A DNA stretch of 64,000 nucleotides from Physcia stellaris (Eukaryota; Ascomycota; Lecanoromycetes; Caliciales; Physciaceae). The notes under the pieces were generated by a model, which saw only the letters and a list, made by a program, of their open reading frames with translations, was not told the origin of the DNA and made no database searches. Shown one piece after another: positions 1-64,000 of the stretch. Location: positions 1-64,000 of the forward strand of contig JABSSW010000067.1 of the NCBI GenBank assembly GCA_018902385.1, in the 5' to 3' direction. The translations under genes and the position numbers were made by a program. Each line of letters opens with the position of its first letter. The first letter of the stretch is position 1.

Positions 1-1149
1 TTTGACGAGATAATGTTTCTTTTTCATCGATTCAGAACTTTTCTGTCTTTTTTGAAATTGATGACGAATTTGAATAAAACTTAAAACGTTGACGATGTTC
101 GAAACAATTGAACAATTTACAAAATCGTTTCAAATAAATCATCGTAATTTCATTTGAAAATGTTTGTTCACGTTTACATCAAAATTTCATGTACGTTTTC
201 AAAAATTCGCGAACGTTGACTCTTTATTCGAATACTATCGAAAATTTTTTTCAATCGTTTTTTCAAATTTTCGATAGAAAACAAGATGCAAAAAATCTAA
301 CGACTGCAACAAATTGATTGAAAGTTCACAATCGATTTTTGAAAAATTATATCGTTTTCGTCATCGACATTCTCATTGTGAAATTTTCGATTTTCGAAAT
401 TTTCGATTCAAATGAAAAAAAATCATATCACAAATTTCGATTTTATCGTGATTGTCGATCAATATGATTCGAAAACACACGACGAAAATTTTCGTTTCAA
501 TCGATTTTTTGAAAACAAAACGATCAACGAGAATCGTTGATATTTCAAAAATGATAAAATTTGAAAATTAGAATATTCTCTTGACTATATCTCTATGAAA
601 TCGAACATTTTCGTAAAAAAAAATTTTTATTTCAAAACTTTTTTCAAAAACGCACAGTACAAGCTGAATTGAAACGTTTCGCATTTTCGTGACGATCATT
701 ATTGAGCAACATGAATGTACATGAAAATCGAATCATTTCGCATCTTTCAAAACACAAATAAATTGATGATCGAACGAAAAAAGCGTCAAATGATCGAACG
801 TTTTGCGACAACGAAATTGATCAAACAAAACGTTTATGAATTTCACACGATTATCAACGAAAATTTAACGATCATCGTTTCAACTCAATTGCGAATCGAT
901 TCTACTTATTGAATACAAATTGAACAGAAAATCAACATCATCATGAAAGCAACATGTCGATCTCATTTGTTTTTCACGACGATATTTTTCGAAAAATAAT
1001 TTGAATACGTCGAAATTTTTGCAAACACAAACAATCGCGACATCATTTCGAATAATCGATTTTGAAAAACTGTAATATATTATCATTCTCGATGAAAAAC
1101 ATTTAAGACTCATTTTTTGCGAAATTCGAAAATATTCGATTTCGAAAAG

Positions 1150-3790
1150 CTGAAAAAAATGATGAAACGAATGAAATTTCAATTAAGAAAAATCATTCAC
1201 ACTCATGTTCTGTTTTGAATTCAGAAATTCATATTCGAAATGATCGTCGAAAATTTCATACGAGCAAATGTTTTCGATAAAAAAAAAAAATCCGAATTAC
1301 ACGTTTTAGTCACGAAACATCAAATTCACACATGTCGTTCAAATATGTGCCGAAAAAAATTGATCATCGAGTCACGATGTAAAAATGATTTTTTTCAATC
1401 ATTGTCGCTCGTGACTGAAATCGTGAACGACGACAATCGTTACATTTACAAACGACTGAAAAAAAAAAATCGTTGAATGTTTTCATATAACGCTCAAATG
1501 CTTTTGATTTGAAACGCACATATGAATATTCAATACATCATCGGAATTTATTTTGCCGTCTATGTCAGCAAATACGTTATCAAAACGAAATCAAACGAAA
1601 TGTACAATTTGTTCACTCGTAACGTCGTCAAAAATCATCTAATGACTCGTAAAATAAAATCAATGAAAATGATGATATTAATGTTGAATTACGACATGTT
1701 TCGATGCAACAAAATTGTAATGTATATCGATATCACGTTGTTTGAAAAACGATCGATTTTCGTCAAATTTTTCTGACAGTTAAAGCGAGATTTACTCGAG
1801 CAAAAAATAAAAAAAAACGAAAAATCTGATTTTTTTTACAAGAATCAAGTCGAAAAATATTTTGTTCGTTTTTCAAATTCGTTTTTCGATCAATTGACGT
1901 ATTTCGACTATCACGCGCAATACAATCTGACTAAATCAATCGTTAATCTTGAACGTGAAACGATGAATGATGTGAAAAACGTTGTCAAAAAAAAAAAACA
2001 AATATGATATTCTCATTGAAAATCGTCTTTTACATCGATTAACGTATTCAAAACATTTTGATTCGAAACATCGAACGACGTTTGATCGACGAGAAAACGT
2101 TCTTTTACGAAAAATTTCTCATGATTGAATCGTGACGAACTGAAAAAAAAATTCGAAAATTCATATCAAATTTCACGATCATCTGTTATCGAAATCATTT
2201 CATGATGTTTTATTCAGACGAATATCGAGACTTGAATTTTTGAACAACATCTCAAATCGTCAAACGTGACGTAAAAGTCAACATTCTTTATTTGAAAACA
2301 ATTCATCGTTTGTTTTTTGAAATACTCGAAGTCGAAAATGAATGCATACGACAAAAATTTTTTGAAATGCAAATCAAAATTCGATCGATTTCAATGCTCG
2401 ACGACAATCTAAATTTCGAAAAAATCAATATGTGACGTATCAACGAATCATAAACAATTTCTTTTTTGTCACAGTTCGAAAATCACGAAAAACAAACTTC
2501 TTCGTCACAAATTCAGAAAAAACAAAAAAATTCTTTCTATTGCACACGTTCGTGACGTGATGCAATGATCATCGATTAATGATTTTGAAAATGATTTTCA
2601 TCGAAATTGCTACAGAAAACGTGAAAAAAAAAAAATCATTCACAGCAATTTGCACATCAATATTCAAAAAAATTCAAATCATGAATCATTGCAATTCAAT
2701 ATATTTCGCATCGAAAACTCAATAGACGATTTCAAAAAAATCAAAATTTTTATCATTGATGAAATCTTCATGATCAACAATGAAATGCTCAACTTTGTTT
2801 CGAAATTGTTTGTCAAAATACACAAAAATGCGTTTTTTTTTGAAAATTTTCATGTTATTGTGTTTGACGATTTATTGCAACTATTTCCAATTAACGATCG
2901 TCAAATTTTTCATTTTTTTGTTTGAAAAATTTTCGTCTCGTTATTTTTGAGACGTTTCAAAAGACACGATAGCGATTCAAAATTCGAACGATTTCTTGAA
3001 ATTGTTCGTTTTGAAAAAATCATTGATAAAATCATGAATATTTTTCATCAACGAGAACAGAAATTTCGAATCGATGATTTTATTCATAAATGTATTTCGT
3101 TTCATTTTCGAAAAAATGAAATGTTACGATTCAACGCGCTATTGCTGAAACGAGTTTGCAATTCATCTGTTATCGTTCACAAAGTTCAAAATAAAAAACG
3201 CGACAGAAAGTTGCTCGAATCGATTCACAAATATTTTGTCAAAAAAAGCAATTTGCTCAATGAAATGATGATCGTTTCTGAAATTCGAATGATGTTTTTG
3301 AAAAATAATTGCATAACTCGAGACATAATCAACGACAATTGTGAACTAATCATCAAAATAAATGACAGAGATTATTTTATCGTGATCTTTTCAATGATCG
3401 AACGTATAAAAATTAAATTTTTCTCATATTCGTTACAACGTGACTGATATCAATTCTCTAGAAATTTTATGTGATTTTTTACATCGATTACAAGACGTTG
3501 TATGATGTGTTTTACATTCGAATTCAATTTTCAATTTTGAACGCTTTCGCTTTGATCGTTTATAAAATTCAATCATTAACAATGATCGACATATCGATAA
3601 ATCTTGATAATAGTATGTTCGTTTCAAAACATGCATACATCGCATTGAGTAGAACGCAACGATGAAATCAAATTTTCATTTCTGCTTTGTGCAAAGAAAC
3701 TTTTCGAATGAATCAACAAACGATAATCGAATATGAACGTTTAAAAAGTATTGTCAATAAAATGTATAAAATTGAAATTAACGTGTTCGA
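1150..3790 (+). pseudogene. Helitron Rep/PIF1-like helicase, decayed
   Basis: This is a relic of the rolling-circle transposase-helicase of a fungal Helitron. In one frame from about 1150 to 3447 I read an HUH-type motif (HTH, 1198-1206, within IIHTHVLF), the block LVTKHQIHTC near 1300, the two-tyrosine motif YVSKYVIK near 1573, helicase motif II in IFIIDEIFMINNEM near 2750, and LEIVRFEKI near 3000. The C-terminal part (AFALIVYKIQSLT and KHAYIALSRTQR, 3540-3665) lies in another frame and continues to EYERLKSIVNKMYKI near 3780. At least four stops, all TGA (1213, 1474, 1510, 2923), and a fifth at 3663 fall where family members have Trp. The Walker A motif and part of the Rep N-terminus are not recognisable. 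The long frame with few indels but many transitions points to mutational silencing of a once intact copy. Confidence 0.8.
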
Positions 3791-4981
3791 TTGACAATCT
3801 CATCGAATTTTTTTCGTTTTTTTCAGACACGAATCGTTATGATTTTTCTTGTCGCACGTCGTGTCTGTTACATTTCTTGACTTTGTTTTCAGAATTTGAT
3901 CATGTCATTAGTACGAAAAGTATCTAAATTGTGCGAATTTTTCAAAATTAAATCTATGATCGTGATCGAGAATTGAATGTGATCAAACAAATTCGTCGTA
4001 AAACAATTCGAGCTTGAATATTTCAATTTTCTTTAAAATATGTGTATTAATGAAATTTATTCAAATCGTGTGCAATTGTTTTACTCTTTATCATTACAAA
4101 TATTTTCAGCGAACATATTTCGATTTCCATGAACTTCTATACGAAAAAGTTATAGACAATGTGTCAATTTCAATTTTTGAATGCAAATACAGAATGCTCA
4201 AATATTTCGCTCAAATTGCTGTGAATTGAGATGAATATGTTTTTCAAACAAAGCATACTTTTTCTTTATTTTTATGCGATAGTCACGTTCTGAAACTCTG
4301 CATGTAAAATGTTTAAATCTCATTGTGATTATTCTAAATCTCAATACTATCATTATTTTTTTTGAAATCGAATTTGTACGATTGCAATAAATTATCAAAA
4401 CGAATCATAAATTTAACGTATGTAAAATTAATTTCATTGAGTTTCGAATAAAACGATTTTTTCTCATCGTATTGTGATTGAAAATAAATTTTCGATTGTT
4501 TGTGTTGTTCGTATTCATTCGATCAATGATTCATTAACGTGTTTTCACGATCACATTTGATTGCAATTTTGCTTTTTTTCTTTTTTTTTTCTTCATGCAT
4601 CACGATGTTTAGTCAAGCGAAACTCTGAGTCATCTGTAAATTGTATTTCTGTCTAAACTATGAGATGTATGCTAATTGAATCAATGAATCACAATGAAAC
4701 AGCAATTTTCGTCAATATTGCACAGATAAATAAATAGAATGAAAATCAGAAAACACAATTTGACAGAAAAATAGTTCAAATTTCGTCTTTTTCATTTCGA
4801 TCGCTCTCAATTAGTCAATCTTTATGACACGCGTTCGATGATTTTACATTTTGCGAATCGAATATTCGTCGACTTGACGCATTTTCAGCAATTGCAAACG
4901 TTGATCATTCAAATACGCGAATCTATTTGAGTTTCGAAAAATCACTGTTTTGACATCAAGAAAATCGTTGAAAATTCAACA

Positions 4982-5624
4982 TTGTCGTTTTGCGATCGAT
5001 GCGCGACAACGAGAAAAAACAAAATCAATCTCGTTTTTTCTCGATGCGTTCAAGCACGAAATCGTTTCGAAATTTGCGAAAATTGCATATTCAAACACAA
5101 AACATCGAATTGTTCATTCAATAAATGCATTCAATTTTCAATGTTTCAAATATTAAATTTTTTTCAAATTCGATGCGTGTTCAATTCGAAATCGTGAAAA
5201 TGATGTTTCAAATCATCGTCACAAACGTAAAATTCGTTGACGAAAAAAAAAAATTAAAATTTCGATCAAAAATGATAAAAATCATTTTGTCGCAAATTTG
5301 TTTTTTTCGCGACGATCATCGAACAAACGTCGTCGATTGTTGTTTTCAACAACGATCACGACAAATGATCGTGCGCGATTCAATGAAAACGACAACAACG
5401 ACGAGTCATTAAATAATCGTTCGAACGTCGTCGACGATTTATCATTGTTTCTGTCTCAAAACGAAAAAAAGAACGAGAACGAGAATTTTCAATTTGAGCA
5501 ACATCATGACGATTACGACGACGAATTCGATTTCGATTTCGAGTTTGCGTCAAATGATGTTGTTTTTATCATTGAAAAAACAAAATCGACAAAAACATTT
5601 TTTTCAAAACGAAATAAATTTTGA
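4982..5624 (+). pseudogene. Possible Cys-rich (zinc-finger-like) ORF fragment in the AT-rich block
   Basis: At 4982-5197 the frame reads a regular cysteine pattern: FCDRCATTRKN, then SRCVQARNRFEICENC, then TSNCSF. The spacing C-x2-C ... C-x9-C-x2-C ... C resembles the short fungal element-borne zinc-binding domain of the type CxxC...CxxC...C. A second frame at 5298-5624 encodes a very acidic, Asp/Asn/Glu-rich stretch that could be a later part of the same protein. It lies about 1.2 kb past the Helitron helicase relic on the same strand, so it may be an accessory or captured ORF. The family is not identified, and composition bias could mimic the pattern. Confidence 0.3.
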
Positions 5625-6380
5625 GTTTCAATTTCACGACGATCAATCGTCGTAAAAAAAAGTTTATTTTCGCTTTTTGCGTGTTTTCGACTCGAATGAT
5701 GTCGTAAAATTTACGCGACGTCGAGTCGAACTGTGACGAGAAACAAAACGAAAAAAAAAAAGAAAAATGAAAAAAAAAAAAAAAAAAACGAAATGAAGAA
5801 ATAGAGATGCGCAATGAAAACATAAAGTCATGTTATGAGAATTTTTGTATTGAAAAACGACTTCATTGCAAAAATCGTTATATACGATGCTGCAAAAAGA
5901 TTTCAACAATTCTTGAAAAATGTATTTTAATTTTTTTTGTCATAGTCAGTTTCATTGTCTGTTTTTTTCTTTTGTTTTTTGCAAAGTTCGTCGAATTGAT
6001 ACGAATGAACATTTTGATTCATTGATTCAACGAAAACAAAATCTCGTTTCTTGAAAATCAATTGATTTTATCAAACAAATGTTTTCACAAAATCATGATT
6101 AGACACAAAAATCCGATGAAATGATTTCTATTGTACATATTTTTCGCTTTTAATTTTTGAGCTAATCACATTTCAACGAACTTTTAATCAACACGAATGA
6201 ATTGTACGAATACTTTTTTTTTTCACTGTAACAATCGTTGACTCAAACGTTATAATTGATGCACGTCAATTGCGATCAAAATGCTTTTCTCATTCATTTT
6301 GCTTCAAATCATGATGTTGATAGAGTGAAGTTGATGCAGAAATCGGCATGAACTAACTTTGTTCCGAATTCAACTTTATG

Positions 6381-6392
6381 AACCCTAACCCT
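6381..6392 (+). repeat. Two-unit telomere-like repeat AACCCTAACCCT
   Basis: Two direct copies of AACCCT, the complement of the fungal telomere unit TTAGGG, lie within about 50 bases of the boundary between the AT-rich block and normal sequence. Two units may be coincidence. Confidence 0.5.
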
Positions 6393-6957
6393 TTGCTTTC
6401 CCTCCTTAGAACGCTGTTGCATATTCAACGGCAATGTCTTATCCTTCCGGCGGCTCCAGCTCTAGATCTATGCTCTGTGAAGATTCTTCAAAGTAGCAAC
6501 TATGATAGAAGCGGCTCGCATATCAGAAATAGCTTTGTTCAAGACGTCGACTTCGGTGTCGCGAAATCCTTCGTTGTGCTATGAAGGATTATAAAGTCCG
6601 AAGGATGCCTTCTGCATGTGCAGAACTGCCACTCCCGGGCTTGATCAACAACAAGTCAAATGTACTCTTCCCATAAGAGGACTGCTGAACCAATCCTTGT
6701 TCTAACAATGTTCTTAATCTGACATTTCTGGTCTATCTCAATGGCAGAAAACTCCTGCAAGTTCAAAAGGCCAGTTGCAGGGAGGGTTGGCGACACTCTC
6801 GCTCTACCTAATCACACGAGATTCGTTCAATTACTGAAGTTTTGGGACACTGATGTAATCACATACGTAGTCAAGCAATGATCATACTTGGTCAACGCAA
6901 ATTAAGGTCGGGGACGTAATTCTGCAGCATATCAACCACAGTCCTACCTCTACTTTA

Positions 6958-9900
6958 ATGGCAGCAACAGCTCTCCTGCTAGTATGGATCCTGCATTGTC
7001 TACTTGCACACGCCAGCTTCCATTCGTCGCCAAGATACCTGAATACCACATGGGGTAGACCTGCAGATAGTGCAACCAGGCACATTGCGAGTGCTTTGTC
7101 GTCTAGAGTGGACTTGAGCCCGACGCACAGTTCAACCCCGGTGCAGGCTCTTGCACATAGCTTGGCGGAGAATTCTATCACAGACCCTCACCCGAGAGTT
7201 TCGAGTGTTTCCTTCTCGGACTCGCTATTTGGAACTGCGCAGACTCATGGATCAGCAACTCCCTCGTCAACGAAAGCCTCTGCAAGTAGGTATATTGGAT
7301 TAATGGCCGATTTTGAGGGGTTTCCAGCTACAGCTCCTCTTACTGCGTCAGCAGAAGCTCTCACCACAAAAGACCTCCAAAGCCTGAATAGCTCTGCGGC
7401 CAGTACTGTGCGATCGACGAGTGCTTCGCACATTGAATGGAGTCCGGTATACGCCATTGCCACCGTCTCTCCAATAAAAAGCGGTAATACTACTAACTCC
7501 TCCACTGTCCGTTTGGCTGGCAATGTTGGAATTAGTACCTCCAATGCCACTAAGCAGTTGAGTCCATCTTTAGCGTCGGCAACGCCGTTTAGGTTCTTCA
7601 ATTTCACTCCCCATTGGAATTCAAGCCTCGGCACCCATATAACTGCATCCCAAGGTACAAGCTGGAGTCTATCGAGCAGTAAGTCTGGTGAGGTAACAGT
7701 AGTTCTAAATGTAGATACTGATTAGAATCCGTAGATGGTACAAATGTTACAACTACCATCCATCAGACATCCTCTAGCTTAGGAGATTTCTTGAGGCAGA
7801 TGCCAAATCTCAGCCGCACCAATGGATCTTTGGCAACATGGTGTGCATCAAGCATCTTCGAACTGTATCGGAATTTTACTCAAGAGCCGATTGTGTCGAC
7901 ACCTGTAACAAGAACATACACCCATGTTGAGACAAAAACGGCCGATACCACCATCATAACGACAACGACCAGGATGGACTTGAGAAATTTCGAGGTTAAT
8001 TGGGAACCACCTTGTTGTGGCGACTGTGCTTTTGCAATGGGTGGGAAAGCTCATTTGGTCTACTGGCCTACCTCAGAGCCAAAAAACAATGTATCGAGGA
8101 TTGTTGAACCTAATGGATATGTGTAGTATGCTCTTTATCCCTCCTAACTCTGGAGAGAGATCTAATTGACTTTAATCCAGCGTTTCTCCGAGTGTATATG
8201 TCCTCTATGAAGAAATAACTGCAAACAACCGTTGTGGGCTTTTGGGACCTCCAATGACTGGTGTGACTGTACCTTTTGACGCAACTCAGCTCAGCACGAC
8301 CGGTGCCGATGATATTGAAAGTCAAATGAACTTTGATGATCTAAGCGGCTGTGATCCTGATTTGACCACCTTCACGGGGACATCTACAAATGTGTGGGGA
8401 CATATAATACCTGAGCGTTGCCTACCATCGCTCGCTTGGGATCCAGATGATTGGAATATCACTGAGATCAATCCTCTTTGGACGACGTGCGTACCGATTG
8501 GTGGTGTAGTTTTTGATCCTCCGCGGGTGTTAACGCCTGTTGATGCACTGTCGCCTCGAACTACAGCCAGCAGCCCCCAAGAAACTATACCTCCCTCACC
8601 AGGCTCAGGAGTAGATCCTGTGCCTTCAATTACCGCTTCTACGACGAAAGCAGCTGACCCAACAACAATAGCTATTGTATCTTCAAGTAAACCAGATCTA
8701 TCGGATCCTCCTGTCGACCTAGGACCGCTGTGGATTCCCCAAGTAGGGCCTAAAACGGACGATAGGGACTCATCGACTAGAAGAGCCGTCGATCCAAATA
8801 TCGGACCGTCATCAAAGACAACTCGCGTAGCTCCAACTATGAACTTAGGTATTCCGTGGCAGCCTCTGCCGCAGCCTGGACCTGCACCAGGAAAGCCTAC
8901 AAACAGTGCAAACCTCCCTCAAGACGTATCTAAATCTAATGCACGGACTACTGTAAACCCAGTGCCTACACAGGATTCGAATCAGGGTGGACTTGGCGGA
9001 GCACAGAGTTTCGACCAGGGAGGTGACTCAGAGCGAAGCCGTAACCCAGGGCAAGATAACAATCCTACGAGAATCATAATAGCTAGTCAGAATGATGGTC
9101 CGACGGCACAACCCGAAGGCAACAGTCAAGGAGCTCGCAATTCTCCGCTTGTAGCTAACCCTACTGTAGCACAAGCTGCTTTCCCTGATATCGGGGCAAA
9201 GCCAACACTAAAAACTGCTCCGACACAGAAACCTGGCAGCAGCGTCGATGGCCCAGGGAATCCTCGTCTTGAAGGAAATATCCCACAAATCAACCAGCCC
9301 AACCAACCCAATGGCCCCAATGTCAATGACAACCCGAACGAGAATAACCAGCCTGGAATAAACCTACCAAATCCAACTCGGGGCAGTGATCCCGGTCAGG
9401 CATTGAGCATCCAGCCAAACGGTGACCCCAGCCAACAACAAGCTTCCACTCAAGAATCTGGCGCCGGTCAAGCACAGAACGTTGAGCAAGCTGGCACTTC
9501 GAATCAAGGGCAAGGAGAGACTAGTGCCGATGATATTGGCCAGCCAGCGACTTCAGATGGGGTTTCCGGCGTAGGTGGAATTGCCGATTCCGCCGAAAAC
9601 TCTGAAATGGCATCAAGTTCTTCTACGCCTAATCCGCAAGCACCAGCAGGCAATCAGCCGAACAATAATGGTCCTGAAACCGGTCAACTAACACCTCAAG
9701 GGCCGGATCCCCAGGCAGTTGTTGTGGATGGCAGTACCCTCACGAACAACGGAGCTCCGATCACCATTTCCGGGAAACCAGTAGCATTCTCATCAGGCGT
9801 TATCCGCGTAGGCGATGAACAGGAACACATCCCTGCTTTCCCACACGCACAGGACCCCGGCTTCAATTCTTTTAATGCAGCTGGGCTGACCTTCAACCCT

Positions 9901-11880
9901 GTACCGTCTCTAGAGCCAGGGGTCACCCGGCCGATGCTCGAAGTGCAGGGACAAACACTAACAGATAGTGGACCTGTTATCCAAATTGGTGGTCAAGATA
10001 TCAGACTAGCTTCAGGGGCCGTACACATTGCCACTAGTATCGTTTCTGTGCCTCCACCTCAGACTCATGCCCCCTCTCCTGTGGTTGTAGGCGGGTTTAC
10101 GTTCTTAACACTGCCAAATACAGCTACGGCATCCAGGATTTCCCCACTCATCGTGGCTGGGCAGACTGCTCGGCTCGAGAACGATGGATTACATATTGGT
10201 AGTCAAACTCTCAAGCCTGGCGCTTCACCGATCGAGGTTGGTGGAATCCCCGTATCTCTGGGATCATCACTTCTTGTAGTTGGAAGTAGCACTCGTTCTT
10301 TTCCTGCTACTACCGCAAAAACAATGGATACAATAGTTGGTACGGTAGGCGGCGTACCCATCCAAGCGGTAGATGCGGGTGTCATGCTAGGCAGCAACAC
10401 TCTCACTCCTGGTCTTGCAACCACCATATCAGGTACGCCTGTATCTCTTGGCAGCATCAATAATCTTGTGATCGGAGGTAACACCATTGATGTCCCACGC
10501 TCTACGCCGATAGCAAATCCGAATATTGCTACAGTCGCAGGTCTACCAGTTCGAGTTGTCGAGTCAGGAGTCCGAATCGGCTCGTCGAGTCTTGCTCCAG
10601 GTGCGGTAGCGACCATATCTGGTACTCCAGTCTCGCTGGGTGCGAGTAATGATCTGGTCATTGGGAGTAGTACGGTCCGAATTACATCCCTGATCTCCGA
10701 GACAACAAACCTTCCCATCATCACGATAGCGTCTCAGCCAATCGTAGCGCTTCCATCGGGGTCAGGCGTCCATGTCGGTAGCAGTGTTTTAGCCCCAGGT
10801 AGTGCAGTAACCGTTTCAGGGACGCCTATCTCGCTCGGAAGCAGCGACAACCTGGTCATCGGAGGTAGCACGCTGACATTCTCAGCACCTGCTGCCATTC
10901 CAACAGCTCTTTCCACGCTTATCGCGAACGTGGGCTCTCAATCGATCTTTGCTCTTCCGTCAGGCTCTGGTGTCCGTATTGGCAGCAGTACTCTGCTAGT
11001 CGGCAACGCCGTGACAGTATCAGGAACACCCATGTCGCTGGGAAGCAGCAACCATCTCGTGATTGGTAGTAGTACCCTGACGTTCTCTCTGCCTACTGCT
11101 ACACCAGCATTCCTTCCCTCACCTATCGCCACGGTAGCATCCCAACCTATCTTTGCTCTCCCTTCTAACTTAGGCATACGAGTCGGTACCACGACCCAGA
11201 TGCCCGGCGCAGCATTCACGATATCTGGGACTCCCATTACCGTAGGCAGTAGCAATCTCGTGATCGGAAGTAGTACACTGACCTTCCCACCATCTGACCC
11301 TACGCCCTACCATCTAACAATAGGCTCCCAAGTCATCACAGAAAACAGCGCATCCCAATTCGTAATAGGCAGCCAGACACTTGCAGCTAGTAGTCCTTTA
11401 ACCATTTCAGGGATAACGTATTCACTCGATCCCTCAGAAACAGCAGTAATCATTAACGGCGTTACAAGCCCCCTTCAACAAGTCCCGACAGACACCGTAA
11501 TCACCCTCGACGGCCAAACCATCACACAAAGCTCAGTCATTGGCTCCAGCACCCACCCTTTCCCTCTCCATTCCCTTCGCTCTCCAACCAGTCCATCTCT
11601 ACACCACCCGCCAAACTCTCCTACAACTAAGCTTTCCACGACAAGCCTAAGCAACTCTATCCCATCAGCCTCAAAGTCTACACAATTAACCTCTCAACCT
11701 CTAATTTACGCTTCCAGCTCCTTCCGACTAACTTCCAGTGGCGCGACCGAAAGCTTCTCTGGTTCAACGTCTTCGGTGACCGACGCGGCTGTTTCGGATG
11801 CCGGTGGGAGGATAAATAGGCTACGTTGGTGGCTGGGGCTGTTGGGACTGTTGCTTGCTGGTGTTGTTGGGATGGGTTGA
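6958..11880 (+). CDS. Secreted, repeat-rich, probably GPI-anchored cell-surface protein
   Basis: Three exons give 1602 residues: 6958-7678, 7735-8122 and 8181-11880. The introns (56 and 58 nt) have GTAAGT...AG and GTAGTA...CCAG borders and keep phase. Residues 1-20 form a signal peptide (MAATALLLVWILHCLLAHAS). The first 500 residues are Ser/Thr-rich with many N-glycosylation sites and one Cys cluster (PPCCGDC). A low-complexity Pro/Asn/Gln/Gly stretch follows. From about 9710 come roughly nine units of 60-65 residues built on a core such as ISGTPVSLGSSNNLVIGSST. The protein ends in a hydrophobic tail (LRWWLGLLGLLLAGVVGMG), as in GPI-anchored wall proteins. Repeats of this kind occur in many hypothetical Pezizomycotina wall proteins; an adhesive or structural role is inference. 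It is the first intact gene beside the AT-rich block. Confidence 0.8.
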
Positions 11881-14186
11881 GAGGGAAGAGGGAAAAGGGG
11901 CTCGTAAGGCTGAGAGGGTTGGTTGCCTTGGGGGTCAGGCTGAGCATGGGGCCTGGTGGCCTGAGGCATTACATGGCAAAGAAGCTTGTTTGCCTGAGGC
12001 ATAGCATTACAAAGACACTGTTGTGTGGAAGATGCTAAAATGCTGGCTTTGCATTCTACTTATACGGAATCCCATGCTGGGATATCTATCTCCTCGCTCC
12101 TGGACGTAGGTAATGTAGTCTCGACATACTTAGCCGCTCTTTAAAATCCTCTGTGGATGTATCTTGGAAGACTATCACATCTTATTCAGATGAAAGAGTC
12201 CATCATCCTTCGTTCTTATTCCTGTTTGCATAGACGAAGTACCACCACAGCATTCAAGGTCTTTCCCAATTCACCAAGAATTATAATTAGCGCGAAGAAC
12301 AAAAATAAAATTAATTAAAATAAACAAGCAAAACACAAATAGCAACCAACACCACCCTCAAGATCTGGACCATAGAGCCCTTTCCTCACTTATCAGTATC
12401 AACCGCCCACAAAAAGCAATCCCTCACGCATCTTCCACCCCTTCTCAATCTCCTAGATTCCTATTCCCGACATTTGGTTTCTGAATATGCAGCTTGGTCC
12501 TCTGAGCGACCCTTTTCTGCTTTGCTGCTTTCCTACTTCTATCTCTCTTGTTGTGATTGTTTATCCATCGAGCTAGGCTAATAGTGAGATATATACTAGC
12601 TTTCCTGCCCTCCCTCAACTCTCTTACTCTCTCCGCACTCAGGATCCAAAAACCTCATGACTCGGAATCAGAACCCAAAACCCTTCCACAAACGCTACTG
12701 CTACTATCTACAGCCTCAATATCAGATTCCAAAATCGACGTTCTGCACTTCAATAACTCCAAACCCTTCCCTGCAGATATTATACGCAAATTTCCGAAAG
12801 CAGAAACGCAACACCAGAACGAAGAAAGGCACGGAATCATACAATCCCCTCCATCACCTTCCACGTTATACCAACTTGTGTCCAGTACCAATCCCCTTTC
12901 TTAGACTCCGGGATACAGCCTACTTCTTCCCAAGCCCTCTCATAAACGCAAAGAAAAGACACATACAAGACTGAATGCAGCCAAAGCTCTTAGAATCATT
13001 GAAAAGGTAGATCATGTGGGTATATATGTGTGTACCACCGATGCCATGCTCGCTCATCGAACTCGGTCAGCGAGATGCGGGAGATGGGAAGTGGCGAGAT
13101 GGATGAGGATGGAAAGGTAGTTGAAATTGTTGAAGAAAGGAGAAAGACAGCTGACTACCCACATCTCTCTCTTCCCATCTCCTAGTCCACCACCGCCACC
13201 AGAGGCCCCATGGGTACGAAGGCCATCATAAGAGAAATACATATATCATTCCCTAAGTCTTTCTCGCTCAAGCACCCTTTCTCTTCTCGTTCAAGGAGTG
13301 GAAGTGGAGATTCGAGCGAACATGGATGGGAAATAGAGATACATAGGAGAATTCGAGGTGAATAAAAGAGGCGAGATATTAGCTGCCTTTGGATATACCC
13401 CATTGACTTCCCAGTTCGCCATCCTCCTCTGTCCCCCCTCCCCCCCAAAAAAGTAGACACAACACCTTGCCTGAACCCCACTCCATAGTGCCTATGCTGA
13501 AGCGTGGAATATCAAACAAAGCGACCTCATACGTGATGAAGTGCATGATGTCCCGATTGACTTTTCTGCGCCCCCACCCCACCCTCTCTCTTCCTCTCTT
13601 CTGAAACCCACGAAACGTCGCTAAAAAGGATGAAACTGCAAGGGAAGGGGAAGTAAATCCCCATCAAAACCCTTCCCTCGCCGCTCGTCTGTGACCCCAG
13701 CTCCGGTCACCGGGGCTTAGTTTTCGGTAGGGGCTTCGGTTGAGCAATATCGTGCAGCGGATGGGATTAGGCTTGTGGTGATAGTTGAGATGAGAGATTG
13801 AGATGAGAGAGCTGTTGTTGAAGGGTGTTTGTTGTGATATAAAATCCGATGCCTCCTTCCCTCGATGTCTCTGTTTCATACCATCCTGCTCTCTTGGTTT
13901 GTCTTTTGGGATGGAGGCGGGAAAAGGGTGAGAAGGGCCTTACACAGACGGTACGTGTGTGTGGAAGCATATGAAAACGATATGAAAGCCACACGAAAAA
14001 CAACAATCTTGTCCGAAGTCGGATAATCGTGGAATTCTAAGAATAAGTATCATTCATTATCAGATTATGTAAATACACCCCCTAACATGTTACAACGGAT
14101 AGAACTTGTTATCCGGAGCGGGGTACTCGCGATTACATTTACAGCATTAAAGGCCAAAATCAAACAAACCCATCCCATCCTAATCC
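11881..14186. other. Gene-poor interval
   Basis: About 2.3 kb with no ORF that I can support. 12250-12990 is CT-rich on the plus strand and contains an A-rich patch near 12300-12350. Short ORFs on both strands show no conserved motif. It may hold long UTRs or an untranslated transcript. The missing TIG/ankyrin part of the Spt23/Mga2-like gene to its right was looked for here and not found. Confidence 0.5.
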
Positions 14187-15717
14187 CTAACTCTGGGGCA
14201 GATATTGCTGGACCGTTGGCTCAGGCTCGATGGGTGGGGTAGTCTTGGACTTATGATCATCGGCGATCAGGATTGGCTCTGTCATTGTCTCCCCAACGAT
14301 CTCGCCCTTGTTGTTGCAGAGAAAAAAATGATCCTAGGGTTTCATTAGCTTAGATTCGAAAGGGAAGTCATTGATCAGCTCACCGGAAACCCCCTTTGTC
14401 CTGATGGTGACGGCTGTAACAGCAAATGCGCACCGCCAAGTCTGCAGCGACAGTGCCCTCTTCCACAGGAGGCAGTGGCTTCTTCTCTTCTAGGTCTTGC
14501 TCGGTTGGCGGGCTTGTCTTACGCCCACCCTTCCGTGGCTGTACAGCTGGTTTGGGAATGTTCAATGAACCTGGCTGCCAGTCATGCATTGCTTGGGCGT
14601 TGAACACTAAGATCCGGTGTGCGGTTTCGGTAGCCCACTCGCGCGACACGGGTGGCTTTTTCTGCTCCTTATCTTTTGGTTTCCTCACCATTCTTCTCAC
14701 CTCCCTAGCCATACAATGGTCGCACGGTGTCGCAACAGGTTCGTCGTGTGCCATATAGGTTACGTCTCCAGCTATCGAAGGGTTTCCTCCAAGGTTGTTT
14801 CCCTTTGCCTCTTCTCCGATGTCCAGCATAATCTTGGCTCTGGCTTTGGTAATGGCTTTGAATCTCTTTTCGTCGCTATCCGTTGCCTGCCCAAGGAATA
14901 CGACCCCGCGTAGCTCGACCGTGTCGTCTTCAAAAGGCTTGTTTCTCCAATCTGCTTGAGTTGCGACTTTGTTCAGGTGATTGATATGAAGGCGAAGCCT
15001 TCTATAACCAGGCGGGGGTGTTTCAATTGCAGTCTGATCGTCAGGGCAGTTTCCACTCGGGTCACCTGTTTTCGGGCGAGTACGCTAAAGTCGAGTAGTC
15101 TAGAGATGTCTAACGTCAGCTGTCCAAATCCAAACAACTGCTCACCGGTGGTAGAACGACTGTGGGACATACCCTGGATTCGAGGCCAGCCACGAAGAGA
15201 TTACTTTCAGCCTCTGATATGGGCTAAGAGTAGTGGGAGTGCCGGCAGTTCCATTGGAAGTAGTCCCGCCAGCCGCACCGAGGAGGGCTCCAGCTCGAAT
15301 GAGGCGGGCATCAAGTTGCGCGAGGAAGACATCTTCGGTCTGAAAGCTCCGATTCCTTTGAACATCTGTTCCGCCGATGGTCGAGTGAACGGGGAACTGC
15401 TCTATACTCGGCTGTAGGGACGGTTGAGCATAAAGGGGTAAGAATTGCAGGTCAGCAGGATCGACCATATATGGGTCAGCAGGATCGCCCCCATATGAGT
15501 TAGCAGGATCGGCCATAAATAGGGCGCCAGGATGGCCCATGTATGAGTCAGCGCGGAGGGGCTGACATTGCTGTGATTGTACCTGTCGGGGTAAAGACTG
15601 TGTGAGGTCAAGTAAAGCAGGATTGATCGTTTCGTCAATGAGCGTGTGAGCAGGGCGCTGCTCATCCCCATACGGTTTAAATCTGTTACAAAATGGTGAA
15701 TGCCTGGTGGGAGGCAT
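14187..15717 (-). CDS. Spt23/Mga2-like protein lacking TIG, ankyrin and membrane parts
   Basis: The protein resembles the N-terminal region of Spt23/Mga2, the ER-tethered transcription factors of lipid desaturation. Exon 1 (15717-15146) is low-complexity and ends in NPGYVPQSFYH; exon 2 (15099-14384) carries LLDFSVLARKQVTRVET, PPGYRRLRLHI, CDHCMAREVRRM, HRILVFNAQAMHDW and ICCYSRHHQDKGGF; exon 3 (14333-14187) carries EPILIADDHKS and stops soon after. Introns are 46 nt (GTGAGC, GCTGAC branch) and 50 nt. The IPT/TIG, ankyrin and C-terminal membrane segments of full-length Mga2 are absent, and no continuation is seen downstream. Conserved sequence changes frame at a C5 run (plus G5, 15014-15018) and at a T7 run (plus A7, 14322-14328), each as if one base were missing. 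Either these are assembly errors or the gene is decaying. Family assignment is from motif recall. Confidence 0.6.
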
Positions 15718-16350
15718 GATTGGCTTAACGATAGACTATTCTGCGATTTGAAGCTGGAGGAATCCATGATGGGAGACATTATTATTTATCTGCTCCGTCC
15801 GAGCAAAAATTCGTGGACGGTCGAATGGTGGAGCCTTCCCTCTGTCAAAAACATTTAAGATCTCGCTTATCGCGGCAGAAATGCGGGGACTTACCACTTC
15901 GAGCATGGTCGCCACGTTTATTACGCCATGGAGAGAGTTTCATCGGTTCTAGCAAATAATATATGTAATTAATCGTTGGGACTCCGACTTCTCCATTGTG
16001 AGCGAGTCGAGTTTAGGTTTGATCACAATAAGTTTGCCTCTTAACTCGTTCAATAACTGTATTACCACAAAGTCTCATCGAACAATTGGCGATCGCTCCT
16101 TCCCCCTCCAATAGACGTAATGGACTTTCCTCGCACGCACACCACCGCTGTACGAGTACATGTGGCATGCACTCTTCCGCAGGAGACCTTCTGTGGCGTT
16201 AGCATGTGAATTGTAGTCATGGAAATGGAATACGACAGTACCCGCAGCCTGAGTCATCCGTTACTACCTTCCAGATTTGCGCCGTGAATCGAATGTGCTG
16301 GCCAGAGACTCGCTTAGGGACAAGCGGCGGGTGACAGTCGGGTCTAGTAG

Positions 16351-16430
16351 TCTGGAGACTCCGGACAGACAGATTATGGTTCGGGTGTAGTCTGGAGACT
16401 CCGGACAGACAGATTATGGTTCGGGTGTAG
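16351..16430. repeat. Perfect 40-bp tandem duplication
   Basis: The unit at 16351-16390 is repeated exactly at 16391-16430. Each copy contains TCCGGA; with the upstream G, the arms GTCTG and CAGAC flank it. The pair lies about 630 bases upstream of the Spt23/Mga2-like start codon and about 380 bases past the desaturase stop, so it could be a promoter element of the former. Confidence 0.85.
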
Positions 16431-16809
16431 ATCCGGTTCCTAACGGTCGCGGCGCATTAATAGTGGGGAATGGATGGGAGATAGGGCGAAGTCAGTACCA
16501 CCTTAGAGTTGGTCTCCTTTTAGAATACAGTAGTAGTCACAAAATCTTTTAGTCATCATGATGTCAATGCTGCAATATTGACTGTTAGAATATCATTTTT
16601 TTGCAAACTCCTACAGCCATCTATGTCTATTTCTGATGGTATTGCTGATGCCAAGGGACGCCTGAAGCTCTAATGGGAAACAGCACGCAAGCTCTATGGT
16701 CTCCGCCTAGCGCCATTCTAATGCCAGTCATGCCTCAATTGCAAGTCCATGTCTCCTCGTCGTACCGCAAGCACCCGGTCCAGTAGAAGGGTGTTCAGCC
16801 ACACCTGAC

Positions 16810-18299
16810 CTAAGATTCAGCCTTGCTTACGGGTACTGGTAATTTCGCAGCCGGCATGCCCAATCCGTTCCGATTACGGAAGAACATGACTCCCTTCGCC
16901 TTCCCCTTGGGCTCCTTCCATCGGCTCCACCCAGTGGCACATCCGCGCACTCCTCCAGATGCTTTTCAAAAAGCCTACGGGACCTTCGCGGGTGTCCGAC
17001 CGGTAATGGCGGCCCATGACGGGTTTGATCGCCTCCGAGGCTTCGTCGGCGTGATAGAAGGGAATAGTGGAAACGTAGTGATGGAGGACGTGCGTTTCGA
17101 CGATCCCATGCATCAAAGTGCGACCGATGAACCCGAATTCACGGTCAATGGTCGCGGCCGCGCCGCGCGTGTAGCTCCAAGATTCGGCGGTATAATGGGG
17201 GAGAGAAGGATCCGTGTGCTGGAGGAAGGTGATGGCCACTAAAATTAAAGCGGATTAGCGAAATTTTTGGCAAAGATCAATGCTACTCACCAAGCCAGTG
17301 ATTGACCCAAAGATAAGGCACAAAGTACCAAACTGCAAGGTTGGCCCAGCCGTAGTTGCTGCCAACCAAGTACAGCGCTGTCGCAGTAATGGCCAGTCCA
17401 AGATCGCTGAGAAGGATCAAGTGGGCGTCCTTGGATTCGTAAAGTGGGCTTCCAGGGTCAAAGTGGTTAACGCCACCGAAGAATCCGTTCTCCTTGCCCT
17501 TGCCACGACCCTCGGGTTGGCGAGCGTGTTGATTGTGTCCAGTAACGTTACAGATGAGGTACATAGGCCAGCCGCCCAATTGCTGACCTAAGAGGTTTAT
17601 GACGGTAGCAATGGGGGTCTCCTCGATCAGCTCATTCAGTTCATGAACCAAGAAGCCGACCTTTGATGCATACTCCTCGCGAGTCCTAGGGACAAAGACC
17701 ATGTCGCGCTCGAGGTGGCCAGTTGCTTTGTGGTGCTTGCCGTGGGAGATCTTCCAGGAGAAATACGGCACCAGGAGAGCAGAATGGCAGAACCAGCCAA
17801 CGGTGTCATTGAGGATCTTCGATGGCGAAAAAGATTGATGTCCGCACTCATGAGCCAAGACCCAGAGGCCCGTACCGACCATTCCTTGTATGACGGTGTA
17901 GACGGCCCACAAGACACCACGGACCGCTGTCGAGGGGACATTCTCGGGCGTCAGGAAGGTATGGAAGAGGTAGAAGACGGTTGCGAGGGATATGAGGTCT
18001 CGGGCGACATAGTAAAGGCCACGAGCAGCGGAACGTTCGAAGCAATGGGCGGGGATGGCGTCGCGGATTTGCTTGATGGTGAAGTCCGGGATCTCGAATT
18101 CGTTGCCATAGGTATCCAGCATCTTTCCGTTACCCTTGTCGAGGACGATGTCTGATTCGAGCGAGGACAGCGAGGTGGAGGAGGGGGAATGACGGGGGGT
18201 GTCATCGGGAGAGGCGGACACCGAATTGTCGACCGAGGGAGGACTCGATTCGGTCTTACGCTGCAGCAGGTTGCCGCCAGACAAAGCAGTTGTTGCCAT
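16810..18299 (-). CDS. Delta-12 (oleate) fatty acid desaturase
   Basis: This ER membrane enzyme inserts the second double bond into oleoyl chains to make linoleate. Exon 1 (18299-17291) has a variable N-terminus, then the three-box desaturase core: HECGHQSF, HGKHHKATGH and, in exon 2, HVLHHYVSTIPFYHA. The 52-nt intron (17239-17290, GTGAGT...TTTTAG) joins VNHWL to VAITFLQHTDPSLPHY. Hydrophobic membrane spans flank the boxes. In the given sequence the frame ends at 16874, but the conserved tail FFRNRNGLGMPAAKLP reads in the next frame to a stop at 16810-16812; one extra G in a short G run near 16891-16906 (plus-strand C run) would explain it. The start ATG follows typical spacing and the N-terminus aligns in length with fungal homologues. 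The Spt23/Mga2-like gene lies 1.1 kb downstream on the same strand. Confidence 0.9.
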
Positions 18300-20235
18300 G
18301 ACTGTTGTATGGATCGGTTATGACACACAGGAATTTTGCGGAGGTAGATGATGGAATGCAGATGGGTCGGTTTCGAATGCCTTGAGCCTGCAAAGGAAGT
18401 TTTAAGGACGGTGGATTTTGGTTGAGAGCGGTCTGCGGAACCCAAAATCAGCAATTGAAGCAGCAAACCTTCACATGCTTCTACAATACCGCGTGACGAG
18501 GCTCTCCGATCACTGACACTCCAAATGAAGCAGTCAGGTGGCACAAAGGGAGTGGTGGTGATGTGCAGCAGGTGAACAGGAATGTTTTTGGGAAGGCGAG
18601 CAGACCCGAATTCACCCAGAAAATTTAGCATGTGTTGAATGCCAAGGCCCTTGCATTCAGGGTCCAGCCCCACTAGCCACATCTAGCCGAGTGATCGCCG
18701 CACCCAGAGATCGATAACAGACCTAGATCGCTTGTATGGATTTCGCACGAGGAGATCCTGACGACCGGTATCAATCAATTGAGCAGGAAACGATGCTCGC
18801 ACGTTGTATTTATGAAAGAACCAAATCCTCAACCATGATAGGTACTGCAAGGGCCATTTCAATCTCATCCAAAACGACTCTCAGTCTGTTCCTGCGTCAA
18901 ATGCAGCCAGCTCTTTTCTCGCTGACACCGGCATGAAATCTAAGGCGCAGCTACCGAGCGGCACACCGCCTTTCTCGCATATCGATTCGCTCGTCTCCTT
19001 GTGCTGGCCAAGTTCCAGGCCTTATACGATCATCACCAGGCCAGGACTTTCCCTCACCCCCTACTCTCGCAAGCACCTTCATCTCCTGACAGTACGTATC
19101 CGATACATACGATACCCTACATACCACATGCCATTCATCCTCCCAACACTGCAGTGCCAACTCATCACGCCCAACATAAAACCTCGGTGAAGTGCCTCAA
19201 GTCCTCGATTATTGTCTTGTGAAAGCATGTGTCAATTGCTTGCAAGAAAATGTGCGCAAGCCACACGTTTTTGTAGATCGTCATTCCTTTGTGGCTAGCC
19301 TGCCATGCAGGGTCCTGGCTTTTTCGCTTATTCCTCCCGTTAATTGAGGCCTGAGGCATGGATTTGTTCTAACTTTTATGAGTAATTCGTATGCACAATT
19401 AGAAGATGGGATGGATTCTGTCTGCCCGCTTTCACGCCCACGAGAGAGAGGAGACATTCATGTACATGTAGGATAAGGTATTTGATCGAGGAAGGAAGAT
19501 CATGTGACCTCTGCTGTCATCGGATAGGAATCTCACGATGGGTGATGTCCGGGGAGGAGAGACGCAGAGGGGTACAGAAGGGGGTAATTTATGGCTGCTG
19601 GTCCAGGCCAAGGGGGGTAGGGATATACGAGCTCGTTCTTGCTGGAGGGGTGTATCTCCTCTCCTATTCATTGTAGGACTATGACATGATGTAGATACTC
19701 TGACCGGCTTCACCAGGACGTCTTTCAATAGGAACAGGCTCTAGATATGAATCATTTCAACACTATTCCGTGCATTCATCATCAAAATTTAACGAATAGC
19801 GAGGTGCTAGATAGAAGCTGGTTGGACCGTGAGAAGCGCATAGGCTGAAAAGCAGTTTCATTGACATAGCTAATGTTGCTCCTAACATCTAATCGCTCTT
19901 CTATCCTACAAAGCACGCTACCCTTTTTCCTGTTGAAGCTGACTCGCTCGCTCGCTCGCTAAATTATCCAGTTTGAAGAAAGAAGGAAAAAGCAATAGTG
20001 CATCCATGTATTGTCGTTAGAGACATAGTATGTGTAATCCATCTCCGTTGACCTTGGCCTTCCGTGACAGGGGAAGCAAGCTGGTGATGTCTGTGTCGTC
20101 CATAGCCAGCGAAGTGAAGGTCTTGTCGAGGACTCCTGTCGATGGCTGGCGTGTTCTCTCGGGGGTGTGAGGCTGGGGCTCGCTATCCTGTCATGAGACA
20201 CGCCTGTCTCCTCATCTATGTAGACAGGTAGATAC
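18300..20235. other. Intergenic: desaturase promoter and 3' region of the next gene
   Basis: No supported gene in about 1.9 kb. A (CTCG)n microsatellite of four to five units lies at 19943-19960. The sequence just upstream of 18299 should contain the desaturase promoter and 5' UTR; no specific site was recognised. Confidence 0.5.
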
Positions 20236-22871
20236 TTAGAACACATCTTCATCCCAGTCATAACTCTCCCGTTGCACATTTGGGAGCGGTTTCTCTTTCT
20301 CCTTCTCTTTCTCCTTCTCTTTCTCACTTACATTCTCCCCGGCCTTGACCTTCTCGGCACTACCTTTCGGATACGGTGGCAGTTCCTTGCCAGCTTTCGA
20401 AGGACTCAGGTCAGCCACCACATCCCCCTCCTCCGCCTCTTCCGACTTCAACTTCACAAACTTCCCAACCTTAGACCGGCCACGGGTGCCGTAGGTTCCA
20501 GTCAGTTCGGCAGGGCTGTTGTTTGGTCCTTTGGGCTCCTTCTTGGCATTCCTGAGCGAGGACTTGCTGATCGATGGCTGGAATCCCAGCGTCTTGGTAG
20601 GCGAGGGAGGCGCAAGCGCAGGTGATGCAGGTCGGCCTTGGTGCGCGGTGGAGGTGTGAGCCGTCACCTTTCCATCAGGCTGGAACTTGCCGACTAATTG
20701 CTCCACTTGGGAGTCTGATAGCAAAGGGTAGGTCTTGCGCAGGTTTTGTAGGTCCTCGGAGCTTTCGCCGAAGGGAATCTTGACATCATGTGTTGAGCGC
20801 ATGGAGAGGATCGCCACTTTGTCGACTTGGGAGGGGGAGACTGGTGTGGGCAATGAAGGGACCGGGGAATGTCTTTGTGCTTCCACGTGCGGAGTGTGGA
20901 TGGGCGGCGGAGTTCTTGAGTAGGAGTTGCGCGCCCTAGGGAAGTTGTGCGCTGAAGAGGACGCGCTGGCATGGGTAGGTTGGGAGGATCCACTTTCTGC
21001 GTTTTGCGAGGTCGTCCACGTTTGGCTGGCGTTTTGGATGGAACTGGGTCGGATGGTATGTCCCACTCTTCCGCGTCGTCTAGCTTGTATGTCGTGTCAC
21101 GATCAAGGCTGGGCCGACTCTTCCTCTTTTTAGATGGTGTCTTAGTTGTCGCCGTATCTTGTAGCTCGTCGTGAAGCTGCGATGCTGCGTCTCCCGTAGG
21201 AGCAGCGCCCTTGGCCATTGATCTGGTCTTTACCGGTCCTAGTCTGGAACGTTCATCAGCATGGTAATACTCTCCTACGGAGAACAGAAGGAATGGATGT
21301 GAAGATGTGCATAGTACATTGGCATGTTGTAGACTGCGAAATGCGCTAGAGAGAAAAGCGGAATTGTGGGATCTGTGCTTACCCAGTATCATCGCAATCA
21401 ACCTTTTCCCCAGTCACACGGGCATTCAATATTCTCTCTGAAGGTAGCGAAGGCAAAGCGCCAGGTTTGAAGGATTTCCTTCCTGGTTTCTCAATAGCTT
21501 CGGCGGCAGGCGTACTGGCCAGTGCCAATTCAAGTTCACGTCGAGCCGATTCAAGCTGGGTCTCCAGATTGCTGACACGCTTGACTAGTTTCTGCTGCTT
21601 GACCAGATCTTTCTTTGAAGGCTGTTTCTTTATTTGCTGCGAAGAGTCACTGATGTCTGACTGGACGGAATGCCTCTTGACCGACGGTAGTTGTATATGC
21701 GAAGTGGCTTTCTTCAACGTCTGGAAAGAGGGTGTCCGAAGAGTCAAAGAGGAACGTCGGCCAGATGTGCTTGGCATTGGGCTGAATGACCTACTGACCA
21801 AGGGCACGTTTGGTGCAGGCATGAGCTCGTCCTCAGGTGCCATCGATCGAGGGTCGCCTTTGTAATCGGATGAAGAGCGGTAATCTTCAACATCGATGGC
21901 CGAATCACGAAACGACGTGTGCCGCGAGTCTTGGGTACTCGTATCATCGTATCTGAACGCTGGAATGTCATCTGCTGTTTTTGGTAATCAGCTTTACATG
22001 TCCTGATAGAGAATATCTCCGGGCAACATTTTGTTCCCCCGTGGATGAACAGTGTGACGATATTGGGAAAGCATCGCGTTTATAGCGATATGTGCGTACC
22101 TGTTGTCGATAGTCTTGAGCTACCTTGTGTACCCTTAAAGCCGCTTTTCTTGAGTTCCGCATAAGCTTTCTGTGCCCTCTCCTGGCGCTCGTCCATGAGT
22201 GCCTTTCCCAGGTCAACGGCAGGCTTTTCCTTCTCTTTCCAGATACCATTGAAGCCCCGCCAAGTAGAAGGGTTGAACGCACTGGCAATTGCTTTGCCGA
22301 AACGATACATGCCCGAAGTTTTATTGGACTCAATGCCAGCGTCATAGAAGGTGTTTGTGTCCACCGAAGGCCTCGTCGAAACAGTCTGTGTTGCCGCATA
22401 TTGTTCCATTGTTGATTCTTCGCCAAGGTACGGGCTTGGGGGTTTCTTGCTAGCTCGATCATTCATGCTGCCTTCAAGGAATTTGGACGGCCGCGGGGTG
22501 CTATTGCTATGGCGTTTTTGGCGGGGCGAAGAGATCTTCTGTCGCGAGCCACGGCCTCTGGAGCCTTTTCCAGTATCGCTTTGTGTTTTGTCCGGATGCC
22601 ATTTAGATCCACGGGACCTTTTCGAGTTATGGCCAGAGGCACTGTTGGCTACTTCATCATTGTCGCCTTGACCGATATCCTCATCTGCTGCTTCTCCATC
22701 ATGGGGCCGCTTCCGAGGGTTGAGCAGAGAGTCAGAGAGTTGGCTGTCATTATGAGGATTCTGGTCAGTAGGCGTTGTAACCTTGATACCCTTTGGTGGG
22801 ATATTGATTAGTATGGTTGAGCCAAAGCTATTGAGAAAGGTATAATAGCAACTCACATCTTCAGTGGCCAT
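20236..22871 (-). CDS. Nuclear RNA-binding-type protein (fungal family)
   Basis: A hydrophilic protein with the hallmarks of a Pezizomycotina family annotated as nuclear RNA-binding protein; the biochemical role is not established. Exon 1 is MATED, then a 66-nt intron (22791-22856, GTGAGT, TACTAATC branch) that also happens to be open in frame. Exon 2 has basic stretches and FGKAIASAFNPSTWRGFNGIW plus a helix RQERAQKAYAELKKSGFKG. Exon 3 (from about 21974) has DDIPAFRYDD, the coiled-coil KQPSKKDLVKQQKLVKRVSN and PGALPSLPSERIL. Exon 4 (from about 21223) has AT-hook-like KRGRPRK, then SEDLQNLRKTYPLLSD, an EK repeat and a YDWDEDVF end. The third intron joins out of phase by one base, and a further shift is needed near 20980 (C3 run on the minus strand); both look like single-base indels. 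Confidence 0.65.
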
Positions 22872-23424
22872 GGTAGTTCCAGACTTGATGATGCAGCATC
22901 ATCAAGTCTCAAGGCAGCATTGGAATGATACTAGCCAGGTCGATGATTCTCTAAGACCTCCAAAGATGAGGAGTAAGGCTTGTGTGCCAGGAGTAAACAC
23001 TGTTATCCCCGATAATGCCAGCCTTCGCTTAGGTAAGCTTGCACATCCAGCCTCCCAGCCTCCCAGCCCCTGATTGCAAAATACAATCATCCATGATCCC
23101 TTCTGTGTCTCATCGATAATCAGATACTCTATATAAATTATTATAGATTAGTATCATTTGAAACCTTAGTCAACCATAATCCCTGACCATGCTAGTCTTC
23201 TCACACAGAATCTCTAACCACATGACCGCAAAAGAATACAAGCTTCTGAATCATTTGTTATTAAGGGAGTCAAGTCGGCAAGACTCAATACTTTCCATAT
23301 CCAGTACGTGTAGCTGATTGATTCAGGACCAAGAAGCTGCATGGAAAATAATTCCTTTTCGAAACCTACATCCACGTCTTTTTCGTACCTATAATCGCCC
23401 TCATCCCATTTGTATAGCCATAAA
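22872..23424. other. Divergent intergenic region
   Basis: The 550-base gap separates the RNA-binding-type gene (minus) and the beta-lactamase-like gene (plus) and should hold both promoters. A short repeat of CAGCCTCC-type units lies near 23048-23068. Nothing else recognised. Confidence 0.4.
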
Positions 23425-25386
23425 ATGAAGCTTAGTTACGACATACGCGGTCGGATTCCGGTCATCTTTGCTTTTCTGTCTCATGTCATCATCACATACT
23501 CATGCTTCGAGCCCAGCGAACCGCTACCTGCTCCCAGCTTGGACCCCAGCTCGCCAGACCTGGCTCAATGTTTCTCCGGCCTTGAGTTGACCATTCAAAA
23601 AACCCTCTCGGCGGATGGGGCCCCCTGGAACACCACAATCACTTCCTTCGCCATCGAAGTAACTTCCGCAAAACAGACGCTATGGCAATCCTATCACACG
23701 GCACCGTTGCTTGGCGAATATGCTGGTGGAGAGTATTCCAATGTAATGGGCGGTACATCGTTCAGAATCGCGAGCATTTCCAAAGTCTTCACTGTGCTAG
23801 CTATCCTTCTACAACAGCAGGAAGGAAATCTTAGCTTAAAAGACCCTGTAACGAAATACCTACCGGACCTGCTAGACAGGGATGTGAAGAGTGGTTTTCA
23901 GTGGGAGCACATCGACCTCGAGTCGCTAGCAAGTCAGCTCAGTGGAGCGCCAAGAGAATGTAAGACTTCGGGCATGCCTGTTTACGTTGTTATTAATTCA
24001 AGCAGATGGTCAGGATGACCTCGCCGATCCGATAGTCGCACGGTCGCATGGCATCTCTGATTCGCAAGAGAGTGGTCTTCCGTCACTTAATGATGACGAG
24101 CTTCCTACGTGCGGTATGAATCACGAAACGAGTAAGACATGTTCAAAGAAAGGTATGATTTGAGTACGAGCCTATTACCTAGGTACTGATGCGTTTGTAG
24201 ATATCCTTCAAGGTTTGAGAAAGCGGTATCCTGTCTTCGCTCCAAACTACAAGTCGACCTATTCGAATATAGCCTTCATACTCCTTGGATTCGTCCTCGA
24301 ACTTGTCACTGGCAAATCCTATCAAGATGCTATATCCGCGAGCATTCTCGAACCTTTAGGAATGCACCAAACCACCGTGAGAAAACCAAAGGACTCCACG
24401 GGGGTAATTCCAGCGGTTACGAATGACTGGAAGTATGTGGCAGGGGCTTACGATCCGTATGTGAAATCTTATTAGTTCGATTTGCGATTAAGTATTTACT
24501 GACTCAAATGTGCAGCACCGGTGGCATCTATTCAACGTCTACCGACCTCTCGGTCTTTCTACGCGCTATCCTCAATTCAGAACTTTTGAATGAATCGACG
24601 ACGAATGCTTGGTTCAAGCCACATTCCTGGTCTTCAGGCCTGAACTCTGCTTACGGGATGCCGTGGGAGATATACAGAACCACCAAGCTCTTGTCTGATA
24701 CTGATCGAGGCATGACGGTAGTTACCAAAGGTGGAGCACTCAATGGCTATTATTCACACATCATTTTGCTGCCAGAATATAATTTCGCAATCACTGTATT
24801 GGTCGCTGGCGATTCTCAAGCTCTTGGATGGCTCGAAAAGCAGGTGCTTACGGCTACCGCGGGGGTGGTGGAAAGTATAGCTAGAAGTCAGACAAAAAAA
24901 CGGTATGCCGGCAAATATCAAGCTTCTGGGATCAATTCCTCTCTCGCTCTCGAGCTCAATGGTAGCTCTGGACTCGTGATTGATTCGTGGATTTCGAATG
25001 GTACCGACTTTTTACTCGAATATGTGGGCATCCATACCGGCAAATACGACCTGGATCAAGGAAAGGTCCAGCTACTGCCTGCTGGTGTCCGCCGGAGCAA
25101 TGGTGGGGAAGTCTGGAGAGCCTCTTTTGTACCAAGCTATCAGGAAATCGAAAGTGTCATCGACGGCTGTATGATCAATGATGTGGATAATCTCATGTAC
25201 GGGGACCGGAGCTTACAAGAATTTGTCTTTGTCGCGGACGGCGGCCGTAAGATCACCCTTGTAGAACTCCCTGGTCTCCGAATTGTCATGGAGAGGCAAT
25301 CGGACGTAGAGAGGACAAAGCAGTCTGCTGCATCCCGGGGGTGGGATGCCTTTCAGCATATCCTGGGATTGGATGCTACCACTTAA
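23425..25386 (+). CDS. Secreted beta-lactamase/transpeptidase-family protein
   Basis: A serine hydrolase of the class C beta-lactamase/DD-peptidase fold family, as found in many ascomycetes; the physiological substrate is unknown. Four exons encode 602 residues: 23425-23959, 24006-24152, 24201-24456 and 24516-25386, with introns of 46, 48 and 59 nt that all keep phase. The first ATG in this frame is 23425. It opens a signal peptide ending near THYS-like residues (VIITYSC). The nucleophile motif SxxK is SISK in FRIASISKVFTVLA, and the YxN motif is YSN in STYSNIAFILLGF. The third motif is probably TKGGALNG, with KGG rather than KTG. The C-terminal 200 residues are a beta-rich extension. Codon use and intron style match the neighbours. 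Confidence 0.85.
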
Positions 25387-26214
25387 CACTAGATAACGGG
25401 ATGGTGCTGATGCGAAGCATACCGGTATTTAACTAGTATATAACGACAAACGAAATTCCTCAGAATGACAGATCAGTTCGACAACCCTTTGTCATCGCTC
25501 GTGGCTGAAAAATTGCGAGCTTTGATGGATCACTCATAACTGTTGGGTGTCGCTCTAGTGAAAGCTGAGTATGATACTTCAATGGCTCGAATTCAAGATC
25601 TACAAATCATTAGAATATACGCTTGATGAATGCGCAAACCTGATATCAGGTCACGGAAGCGCCAGCAAGGTATTGCGAAACGGGCACCGTTTGCAAATTT
25701 GCAAAATTGACCGTGACTTCCCAACGTGAGTGGTTGCAAGCGTTTAAAAGCGGTGATCTGCAACGATGTCATGAACATCAAGGGGCACGGCTGGTGAACT
25801 TGCAGCTATGGTGTGGTTGAACAACCAGGTCATTCGTGCATTCACGTGTCAAATGCCGCAAGGTAGGTGTGCTCTATCCAATGATGCCAGCCCCAGCTTT
25901 ACAGCCTCACGCGCTTGCATGTCCGATGCTGCAACTTGCCTTCCTAGGACGAAACACGTCAGAAAGTTTTCTCGATGAGGCTCTCACCGACTCCTTGGAA
26001 GTTCTGAGGAATAGCAATATCGTTTATACCATCAATATCTCCCTATAGGAAAGGCCACGGAAGAACTGCTTTCTAAATCAGCCCCTCGCTTCCAGAAAAT
26101 TCACCAACGAACTGCAAGTGAGTCAAACTACTATCGCACCGTATGAACGAATAGAATGTTGAAGGTAGATCTCACCTGAACGCTTCGAAAGAAAAGCAAT
26201 TAGTGACAGCAGAT
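25387..26214. other. Intergenic region upstream of the dynamin-like gene
   Basis: About 830 bases without a supported gene; short ORFs only. It should contain the dynamin-like gene's promoter. No motif was recognised. Confidence 0.4.
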
Positions 26215-29188
26215 ATGCAGATGGCAGCACAGGATCAGACCCATCTTTTGCAATCAAGTGACCAGCTAAAGCTTCTCGACGAGATCGATAAGCTCCGCTC
26301 ACAGGGTATCAGCCATTATGTCTCCTTGCCGCAGCTCATTGTCTGTGGAGACCAATCATCTGGTAAAAGTTCAGTACTTGAAGCTATATCCGGGTAAGTA
26401 CTTCCATGCTCTCGCTACTTCTCCCTTGAGGAGATACGCCTTCTCTACCTGAGGCTATTGATACTTACTTCCATATCTCCTTAGAATCACCTTCCCTGCT
26501 AAAGACAATCTTTGCACGCGTTTCGCGACGGAGGTTATTCTTCGCAAGGCATCCGCAGTCAGCATTGCCGTCCGCATCATACCGAGCAAGCTACGAACGC
26601 CAGCAGAAGAAGCCAAGCTGAAGGAGTTTGGCGCCACCCTTCATAATCTCGCTGGATTTGCACCTCTCGTCGAGAAAGCGAAGGATACTATGGGTATATC
26701 CGATACAAGTGGTGCATTTTCCAACGACGTGCTACGTGTCGAGATATCTGGACCTGATAGACCTCAACTCACAATTGTTGATCTTCCCGGACTGATACAC
26801 TCGGAGAATAAGCTGCAAAGTGCGGCCGATGTCACACTGGTATGGGACATGGTGCGTGGTTATATGGATAACAAGCGCAGTATTGTTCTGGCCGTTGTGT
26901 CTGCCAAGAACGATTATGCCAACCAAGCTGTCCTCAAGCTGGCAAAAGAAGTGGATTCGGAGGGAAATCGTACTTTAGGCGTGATCACCAAGCCTGACAC
27001 CTTGTCAGTAGGCTCCGAAAGCGAGGCGGGCTTCGTCAGCTTGTCTTTAAACGAAGACATCCACTTCCGCCTTGGATGGCATATTATAAGGAATCGCAAT
27101 TACGAAGAGCGTAATGCGTCGCCTGAATCACGAAACGCTAACGAATCAGCTTTCTTCGCTCGAGGGGTTTGGAAGGACTTGCCCCGTACGATGGTAGGCA
27201 TCGATTCTCTGCGGGCTCGCTTGAGTAAGGTGCTCCTAGACCAAATCAAAGCCGAATTACCAGCCCTCGTCGATGAAATCCAGAGCAACCTTGAAGATTG
27301 TGAGACGAAGCTCAACAAGCTTGGTTCTAAGCGAACAACACTAGGCGAGCAGAGGTTATTTCTGCTGCACATTGGACAGGCTTTCCAAGCACTTTCAAAG
27401 GCAGCTATCGACGGCATATATGAGGATACTTTCTTTGGAGAGTCTCGCACGAAAATTGGTTACGCGAAGAGACTCCGAGCTGTGGTAGCAAACCTCAACC
27501 TTGATTTCGCTAAGACCATGCGAATGCGCGGGCATCACCGCCGCATTGTTGAAGGAGAGTCTGATGAGTCGCCTTATAATATGAGAAATGGGAAGCTTGT
27601 TTCACGGGCAGATTTCGAAGCAGAGATCATGGAACTACTAAAATCAAGTCGCGGACGGGAACTGCCCGGAATGTTCAATCCGATGATAGTTGGTGAAATA
27701 TTCCACCAGCAAGCGAAACCGTGGGAGAACATAGCGAAGGATCATGTTCACCAAACTTGGGAGGTAAGCTGGCTTGGAAACCCTCTCAATCAGTTTGCCG
27801 AAAAATTTATCTTAGCTTGGATACTGACCTTGACGTTCACCACTAGGCTGTAAGGGTTTTCCTAAATTTCGCCTTAGCGAGTCTGACGGACGATAATACA
27901 TGCGATGGTCTCCTTCGCGAAGTTGTTGACCCCCTGATGCAAGAGCGCCTGAAATCCGTCAACAATAAACTAGATGAAGTCCTTCTGCCTCACGTTCGCG
28001 GACACCCAATCACATATAACCACTATTTCACAGAAACGATACAAAAGATGCGGCAACAGCGCCAGAAGCAAGAGCTAAAAGGTAAGTCCCTTCCTTGTTT
28101 GAGTCTCTATACGAGTCAGCACACCTCTTCTACCTTAAGCGAGTATTTGATCTTTTGATCTAAGCATATACGCCATACCCGTACAGGAATGGAGTTTGCT
28201 AAACGGTGCATCCGCAACAGACCTTCTCGGCTCACTGTACAGTGAAAACAGCCATAAGAGCAACAACGCATTTCCCTTCGGTAAACCACATGATGATTCC
28301 GATATAACCGGAAGCTTCAAAATGTCTGAGCTACTTTCCGCTTTGACAACTAACAAGGAAGCTGACATGGACAAATATGCATGCTCCGAGATACTGCTAT
28401 GTATGGAAGCATATTATAAGGTACTAGGACCCAGGTACTATACGAGATTTAATATACTAAGAGATTGTAGGTTGCAATGAAATTGCTCGTGGATAACGTA
28501 GCTGTCCAAGCCATTGAAGCTTGCCTGATGACCCACTTACCTGACATCATCTCACCAGCATCGGTCGTGCAGATGGACGACGACGTTATCACCCGCATAG
28601 CAGCGGAGCCCGAAGAGAACCAAGCGCTTAGAGAGCAGCTTACGCGTAAGCTTGCTGTGCTCAAAGGTATGTCCCCCACCAATCCTCAACGGGAACCAAT
28701 TCATTAAGACTAAGCATGCTGACATTGGAATCTGCAACAGACGGCCTAAGCATCTGCAATCGATATACCGGACGCCGAACGGGCACCAATGTCAATATGG
28801 CTGAGCTCCTTGCTCGTACTCCCAAGCGGCGTGAGCAAACGACAGACTTCGGATCGGATGCCGGGCTAGATGGGATGAAAGAGGTAAGTAGCCACCCAGA
28901 GATCCGGTAAGTGGGGATTTCACCTAACTCTACAATCAGCAGCATGTCTCCAACAAGCCCGAGATTGAACCGCCTAACGAAGTTAGTGCATGTCCTCCGC
29001 CGCGGGAAGCTGAGCCAGATAACTCTGCCACTGAAAATCAGCCCATTAGCGGAGACATGTGGGGGAGCTTCGGAATAGCTTCGAAAGGTTCCAAGAAGGA
29101 TAAGAAAAAGAAGAAGGGCACTTTAGGCTTCTTTGAAGAGGGATCACCAGCTCCAGCTCCAGCTCTAAGTACTTATGATTGGCAGTAG
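26215..29188 (+). CDS. Dynamin-like (Mx/Vps1-type) large GTPase
   Basis: A large GTPase of the dynamin superfamily, close in layout to the Mx-like proteins common in filamentous fungi. Exons: 26215-26393, 26485-27763, 27847-28081, 28187-28420, 28471-28666, 28741-28883 and 28943-29188. G1 is GDQSSGKS, G3 is DLPGL, G4 is TKPD. The middle/stalk region follows ([18 protein letters not shown]) and the GED-like helix is [16 protein letters not shown] joined to [12 protein letters not shown]. The tail is lysine-rich ([17 protein letters not shown]). There is no PH domain or transmembrane segment. The ATG at 26215 is the first in frame. The junction of exons 3 and 4 is out of phase by one base, although both splice borders are good, so a one-base indel near 28195 is likely. 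It lies 1.5 kb upstream of an NLR gene on the same strand. Confidence 0.85.
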
Positions 29189-30662
29189 TTTTCATACGGC
29201 AAGTGAGGTAGACGATACCCACGGTCACCTTTGATAGCTATTGCAGGCGGTACGAACTTCTGTATACTACAGCGAGTCACCCGAGCTGTGGGTGCATTAT
29301 AAGGGTTATACATCTAGTCACTGTAGAAACTCTAGATAAGAGCACTCCACGGTTCAGATGAACACCACAAAGCACGTAATCTCATGTCTTCACCTCGCTC
29401 ATGTTCTGATTTTCACCCTTTTTTCTAATGTATACGTCAGGATGAATCGAAATGCTACATCGACCGAGTAGTTACGTATTCCCAAATTTATACGCTAGCC
29501 GACCATTAACTACTCTAACCATATGGCCCAGACTTGCTCACGATTCAATTCCCCATTACCTCTACTTTGCATTATACCATAAAACAGCATGCTGAATTTT
29601 CTCCTCCCCTCACAAGCTATCCCACACCGACCAAGATCCTTCCACCTCTGAACTATTGAACTCCTGCCCCGTTCCCCTGAAAAGCTGAAGTCACATCTTC
29701 ACAATCACCACCAATCGACCTTCGATGGCGATAGGATCTTGATGTGAGCGATGAAGACAGCCCCGTCGCTGGGAGTAGGGATATCATTCATGATAAAGAT
29801 AAGTGGGATGGTTTAAGTGCGATTGATTCGTGAAAGGAGTAATGTCGATCAAAGAACGTTGAATGTATGTGGTGCCATTCTCGGCGGATTTTTATGGAGA
29901 TGTTGGGGTTGTGCAGTTGGTGGATTGGTTGTTAGAGAGGGAGTGGCTCGTGGGAGTGGCGGCCCGGGTGCTTCCGTCGCTGGGTTGTTGGATGTAAATG
30001 AGGGAATTGCCAATATATGACTTATACATCTTGAGACAAATTCCTTTTTTTATCGAATTTAGGTTGCCCGGGAACGACCGGGGTGCGAAGCAGGCACCTT
30101 CCTATATAGAACTAGTTCTAGAAAGGTTTCATAGCCGAGCCAAGCATGATAGACGTTCAAATTGGCAAGAATAAGCAGCTAGAAGAAGTCTTTCGCCAGC
30201 CTTGCACAGCTTGTCTTCGACCATGCTTGTTCCTACTTCCGAGCGATTACGAAGCCAAGGTCCATGTATGACCTACTCGTACGTGCCAGCGTCGACAATC
30301 CCTAGCGTCCTGTATGGTCAAGAGGTCGAATCCTGGCAGAAAAGGATTCAAGAGCTAGGCAGTTTGGGCCGGAAGACGCGCAGAGAGACTGGTCATGGTC
30401 GCGTTGTCTGCTCTGGTCTATGCGTGAAAGACGTGAATAGGCTTCGCTCTATCAGTGACCGTACAATTGCACCGGGCTAGGTAACGTACAGGAAAGAAAT
30501 TTTCCGACCCCAGTCCAAGGAAAACAAAGACAGCAGGTGATACCTAGGATAAACCTTCGATAAGGTAGCCGTGAGTATTCACTAGTCTGTACATTACATT
30601 TCATACATACTTATGATCCTAGGGCAACTAGAGTGTCTTTCTCGTTCATAGGGCAGCCAACG
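29189..30662. other. Intergenic region upstream of the NLR gene
   Basis: About 1.5 kb with no supported gene. At 30109-30123 the sequence GAACTAGTTCTAGAA contains a perfect TTCTAGAA palindrome, which fits a TTCnnGAA heat-shock-type half-site pair about 540 bases upstream of the NLR start. This site is a suggestion only. Confidence 0.35.
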
Positions 30663-33600
30663 ATGGAATCCACCAAGCAGATTAAACGTCGTGGGCTCAC
30701 GGAGGTTCATCGTCCCGCTACCGGAACTCCGCTTATTGACGTCGTCTTTGTTCACGGTCTAGACGGACACCCAAGATCCACTTGGATGAGCGAGAAAGAT
30801 AAGGTTTTCTGGCCTAGTCAATTGCTGCCACCGATACTGGAGGAAGAGAAGGCACGGATATTGGTCTACGGATACGACGCCGATGTTACCCCATCGAGAA
30901 ACGGACCGGCAACAATGTCAAGGGATAAGATACATAACCATGGCGAACAACTAGTCGCCGAGCTGTGCGGAAACCGTTCAAAGCCAGCGGCGGAGCGTCC
31001 AATAATATTCGTTGCACATTCACTCGGAGGTCTGGTCGTGAAGTCTGCATTGATCCATTCATCTGAAACTCGTGGCACTAAAACAAGACGTCTACGGTCC
31101 ATATTCGTGTCTACCTATGGAATACTATTCCTGGGTACTCCGCATAAAGGCTTTGACATCAGGAAATGGATTTCTCGAAAAGAGTTGGCTTCCGGCGCTA
31201 GAGTGCATGATAAACGCATCCGCACTCAATCACACGTAATTGACGCCTTGCAAAGTAATAGTGAAACCCTCCAGGTACTGGACCGTCGATTTATTGATCT
31301 GACCGATCGATTTCAGATCTTTTTGTTCCACGAAGGAAAGCCCACAAGGATGAACGGAAAGCTGTACTATGTAATCCATGAGGAGTCTGCGGCGCCAACT
31401 ATTCAAGATGTAGAGCACGCAGTCATACAGCAAGACCATGCTCATATGTGTCAATTTGATAATGATCACAGCCCCGGGTTTGCCCTTGTCACTGAGGCAC
31501 TCCAACGCTATGCTGCTGCAGCGCCGGAAAGCATTCAAGCTGCCTGGGGTTTGGAACACAAAGAACACCATGTCAAAATTGAAGCAGAAGTCCAACAAAA
31601 ACTTAGCAGTATATCAATTAGTGACTATCAGACTTCTCCAGATACGGGTCAGACCGGTCGCCTATCTGCATAATGTTGTACTGACATTTGTTTAGGATCG
31701 CAGCGTGAGAGGCATTATATTGTCCCACGAACGCAAGTGAAAAATTTCATTGGTCGTGAAGCTCAGCTCAGCCAGATCTCGTCCCATTTCTTGAATGACC
31801 GAGTTGATAATCAGCCACAGATCCTTGTCCTTCACGCCCTTGGCGGCCAAGGGAAAAGCCAACTCGTACTTAAATATTGCTCGTCATCCCGGGAGATTTA
31901 CGCAGGTATCTTCTGGATCAATGCTAGTTCCGAACAATTAGCCATGCAGTCTTTTGCTCAGATTGGAACAGCTCTGGGAATCGCTTCCTCTGCAATAACG
32001 GAAAGGAACGACTTAATGGTTAAGATGATCAAACAACATCTGGAGTGCTGGAGTCAACGGTGGTTGTTAGTCTTCGACAACTATGACGAGCCCCAGAAGT
32101 TTTCAAAGGTTCGGCAGTTTATTCCCCAATGCAAGTGCTCCGCGGCTTTTAGTGTGATGTCGACAGTTTCGCTGCTAATTGTGTTGACAGTCAAAAAGGG
32201 TCGTGTGATCTTCACGAGTCGTAATGCGCAGCTAGACCGGCTAGGTCATTACCTAATGGAGGTTCCCGCTATGAATGCCAAAGAAGGGGTAGGCCTTTTG
32301 TTGAGCCAACACAGCCACGAGGACATCGAGCATTATTTCACCCAGGCATCAAGCATAGTTGAGCGTCTCGGTGGTCTACCGCTGGCTATCGAACAGGCTG
32401 CTGCATACATCCGCTATCGACGTTTACCTTTACAGCGACTGGACAATTTTGTGGAAGTGTACGAGACAAAGAGAAGAAATATTCTATCACATACTCCTGC
32501 TCACTTTTGGGAATACACAACAAGTCAGATTCATGGAGAAGAAGACCAAGCTAAGGCCATCAGTGCCTTCACTACTTGGGAAATGTCGCTGGAACAGCTA
32601 CCCAGTATGAACAATTCCAGCGATTATCAGGAAAAGATCCATTTGTTGACCCTCTCTGCCTTCTTCAATCCCACCAAGATTGAAGAATTCCTTTTCCGCA
32701 ACCACTGGGAGGAAAACAGCCGAACCACTTCTTGGCTACGCAATATCAGCACGAATGAAGAGACAAATCGGGTGAGCGAAGAAGAGACTAGCGAGCAGGA
32801 CTCTTCCAATCGAGAACTTGATACCTTGTGGGATTCAGAGAAATATTTGGATTTGCTTTTGACCTTCTACGAACTGTCACTGTTGCAGAGCCTGGAAAGG
32901 GATGCAGGAGAGGTGGTCTTCTCTTTACATCCACTTATCCGAGACTGGCTACAGCTTCGAGCAGAGATGAAGAAGCGTCAAGCATGTATCGAAGAAAGCA
33001 TGGAGGTGGTTGCGGCAAGCGTGAAAGTCAACTACGGTAAAGTCATGAGCTTCGAATACGATAGTGCACTCTTGGCCCACATTGATACTTGTCTCGCGAA
33101 TGATGAACGCTTCTCCAAGAAGCAGCATCAGCTCGGTAATCGCATCAAGAATTGTGACATAGCTTGCTGGCTTGCAAAATTCTGTCACGACCAAGGTCGG
33201 TACCAGGTAGCAGAGAAGCTTTTCCGTCAAATGGTTGCAACAGACCAGAATGTATTAGGTTTGGAGCATGAAGACACCATGAGGGCTATGGACTCTTTGG
33301 CCCAAGCGTTTCTCGAACAAGGTAAATTCGACGAGGCAGAGACGTCGTTTCTGCGGACACTTCAACTCCGCCAAAAACTGTTTGGAGAGAGAAATGCCGA
33401 CACTATTCAAAGCTTACAAAATTTAGCTTCACTATCCTATAGAAAGGGCAAATACGATGACGCAGAGATGCGGTTTGGACAGGTGTTGCAATGGAGAACC
33501 ACGGAGCTGGGACACGAGGATCCCCGAACACTATCGACTATGAGAGAACTGGGATGGGTGGTGAGGGAGCAAGGGAGATATGAAGAGGCAGAGACAATAC

Positions 33601-34471
33601 AACGTCAGACGCTATGTATGACAGAACAGGCCCAAGGAATAGAGCATGGTGAATATGTGAACAGTATGAGTAGCTTAGCGTCAATTTTAGACGATCAACA
33701 CAAATCTGAAGAAGCCGAGCAATTGCAACGGCAGGTACTATACTTGCGTGAAAAGTCGTGGGGAAAAAGGCATCCGGACACATTGGCTAGCATGAACAAC
33801 TTAGCTTTAACGCTGGAAAAAATGGGCAAACTTGAAGAAGCTGAGCAAATGAATCGTGCAGCGTTGCAATTGAAGCAAGAGGTGCTAGGAAATAAGCACC
33901 CAGATACACTGACAAGCATGAATAATCTAGCGGAACTGTTGCACAGTCAAGGCAGTAAAGAAGCTGAGAAAGTGCATCGCGAGACGCTAGAACTGACAAA
34001 GCAAGCTTTGGGGTGGAGCATCCTGACACGTTGTGTAGCATGAATAATCTGGCTTCGACGCTACCAGATTATGAAGCGGAACACCTGTTGCGCGAGACCT
34101 TGCGATTGAGACACAAAGTGTTGGGAAAGAAGCATCCTGACACGCTAATTACAATGCATTATCTCGCTTCTAGACTTCCAGAGGACGAAGCAGAGCCTCT
34201 GTTTCGTGAGACCTTGCGACTGAGGGTGGAAGTGCTGGGAAAGAAGCATGCAGACACATTGATCACCGTGGAGTGGCTGGCATGGGTGCTGCGGAAGCAA
34301 AGAAAGAACGATGAAGCTGAAGAAATGATGAAAGATCTAGCAGTGGTGCTGCGGGAGCAAGGAAGGAACGATGAAGCTATAGAGATAGAGCAGCGGCATC
34401 GGGAATTTCAGCAGCTAAATCATGGCCATAGCGACTGCCAGAAGGATGCTGGACAAAGCTCTAGAGGCTGA
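30663..34471 (+). CDS. NLR: SesB-like alpha/beta hydrolase, NB-ARC, TPR
   Basis: A three-part fungal NOD-like receptor. The N-terminal 320 residues are a SesB/DUF676-type lipase-esterase: VVFVHGLDGHPRSTW, nucleophile elbow FVAHSLGGLVVKSAL, ILFLGTPHKGF and a late HAHMCQF. A 48-nt intron (31648-31695) joins it to the NB-ARC part: FIGREAQL, P-loop ALGGQGKSQLVLKY, VIFTSRNAQL and GLPLAIEQAAAYI. About nine kinesin-light-chain-type TPR units follow, with repeated KHPDTLTSMNNLA cores. At 32131-32190 there is a good GC-AG intron (GCAAGT, GCTAAT, GACAG) whose removal restores FIPQFKKGRVIF; it is 60 nt and open, so retention is also in frame. After 34013 the TPR array continues in another frame, as if one G were missing from the G4 run at 34010-34013. 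Related NLRs act in heterokaryon incompatibility and non-self recognition; that role here is inference. Confidence 0.85.
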
Positions 34472-36384
34472 AGCATCGCACTCTATACTTGGCTTGAGAA
34501 GTGATGGATTTTCGGTTGCACAAATTTTTACGATGTACTATCTTATCATAACATTCTCGAACATTCGCTTCCGTGGTTTCATCTTCTACTGGGGTGCTTC
34601 CACAAGTGTTCCAACTGCTGAATACCCGGCTTGGGAACTGCATTGACTGGCAAGCTACATCCTTCCATTCTTTCACCATTCATATCCGAGATCAGCGCGG
34701 GGGGGCGGCAATTGGATCGCTCAAAACTTCGTCACAACTCCTATATGCCAGCAATCTCATCACTGAGATTGGAAAATTCCTTTCGATTGGAGAAGCCATA
34801 TTACGCCAGCCATCTGCAGAGGTCGACCTCTTCTGAACGTACATCAAGTCCGACCGACACTAATAACAGGATGCTCCCATCGCTTGTTTCGGGTCTTAGA
34901 ACCATCGTATTCATACATAAATCATGGTCAAGAACAGGGTTTTGGAATACTCCATCATCAATCAAGACACTTAGTGAAACATTTTCGTACTACCAGAACT
35001 TGCTAGCCTGGTTGTCATAGAAGCTGGAACGCAGAGTAAACAATTTCATAAAACCGGCCTAAGACAAATTTACAACTATAAGTACTTAGCATTGCCTAGC
35101 TTACAACGTTCTGTCTGGATGGTCTTGTGGATCAGGAAATATATAGTCCAATGACACCGCTGGTGGCATTTCCTCGACCTCTTTGGCAATTCTAACGATA
35201 GCGAACTATTATAGACGCGGAGGAAGGTTAGAGTCATGGGTTCAATGTAGAAACCGAGCAGAATAAACCGAGAAAAGATGATCTTTCTGACCCAACGGAA
35301 TTCCGATCAAAGCGAATCACACTAATTAAGAAGGATTAAGATGCTCTCGAGACATTCATCCACCCAAGCTGGTTATACGAGTATTCTAAGATTTCATAAC
35401 GATATGCTAAAGTGAAGAATATGTCCTTGACGAGCATAACAAATTCTCGAGAGGATTGTAGACATTGATTGATAAGACGACGGGTCTCTGAATCGGTTTC
35501 AATGCAGCGGCCGTGGGCTGCGAGTCTCAGGATGACAAGAGGTTGTGATACTTCAGACTTTTCAATAGTGGAGAATAAGAGCTGGGAAACAACAAGGTTA
35601 ATTTTGGATGCGAATAACCAGTCTAAATGATCCAGTACGAGACTCCTCAATCTTTACTGTCTAGGTACATGATTTCAATTTTTATCAAATCAGGAAACGA
35701 ACCACAGCGTTTAGTGGTGAAGAGCTCTGTCCGGTTCCAATCTCTACATTGTACCGTAAATTTTTGCTGGGTCGTCTTCTTCAAGTCAATGTCCACTCAG
35801 TCAATCGTTAGATCTTCAAGTCTTTCTTGAACCGCACCCTGTGGTCCGCCCGATTTTGGACAGCACAGAAAATTTAGCTCTAGGCAGCTGAAGTGACCCT
35901 CAATATCTAAGCTTTCTTGATAAAGTATGTATCAATATGTCTAGTGTTGAGCGAGCTGTTGATTTATACATAGTTCACGCCACACACCTGATAGTAGAGA
36001 AAATGATGTGGGCACTCGACTAATAAGAAACTGTCTTTTACATTTGTTGGCAGAGCCAAAATCCTCATACCATGATCGTCGAATTGAGGGTCCCGTTACA
36101 GATAGCACAATAGAGTCGCACTGCATGATCATTTACACATAAGCGTAGTTACCGCTTGTCGGTTGTCAAACCTACCTTATGAATTATAGAAATCAAGAGT
36201 GGAACCTCTACAGCTGTCTTCACTGCCAAAAATGCAAAAATTGAAAGTAAGTTAATTGCAGATAAAGCCGTGAAAGACTATGGCTAAAAGAAGATTATTC
36301 CCAGACCCAGCGTCATGATTTGATCAAATACTCCTTGCAAACGTAAAGTCAAAGTTATCGACAAGGCAGGTCTTCCCGCAACAT
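34472..36384. other. Unresolved interval with fragmentary minus-strand ORFs
   Basis: About 1.9 kb without a gene I recognise. On the minus strand, 36240-36177 reads FLAVKTAVEVPLLISIIHK up to a GTAGGT donor, 36125-35941 is an open segment after an AG, and 35650-35336 encodes about 100 residues with alternating hydrophobic pattern. They could be exons of one divergent or broken gene, but phases do not join cleanly and no family is apparent. The plus-strand ORF at 34631-35020 has no recognisable motif. Confidence 0.3.
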
Positions 36385-36945
36385 TTAGCGAAACAAAGGC
36401 TGAACAGCGCTCGCCCAATGCGACGACACAACTGAGCGCCTCTCCAACGCAAACCTATCCGAACTATGAGCTTCCACCCAATCACGGCGGGGAACTGCTC
36501 TTGGTGTTGGACGAGGCACAGCCCTCGGCGCCGGTGTTGTTTGTGGTAGATAACGAGGTTGATGTTCTCTGTTTATTATCGGCGGCGGAGGCGCCACAAT
36601 ACGATGCACCTCCTCAAAATCCTCGTAGTCAGACTCATAATCCACGATGATAGCCGCAGGCTCTTCGCACTGGCGAGGACGGCGCTTGGCTTGGGGAATT
36701 TTCGGAGGATTGGCCTGCTTCGGGGCTTCTGGGATCATGGCTTGTTTGTTCTGTGCAAAGGCTTGAAGGGTCGGGTCGAGTTTCTGGGGCCGGTCGATCT
36801 TGTATGTGTTTTGTTTTTGAGGCTGGTCGATCTTGTGGGTGTTTGGACGTGAGCGCTGACCGCTGAAGTATTGGAGCATGCTTTTTCGTGCATCGGTGTG
36901 GTCAACGACTTTGGGTTTCTGGTGTTTTGGTCGGACCCAGGCCAT
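36385..36945 (-). CDS. Basic, proline-rich hypothetical protein
   Basis: An uninterrupted 186-residue ORF from a good ATG. It is basic and low in complexity, with a short internal repeat (THKIDQPQKQN and TYKIDRPQKLD), an acidic patch (VDYESDYEDFEE) and an Arg/Pro-rich end (APRAVPRPTPRAVPRRDW). No signal peptide, membrane span or known domain is visible. It is divergent from the F-box gene, whose start lies 375 bases away. It may be a real intrinsically disordered protein or one exon of a larger gene. Confidence 0.45.
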   Translation of the reverse strand: MAWVRPKHQKPKVVDHTDARKSMLQYFSGQRSRPNTHKIDQPQKQNTYKIDRPQKLDPTLQAFAQNKQAMIPEAPKQANPPKIPQAKRRPRQCEEPAAIIVDYESDYEDFEEVHRIVAPPPPIINREHQPRYLPQTTPAPRAVPRPTPRAVPRRDWVEAHSSDRFALERRSVVSSHWASAVQPLFR

Positions 36946-37320
36946 GATTGCGATCGCGAGCAGGAAAGGAGGAAATCAAAGATGCAAACGGTGGATATGG
37001 TGGTTGTGGAAACCGAGATGACTATTTTCGCAAATGCTTCTTTTTCGAAACTTGATGTATATGAAAGGTAACGAGAGGAAGGACCACTTACTGCGACAAA
37101 TTGACGGACATGAGTTGAATGCTGGCGTCCCAACCTCCTGATTGTTGATATGGGTGGCTGGGGAAGCCTCGGGGATAAGTAGCTTGTCCCGGGTTTAACG
37201 CGCCAAGACTTTTGACTTCAACCCTACAAACACAACAATCCACAATGAAAATTCTCAACAGCAGGACAGAGCACTTCCTCCGCCATTGAGAAACTCAAAC
37301 TAGCGGAGCTCTCTCGCAGA

Positions 37321-38112
37321 ATGATAAGACACGCCAACCGTGTGAGTGGAAACCTCCACAGAACTTCAAGCAATGACATAGAAGCGAACCCCACAGCACA
37401 AAACCAGTTATGTCAGATGCCTGTCGAAGTCCTCGTCTTGGTCTATCGCAATCTGGACAGCATTAGGGATGTGCTCAACTTAGCAAGCGCATGCCACTTG
37501 CTGTCAAGCGTCTGGAAAAAAGACACGTACGAGATCCTCCACACAACTCTGTCTCGACAACTTCTCCGCTACGATATGGCAACAAAGCTACTTGGTACTC
37601 ATCTCTGTCATCTTGCATTCCAGACAATAAGCCAGATCCCGAGAGGACCCAGAGATCACTATGAGAAAGAGATTGTTAAAGTAATACAAGGAGACCAGCC
37701 CGTTACAGGTTGTTTTCTCGACAAGGAAAAGGGGGCACTATGGTTCTACACCTTAGATATACAACCAGTAATAGACCAGCACTTCCTAGAAGGTGTCCCT
37801 TGGGACCACCTGTGTGTTTACTACTTCGCTCGCCGTTGCATATTAGGCTGCTTCTTCCCACAAACTCGAGAGAGCATCGACGTTCGACTGAACAAATTAC
37901 ATACTTCTGAGCTAGCTGGTATTGAGCAGGTCGTCGGATTGCTTTGGAATAGAGCAATCTTTATGTTCAAACTCAAATGTGAGCATGCCATCGGAGGCGT
38001 AGGAGCACCGGGGATGGAGCAGACCCCAGCAAAGGAATGGCAGGAAATTCTTGATATGGTCTCCAAAGCACATTCGAAGGCTGAAAAGATTGATAAACAG
38101 ACCTCAGTATGA
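37321..38112 (+). CDS. F-box protein
   Basis: A single-exon 263-residue protein. Residues about 30-75 fit the F-box (CQMPVEVLVLVYRNLDSIRD, then VLNLASACHLLSSVWK), the helix that binds Skp1 in SCF ubiquitin ligases. The rest (residues 80-263) is a helical region with no recognised substrate-binding repeats, as is common in the large, fast-evolving F-box families of ascomycetes. The start ATG is preceded by a purine-rich leader. Substrate is unknown. Confidence 0.65.
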   Translation: MIRHANRVSGNLHRTSSNDIEANPTAQNQLCQMPVEVLVLVYRNLDSIRDVLNLASACHLLSSVWKKDTYEILHTTLSRQLLRYDMATKLLGTHLCHLAFQTISQIPRGPRDHYEKEIVKVIQGDQPVTGCFLDKEKGALWFYTLDIQPVIDQHFLEGVPWDHLCVYYFARRCILGCFFPQTRESIDVRLNKLHTSELAGIEQVVGLLWNRAIFMFKLKCEHAIGGVGAPGMEQTPAKEWQEILDMVSKAHSKAEKIDKQTSV

Positions 38113-38480
38113 GCCTATCAGCCAACAGGTACCCAATGCGAAATTGTGACGAGTTCAAAACTGGAGTCCCACGAGTCCATGATGGAATTCGTTGGTCAAA
38201 GTCTGGTGTTTGTTTTAAGACAAGAGAGGTCAATGCCGGCCCTGGAACGCAACGAGCCTGCACCGAACAAAGATGGAACGAAATGCTCAATTCTCTGACC
38301 TCGGAGTATCAAAAGCCCTCAAGTCAGCACAAAAGCCACCGTCACGCCAACGAATTCACAATGCCAAAACCCACCAGATTGAAGCAAAGACACATCCCTT
38401 TTCCTTTGTACAAACCCACCACTTCCACCAAAAAAACAAAAGACAACTCAACAACCCACCCCCCATAACCCCCCACCCAT

Positions 38481-39165
38481 CTACTCCCACCAACAAGGCA
38501 ACCACCCCCCAACCCCCCACGGCGTCTCAGTAGCAATCAAACAAAACCGCCCCTCCCCATCCACAAACACAAAATCACTCTGCGTATGCCCGCCCCCAAC
38601 ATCACTACTCCTCGACTTCCCCCCATCCCACGCCCCCTTCGGCCCCGCCAACCCCTCCGGCACAAGCGGAAACTTCTGCAGATGGCGGGTGTCGCAGCCT
38701 GCTGCCCACGGCGCGCCGGAAGGGGGAAGTGCGCTCCGTGCTGCTCCCATTGCGGGTAGATCATGTTGGAGAGGGGGTAGGCCATGGGGAACTCGTGGAT
38801 GGTGGAGAGGGGCAGGTTGTAGGCGCTTGAGGCGGTCGCGGCGATGGAGCGGGCGTTGTAGGGGATGTTCCAGCATTTGGCTTCGGTGGGGAGACCGGTC
38901 TGGGAGGGGAGGTGTTAGATGGGCTGTTGGGTGGGGGTGGGAGGTGGGTATCAGATTGCTTTTGGGTGGGCGAGGGGAGGTGGGTAATAGAAGTTTTGTT
39001 GGGTGGAGGAGGTGACGAAAGTAGGGAAAAACTCACGACTTGTTTCTGCGCCTGAGCATTGACGACGAGGAGCCCGCTGAGGAGAACGAGGGACTATTCT
39101 CATTAGCACTCCCCCGAGTAGCTAGTACGAGGTGCATTTCGGCTTACATCTACGCTGATCTTCAT
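38481..39165 (-). CDS. Small secreted RNase T1-like protein
   Basis: Three exons: 39165-39148, 39093-39037 and 38899-38481, with introns of 54 and 137 nt. The first two exons give a signal peptide, MKISVDSLVLLSGLLVVNAQ. The mature part has four cysteines (KCWNIPYNARS, AGCDTRHLQ, RFCLIATE and WLPC at the end) and a layout like fungal guanyl-specific ribonucleases: IHEFPMAYP, then LQKFPLVPEG, then a hydrophobic strand before CLIATETPW. At the expected catalytic sites one His is kept (IHEF), but Gln, Asp and Glu seem to stand for Glu, Arg and His, so activity is doubtful. The frame changes after FPL in exon 3; one C missing from a C5 run (plus G5, 38721-38725) explains it. The family call is tentative. 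Confidence 0.4.
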
Positions 39166-41095
39166 GCTGTCTGTCTTGCGTTCGTCTAGTACTCTTCTTG
39201 AGGCGAATTCTGATTGTGATTTTGCTGTTGATTGATGGTTTGGGAACATCTAGAACTACCAGCTACCTTATTATATACCACCCCGTCCAGCATAGGTACC
39301 CCTGGGACTAAAATAAAATCAAGGAGAACCATTTGAATATCCTATCACCATCTACGCGAACTCACGTTTTGCGTCCCGTGCTCTTAGCTTCAGATCCTAC
39401 CAACTCTCCCTACTCTAAAATGTTTTAGGATCCCTCAAACCTGCTTTCTTCGGGTACCTGGACTACTGCAACTTGCGCATGGGTTAGAACTACGAGCTAG
39501 GGTCGCATGGTGGTACAGCAGAAACGCGGCAGAAAAACGTGGCGGATATGTCCGTATAGCCGCGGCAATAATGCTTGGAGTTGGGGTGCGCGTTTCGTCT
39601 CGGACGGGATGAAGAGGGTCCTTGAATCACGGATGAATAATGGGGCGTGTCAGGTTGACTGATTGAAGTTTTGATAGTTATTGAGGATGAGGAGGAGGTT
39701 ACTGTTACGGGAGTTCTGTTAGGTCTAGCTTTTGCTGGGTTTGAAACGGGGAATTGGATTGATGAGGGTTTAGATTTGATTCCCAGGATGTAACGATGAT
39801 GATTGAAGGGAGGCAGGTCGTGGTGATGATACTGTTTGTCGGTCATGAGGCTTGGTGCGATATCTTGATGATTGTTGCGAGTAGGTTTACGATGGAGTCA
39901 AGGACGCCCTTCCCTTCACACCTAGATACCAATAGTGCAGGCTTCCCAGTCGCCGATCAATAATTGCAGTTCGCTACTTGGCAGCAAAGCCTCAGATAGA
40001 GAGATGTCGTAGGTACTCTTCTCTTTCAACGCTCATCGTTCCATCCTCATACGTGAACATAATCACATCCCCTTCTCCAGCTCAACTCCAATCATCGGTC
40101 TTACATCCTCACATACTGTACTGCGAGAGGTGCCCTCGCTATCTGCTATAAGACCCGGCGTTCCGGAATCTAAACTGCGATTCCAGGCCGCTTGGGAACA
40201 GCTATCACCGTGGAATTATCGAGGGCCATTATTGTGTTTTAGACGTGAAAGAGTTTTGTCTGCAATGTCAAAGAATGAGAATTTGGTTGCTTGCGGTATT
40301 TCGGTTGTGGGTTTTAACGACATCGAAAAAGGTGACTGAAGTGGTGAAGGTTAGCAGGCAGGCTCTGCCGTTTGAGTTCGACGTGGTCACTTAGATGGAG
40401 CTGGAGTTGGGCGTGCTGGCTGTGTGAGGGTGTACTAGGAAAGTGTAGGAGAGGTTATGGCGAGGAGGCGGAGGGCTGGGAGGAAATTTGAAGCAGGTAC
40501 ATTTCGTTAATGAGCTCGATTAAGGCGATGATCTTGTTGAATAAGCCACGGTTAGTGAATGTCCTCTCGCCAGCGACTCGGCATTTCGGTCGTTGAGTAG
40601 AGAAAAAGCATTCGCCTTTCCCGAGTGCCGCTAGATTACTGGCGGAATTGTATGTTGACTATGTGTTAACTGGGTATGTTAGGTTAGGTTGTCCGTCGTA
40701 AGGCCATGCCCGTCACTAGTCTCTGCCAATGGGAAGGCTTTTAAGTACCCAAAATCACGATTCGTGAGAGCGACAGCATACTTTGAAGTGGATGCTTAGG
40801 TTTGAAATGCCCGATCCTATTGATACTCGCTAGTGCGGAGAGGGCTACACAGCGGGCATAGGATGTTCACGCCAAAGCCAGATGTAAGCCTGACGGTGGC
40901 CATGGATCGTGAAAACGGATGTAAGAGGACAGGGTCGGGGGCTTTACTGTTAAAAGACGATGCGCGCCGCAGGGCTGCTTGTCTGAGAAGTGAGTACCTC
41001 AACTCGCACTACGATGAGTCTTGACCACAAAACGAAGTCCTTTGACGCGGGTCGAATAGCCTATAGACGGTAATTGAAGACTTGGTCGACATGCT
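39166..41095. other. Intergenic region
   Basis: No gene is firmly supported. A minus-strand ORF at 39846-39490 (118 residues, Ser/Pro-rich, from an ATG) has no recognisable domain and is probably spurious. The segment next to 39165 should hold the promoter of the secreted protein gene. Confidence 0.4.
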
Positions 41096-43189
41096 CTATC
41101 CTGACTGATTGGATATTCTGACCAAGAGCTTACGGAAACCTGGTAGCAGGAGACGCAGCGTGTTGCTGACATCCGGAGGCTGAGGATCTGTGTTCTCTCG
41201 TGAGGGAAGAAAGGACCCCTTTTTCGAGCCATCGACATCAACCCGCGTAGCTTCTTGGACGCTGTCATTTCCTCCGTGGCGTACTTCGCCTTTGGCTGTT
41301 GCCGGTGTAATTGGAGTCGCATTAATCAGAGCTTGCCACTTTGCGAGAAAAGTGCCAGGGCCGTACGAAATCTCCGACTTTTCTGTAATACTGTTCTTAA
41401 TAACAGTCTTCATTCTAGCTTGGGACTCCCTGCTCAGACGCTGCAGGTATTCACCGTACTTGTCCAGCTCGCTAGACACTAGAGATCTATCATCGTCCGA
41501 TAATGCCAAGATGAGCTCTCTGAGATCTTGAGTGAGATCGCCTGCCCCTGCAATGCCATCCTCTGATGCTGGCGGTGAATCCTCACTATTCTGCCGATAT
41601 TGTGCCGCAGCATGCTTGACATAATCAGAATACCATTGTGAGAGCTCCTTTCCGTTCTTGAGCGCTTGGTGTATGAAGCGATGCGAACTGCCTTGGTGTT
41701 TCTTTAGCAGTCGGACATAGTCTTCGACGGACATTGGCTTCTTGTCTGCGCTCTTTGCGCTCACACGAGACATTTCGACGAGATCGTGTAAGAAAGACTG
41801 CAAATCACCCATCCCCGCGCTCAAATCGACGGCGTTATGGAGGGCTCGTATGATTGGGTCATAAACCTTGACAAGGTCTTCCACGGAAGAGGTAAACAGA
41901 TCAGGCTGATGATGGCAGAGCACCTTGACAAGCTCTTCACGGTCCCGTATTGCAAGCTGTACAGCAATGTAATCCAACGCAAGCTTGTGCTGAGGCTCCG
42001 ATAGATCGCTAGGGCACGAAGACTTTTCAAGGACTACCGCGACAATAGATCGCGATGCTTTAGCTAATGGTAGTTTTAGCCATGTCCGTCAACATTATGA
42101 GGTGGCAACGTACCGCTTTTAAGCCTACACTGATCATGCTCACCCGCTGATTGACTGCAATAATCTTTAAGACATTGGAGCTGCTGCTTGGATGGGACGT
42201 CAGCAGCTCTCTCGATGATTATCGCCCTCTTTTCAAGCTCCTTGATGTCCCATCCGAGGACGGTCGAGATGATCCTATTAAAGGATCAGCGGAGGTAGAC
42301 GACCTGCGAAGACGGTGGTGACGAACTGCTGAAGTAGATTCATTCCCTTATCAGATCTTTCTGCTCCGAACCATTGGGTCACTGTGCTCATGTTCAATTT
42401 GGCAAGCATTATACGGACCATGCCGTTAAGCATCGTAGCTGCATTGCCGACTTTCAGTGTCTTGCCGACAATGTACCAAGGGAACAGATCTTTGGTTCTG
42501 GCCAGTAGTGGAAGTAAAGACTGCCCTCTAGGTGAGATGACCAATATATAGTGAAGAAAAGAAGCCATGCTAGGTCAAGTATTAGATGATAACGATGAAA
42601 TTGGAGAGGCTTCACACATCACAAGAACGTATTCATGAGTGGCTTGCATCAATGATTCGTGGTCCGTCAATTTATCAGTAGTCGCAGCCTTTGCAAACGT
42701 CCGATCAAGGAAGTCACCATACACAACTTGCTGCAAGAAATCATCCCAGGCCAAAGCAACATCGTCAGGATTTGCAAGGTCGTAATCACGGTCTGGATTG
42801 AGTGTTCCGCGTTTCTGATATCCACCGAGAGTACCGCGTGCACAGTATTCGACCATGGCTGCGCATGCTGTTGAAAGGGTTTTACGGATACCGATTGAGC
42901 CTTTATCGTAGCTTTCACTGAGATCTGCCTTTGCCAATGCCCCAAATAGCTCTTTGATTTTGCGCTGCCAGAAGTCTTGAGGTACATCTCGAAGTCCGGG
43001 CAAGATTAGCAAGAATCTTTTGACGAGCGCTTGTATCATAGGAGCAGAAGGCTCATCGCTACGCAGATCCAAAGGGTAGCCAAAGTTATTGATGGTCATA
43101 AGATGCTTTAGGCTTTGGATCTCTTCGTAGGCTTCTTGATGTGTTAGGATATCGAACAGGGCATGGCACTGTACGGAAGAGATAGCCAT
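41096..43189 (-). CDS. PX-associated/DUF3818 protein (Ypr097w-like)
   Basis: A homologue of the fungal family that in yeast includes Ypr097w, which has a lipid-binding PX domain; this copy shows no obvious PX segment. Exon 1 (43189-42618) has QCHALFDILTHQEAYEEIQS, ESYDKGSIGIRKTL and AWDDFLQQVVYGDFLD. Exon 2 (42569 down to about 42330) has ASFLHYILVISPRGQSLL and VGNAATMLNGMVRIML. Then come IISTVLGWDIKELEKRA (from about 42268) and, after an intron near 42060-42110, the long helical part (DYIAVQLAIRDREELVKVL, MSVEDYVRLLKKHQGSSHRF). The splice between exon 2 and exon 3 cannot be made in phase as written, so an indel is likely near 42330-42270. The start is the first ATG; the upstream TTG is not used. 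It is divergent from the BTB gene, with the piggyBac relic between them. Confidence 0.7.
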
Positions 43190-43459
43190 TTTGAGATCTT
43201 CACGCAAGAAATCAGTAGTCTAGTCGTATAAATTTGTCAAAGAAATCACAAAGTGATCCTGAATGTTTGCAGGATTGTGATGACGACCAGACTTGGCTCA
43301 GGTAGGCTAGATCTCTCTTGCGGCACACACAATGAAAACTCGGCATGTTGCGATCATGGTCGAGACAGGTTTCGATTGGTTTTGGAAGTTCAAGATCGGA
43401 TGATTCCGACGATTATCCGACGTTCTTAACGACTTTGATACGTGCGATGGACAGGAGGA

Positions 43460-43555
43460 ATCCCCTCCGCATCCAATTAGTGAAATTTAGCGTGTTTTCA
43501 CGCGATCTTTCCTCCCCCACTTCAACCACCATTACTCCACCAAATTTACGTGTAT
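43460..43555 (+). repeat. Left terminal inverted repeat of the piggyBac-like element
   Basis: It is complementary to 44987-45072. The outermost 40 bases match exactly; a 10-base indel and scattered mismatches occur further in, before a second matching stretch (CCATTACTCCA). Confidence 0.85.
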
Positions 43556-43681
43556 ATGTGTATAATTCAGTGGAGGAGTTCGATAGTATATAAACATTCA
43601 ATAACTGAAATATGATTACATTCGGAGTTCATTTGAGGTCACCGATATACTCCCAAGTGTCCCGAAACGTATTCAGACCCA

Positions 43682-44161
43682 CTATTGATCAGAGCACTCG
43701 TATGGCACCCCCTTCGAGTCATGATAGGCCTTGAAGCATCCAGGTGACACGCATAGACTCACTTTACATGCCATACAATAATCAAACGTTCTACGGCCCG
43801 AACGATGCTGTATGTTGGCACTCCTGAAGGTGAGTGCTTGGCGTTTTCGAGGCCTGGTGTGAGAATTGACCGAACAACCACTCCACACACAATAGATACA
43901 CTTTGACGATTGGTGTATGATATCTGGGCTTCGTATAAGCCCTTCAACCAATTTCTGAGTAAATACACGTCGATCTCGATGACTGAGGTTCTTCTGTGGT
44001 TGATAATGACTCCAAACGATGTATGCGTTCGTATTGGCCGAATCCACCATGTATTCGATCATTCTTTTCGTCCAATTGGTTTGCCCGGGTCGTGATATCG
44101 TCAGTTCACTTCGGAGTTGATTTGCACGGTCCACATGACCCATATGGAGGTTGTATTGCAC
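43682..44161 (-). pseudogene. piggyBac transposase, C-terminal part
   Basis: The longest open piece of the transposase (about 159 residues). It begins with the conserved block around the third catalytic Asp (YNLHMGHVDRANQLRS), followed by TNWTKRMIEYMVDSANTNAY and FTQKLVEGLI. It ends in a cysteine-rich domain with CIYCVWSGC, YCMACKVSLC and GCFKAYHD, which matches the C-terminal zinc-binding domain of piggyBac transposases. The reading frame stops at its natural end, just inside the left inverted repeat. Upstream parts of the protein are in other frames or deleted, so this copy cannot encode an active enzyme. Confidence 0.7.
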
Positions 44162-44986
44162 TGCAGTAGTGAGTTCGAGGCCATCGCGAGACCCTCACAA
44201 CATGAAGTCATGTAGAATGCCTCTATCACCGGCCAAAGCGTATAGAACGAAGCCCTCCCTCTCTGGTTTGTGTGTAAGACGAAACTTGTTCTTCATACGG
44301 CCGTGAAACTCGATTTGCTGACTCGTCGACTGCAAGATGACTTCCAAAAATAGTAAACGAGAATAGCCGAGTTCTGAAGACATTCAAAGCGGATTCGATC
44401 TTTCAAAACCATGGTGCATTGTTGTATAGCATCTGTTGATTAGACTCAACGTTCAAATGACGTTCAATGACCTGATATTGGTTGCGATTGAGTGGTGGAT
44501 TGTGGGGACTTGTCTGAGACCAAAATGACTGAATTGTTGCGTTTTTTGCAAGGTCCTGGGCCATTTGGATGCGTATAGCAACCCACTGACGTAATTCCAC
44601 CATAGTGAGTGCATTTCAGTTGGTTTCTAGAGTATGGGCCGTCTGGTTGGTGTGCTGAAGCAATAAGTCGAATATCGGCTGCAAAAGGAACAAAAACAAT
44701 TGAACGAGCTCTCAAGACGCCATATAAGCGTGATGCAGTTGAAATGGTCGGTAGGTAGATGTAATAGGAGGTGTATAATCAGGCTCAGACGTTTGAATGA
44801 CTTTCTTTTGCTTCAATACGATGAAATGTCGTTTCTTCGATTTCGATGAGGGCGTTTGCACCGGCACGCGTCTCCTCCTCTTTTCGAACGGTGGCTAGCT
44901 CAGATGTTGACCCGAAAAACGACATGATGTTTATATGATGTAATAGACTCGATCCAGACGATTCAAACAACGTCGCAATGACTAGA

Positions 44987-45072
44987 ATAGACGTATTATT
45001 GATGGAGTAATGGTGGTTGGAGTGGGGGGGGTGAAAACACGCTAAATTTCACTAATTGGATGCGGAGGGGAT
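44987..45072 (-). repeat. Right terminal inverted repeat of the piggyBac-like element
   Basis: Reverse complement of the left repeat, differing by a G8 run and a short deletion. Its outer end lies 172 bases upstream of the BTB gene start. Confidence 0.85.
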
Positions 45073-45244
45073 AGCAACAGTTGATCGAAGATACTAGTCC
45101 GAGAGTAGGCTAGAGGGAGAGGACCCTGGATGCCAAGACTTGACCAGTCGCGTCGCGTCTCTTACTCTTAATGGTCTGCCGTCTGTCTTCCTCTGTCCTC
45201 TCATATGATTATTAAACTCTTCAATCGTCTGAACTTATCTCAAC

Positions 45245-46054
45245 ATGCCTCCAAAACGCTCTTCAGACCAGCTCACCACCTCAGCCGTCCGTTCTACCGA
45301 AAGCTCCTCTCAGTCTCACCCAGCCAAGAGGAAGCGGCTCACAGGCGAACAAGATGTCTTACAGTATATCCCTTTACTTAGTGAACACCCCTATGATCAC
45401 AGTCCGCTGATGCTCGTTAGTGATCTATATAAGACGATGGTGACCATCCATGTCGGCCCTGACTCCTATCCTTTTCATACCTACAAAGAACTCCTTTGCA
45501 ACAATTCATCCTTTTTCAAGGCCGCTTTCGAAAAACGTCCGCGGAAAGATGTTGATCAGACTATATCTCTGCCTGAATATGAAGTGGAGACCTTCAAAAT
45601 CTACCAGACCTTCTTGACTACAACGCGACTGCGCTACAACTTCGATCACGAGGAGTGGTGGTTGTGCTTTGCTAAGCTCTGGGTGTTCGCGCACAGAATC
45701 GGGTCGCCATCGTTGAAGAAGCACACCCTGCAAGCCATGGTCAATACAATGACAAGAAACCCTTCGCTACCATGTGCGAGTCCTCGGGCAGTGGCCTATA
45801 CGTTGGATAATGCCTGTCTTAGCTCCCCTCTAGGAATGGCACTCATTAAGCACTTTCTAGTACAGGCTGGTACACCAGATTGCATTCCCCCGCTAGAGGA
45901 ATATCCTCAGGCCTTTGTCAGCGAAATGCTTCAACATATGCTAAACCATGCCAGACGCTGCAGGATGTGGCAGCACAATTTCGATCCAGAGACTATATGG
46001 AACGAACCTGATGTTGAATGCACCGGGAGCTGTTGTACCACTATTGAAAAGTGA
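45245..46054 (+). CDS. BTB/POZ-domain protein
   Basis: A single-exon 269-residue protein. After a basic, Ser-rich leader (PAKRKRL may be a nuclear signal), residues about 55-150 fit the BTB/POZ fold: LVSDLYKTMVTIHVGPDSYP, FHTYKELLCNNSSFFKAAFE and ISLPEYEVETFKIYQTFL. A helical BACK-like part follows, and the end is Cys-rich (VECTGSCCTTIEK). Small BTB proteins of this kind are abundant in ascomycetes and usually act as oligomerising adaptors, some for Cul3 ligases; the partner is unknown here. The piggyBac-like inverted repeat ends 172 bases upstream, inside its likely promoter. Confidence 0.7.
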   Translation: MPPKRSSDQLTTSAVRSTESSSQSHPAKRKRLTGEQDVLQYIPLLSEHPYDHSPLMLVSDLYKTMVTIHVGPDSYPFHTYKELLCNNSSFFKAAFEKRPRKDVDQTISLPEYEVETFKIYQTFLTTTRLRYNFDHEEWWLCFAKLWVFAHRIGSPSLKKHTLQAMVNTMTRNPSLPCASPRAVAYTLDNACLSSPLGMALIKHFLVQAGTPDCIPPLEEYPQAFVSEMLQHMLNHARRCRMWQHNFDPETIWNEPDVECTGSCCTTIEK

Positions 46055-49000
46055 CTTAAGACACAGAAATGTTTCCAATGCCGTCTACTATCGTGCGCCT
46101 TTGCCCCAACATGACCACTTTGAAGGATAGAAGCATTGGTCCAATGCGCAAGAGGAGGGTTGTGGACCGGATCATTGCATTGGGCTTTGAACATCCAACG
46201 GGATCAAATATACATGTTCGACTTCAGCTAGAGTGTCAGAGCGAGGCCTAAGCCATCCAGATGACGTCTCATACACACTTGAAATTCTCCCTGTGTCCAC
46301 TCGTTACGTCTACCCAAGAAAAACCGGCTGCTTACTCTCCCTGTACCTCAAAGGAAGCCTCGAGATATCCTTGACCATATCGTGGCTAAGAATGACAGGC
46401 AACCCACCATTAAGAATCCGAAACATCATCATGATCCAAGCCTTATGCATCAGAACATCGTCAATCTTACAATTGCGTTGAGTATCCGCAGAGATGTCCG
46501 GTAGATACTCCTGACACCTCTGCGCGCGCTCTCTCCGATCACGTAGCCAGTATTACCGTTTTCGACGCTGCAGGCTGTCTCTCTTTGCATCACTCGTTGT
46601 TATGCTTCATTGAGCGTACCGGGCTCTTCCCATACTGACAACAGCATGATCAGGATCATTGATGGTGCTGCTTCTCCTGGCGAAACCATACAAAGAGGGC
46701 CACGAGCACACTAGGCTCGATGCACCCGAAGTCGCAGGCTGATGTTCGAAGTCGCTGTGTCTGCCCTCATGTGTAAGTTTGGGTAGAAGGCCTTCCTGAC
46801 CAGTTTGAGATCAAGGTCCGCTGGAGACCCATGCAGTCGTTTTTCGGAGAGAAGCTGTGTAGCATCATCGTATTAGCCTCTCGAAAAGACGACACTTGAG
46901 GCAGCAACCCTCAAGAACTGGAAGGAAGCCCACCGTCTTCCCATCCTTTTTGCTTCATGTCTATATCCCTCAACCTCCATCAATTGAGCATTGGGTCGGG
47001 AGCCTACTAGTCAGAGTCGCCCCAAGCGTCGTCGTCGTCGATGTTTATGTTTGTTACATACAACGCAACGCAGAAGACAACGAAGAGTGAGACAGACAAA
47101 GCGAACTCATGGTCATTACTGTAGAGTGCGATAGCGTTCAGAGTGAGCATCCCCACCAGCGTAAAGGCGATCGCGGCCAACACAAATCTCATGAAAATCA
47201 TCCTCAAGATCAAAATGCCACTCCACGAATGTTGTCACTACTTTGCCTAGCCTGCAAAGGATGTTCCAACCTTTGAGCAAACTTGTTTGCGATGAGTAGA
47301 CGCTCGAGGAAACAGTATCGATGTTACTCCACCCATTCTGCACAACCCGAATAACACGACATCGGGATGCAGCTCGCCGGTCCTTGACGCCTGTGCGACG
47401 AGTTCGCTGCCCGGCTCAAGTTTGCGGCACGTAACCGCAGTTCTGCACGAGCAATAGCTCAAGTTGGTAAACACTGGATCATCGCTTGTTATTTTCGCAA
47501 AGCTTACCAGGACGTCAATGAAGCTGGACGAGAATATCTTCCTATGAACCGACTGGCAATGGTCTGACACACGGCCGGACAATGATCCTCGCTATCAAGA
47601 AATCGACCATTTAGGAGATCCTACTGAATTGGATTTCAGTCGCGCTGCATTACAGTCTAGTGGTAACCGTCGAGTACGGGCTCTTGCTTCGGATGCCATG
47701 CAGGCTGCCCAATGTTGCCTAATTAGCCGACCTCTATTCGTCGCTGGGCAAGCTGGTAATATGGACAATCTCCACGGGTCCTACCATTTTCGCGCGCTCT
47801 CTTAGCAATCAATCCTTGGGTGTGCTCTCCGGATACACTCAATTTCGGGACCCCGGACTGGATAAACGATTCACTGACTCCGGAAAGCGAACAGATACCA
47901 ATCAATGCCAAGATGATGGGAAGCAAGTACCGGAAAGCGAGGATGCTAAAAGTTATTCGCTACACCACGTTTCCGCATATGTTTATCAGTATCAAAGGGA
48001 CTCTTGCAATCACTCCCACATTAGGAAACGGCCACATCTGAATGAGTTCTCATCGTGTCTGCTAGGGCCTAGGTAGCGAAATCGACTTAGGAAAAACCAA
48101 TGGTGACCGCACTTGTGGTACGTATTGGCCTGAACCTCAAATGGGGACCTGTACGCAATCAAACAACGTAGTACATCGGCCAAGCATCGCAAGTGGAGAA
48201 CTATGGCAGCTGCAGAACTCAACTTGACAAATCTCTTGCCCTCTTTAGGACCCTAGGTAGCCAACGGTTGGGCAAGGAGAATCCCAGGGATCATAGACCA
48301 GGCTCATGATATTCCACTTTCAAGAACGTCACGCAGTCTTCGAAGCAGGAATCAGCAATGTACCTTGACGTATCACATCATTCTAGCGTTGGCGTGAATT
48401 AATTTCGGCGTCTGAGGTGAGCCTGTGCTTCTCGCTTCTCGATCAGATCACCCACTAATTTTAGCACGTTAGCTATAGCTCATCACTGCATCAAGCTCTA
48501 TCCAGTTTCCGAGTCGAAGCCACTCAGGCCGGTTTATCGGGAGCGTCCCATTGACCGTCCAAAACAAAGCGAAGACCACCAAAACTTGGGCGCTCCCAAA
48601 AACGCTCCTGAAGAGTCGTTGGTGTAAAATGTGAGCAAGGCCTGCAGATCGTGGCTGGTTTGAGTGGTTTCTGGAGTAAGTTTTGCTCAATTGGTCAAAG
48701 TGTGAAACAACTGGCAATTGCCCTATCGGCTGTAGCTGTACCCCTCAAGCAAGATTGACTAGACTACTGACTTGGACTCTACTCGACATATAAGCGATAT
48801 AAGCGCCAGAAAGTCCTATTATCTAGTGGTGGACCAGGTTTCTCCGCACTTCCGCGTTCGAAACGACTGGAAGAAAAGCCTGCCTTCTAAGACAATCAGA
48901 TCCTGATGACGATATAAAGTGCACAAAACAGTGCCAAATTGTTTTCCATTGGAACCCTGTGACTATAGATTATATGCGACCTGAAGACCGCTTGGCCACA

Positions 49001-49787
49001 GGTAAGAGTTATCTGCCTGCATTTCTAGCTTTCTGCAATCCTGCCGAACGGCAGATGCACCCGATGGCTTTCAAATCGCGGATTTATGTTTCACCTAATT
49101 ACATATCACCGTCAAATTAGGCAAGGTTCAAGGTCACTCGCCTCGTAGCGAATTCTTCTGTGCTGGGAAGATCCCACACTAATGCACGTCGTTCAACCGT
49201 CCCGTCTGATGGTGACTACTCGCAGATCCTCTCCAATCAATCATTCAGGCCGTTGCATACCCCTCTCAAGCTTGGGCCAATTGTGCTGGGCAATTTGAGG
49301 CATTGCGATAACATGGACAAAGGCTATACATCTCAACTCACGATAGGTTCGCCTCCGGCCACCGCACCGTGCCGTGTCACCATGCTTTTTCGAGGCTTGA
49401 TGCATGATCTTCCTAGGTTCTACAAGTACCGAATGTTGGAGGAAAGTGATGACAGATCATCCATCGAATTCTTTGGACGGAGCCAATTGCGATCGTCTCG
49501 TGATTGGTGCAATAATCGACCCATCCACAACGTTGCTCATCCTGCCTCGCACATCGACACTAGCGTTACACCTTCTGCATGTTGATTGATGGACTAACAA
49601 TCTACGAATTATATTAGTGTGCCGACGTCAAGCGGCATGCATGCCTGAAGCTCAGGGACCTTCGTCACCTTCTCTTCCGAGTCCGTAAGCTTCCTAACAC
49701 CGCAATTATTACTAAAGGCCAGACCTTGCAATATGGCGATTCTCCATTTTGCAAATTTGGCACGCACGACTGTATGTAGCAGCAGTC
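46055..49787. other. Gene-poor interval, possible gene debris
   Basis: About 3.7 kb without an intact gene. A minus-strand segment at 47213-47007 encodes two hydrophobic stretches (FVLAAIAFTLVGMLTL and FALSVSLFVVFCVALYV) followed by an acidic end, like the C-terminus of a small membrane protein, but no upstream exons could be joined. ORFs at 46069-46251 and 49160-49585 show no recognisable domain. The interval may contain degraded genes. Confidence 0.35.
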
Positions 49788-51057
49788 ATGGGGCTTCCTT
49801 CGGCGGCGGTGGCTATGATAGCGACCAATGCTATCTTCATGGGCCTTGCTATCATATCTGTCGTTGTCCGGATATATGTCCGCTTGCGACATAACCCTCC
49901 TCTCTTCATAGATGATTACCTCATCTTCGCTGCGCTGGTAAGCTGCCTGATCGAACCCATTTCTAACACCGCTGATACAGCGTCAGATCTGCTCAGTCGC
50001 GCTCGCAGCGACGAACATAATCGGCGTTCCTGTGGGTGGCTTCGGCTACTCGTTCAGTTCCTTGCCAGAATCCACGCAAATACACTTCTTCAAGGTCAGT
50101 CACAGCTCCCTATTCAAGCCCGTCAACGCTTGAGTTCCTCGCGCAGGATTTCACCAAGAGGGCACCTCACTGACAACCAACCCCACAGAGCCTCTTCGCG
50201 CTCCAATTCTTCTACGTCTTCGCCGTCGCCTTCGTCAAGCTCTCAGTCCTCTACTTCTACGCCCGCATCTTCTCCGTCGGCCGCTTCCCGACCATCGTGC
50301 GCATCATGTTCCTCGTCGTCATCGCCTGGCTCATCGCCTTCTTCTTCGCGACATTGCTCCAGATCTACCCCATCTGGTGCAACTGGATCGTCTGCAACCC
50401 GACCACCAATTACCCGCTCATGTACGTGTGCCAGAGCGCCACGGACATCGTGCTCGATATCATTATATTGTGTCTGCCCGCGTACAGCATCAGCCAGCTG
50501 CAGATGAGTTTGAACAAGAAGATCGGCCTGGGAGCGGTGTTTGGGCTCGGGGTGTTCTGCGTCGTGTCCAGTGCCGCGAGGCTGGCGTACACGGCTGAAT
50601 ACCTCGCGTTGAATCCGTTCAAGAATCAATCGCCGGAGCTAAATAGTGTGTTTCCTCCCCTTCCTTCCTCCTTCCTTCGCCCAACCCTTTCCCATACACC
50701 AACTAATCACCCACCACAGACGACGAAACAGGCATAATAATGTGGTCCGGCATCGAAGCCTGCGCCTCCACCATCTGCGCCAACCTCCCCTCCTACGGGC
50801 CCCTGATCACCAAGTCCCGCGACCTCGAATACATCGTCTCCGCCATCCGCTCTAAGCTTTCTCCCCATAGCCATCCCCACCACAACACACACAAAGGCTC
50901 GCGCGGCACCCAGCTGTCGAGTTCCTCGGAACATATCATTGTGGATTCGGCGCTGCGGACGACGATTGAGGGGGGTGTTAGGGATGGGGATGGAAGGGAG
51001 GGGGGGGTGGAGATGGAGATGGGGAGGATTGAGGTGAGTACTACGGTGCATATTTGA
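49788..51057 (+). CDS. PTH11-type rhodopsin-like membrane receptor
   Basis: A seven-helix protein of the fungal rhodopsin/PTH11 family, proposed surface receptors. Exons: 49788-49937, 49981-50094, 50189-50645 and 50720-51057, with introns of 43, 94 and 74 nt, all in phase. The ATG at 49788 opens MGLPSAAVAMIATNAIFMGL, followed by the family block RIYVRLRHNPPLFIDDYLIF. Later blocks are FALQFFYVFAVAFVKLSVLY, FFATLLQIYPIWCNW, TDIVLDIIILCLPAYSI and WSGIEACASTICANLPSYGP. The cytoplasmic tail is hydrophilic. Read through, the protein has 352 residues. A strong donor (GTGAGT at 51034) and acceptor (TTGTTAG at 51120) allow a further intron; splicing would give VTSAIESSATGAG and a longer tail to 51390, 434 residues. 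I cannot decide between the two ends. Confidence 0.8.
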
Positions 51058-51644
51058 TGGCGGAGGGAAGAGGAGGGTGGGGTTGGCGTATGGTTTTGTC
51101 TAATTCTGTGGGTTTGTTAGGTTACTTCGGCGATTGAGTCTTCGGCGACGGGGGCGGGGTTGGGAGGGGATGGGGGAGGGGAAAGGAGGGTGGTGGCGAA
51201 ATTTGGAAGGGGAAGGATGTTGGTGGCGAAAACAGGATGGGAAGGGAGGATGGCGCAGGGCATAAATGTGATACCCAGTCTTTTAGTGTGCTTGTATAAG
51301 GTCGTGATCGGTTTTGGATATTCTACTCTAATATCACGATTTATAGCTTTTATGAGTTTGGATTGGACCGTAGTGGTCTTTGAAAAATGATATTCTTGCT
51401 GGCAGTCGCTAGTGGGAAGGATATGGTTGTGGAAACGGTTTGTTGCGAGTGATGCTCCAATCATGATTTTGAGATTGAAGAGAAAATACTTTTGATCAAA
51501 CCGCAAAGAGACCAGGACCACCCCCAAACATTTGCACCCGTGCTCGAAGACTCCGACAAGGTCATAGTCCCCCTTTAGATGATAGACTGCGCAACCACCA
51601 GCTCCAGTCCTACTTGCACCCATGTTTCAAGACTCCATAAATTC

Positions 51645-53636
51645 TCATCCGCCCCTTTGGATAATCCATCGCCCGCCCATCATCTCTAATCCTACTTCCC
51701 CACCCCCAAACCCCCTCCTCCCCACCACCCCCAGCACAGCATACACCGCAACCCCAAGCGCACACATCCCACTCACAACCCCAAAGCCCTTCGCATACCG
51801 CGGCTTATCCTCCTCCGGGAACAGATACGCGCCATAGATCTGCGCCAAATTGCCCATCGCGTTCACAAACGCCAGACTTACGCCCCGGGTACTGGTGTCC
51901 TGGCCCAGGGCGCCGAAGGTGGAGGAGGCGAAGGAGAGGGAGAGCGCGTTGGTGGACCAGAGGCCTGCGGTTAGGAGGACGAGGAGGGTGTAGCGTGCTG
52001 AGAAATTCAGGGTGATGGTTGTGGCGATGGAGCAGGCGAGGGAGAGGGTGAGCCAGCCTGGTGGAGTTTGGTTTGTTAGTACATGGAGAGAGGAGGGGAT
52101 GAGGAGAGGGGAGAGGGGAGATGGAGGATGGAGGATTGACCTGAGATGATGAAGCCGCGCTTTTGGGGCACTTTGTCGCTGAAGTAACCCGTTATGGCGT
52201 TGCAGACGAAGGCGACGGCGTATATTGGCACGGTCTGGGATTCGTTAGTCGAGCGTTGTTGCGCTAGGTTTGAGATGCTGAGCTTGTACCATGTATTGAG
52301 CTTTGTTGGCCGTGTAACCCAAACCTTCGACGAGGGTGGGATAGAAGTAAGATAGTGTCGAGGATCCAACAATGACCTATATTATACATGGGTTAATAGG
52401 ATCTTGAGTTATGTACTTTCCTTGGGCTTACCATGTAGCCTACTGTGAAAAGCCACAAGGTCCGGTTTTTGAAGCTCTGCTGGATCGGACGTAGCGCGCC
52501 TTTGAGTGGTGATCTATCTGAGCTTGAAGCCATTTCCTTCTCTTCGGTAGAGGTGTGGCTGGCCTGCAAGCGCTCGTGTGCTAAGCGTCGCTCGGGCTGC
52601 GTGAGGCGCTTCGAGGTCAAAGGGAAATCTAGAAGGAGAAAGTGTGCAATGACAGCCTGGAAAGTCGTCAGTCCTTGCCCGAGGAGAGAAAGGCTGTACA
52701 AAGAAGGCCACAGCTTATGTCCAAATGTTATTGGTTTAATTGAGTCGGTGTGACCATGTTCCGAACAATGCGTGTATTACGGAAAGAAGGGGACGCAATC
52801 TAGAACTAGGAAAGGCTCTCAATAAGACCTTCAAAACATACCCATCCGATTGAGGCTACTCCTTCTACAATCTAAAGCTAGATCAGTGCTCAGACTTCGC
52901 AGATGCATAGAAGAGCTGTCATACGAAGAGCCATCGCCAGCCCCTAATACCATGCGCACCGTCTAGATTCTTAGTGATAGCTCCAGCAAGCAATCCTCCG
53001 AAAGCACCCGAAAGGATGGCGGCAGAAATGTAAACGGCAAATCGCTTGGACTGCTCTTCCTTCTTATACCACGAAGAGAGAATGAGGAGTACCCCTGGGG
53101 AGAAGCCTGCTTCTAGAACACCAACCACGAATCGAAGAGCCACCAGCTGCCTATAGCTCTTGATCGCTGCCATACAACATGTGACAGTACCCCATAAGAT
53201 CATGATGGTTGGTAAGAACACCGACGGTCTGGACTTTGAAAGGATCAAGCTGAGAGTCTTAGCTGCCGGGGTATGGCAATACGCGCATGCTTACTTGCTA
53301 GGGACCTCAAATATGACATAGGAAACAAAGAAGACGACCAAAGCTACAGAGTATTGACCCGAGCTGAGGCTGAGGTCGCTTTGAAGTCCTGCGATTTTTG
53401 CATTGCCGATACTTTACTGCTTAGCTTTTGGCAACCGTGTAGCCCGAAGATACTGACTTGGTACGATCGATGTATGATAGCAAGTACATCAGCCATACGG
53501 TAGGCAGAAGAAAGAGATCGATTTTCTTTACAAGTGTTCTCTCATCAACAGGCGATTGGACGATAGACTGGTTCTCAGCACTCTCGGTAAGCCCTAGGGC
53601 ATCTGCTGTGGTGCTCTTCGGACTTTTTGACTCCAT
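51645..53636 (-). CDS. MFS transporter, allantoate-permease (Dal5/ACS) family
   Basis: A twelve-helix proton symporter of the anion:cation symporter family, which takes up small organic anions such as allantoate, nicotinate or sugar acids. Exon 1 (53636-53458) has KKIDLFLLPTVWLMYLLSYI; exon 2 (53411-53295) has NIGNAKIAGLQSDLSLSSGQ; exon 3 starts at 53249 with LILSKSRPSVFLPTIM and holds the family block FVVGVLEAGFSPGVLLILSS. Later exons carry AVIAHFLLLDFPLTSKRLT, the central loop, FTVGYM, SYFYPTLVEGLGYTANKA, FVCNAITGYFSDKVPQKRGF and FVNAMGNLAQIYGAYLFPEE. At least seven short introns join in phase where checked; the intron from the WLFIVEGVASIGW segment to AVIAHF is longer, roughly 190 nt. It is divergent from the SDR gene, 403 bases away, which suggests shared control. 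Confidence 0.85.
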
Positions 53637-54039
53637 TGTGCCTTGAAAAGGAAGATGAGAATAAGAAAGTCTGTTGAAGACAGGCTGGAGAAATTGTCTT
53701 CACGCGTGGTCAAAGCACTGCTTCTTGTACCCCAGACTTGAGATGCTGTACATCACGATTATGCCAATAAGCATAATCCTCCGCTGCAAGCGTTATGCGG
53801 CCCAATCATCGGCCATTTCGGACACACCAGGTCAGGTTCGAGCATGAACGCAAAGCGCACAAGGTCGATCCCTACGTAAGGATAACATGACGTAGCTTTA
53901 AGGCCGACACAAAATACTGTAACCATTGTTTGGTGCAGGCAGGTTCTCGGTGGACTTGGTCGCTCGGACATTGAGCTCGTAAACCGCGGTCACGCCCTTA
54001 CTGCCCCTTTCGTGGGTTCTGATTTGGCTACATTCAGCG
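53637..54039. promoter_or_regulatory. Shared intergenic region of the divergent MFS and SDR genes
   Basis: This 403-base gap lies between two start codons pointing away from each other and must hold both promoters. I did not recognise a specific operator. Confidence 0.5.
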
Positions 54040-55049
54040 ATGCCAGACAGTAAAGGAATTGACGTGGTCGGCTCTCTGACCGCAGAGCCACAAGCAAGCC
54101 ATTCATGGCAAGTCAATCTCGCAGACAAGATCATAGCCAGTATGTAAGCATGTCGTTCCAGAATGTTGCGGTAATGTGTTCTTGATCGCTTACTTCCCAG
54201 TTACCGGTGCCAATCAAGGCATTGGCCTTGGTGTAGCCGAGGTTTGCCTGATGAACTCTGCCAAAGTCGTCTATTCTCTCGATATCAGTGATCCAGCGGA
54301 TGAGTTCACGACGCTTCAAGCAAAGCATCGGAATCTGAAATACGTGAGAACGGATGTAACACAGAAAGGAAGCATTGAGAAAGCAATAGCCTCAATCTAC
54401 GAGCAGGAAGGGCGCCTGGACGGGTTTGTGGCCAATGCTGGGATGACGAAACATCAGCCAGCATTGGAATTCGATGATGACCAACTTCATCAGATTTTCG
54501 AGCTCAACGTAGGTCCGCCAAGGCGCAACACGCTCAGTAATGATAGGAGACTGGACTCACCAGACATTTTGCCAGGTCTTTGGCACCTACCATTGTGCTA
54601 CTGCAGTAGCTCAGTCGTGGATTGAAAGAGGCATCACGGGCTCGATCGTCTTTACGGCATCAATGACATCGTATCGACCAAACAGGGTGAGTCGATCCAT
54701 CCTCCGTGTAAGTATTCAAGTCTGACTTCAGGATCCGAAGGCTGCACCATCTGCCCCATATGGGGGTACCAAAGCGGCAGTGCGCAACATGGCGCATACA
54801 CTTGCCATGGAGTGGGCCAAGCATGGCATCCGGGTCAACAGTGTATCCCCAGGCTTCGTAAGAACCGCAATGACGACCTACATGGAAGGGTCGCCGGACT
54901 GGGAGCTGAAGATGAAGTATTATGGGGGTATGCCACGGTTGGCGAAGCCGCAGGAACTTGGAGGGGCTTATGTGTATTTACTCTCCGACGCAGCATCGTA
55001 CACGACAGGTATAGATATCCCGGTGGCAGGAATTGTGGGAGCTTGGTAG
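54040..55049 (+). CDS. Short-chain dehydrogenase/reductase, classical
   Basis: An NAD(P)-dependent oxidoreductase of the classical SDR family. Four exons encode 278 residues: 54040-54139, 54201-54508, 54576-54686 and 54732-55049, with introns of 61, 67 and 45 nt, all in phase. The start at 54040 gives MPDSKGIDVVGSLTAEP, then VNLADKIIA spliced to ITGANQGIG, the glycine-rich cofactor site. Asp in YSLDISD may set cofactor preference. Further motifs are FVANAG (NNAG type), the catalytic Ser in FTASMTSY, and YxxxK as YGGTK. The C-terminus has VNSVSPGFVRTAM and GIDIPVAG. It resembles fungal sorbose/xylulose-reductase or mannitol-dehydrogenase-like SDRs, but the substrate cannot be read. It is paired divergently with an MFS permease, so a role in using the imported compound is plausible. 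Confidence 0.85.
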
Positions 55050-55989
55050 CTAATGGGTGCCTTTGTGCCCCGGCCAACGCCGACGGGTATCTGATTCTCC
55101 TTGTTGCGTGGGCGGTCTGGCGTACGCAAAAGATTGATTATACATATCGACATCGAGTGAAGACATATTGCTTTGCTCTTTTCCGGTTGTAGATTTCTAC
55201 TGTGCTCAACGCAGGATTGGCGGTTCGGTTTGTGGTAAAGGTAGGTGTGGATAGAGGAATGGCACCGGCTCATGTACTCCATGTTCATTCATCAGCGAAG
55301 AAGCCCTTTGTGAGAGATGAGTACTAATCACAGCCCGAGTGCTTTCCTGGCGATGCAGGTCCAGATGTGAGGTGAAGATACGACGTCGGAGAACACAGCT
55401 AGCATCTCGTTGTATGTTCAGAGCTTCGAGTTCACTTGACGATGGGTATTCCAATAGAGCTAACAGACAGTAATGATACTGTTTGCGAGAGCAGTAACCG
55501 TTGAGAGATTGAGACGGTGTTGGGGGTGACGTTAACATCGAGTGATGGAGAAGGGTGGAATTTGCTTGGGGGTATTCTAGGGAGGACGGAGTCTCGGGCT
55601 ACGGGCGGCTCTGCCTTAGCGGCTGTCTAGGCGCCCGCCGCCCCGAATCCCAACTGTCTCACTCTCCGTCGTCTCCGACCGGGACTCACTGCTACTTTCA
55701 ACTCTACAGTAAGTCGACTCATTCAGCCGATAGACATCTACCTTCTACATCTGGCACCCGGACTGGTTCCTTCATTACCTTCGGACCCTCAGCCAAGATC
55801 GGCATTTGTTTTCAAGTCCACAACGATGAACGCATCGCCGCGCTACTCGAGAACGAGCCGAGGGCTGGTATCAGCAGCAAGAATTCGTCGCACCAAATTT
55901 ACGTCGCATGACTTACCAGAGACCGGATGACCTAGACCCCGGTGTTGACATACTGGACCTTGAACGCTTATTGCCGCTAGACAATGGCC
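55050..55989. other. Intergenic region
   Basis: About 940 bases with no supported gene. Short ORFs on both strands have no recognisable motif. Confidence 0.4.
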
Positions 55990-57195
55990 GAAATAAGAGA
56001 GCGGAGGCTCCTTGCAATACAGCAGCATCATTGGGTACGCTGGGGTCTTTGCCCTAGAGATCTGGGATACATTGCTGGTGGAATTGGGAATCAAAAGCAT
56101 TCTCAACCTACGAGCTATCAACCAAAATGTCAGATCCACCGTGGACACCCAACCGAAGTATGAAATTCTTTCAAAGCAGGCTCCAGCACTAGTCCCTGCT
56201 GTTCTCAGCACCAGGCTCATTCCATCTCCAACCCTGTCACAACCAATCCTGCCCACGCAGTCATGCAGCATCTGCGGCGAGTCTTATGCCTGAGTTCATC
56301 TCTTGACCACCCGCCGGGTTTGCTATATCTATTTCACAACAAAATCCGAATTCCAGCCAGCTCTTCGTCCTCTTGTTAGGGCAGCTTATGGCCTTGTGAA
56401 GGGGACAGTGACATGGCTTCCAACCATGTTGAGCTTATTAGGTACATATGGATTATAATTCCACGGATAATCTCACTAGAACCGTCAAATCTTAGGTGAC
56501 AACGTCGCCGCGCGTCGAGCTGCTATACATTTGCCTGGAACAACACCAGCACTCGATATTCTCATGGAACCGAGGCGGCTGGCCCAAGTTCGCGAAGGCC
56601 CACAACACGCAGAGATGATTATGGCTTACGCGCGTCGATTGAGAGGTATTCACAAATACAAGGGACGCCCACATCATGGGGTTGTCCCGGCGACCGCCGA
56701 ACAAGATTCATCTCATGGTCTGATAATAAGTGGTGCTAATTTTTAGGACACACCGACAGATCTACGACTACCCAACTTGGGACGAAATCAGAAGATGATG
56801 TTGTTTTCATGTCGTTATCATATCGTCTTCATGTCATCTTCATATGCTTTGTGCCAAACACGGGTAAGCATGTTATCATATTGGGTGTATCGATGGCGAT
56901 GCATGGGAGGCAAGATAGCACCACACCAGACCATGGGATATACTCGTCGACTCATGTGCGTGGTCCGCATCTTATCGTGGGATCGCCAGATGGGTAAGTT
57001 GGATTTTTGAAGAGCGTGTCAAGGTTGTGCTCAAGAACAGCAATGTGGTCGACAGCAGATTCCAGAAGGATGTATTCAGAGATCGACGTTATTAAACACG
57101 TTGCTTACTGCGCCGAGTCCCGGCGACTTTTGAGGGCTTACCTGGGCAATCGGTCTCTTGGAGTTGAGACAGAATCGCAGGACTCGTATGTCTAA
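55990..57195 (+). pseudogene. F-box protein relic
   Basis: Pieces of a fungal F-box protein are readable in shifting frames. The F-box-like part is EIWDTLLVELGIKSILNLRA with INQNVRSTVD near 56060-56150, followed by a SCSICGE motif near 56265 and, in another frame, TTRRVCYIYFTTKSEFQPAL near 56300. A further open piece, 56490-56746, contains ARRAAIHLPGTTPAL and YARRLRGIHKYKGRP, which fits the region after the Cys pair in such proteins. No single intron model joins these pieces, and two or more frame changes are needed. It could be a pseudogene or a gene with sequence errors. Confidence 0.4.
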
Positions 57196-58651
57196 AGCTA
57201 GACATAATGCACGACTTGCTTTGTCAACACCATGTCAAACTGTCCTTTACCTGTCGAGCAACGCTAGAATCCCCAGATTGAAAGGGCCTTAAGGCAAGGA
57301 CAGGCCTTTGTCCTGCATTTGGAATCATCATCGCGACACACTTCAGACTGCGTGTCAGTATGGTGCCGCGATCTCATTGGGACGATGATGTGGTAATACC
57401 CCATCACAAGCTCTCTTATCCATCTTTAAATGACTGACATGGTCAGAGATAAGATACTATCGGTACCAATGAGTCTGGCAGTCTCTTGTTGGAACACATC
57501 TCGTGTAGTGATGATAGATCTGGTAATCCTGCGACTAAGAGATCCTAATGTGGAGCACTGCTAAATCTCTTCTATATATAGCTATTCTGCTTGGCCCATA
57601 GCCCCCATACCGAGAGCAAAGGATGAGGAGCCAAGCACCTGCGATCCCTTCATCCAATTAATAATGTTGTGGCAAAGCTTTTGGAGGACAATCTACAACC
57701 GCGAGACCTGTGATCAGTCAACATTATTCACAAAGGGTGGTTGCTTTGTGCTTGTCCGCAGTATCTGAAACGCTCATATCTCGTGCTTGGACATCCAGAG
57801 TCCCGACAACTCTCCTAGTCAGGGCTGTGAGTTGCAACTTGGCTGCTTACTGCATAAGGATGAAATGGTCTGCATGATCAAAGTGCTGAGGCTGAAAGCT
57901 TGAACAAGAAGGTCGCCTATGGTTGGTTCAACAGTCTGCTAATAGAGTACTGACAATTAAATTAATCATTAGTACGTACAGTAGTACTCGACGCCTTGTC
58001 CTCAGAATCTCGAAACCAGCGCACGACCACCACACTACTGTATGCCGATCGAATCACGGTCGTTTGAGAACCGATCGGCGTGCTCTAGCTCGTTTAGATG
58101 CATGTTCCAACAGCTCCGTTAGCCGAGAAGATTCTCTAGGCTTGTTTCGTCCCCAGCCTAGACCTTTTAGCTAGAGCGGTACTCCACCCTTTCCATGCGA
58201 ACGGTACCGAGAAATCGGGACAAACTCAAGAAACCATGGTTGCAACAAATCATGATTCGGCTCTGCCCCCAGAAAAGGCTGCGCTGGCAGAAAAAAGCAA
58301 ACATTACAGTTGTGGTAGCTCATGCAATGTTCCATATCGGTCGGAAAAGTGTTCGCAAAGGGTACCAGCTAGACTACGCCGCATCCCCCAACACCCTGCA
58401 GGATCGACATCCCGGCCATATCCCACCCCACCTGCTTTCGGCAGTGGCATGATAAAATAGCAATAATGCCTCAGCCTCATTGCTTCATCTATTTTCTCCT
58501 CACTCTCCCTCCCTATCTGTTACATCGTCGTTCGAACGTCTTCGGGGGAGTGTAGGAGTCTTAGCATCTTCCCGGGAAACCCAGGAAAACTCCACGCAAG
58601 AACACAAAGAGAAATCCATCTTCCCCGATCTTCACGTTGATAACTTCAAAG
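57196..58651. other. Intergenic region
   Basis: About 1.45 kb with no supported gene. It precedes the large membrane glycoprotein gene and should include its promoter. The last 150 bases look like a CT-rich fungal leader. Confidence 0.4.
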
Positions 58652-61324
58652 ATGTGGCGACGACCTGCCAGGGACACCAGCGGCCAGGTAGTATACGATG
58701 CTTTACCGCCATCGGGCACCGAAATGAAGACGACAGCATACAAAGAGGAAGAGATTGAGAAACCTCAGCGGACGAGTCCAAAGCACTCATGGGGTTGGAT
58801 CATTGTCACGCAGTTCTTGGGACTCCTGTGGGTGGCCCCGGTTATCTACCTACTATATCTCAACTTCAGCTCCTTCATAATCGGACCAAGTGTATGGTGC
58901 CCTCGAGGACACTGTCCTGCGGACCCTTTGGCTAGCGATGCCGTCGGAAGAGCGCAGAGGTTCGACAAACATGACCACAACACTCTGGGTGCACTCCAGT
59001 TTGTGGCGAAAGCTTTGGAGTTGTGGTTCATCTTTGTTGCTTGCGCGCTGCTCTACAACATCGTAATGACTCTTGCGTCTCGAGAATACGGTCTGCCCGT
59101 TGGGCTTTTGACAAGTCCTGTCGAATTTGCGGATCCCCGATCCCTGGTTGATACAGTTCGATCCGCCATTGGAAGTCGTCATCAGCGATCCGCGAGCATC
59201 AGCACTGGATCGAAATTTCTATTGGCCATCTTCATCGCCTTTGTCGCTTTCATGTGTCTCATCGTCAACCTCATGGGGCCTGCAGTGGCTGTTCTGGTCA
59301 TTCCAACATTACAATGGGTCAACCTACCCAAGAATGCGAGCCACACCCTGTTGAGCTTCCAGATTGATGATCTTCCCGTCAATCGTTCAGACGGTGGATT
59401 TGTATTTCCAAATTGCTACACTGTTGACATCGAGGATCGGCGTTATTCCTGCAATGCCGATGCATACGCTGCTAGCTTGGATACTTGGGTCGATGCAGCC
59501 GTAGCAAGTGGCAGTCAAATAGTGGATTCCAATAACAATACCATGTATGATGGGATCTCACCGGAGGGCAGAGTCTTCTTTACTTTCAACGTAACTAACA
59601 ATATAACCCAAGTCGCCTGGGTTCCCAATCGACAGGTATTACGGGAACTGTCTTCAGATCTGGATCTGTTCACGGACGCTAGTCTGGCTGCGAGTGCTTC
59701 TGATAAAAAATATATCAAACAATCCACTGTTTGGAATGAACACACCGAAGACTCGAATTATACCTTTTTCACGAACCAAACCAAGGTTGAAACTCCAACC
59801 AGTGATTTTGCGCCCTACATCAACTCGCTACAGACAATTTTGAAGCGGCAGGGTCCCGTTGCCGGGGCTTTTGGCAACGTCTACTCTCCAACCACGGTTT
59901 CACAGAAAGAATTAGGTGGAAATAAGTGGGTGCGATGTTTCGGAGGCTACTGGTCGATACTTCCGGGACCTGACAAGTACAACGATGATGCCACTTATAC
60001 CAAATGCTTGAGATTGGGCGAAGGCTGGGATTCCACGTACCACCTTGCCAATTTTTCGGTATATGGAGATACGTCCTCTGCTACTGTCTACGTATATTTC
60101 TCAGATAGATCGACCTACCTGGCCGAAGGATTGAATTCCACTGTACTGAATGCATGTCATCCCAACAGTCCGTCTATCACCGACGATGAAAATTGTTCTT
60201 GGGATTCACTATTCGACGATACTCAATATCTACCTAAGGATCCAGACGCTTTGAGAACAAACCTCATCACGGTAGAGCTCCAAATGCCCAAGAAGTATCC
60301 GGGTCAATACATTGTACTTGAAGCTGTCACTTACTTGTATAATGCAACTTATACCCTTGACACATCGCCAGTGTCGAATCCTAATTTCTTGGTGCAAGTG
60401 GATGGCGTTCCGGATCCATCAATTGCAGGCCTTCAACCTGTCGTCGTTGATCCAGATTGGCTCCTTGCTGCCTGGTCTGTTGATCATGATGGTGCGCTGT
60501 TCTCTAACCGATCTGCTTCAAGCAATCTCATCCGCGGACTGGAGGCCTTTTTCTCGCAAACATCTTTCGAAGACAGCTCTGACGAGGCTAGTAATGATTA
60601 CACATCTTCCTACAGCTCTTTGACACATGCAACGAGAACCCGATCAGCCGCCGAGGCCAGCCAGACCGGTTTGGAAGCAACTTCCACCGATGTCACCGAG
60701 GCCTCCCGAACCCGCTCACCAACCTCCACCACCGACAGAAATAATAAACGCCAAGTAGATACCACCTCCAGCACCGCAACAAGTACCTTCCCATCCACTT
60801 CCTACACAGCGGCAACTACTACCGTGGCCGTGCGCCCCGACAACTACGAAAATGTTGAATACAACGATAATTTCTACGATGCAAGCAGCGACAGTTCTGC
60901 CGTCAAAGCACCCGATGATCTTACAAACTTCATTTACTTCTCCTTCCTGCAATCCCTCTCCATGGTCACATTCAACAAAACCAATGTGACCGCTCCCGGG
61001 CCCAAGCACGAGGACCTAGCGCACCCAACACTCAGTTACTGGGCGATGGTGCACGTGTGGGGCTACGGAATAGACTCCCGTACCAGTAAATTCGGTGTTG
61101 CGGTCACCAGCGTGGGCTGTGTCGTCGTGCTCGCGAGTACGATCGTAGGGCTGTTGGTGAGGAGACGGCAAAGAAGCTTGACGGAGATTATCGTTGCTGC
61201 GATTGAGCATAAGCATATGGGCGAGCTGGATCATGCGGGTGGTGATGGAGAGTTGGCGGCGAGGTTTAGGTACAAGATTCAAGAGGACCCGAGTGATGGG
61301 AGGGTGAGGTTTGTGCCTTTATGA
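58652..61324 (+). CDS. Large membrane glycoprotein, fungal-specific
   Basis: An uninterrupted 890-residue ORF from the first ATG. The N-terminus is cytoplasmic, followed by hydrophobic spans at about residues 50-75 (WIIVTQFLGLLWVAPVIYLL), 120-140 (LWFIFVACALLYNIVMTL) and 185-225 (FLLAIFIAFVAFMCLIVNLM). A loop of about 560 residues has many N-glycosylation sites (for example NITQ, NYTF, NFSV, NATY) and a Ser/Thr-rich stretch. A last span near residue 825 (VAVTSVGCVVVLASTIVGLL) precedes a basic tail. The layout matches a family of uncharacterised integral membrane proteins in Pezizomycotina. No enzymatic motif was seen. It converges on the dipeptidase gene, with about 180 bases between stops. 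Confidence 0.75.
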   Translation: MWRRPARDTSGQVVYDALPPSGTEMKTTAYKEEEIEKPQRTSPKHSWGWIIVTQFLGLLWVAPVIYLLYLNFSSFIIGPSVWCPRGHCPADPLASDAVGRAQRFDKHDHNTLGALQFVAKALELWFIFVACALLYNIVMTLASREYGLPVGLLTSPVEFADPRSLVDTVRSAIGSRHQRSASISTGSKFLLAIFIAFVAFMCLIVNLMGPAVAVLVIPTLQWVNLPKNASHTLLSFQIDDLPVNRSDGGFVFPNCYTVDIEDRRYSCNADAYAASLDTWVDAAVASGSQIVDSNNNTMYDGISPEGRVFFTFNVTNNITQVAWVPNRQVLRELSSDLDLFTDASLAASASDKKYIKQSTVWNEHTEDSNYTFFTNQTKVETPTSDFAPYINSLQTILKRQGPVAGAFGNVYSPTTVSQKELGGNKWVRCFGGYWSILPGPDKYNDDATYTKCLRLGEGWDSTYHLANFSVYGDTSSATVYVYFSDRSTYLAEGLNSTVLNACHPNSPSITDDENCSWDSLFDDTQYLPKDPDALRTNLITVELQMPKKYPGQYIVLEAVTYLYNATYTLDTSPVSNPNFLVQVDGVPDPSIAGLQPVVVDPDWLLAAWSVDHDGALFSNRSASSNLIRGLEAFFSQTSFEDSSDEASNDYTSSYSSLTHATRTRSAAEASQTGLEATSTDVTEASRTRSPTSTTDRNNKRQVDTTSSTATSTFPSTSYTAATTTVAVRPDNYENVEYNDNFYDASSDSSAVKAPDDLTNFIYFSFLQSLSMVTFNKTNVTAPGPKHEDLAHPTLSYWAMVHVWGYGIDSRTSKFGVAVTSVGCVVVLASTIVGLLVRRRQRSLTEIIVAAIEHKHMGELDHAGGDGELAARFRYKIQEDPSDGRVRFVPL

Positions 61325-61505
61325 GCGATGGGAAGGAAATTGAGTTGGGATACAGTGATTTGGTAAATGCTTTTGAGCGGGGATTGGAAGTTTTGGGAGC
61401 TGCTTGGACGGTGGGTTCTCTGGACGGGCACATATAAACCATATAGTACGGAAACAGGAGTTATCATTTTATATTACCTACACCTTTCACTATCTTTCCT
61501 CCAGA

Positions 61506-62895
61506 CTACGGGTCTCGCAGTTCTTCGTACATAGGCTCGATTTTATCTTCCAAAGGTAGCTCGCCCTTCCTGTCTTTTGCTACGAGCTCAACCTCCCTCA
61601 GGACGCGTAATACGTTTCGCCCAATCACCCCTGAGAGCTCTGCTTGGCTCAAACCTCTTGCGCCAAGCTCTTTGATCAGGGACGGGTACTTGCTAACATC
61701 TTCAAGGCCTTTTGGACCTGCTGCCATGCCATCAAAATCACTACCAATACCGACGTGGTCGTAACCGATCAACCTGCCAATATATTCGATATGATCCGCT
61801 ACTTTGGTCAAGGAAGCTTCAATAGAGCAGTTACATTCAGTGTACTCTGGATAGAATGTCACCATGACAACACCTCGGTTGTTTTTGACACGAAGCAATA
61901 CATCGTCGGGAACATTGCGCGGATGGGGGCAAAGTGCGTATGCTGAACTGTGAGAGAAAATAACTGGCGCTGTACTGACGTTCAGGCTGGCTCGCATGGT
62001 TGCGGCGCTGGTGTGTGATAGATCAATGATCATTCCTATTCGGTTCATCTCTTTCAGCATCGCAACGCCAGCAACAGACAAGCCATTGTGTAGCGGCAGC
62101 TCCGGACTCGTGCTGTCGGCGTACGAATTGTGACAGTCGTGGGTAAGAGTCACGTATCGCACACCTAGATCATGATACATCCTGAGAGCGCTTGCGCTGT
62201 TTCCAATCTGGTGCAGTCCTTCGACGCCCATCAAACTTGCGATAGCGTCCGAAGAGGCGAACGTCGCCCATACATCGTCTGCTGTTGTAGCCAGTCGAAG
62301 CCGTCTTGGAAAAGCCGCTGCTAGGTTGCGGACCAGGTCAATCTGTTGCAGAGTATCGTGGATCAAGTTTTCGGCTTGGCACTGAGTGTCTGCTTGCACG
62401 GTGGCATTGGGACTGATGGAAACAGTTAATTCCGATGCTAGAGAGCGAAGGGGCCACTAAAAAAAGAGTTCCAGAATGCTTACCATGGCATGTAGACACT
62501 CCAGAATTGGCCTCGAAGTTTTCCCTGCCGTAGCCTTGGAAAATCAACTTGGCCGGTCATTGGTGATGATGTGGTGAGATTGTGGATACGGTTCTGGTAG
62601 AAAACACGGATCCATATTGCGAAGTCGTTATGGCCATCTGCGACTGAAGTCAGTGTATGGAGCTTTCGTGGCTGTTGAACCGAGAGGTAAGACCTATCAA
62701 AGGCACCTCCCGGAGGACCTTGTCTACGGCGTCTTTACTAAAGGGTGCACTGTTGGGGCTCGGCCATGGAAAGCAACGAAGCCATGTCGAGGCTGTCACA
62801 AGCACGGAGACAATACCGACAATGGTCAATGTTGATCGATGTGCCCTTGTATAGATTAGACGTGTCTCACATCACGGATCACATTGTCTCCGCAC
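61506..62895 (-). CDS. Membrane dipeptidase, peptidase family M19
   Basis: A zinc-dependent renal-type dipeptidase that cleaves dipeptides. The metal ligands are all visible: the HxD pair in DGHNDFAIWI, Glu in MGVEGLHQIGNS, His in IDLSHTSAATM, His in FSHSSAYALCPHPRNVPDD, and Asp in GIGSDFDG. The largest exon ends at 61506. The upstream exon near 62634-62485 holds DGHND to FWSVYMP, and a further exon before it encodes VDKVLREVPLI after a hydrophobic stretch (TLTIVGIVSVLVTA) that could anchor the protein or serve as a signal. I found no ATG for that exon, so the true start is uncertain and may lie in another short exon upstream. The junction after YMP is out of phase by one base in the given sequence. 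It is convergent with the membrane glycoprotein gene. Confidence 0.8.
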
Positions 62896-63253
62896 CTATT
62901 GGTGTCTGGACCGCCGAATACTCTTAGGCCTCCCATTCTATAGGTGCTGTGATATGTCTCTCTGTTACGAGTAGGTCTAGCCTTAGTATAAGCTCAAGGA
63001 TTGTGAATCACATGAAAGAGGTTCATAAGTCGGAAGGCCGCAAGTCCAATATCCTGCTTAAGCACTGTGCGAGGTGAAGCAATAGCTCGGAACTACCTGG
63101 TCAATGTGCATAAGTCTCGGACACCGAGCCTCTTGCGCAAAAAACTTTCAAACGCCCTGGTTCTCTCGATCCTCGGCTGCCTGCGAGTTCGTCCTACTGT
63201 ACATCTTTTAGCCACCCATAAGCCTACCGCAGGCCGACGCTCTGTGTCATCTC
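62896..63253. other. Intergenic region
   Basis: About 360 bases between the dipeptidase 5' end and the P450 3' end, which are on the same strand. Nothing recognised. Confidence 0.35.
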
Positions 63254-64000
63254 TTACCTCAGTAGCCTCTTTCGGATAAGTATCTTCTGCTCTAGATTCG
63301 GCACAAATTGTCCGTTAATTGAGAGATTTGGAGGTCGTTCAGAAACGCTTCCCACCCATTGCATCTCATACTTAAGTAGCAACATACTGAACATCAGCTT
63401 GACCTTCCGCACGGCATAGAAGCGACCTGGGCAAGCGTGCTTGCCGTAACCAAAGCTAGCCCTCAAGTCAGTCGTGAACGTACCACTAATCACCTTTGTT
63501 CGAAAGGTCTACGGCTACGTAAAACACGACTCACGCTAGATTGGTCTCTGTCAGAGTCGTTGCACTATGTAGAGAGCCATCAGTATTGGATTGCATCTCT
63601 TCTGACAAGCGAAGTCGTTCAGACCGGAATCCGTCAAATTCTTGAGGGTTTGGGAAATTGTCAGGGTCAGTCTGAATCGCCAGTGCCGGTATAGCAATAC
63701 AGGTTCCGACTGGCAATTCAAGACCGTCGCTGAATCGAAATGGGGTTTGCATTACTGTTCGTGCACAAGTGACTAGGAACACATATAATCAGTGCATCGT
63801 TCTATGGTGAGCTCGAGCGAGGAGCGAAATGGGCTGTCTTTACCTGACCCCGTAGGGTATAGTCAGTTAATCTCGCGGACGAAGCTATCCTGCAAGTGCA
63901 GGCTGTTGAGTGCTTTCTCGGACCAACCATACTTCAGAAAAGCTTGCTCGGCTTCTGCGAGTAAAGGAGTTTGATACTCTGGCTGCATTAGTAGCTGATA
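63254..64000 (-). pseudogene. Cytochrome P450, C-terminal part, cut by the window edge; in-frame stop
   Basis: The C-terminal third of a fungal P450 monooxygenase running in from the right edge. Visible parts are a helix K region (ALNSLHLQDSFVREIN then LYPTG), FRFSDGLELPVGT, a PERF-like EEFDGFR-type block (PQEFDGFRSERLRL), and the heme loop FGYGKHACPGRFYA with the Cys ligand, followed by KVKLMFSMLLLKYEMQW. This arrangement is closest to the ent-kaurene-oxidase-like group. Two introns are likely: one before VTCARTVMQ, and one joining TNLA to GTFTTDLRAS. At 63863-63865 (minus strand) a TGA interrupts the block VREIN-LYPTG, where an Arg codon would be expected. It is not next to a homopolymer, so it could be a real nonsense mutation. 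The N-terminal two thirds lie outside the window. Confidence 0.65.

Follow-up and report, generated by a model that had tools for sequence, protein, structure and literature searches.

Published accounts of RIP in fungi, cited here for their passages on sequence context, give the target order as CpA>CpT>CpG>CpC in Neurospora crassa, and as CpA~CpG before CpT>CpC in Trichoderma reesei (PMC5496416). A strong CpT part is described for the RIP of Magnaporthe, Botrytis, and Sclerotinia (PMC4352252), and CpT has been named as the prevailing form in alignments of fungi capable of RIP (PMC7882544) and of Neurospora Tad1 (PMC2621366). RIP-like mutation of the CpG type is described in Basidiomycota: at TpCpG in Microbotryum (PMC4352252), and in Rhizoctonia solani AG8, in which the SNPs fall in genes and repeats alike and are tabulated as densest at CpC (one per 214 bp), with CpG at 370, CpA at 422, and CpT at 491 (PMC4014442). 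Among Lecanoromycetes, Cladonia rangiformis has both ripped and unripped DNA, the former peaking near 16% GC, as well as RID and DIM-2 homologues (PMC12542154), and RIP was recognized by positive indices in C. metacorallifera and Gyalolechia flavorubescens (PMC7882544). From the k-mers of 1,239 fungi, one survey concludes that a CpA preference is common to RIP-like defences (PMC12543289). At the locus of the lichen-forming fungus Physcia stellaris described here, it is CC and GG that are almost absent from a transposon, while CA, TG, and CG are kept.

The CC/GG-poor Helitron copy

The window (the whole stretch of 64,000 nucleotides that was analysed) carries the following features at its start:

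1..6440, plus strand: Helitron copy, 3' part, inside which the contig starts; alignments to other copies reach 6440
1..6344, unstranded: CpY-mutated tract, nearly devoid of CC/GG and depleted in CT/AG, with CA/TG and CG retained and TpA not raised
2650..2925, plus strand: PIF1-like helicase remnant (PF05970, E 5e-5, 23.4 bits, just below the curated cut-off of 25.9)
2926..3447, plus strand: 173-codon open frame that follows directly on the helicase remnant and encodes 0 Pro, 0 Gly, and 0 Trp
6345..6440, unstranded: unmutated end of the element in this copy, with CCC runs intact where copy L022 has TTC/TTT
6441..7340, unstranded: flank past the element, where CC/GG is at ordinary levels already in the first 100 bases; a sharp edge without spreading

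The block at 1-6340 has a GC content of 0.29 and contains, by dinucleotide count, only 6 CC (observed/expected 0.04) and 1 GG (0.01). These 7 dinucleotides compare with 269.5 ± 14.0 expected from 1000 base shuffles of the block, the lowest of which held 231; the earlier note had described the scarcity of CC and GG throughout the block and understated it. Its approximate counts for 481-780 (17 CpG, 13 TpA, no CC or GG) agree exactly with our recount of 17 CG, 13 TA, 0 CC, and 0 GG, and CpT, which it had named with a "perhaps", is the second target, with CT (156) at 0.47 and AG (113) at 0.35 of expectation. The observed/expected ratios are 2.77 for CG (371), 1.24 for CA (440), 1.30 for TG (389), and 0.35 for TA (279). 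Elsewhere in the window, none of 1146 overlapping 300-base windows has fewer than 15 CC+GG. The border of the mutated tract lies at 6344; the last internal CC is at 6113, and the following CC/GG are at 6345, 6364, and 6383 onward. An Rfam search of the window at gathering thresholds gave no matches.

The same Helitron is present elsewhere in the genome in 16 other copies (15 at 78-96% and one distant), several of which reach ~1.9 kb farther in the 5' direction and stop near position 6440 of the window; the extra 5' stretch is common to 10 other loci. Both parts of RepHel, Helitron_like_N and a PIF1-type helicase, were found in the family, the former in the copy on C18 (PF14214, E 1.2e-9, over the cut-off) and the latter in the window, slightly under the cut-off. 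Eleven database proteins (10 ena, 1 lgn) homologous to the frame at 2926..3447 contain 0 Pro, 1 Gly, and 9 Trp in 1947 residues and keep Met, His, Gln, and Cys, in a search that is biased toward similar matches by its Gly/Pro/Trp-free seed and among open frames that inherently retain the Trp codons not turned into stops. It was through proteins only that relatives were probed for the signature, and protein databases can be searched for its footprint, predicted "proteins" that lack Gly and Pro.

Targets, edges, and burst of the mutation

We polarised the changes in a Ty3/gypsy-type retrotransposon unrelated to the Helitron, using two open-frame copies as the reference. Six mutated copies were counted, taken from the 7 closest-ranked of 38 others among the matches listed (226 candidates), with older copies lying outside these counts. 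C-to-T changes affected 889 of 966 CpC (0.92) and 772 of 1141 CpT (0.68), against 38 of 1097 CpA (0.035) and 17 of 1026 CpG (0.017), as the earlier note had anticipated in proposing C-to-T change mainly at CpC that spares CpG and CpA. The 5' base matters little (0.90-0.93 for CpC and 0.57-0.76 for CpT across 5' bases), changes from C to A or G amount to at most 0.3%, and the rate at CpC is 1.7 to 3.3 times that at CpT. The CpY/CpR rate ratios of copies L045-L050 are 92, 90, 104, 96, 55, and 29, with 0, 1, 1, 0, 1, and 7 transversions per ~1520 sites, respectively. The last copy, which has the most transversions, shows changes at 6-7% of CpA and CpG, and the process may thus have a weak CpR activity.

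Among 16 aligned Helitron sequences, the pairwise C-to-T differences per C are 0.854 at CC, 0.752 at CT, 0.142 at CA, and 0.109 at CG, values that overstate CpC, few CpC being left; they are replaced by counts polarised on a less mutated stretch of L031, which give 555/595 for CC, 846/996 for CT, 222/1894 for CA, and 197/1942 for CG in 15 other sequences. The alignment of Helitron copies that the earlier note had proposed therefore places the changes at CpC and CpT, not CpA; the outcomes it had named as refuting, equally CC/GG-poor copies without C-to-T differences or transitions mainly at CpA, were sought and not found. Copies L043 and L044, 96% alike over 1.6 kb, are almost unmutated, though the strain was derived from ascospores; either the process sometimes works inefficiently, then, or these copies moved after the last cross. 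Of their 52 mutual transitions, 37 lie at CpY, where roughly half would be expected from site counts.

The mutation came as a burst: in copy L048, 323 of the 369 CpY sites have changed, yet there are 0 transversions at 1525 sites, and 1 of 751 A/T sites differs. Among the measured copies, the mutated share of CpY sites reaches 88%. In each of the five copies examined that have GC-normal 3' flanks the edge is sharp, falling within 100 b in four and within 200 b in L025. The signature extends to DNA without Helitron similarity: 43 of 49 such AT-rich 500-base windows have at most 3 CC+GG, and 36 have none, while the other six hold 9-28, five of them at one place (C137). These 49, from 295 AT-rich windows in all, form a strict set that leaves out the extra 1.9 kb 5' stretch of the Helitron; many of a looser set of 98 outside the aligned Helitron stretch belong to the same element. 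Most mutated windows have 20-35% GC, with one at 17%, and the 207 windows above 40% GC are normal in CC (0.99) and GG (1.01).

Origin of the mutation and candidate enzymes

Several other processes would change C to T or leave DNA poor in CC and GG. MIP-like 5-methylcytosine at CpY that deaminated slowly and spontaneously, across many generations, would leave the same product in a genome that has DIM-2-like and class-I methyltransferase genes; however, the CpY changes in L048 are too fast relative to its background, which makes this course unlikely. Deamination of methyl-CpG is rejected, as the earlier note had argued, because CpG is the best-kept site in the retrotransposon counts and stands well above expectation in the block. 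A single-strand, APOBEC-like cytidine deaminase would produce C-to-T on both strands in mobile elements, but such enzymes read mainly the 5' neighbour and here the 3' neighbour decides, and Helitron and retrotransposon are affected alike; we give this reading very little credence. A search with PF08210, covering this one deaminase family, had no match in the genome, but as it had none in the control genomes either, it says nothing about absence.

Lichens are exposed to the sun and C-to-T is the typical UV change, but UV or other dipyrimidine damage is refuted by the sparing of TpC before A or G in the retrotransposon copies (TCA 7/360, TCG 2/390) and by the untouched DNA adjoining the repeats, and CpC is equally mutated after A, C, G, or T; its probability is negligible. 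A Helitron family naturally poor in CC/GG, without any mutation, would fit the 16 other copies, which are CC/GG-poor over most of their length. This reading is likewise refuted, and scarcely conceivable, since the copies differ from one another by C-to-T at CpY, L031 retains windows with 20 CC+GG per 500 b, and the retrotransposon copies have changed in the same way from open-frame references. The draft is described as a Nanopore assembly with Illumina polishing (PMC7513301), but an assembly or basecalling artefact is extremely improbable: the CC/GG loss ends at repeat borders, and the 11 homologous open frames with the same loss of Pro and Gly come from other sources.

Beyond what is observed (the targets and direction of the change, its sharp limits at repeat borders, its burst character, and its occurrence in transposons of more than one kind), we consider it highly probable that P. 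stellaris has a RIP-type, repeat-directed hypermutation with 3'-pyrimidine specificity (CpC>CpT>>CpA, CpG). In such a process, a genome defence would recognise repeated DNA and change C to T on either strand wherever the next base is a pyrimidine, presumably before meiosis as in Neurospora, with a class-I (RID/Masc1-type) C5-DNA methyltransferase as the putative agent. Stops would arise almost only via TGG to TGA, and Gly and Pro codons would vanish, so that elements would die by missense more than by nonsense; among 527 candidate reverse-transcriptase matches, the 150 that were scored hold 250 TGA, 33 TAA, and 3 TAG stops.

A PF00145 search of the genome found three C5-DNA methyltransferase genes, one RID-like, one DIM-2-like, and one divergent third class-I gene, all with open frames or regular introns. 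The two class-I genes are:

C6, about 790,900-792,560: divergent third class-I methyltransferase (L039), of a lineage of its own, its target-recognition region altered
C5: RID-like methyltransferase gene

In the tree, these two genes fall in the clade that we take to be that of RID and Masc1, neither of which was in the tree; the third lineage comprises 34 sequences, the organisms named for them being Physcia and Heterodermia. We regard the divergent L039 gene, with its altered target-recognition region, as the likelier source of the CpY specificity, with a probability that we put a little short of even, and the RID-like gene on C5 is a possible second candidate. More tentatively, the third class-I lineage may have evolved into a C-to-T mutator that is directed at repeats and intrinsically specific for CpY, in which case Physciaceae, and perhaps related lichens, would run an index-invisible RIP whose target order is reversed relative to the published ones cited here. 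With candidate sequences available for comparison, this natural shift in the target specificity of a RID-class system makes it directly testable how RID chooses cytosines.

Comparison with known RIP systems

RIP indices miss the process. The composite RIP index is -0.92 to -0.96 in AT-rich DNA against -0.56 in ordinary DNA of the same genome, and TpA/ApT is 0.44 against 0.70 in normal windows; mutated DNA has the lower score because no TpA arises. Surveys that look for fungal genome defence by index, through CpA loss and TpA gain, are blind to CpY mutation, and since strongly mutated DNA can score low, a missing index signal need not mean missing RIP. The ratio (CpC+GpG)/(TpC+GpA) is a simple index that separates CpY-mutated from normal DNA, with values of 0.007 for the block and 0.86 for normal windows.

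The general features of RIP are present, namely C:G to T:A transitions with few other changes, confinement to repeats with spared flanks (the five examined copies, with edges within 200 b), and rapid, burst-like hypermutation. The depletion of CpA/TpG with raised TpA that marks classical CpA-type RIP is absent, as is the CpG depletion of CpG-type RIP. The "non-RIP" label of the earlier note therefore holds for the target dinucleotide but was too strong for the process, whose other testable features (C-to-T, repeats only, burst) are RIP-like; its suggestion of a RIP-like process with a different context preference is supported in Helitron and retrotransposon copies alike. In the open-licence PMC papers searched, where the main targets are CpA, CpT, or CpG, we found no RIP that is CpC-first and CpA-sparing, and this target order differs from the preferences described for fungal RIP.

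Like the RIP of N. crassa and T. reesei, the mutation in P. stellaris runs from C to T on both strands and in repeats only, in a genome with class-I (RID/Masc1) and DIM-2-type genes; unlike theirs, it prefers CpC and CpT over CpA and CpG, does not raise TpA, and makes mostly TGA stops. MIP is cytosine methylation of repeats without mutation, whereas the P. stellaris repeats carry mutation. The CpT target is common to P. stellaris and the CpT-rich systems, but CpA changes accompany CpT in those described in PMC4352252 and PMC2621366, and the CpA-built product and substrate indices reported in PMC7882544 are strongly positive, whereas in P. stellaris CpA is spared and CpC comes first. With the Basidiomycota it shares RIP-like C-to-T in a context other than CpA; however, Microbotryum and R. 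solani are both called CpG-biased by their authors, and in P. stellaris CpG is best kept and only repeats are affected. Mutated and unmutated DNA occur together in P. stellaris, as in these other Lecanoromycetes, but the ripped DNA reported for C. rangiformis, at ~16% GC, lies below the range of most mutated windows in P. stellaris, and this lower GC, together with the positive indices of the other two lichens, suggests that other contexts are mutated there.

Composition and identity of the AT-rich block

Physcia stellaris is a lichen-forming ascomycete. The first 6340 bases of the window, with a GC content of 0.29, hold 6 CC and 1 GG, and this sum of 7 compares with 269.5 ± 14 in base shuffles; CT/AG is also depleted and TA scarce, whereas CA, TG and CG are abundant. 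The counts that the earlier note gave for 481–780 (17 CG, 13 TA, and no CC or GG) proved exact on recount. The genome searched was an assembly of 44.0 Mb in 147 contigs, in which the window covers positions 1–64000 of contig C67; a published draft, obtained by Nanopore and Illumina sequencing of a culture raised from ascospores, is described with 184 scaffolds, 46.57 Mb and an N50 of 594.86 kb (PMC7513301).

A DNA search found 16 further copies of the element, 15 matching at 78–96% and one distant, and long stretches were taken for all 16, two of them truncated by contig ends. Many copies match the window as far as about 6440. On the 5' side, L020 and 10 other loci have up to 1.9 kb of additional sequence in common, which is lost from the window at the contig start. 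Two features of the window are as follows:

2650–2925: PIF1-like helicase remnant (profile match, E 5e-5, slightly below the Pfam cut-off)
8242–11880: open frame of 1212 codons for a repeat-rich, possibly surface-located protein in which a motif resembling VIGSSTLTF...TISGTPVSLG recurs many times

The remnant, together with a Helitron_like_N match above cut-off in the C18 copy of the same element, upholds the name Helitron given to the block in the earlier note. A stop-free Helitron_like_N match in a 794-aa open frame at C2:1304017–1304595, absent from the matches of the block's element, is apparently an unmutated Helitron. Near the Helitron 3' end, L027 carries a CC/GG-free insert, several hundred bases long, at the place matching window 6322. 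The sequence ACCCTAACCC at window 6383–6393 looks telomere-like, yet it belongs to the shared Helitron end, where L022 has ATTCTAATTT.

Context of the mutations in transposon copies

The Helitron alignment comprised 17 sequences, of which 16 were counted and the most distant omitted. For polarisation, 15 sequences were read against a stretch of L031 in which CC is still present. In both counts C-to-T differences concentrate at CpY (C followed by a pyrimidine). In the pairwise count, C-to-A/G differences amount to 3–6% in all four contexts. In the polarised count, the changes at CA and CG are mostly ordinary divergence, because transversions there reach 4–5%. One kilobase of L031 (6501–7500, on C18), lying within a mutated copy, retains 20 CC+GG per 500 b, reflecting either patchy mutation or later gene conversion.

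Table. T in place of C, per C, by context
Context	Helitron, all ordered pairs	Helitron, polarised on L031	Retrotransposon copies L045–L050, polarised
CpC	1055/1236	555/595	889/966
CpT	17500/23274	846/996	772/1141
CpA	18985/133607	222/1894	38/1097
CpG	14209/130019	197/1942	17/1026

Of 527 candidate reverse-transcriptase matches, 150 were scored and 10 of these were stop-free, including the retrotransposon references L043 (C5:1166000–1167600) and L044 (C12:59800–61400), which have a GC content of 0.50–0.51 and normal dinucleotides. L043 encodes a reverse transcriptase and then RNase H, an order that we take to indicate a Ty3/gypsy-type element. The two references are 96% alike, with open frames and nearly unmutated, and are either recently active or not yet hit. 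A search with L043 gave at least 40 places, both references included (40 listed; 226 candidates), and the mutated copies L045–L050 are ranks 3 to 7 and 9 among the places listed.

At the sites identical in L043 and L044, to which the polarised counts were limited, 63–88% of CpY sites are changed in the six copies, against 0.1–1.2% of A/T sites, with 0, 1, 1, 0, 1 and 7 transversions (L045 to L050) in about 1520 sites and non-T changes at C of at most 0.3%. Outside CpY, all but one of the six copies hardly differ from the references; slow decay cannot give such a pattern, and the mutation came as a burst. The 5' base has no effect on CpC (0.90–0.93) and little on CpT (0.57–0.76), and the second base 3' of the C has a small effect, from CCC 0.83 to CCA 0.97 and from CTG 0.61 to CTA 0.75. 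The TpA count stays at 61–70 in each of the eight sequences, so that TpA seems depleted as T and A rise.

Restriction to repeats and its traces in coding sequence

The CpY mutation is limited to repeats. In five Helitron copies with GC-normal 3' flanks (the window, L022, L025, L029 and L031), CC/GG and CT/AG are normal again within 100 b past the element end in four, and within 200–400 b in L025, which has 7 CC/GG and 7 CT/AG per 100 b at 100–200 b. The final 95 b of the Helitron is unmutated in the window copy, and L022 has TTC and TTT in place of CCC. Four 10-kb stretches from arbitrary places (L035–L038) are normal throughout. The signature is real and strong, and it occurs in most of the AT-rich DNA sampled: among 49 AT-rich 500-b windows lacking Helitron similarity, CC+GG is 3 or fewer in 43 and zero in 36. 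Of the six exceptions, five come from a single place on C137 and the sixth from the beginning of L034. The C137 stretch (L024 501–3500, C137:5500–8499; GC 0.27–0.42) differs from most other AT-rich DNA sampled in keeping its CC+GG, at 9–56 per 500 b.

The only sense codon that CpY change turns into a stop is TGG, giving TGA, while CpA-type repeat-induced point mutation (RIP) is expected to yield TAA and TAG. The 150 reverse-transcriptase matches contain 250 TGA, 33 TAA and 3 TAG, and 19 Helitron_like_N matches contain 31, 8 and 0, respectively; this TGA excess hints at a genome-wide sign of CpY change. The TpA/ApT product, substrate and composite indices are 0.44, 1.39 and −0.96 in 98 AT-rich windows and 0.70, 1.26 and −0.56 in 207 normal ones. 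In the strict set of 49, TpA/ApT never exceeds 0.65 and the composite is −0.92; the 16 Helitron stretches give composites of −0.75 to −1.04. Thresholds such as TpA/ApT ≥ 0.89, an example for RIP (PMC2621366), would thus label CpY-mutated DNA unmutated.

A search with a profile built from five mutated open frames, a query biased toward Pro/Gly/Trp-poor matches, found 11 proteins (P0237–P0247) in public assemblies, with 63–96% identity to the best copy from P. stellaris. Pro is absent from their 1947 residues, Gly occurs once and Trp 9 times, with Met, His, Gln and Cys retained, and this loss is the CpY signature at the protein level. These predicted proteins, resembling open frames of mutated Helitron DNA, are likely false genes.

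Methyltransferase genes and comparison with known RIP

Four PF00145 matches in the genome correspond to three C5-DNA methyltransferase genes:

C5: L041 (protein P0001), RID-like, motif PPCQ
C3: L040, DIM-2-like, matching PDB 9bap (E 2e-181) and 9baq (E 2.9e-181)
C6:790057–794028: L039, third class-I lineage, with two GT-AG introns and the end motifs present

Both PDB entries are labelled DNA (cytosine-5-)-methyltransferase in the database, and we take them to be DIM-2. Two TGA in the L039 match fall in its introns, as the splice borders and end motifs indicate. The L039 core is about 39% identical to the RID-like protein and mostly 42–51% to DmtA-like ones. A quick tree of 87 catalytic cores, selected from 236 database proteins and the genome's own, has a very long DIM-2 root and 29 of 83 inner branches open; it places L039 in a clade of 34 rows, with SH-aLRT 98 and a stem of 0.46. 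RID-like proteins of lichens, DmtA-like proteins of lichens (Psora, Lecanora) and the DmtA of Eurotiomycetes all fall outside this clade. Within the top 120 of 782 hits, an organism name is attached to a single member of the clade, from Heterodermia, which belongs to the same family as Physcia. The target-recognition region of L039 is altered: three clade members have HPDG or YPDG, whereas nine other sequences have HPSG, and the region lacks a block before the conserved TI and has two additional residues before QIGNAVPP. L039 may set the CpY target.

The best reading of the signature is a form of RIP whose dinucleotide preference is inverted. The target order is given as CpA>CpT>CpG>CpC in N. 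crassa, and as CpA~CpG before CpT>CpC in T. reesei (PMC5496416). CpA, CpT and CpG signatures are described across ten fungal genomes, with RID linked to CpA or CpT, and with CpT predominant and CpA second in Magnaporthe oryzae and Botrytis T4 (PMC4352252). A survey of 1,239 genomes concludes that the CpA preference is shared (PMC12543289). Monilinia is reported to have CpA changes and CpC-to-TpT double changes (PMC8959702), Pyricularia to be methylated at CpA more than at CpC or CpT (PMC7979813), and Rhizoctonia solani is termed CpG-biased, yet CpC SNPs are densest in that paper's table (PMC4014442). Among lichens, RIP is described in two Lecanoromycetes by indices (PMC7882544), and a further report, in the part available, gives GC only (PMC12542154). 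Because indices positive in those two species cannot report CpY change, CpY mutation probably does not extend to the class as a whole. Alignments show CpT as the dominant form both in RIP-capable fungi (PMC7882544) and in Neurospora Tad1 (PMC2621366), so CpT was already known as a target; P. stellaris differs from RIP with CpT targets in that CpC comes first and CpA is spared.
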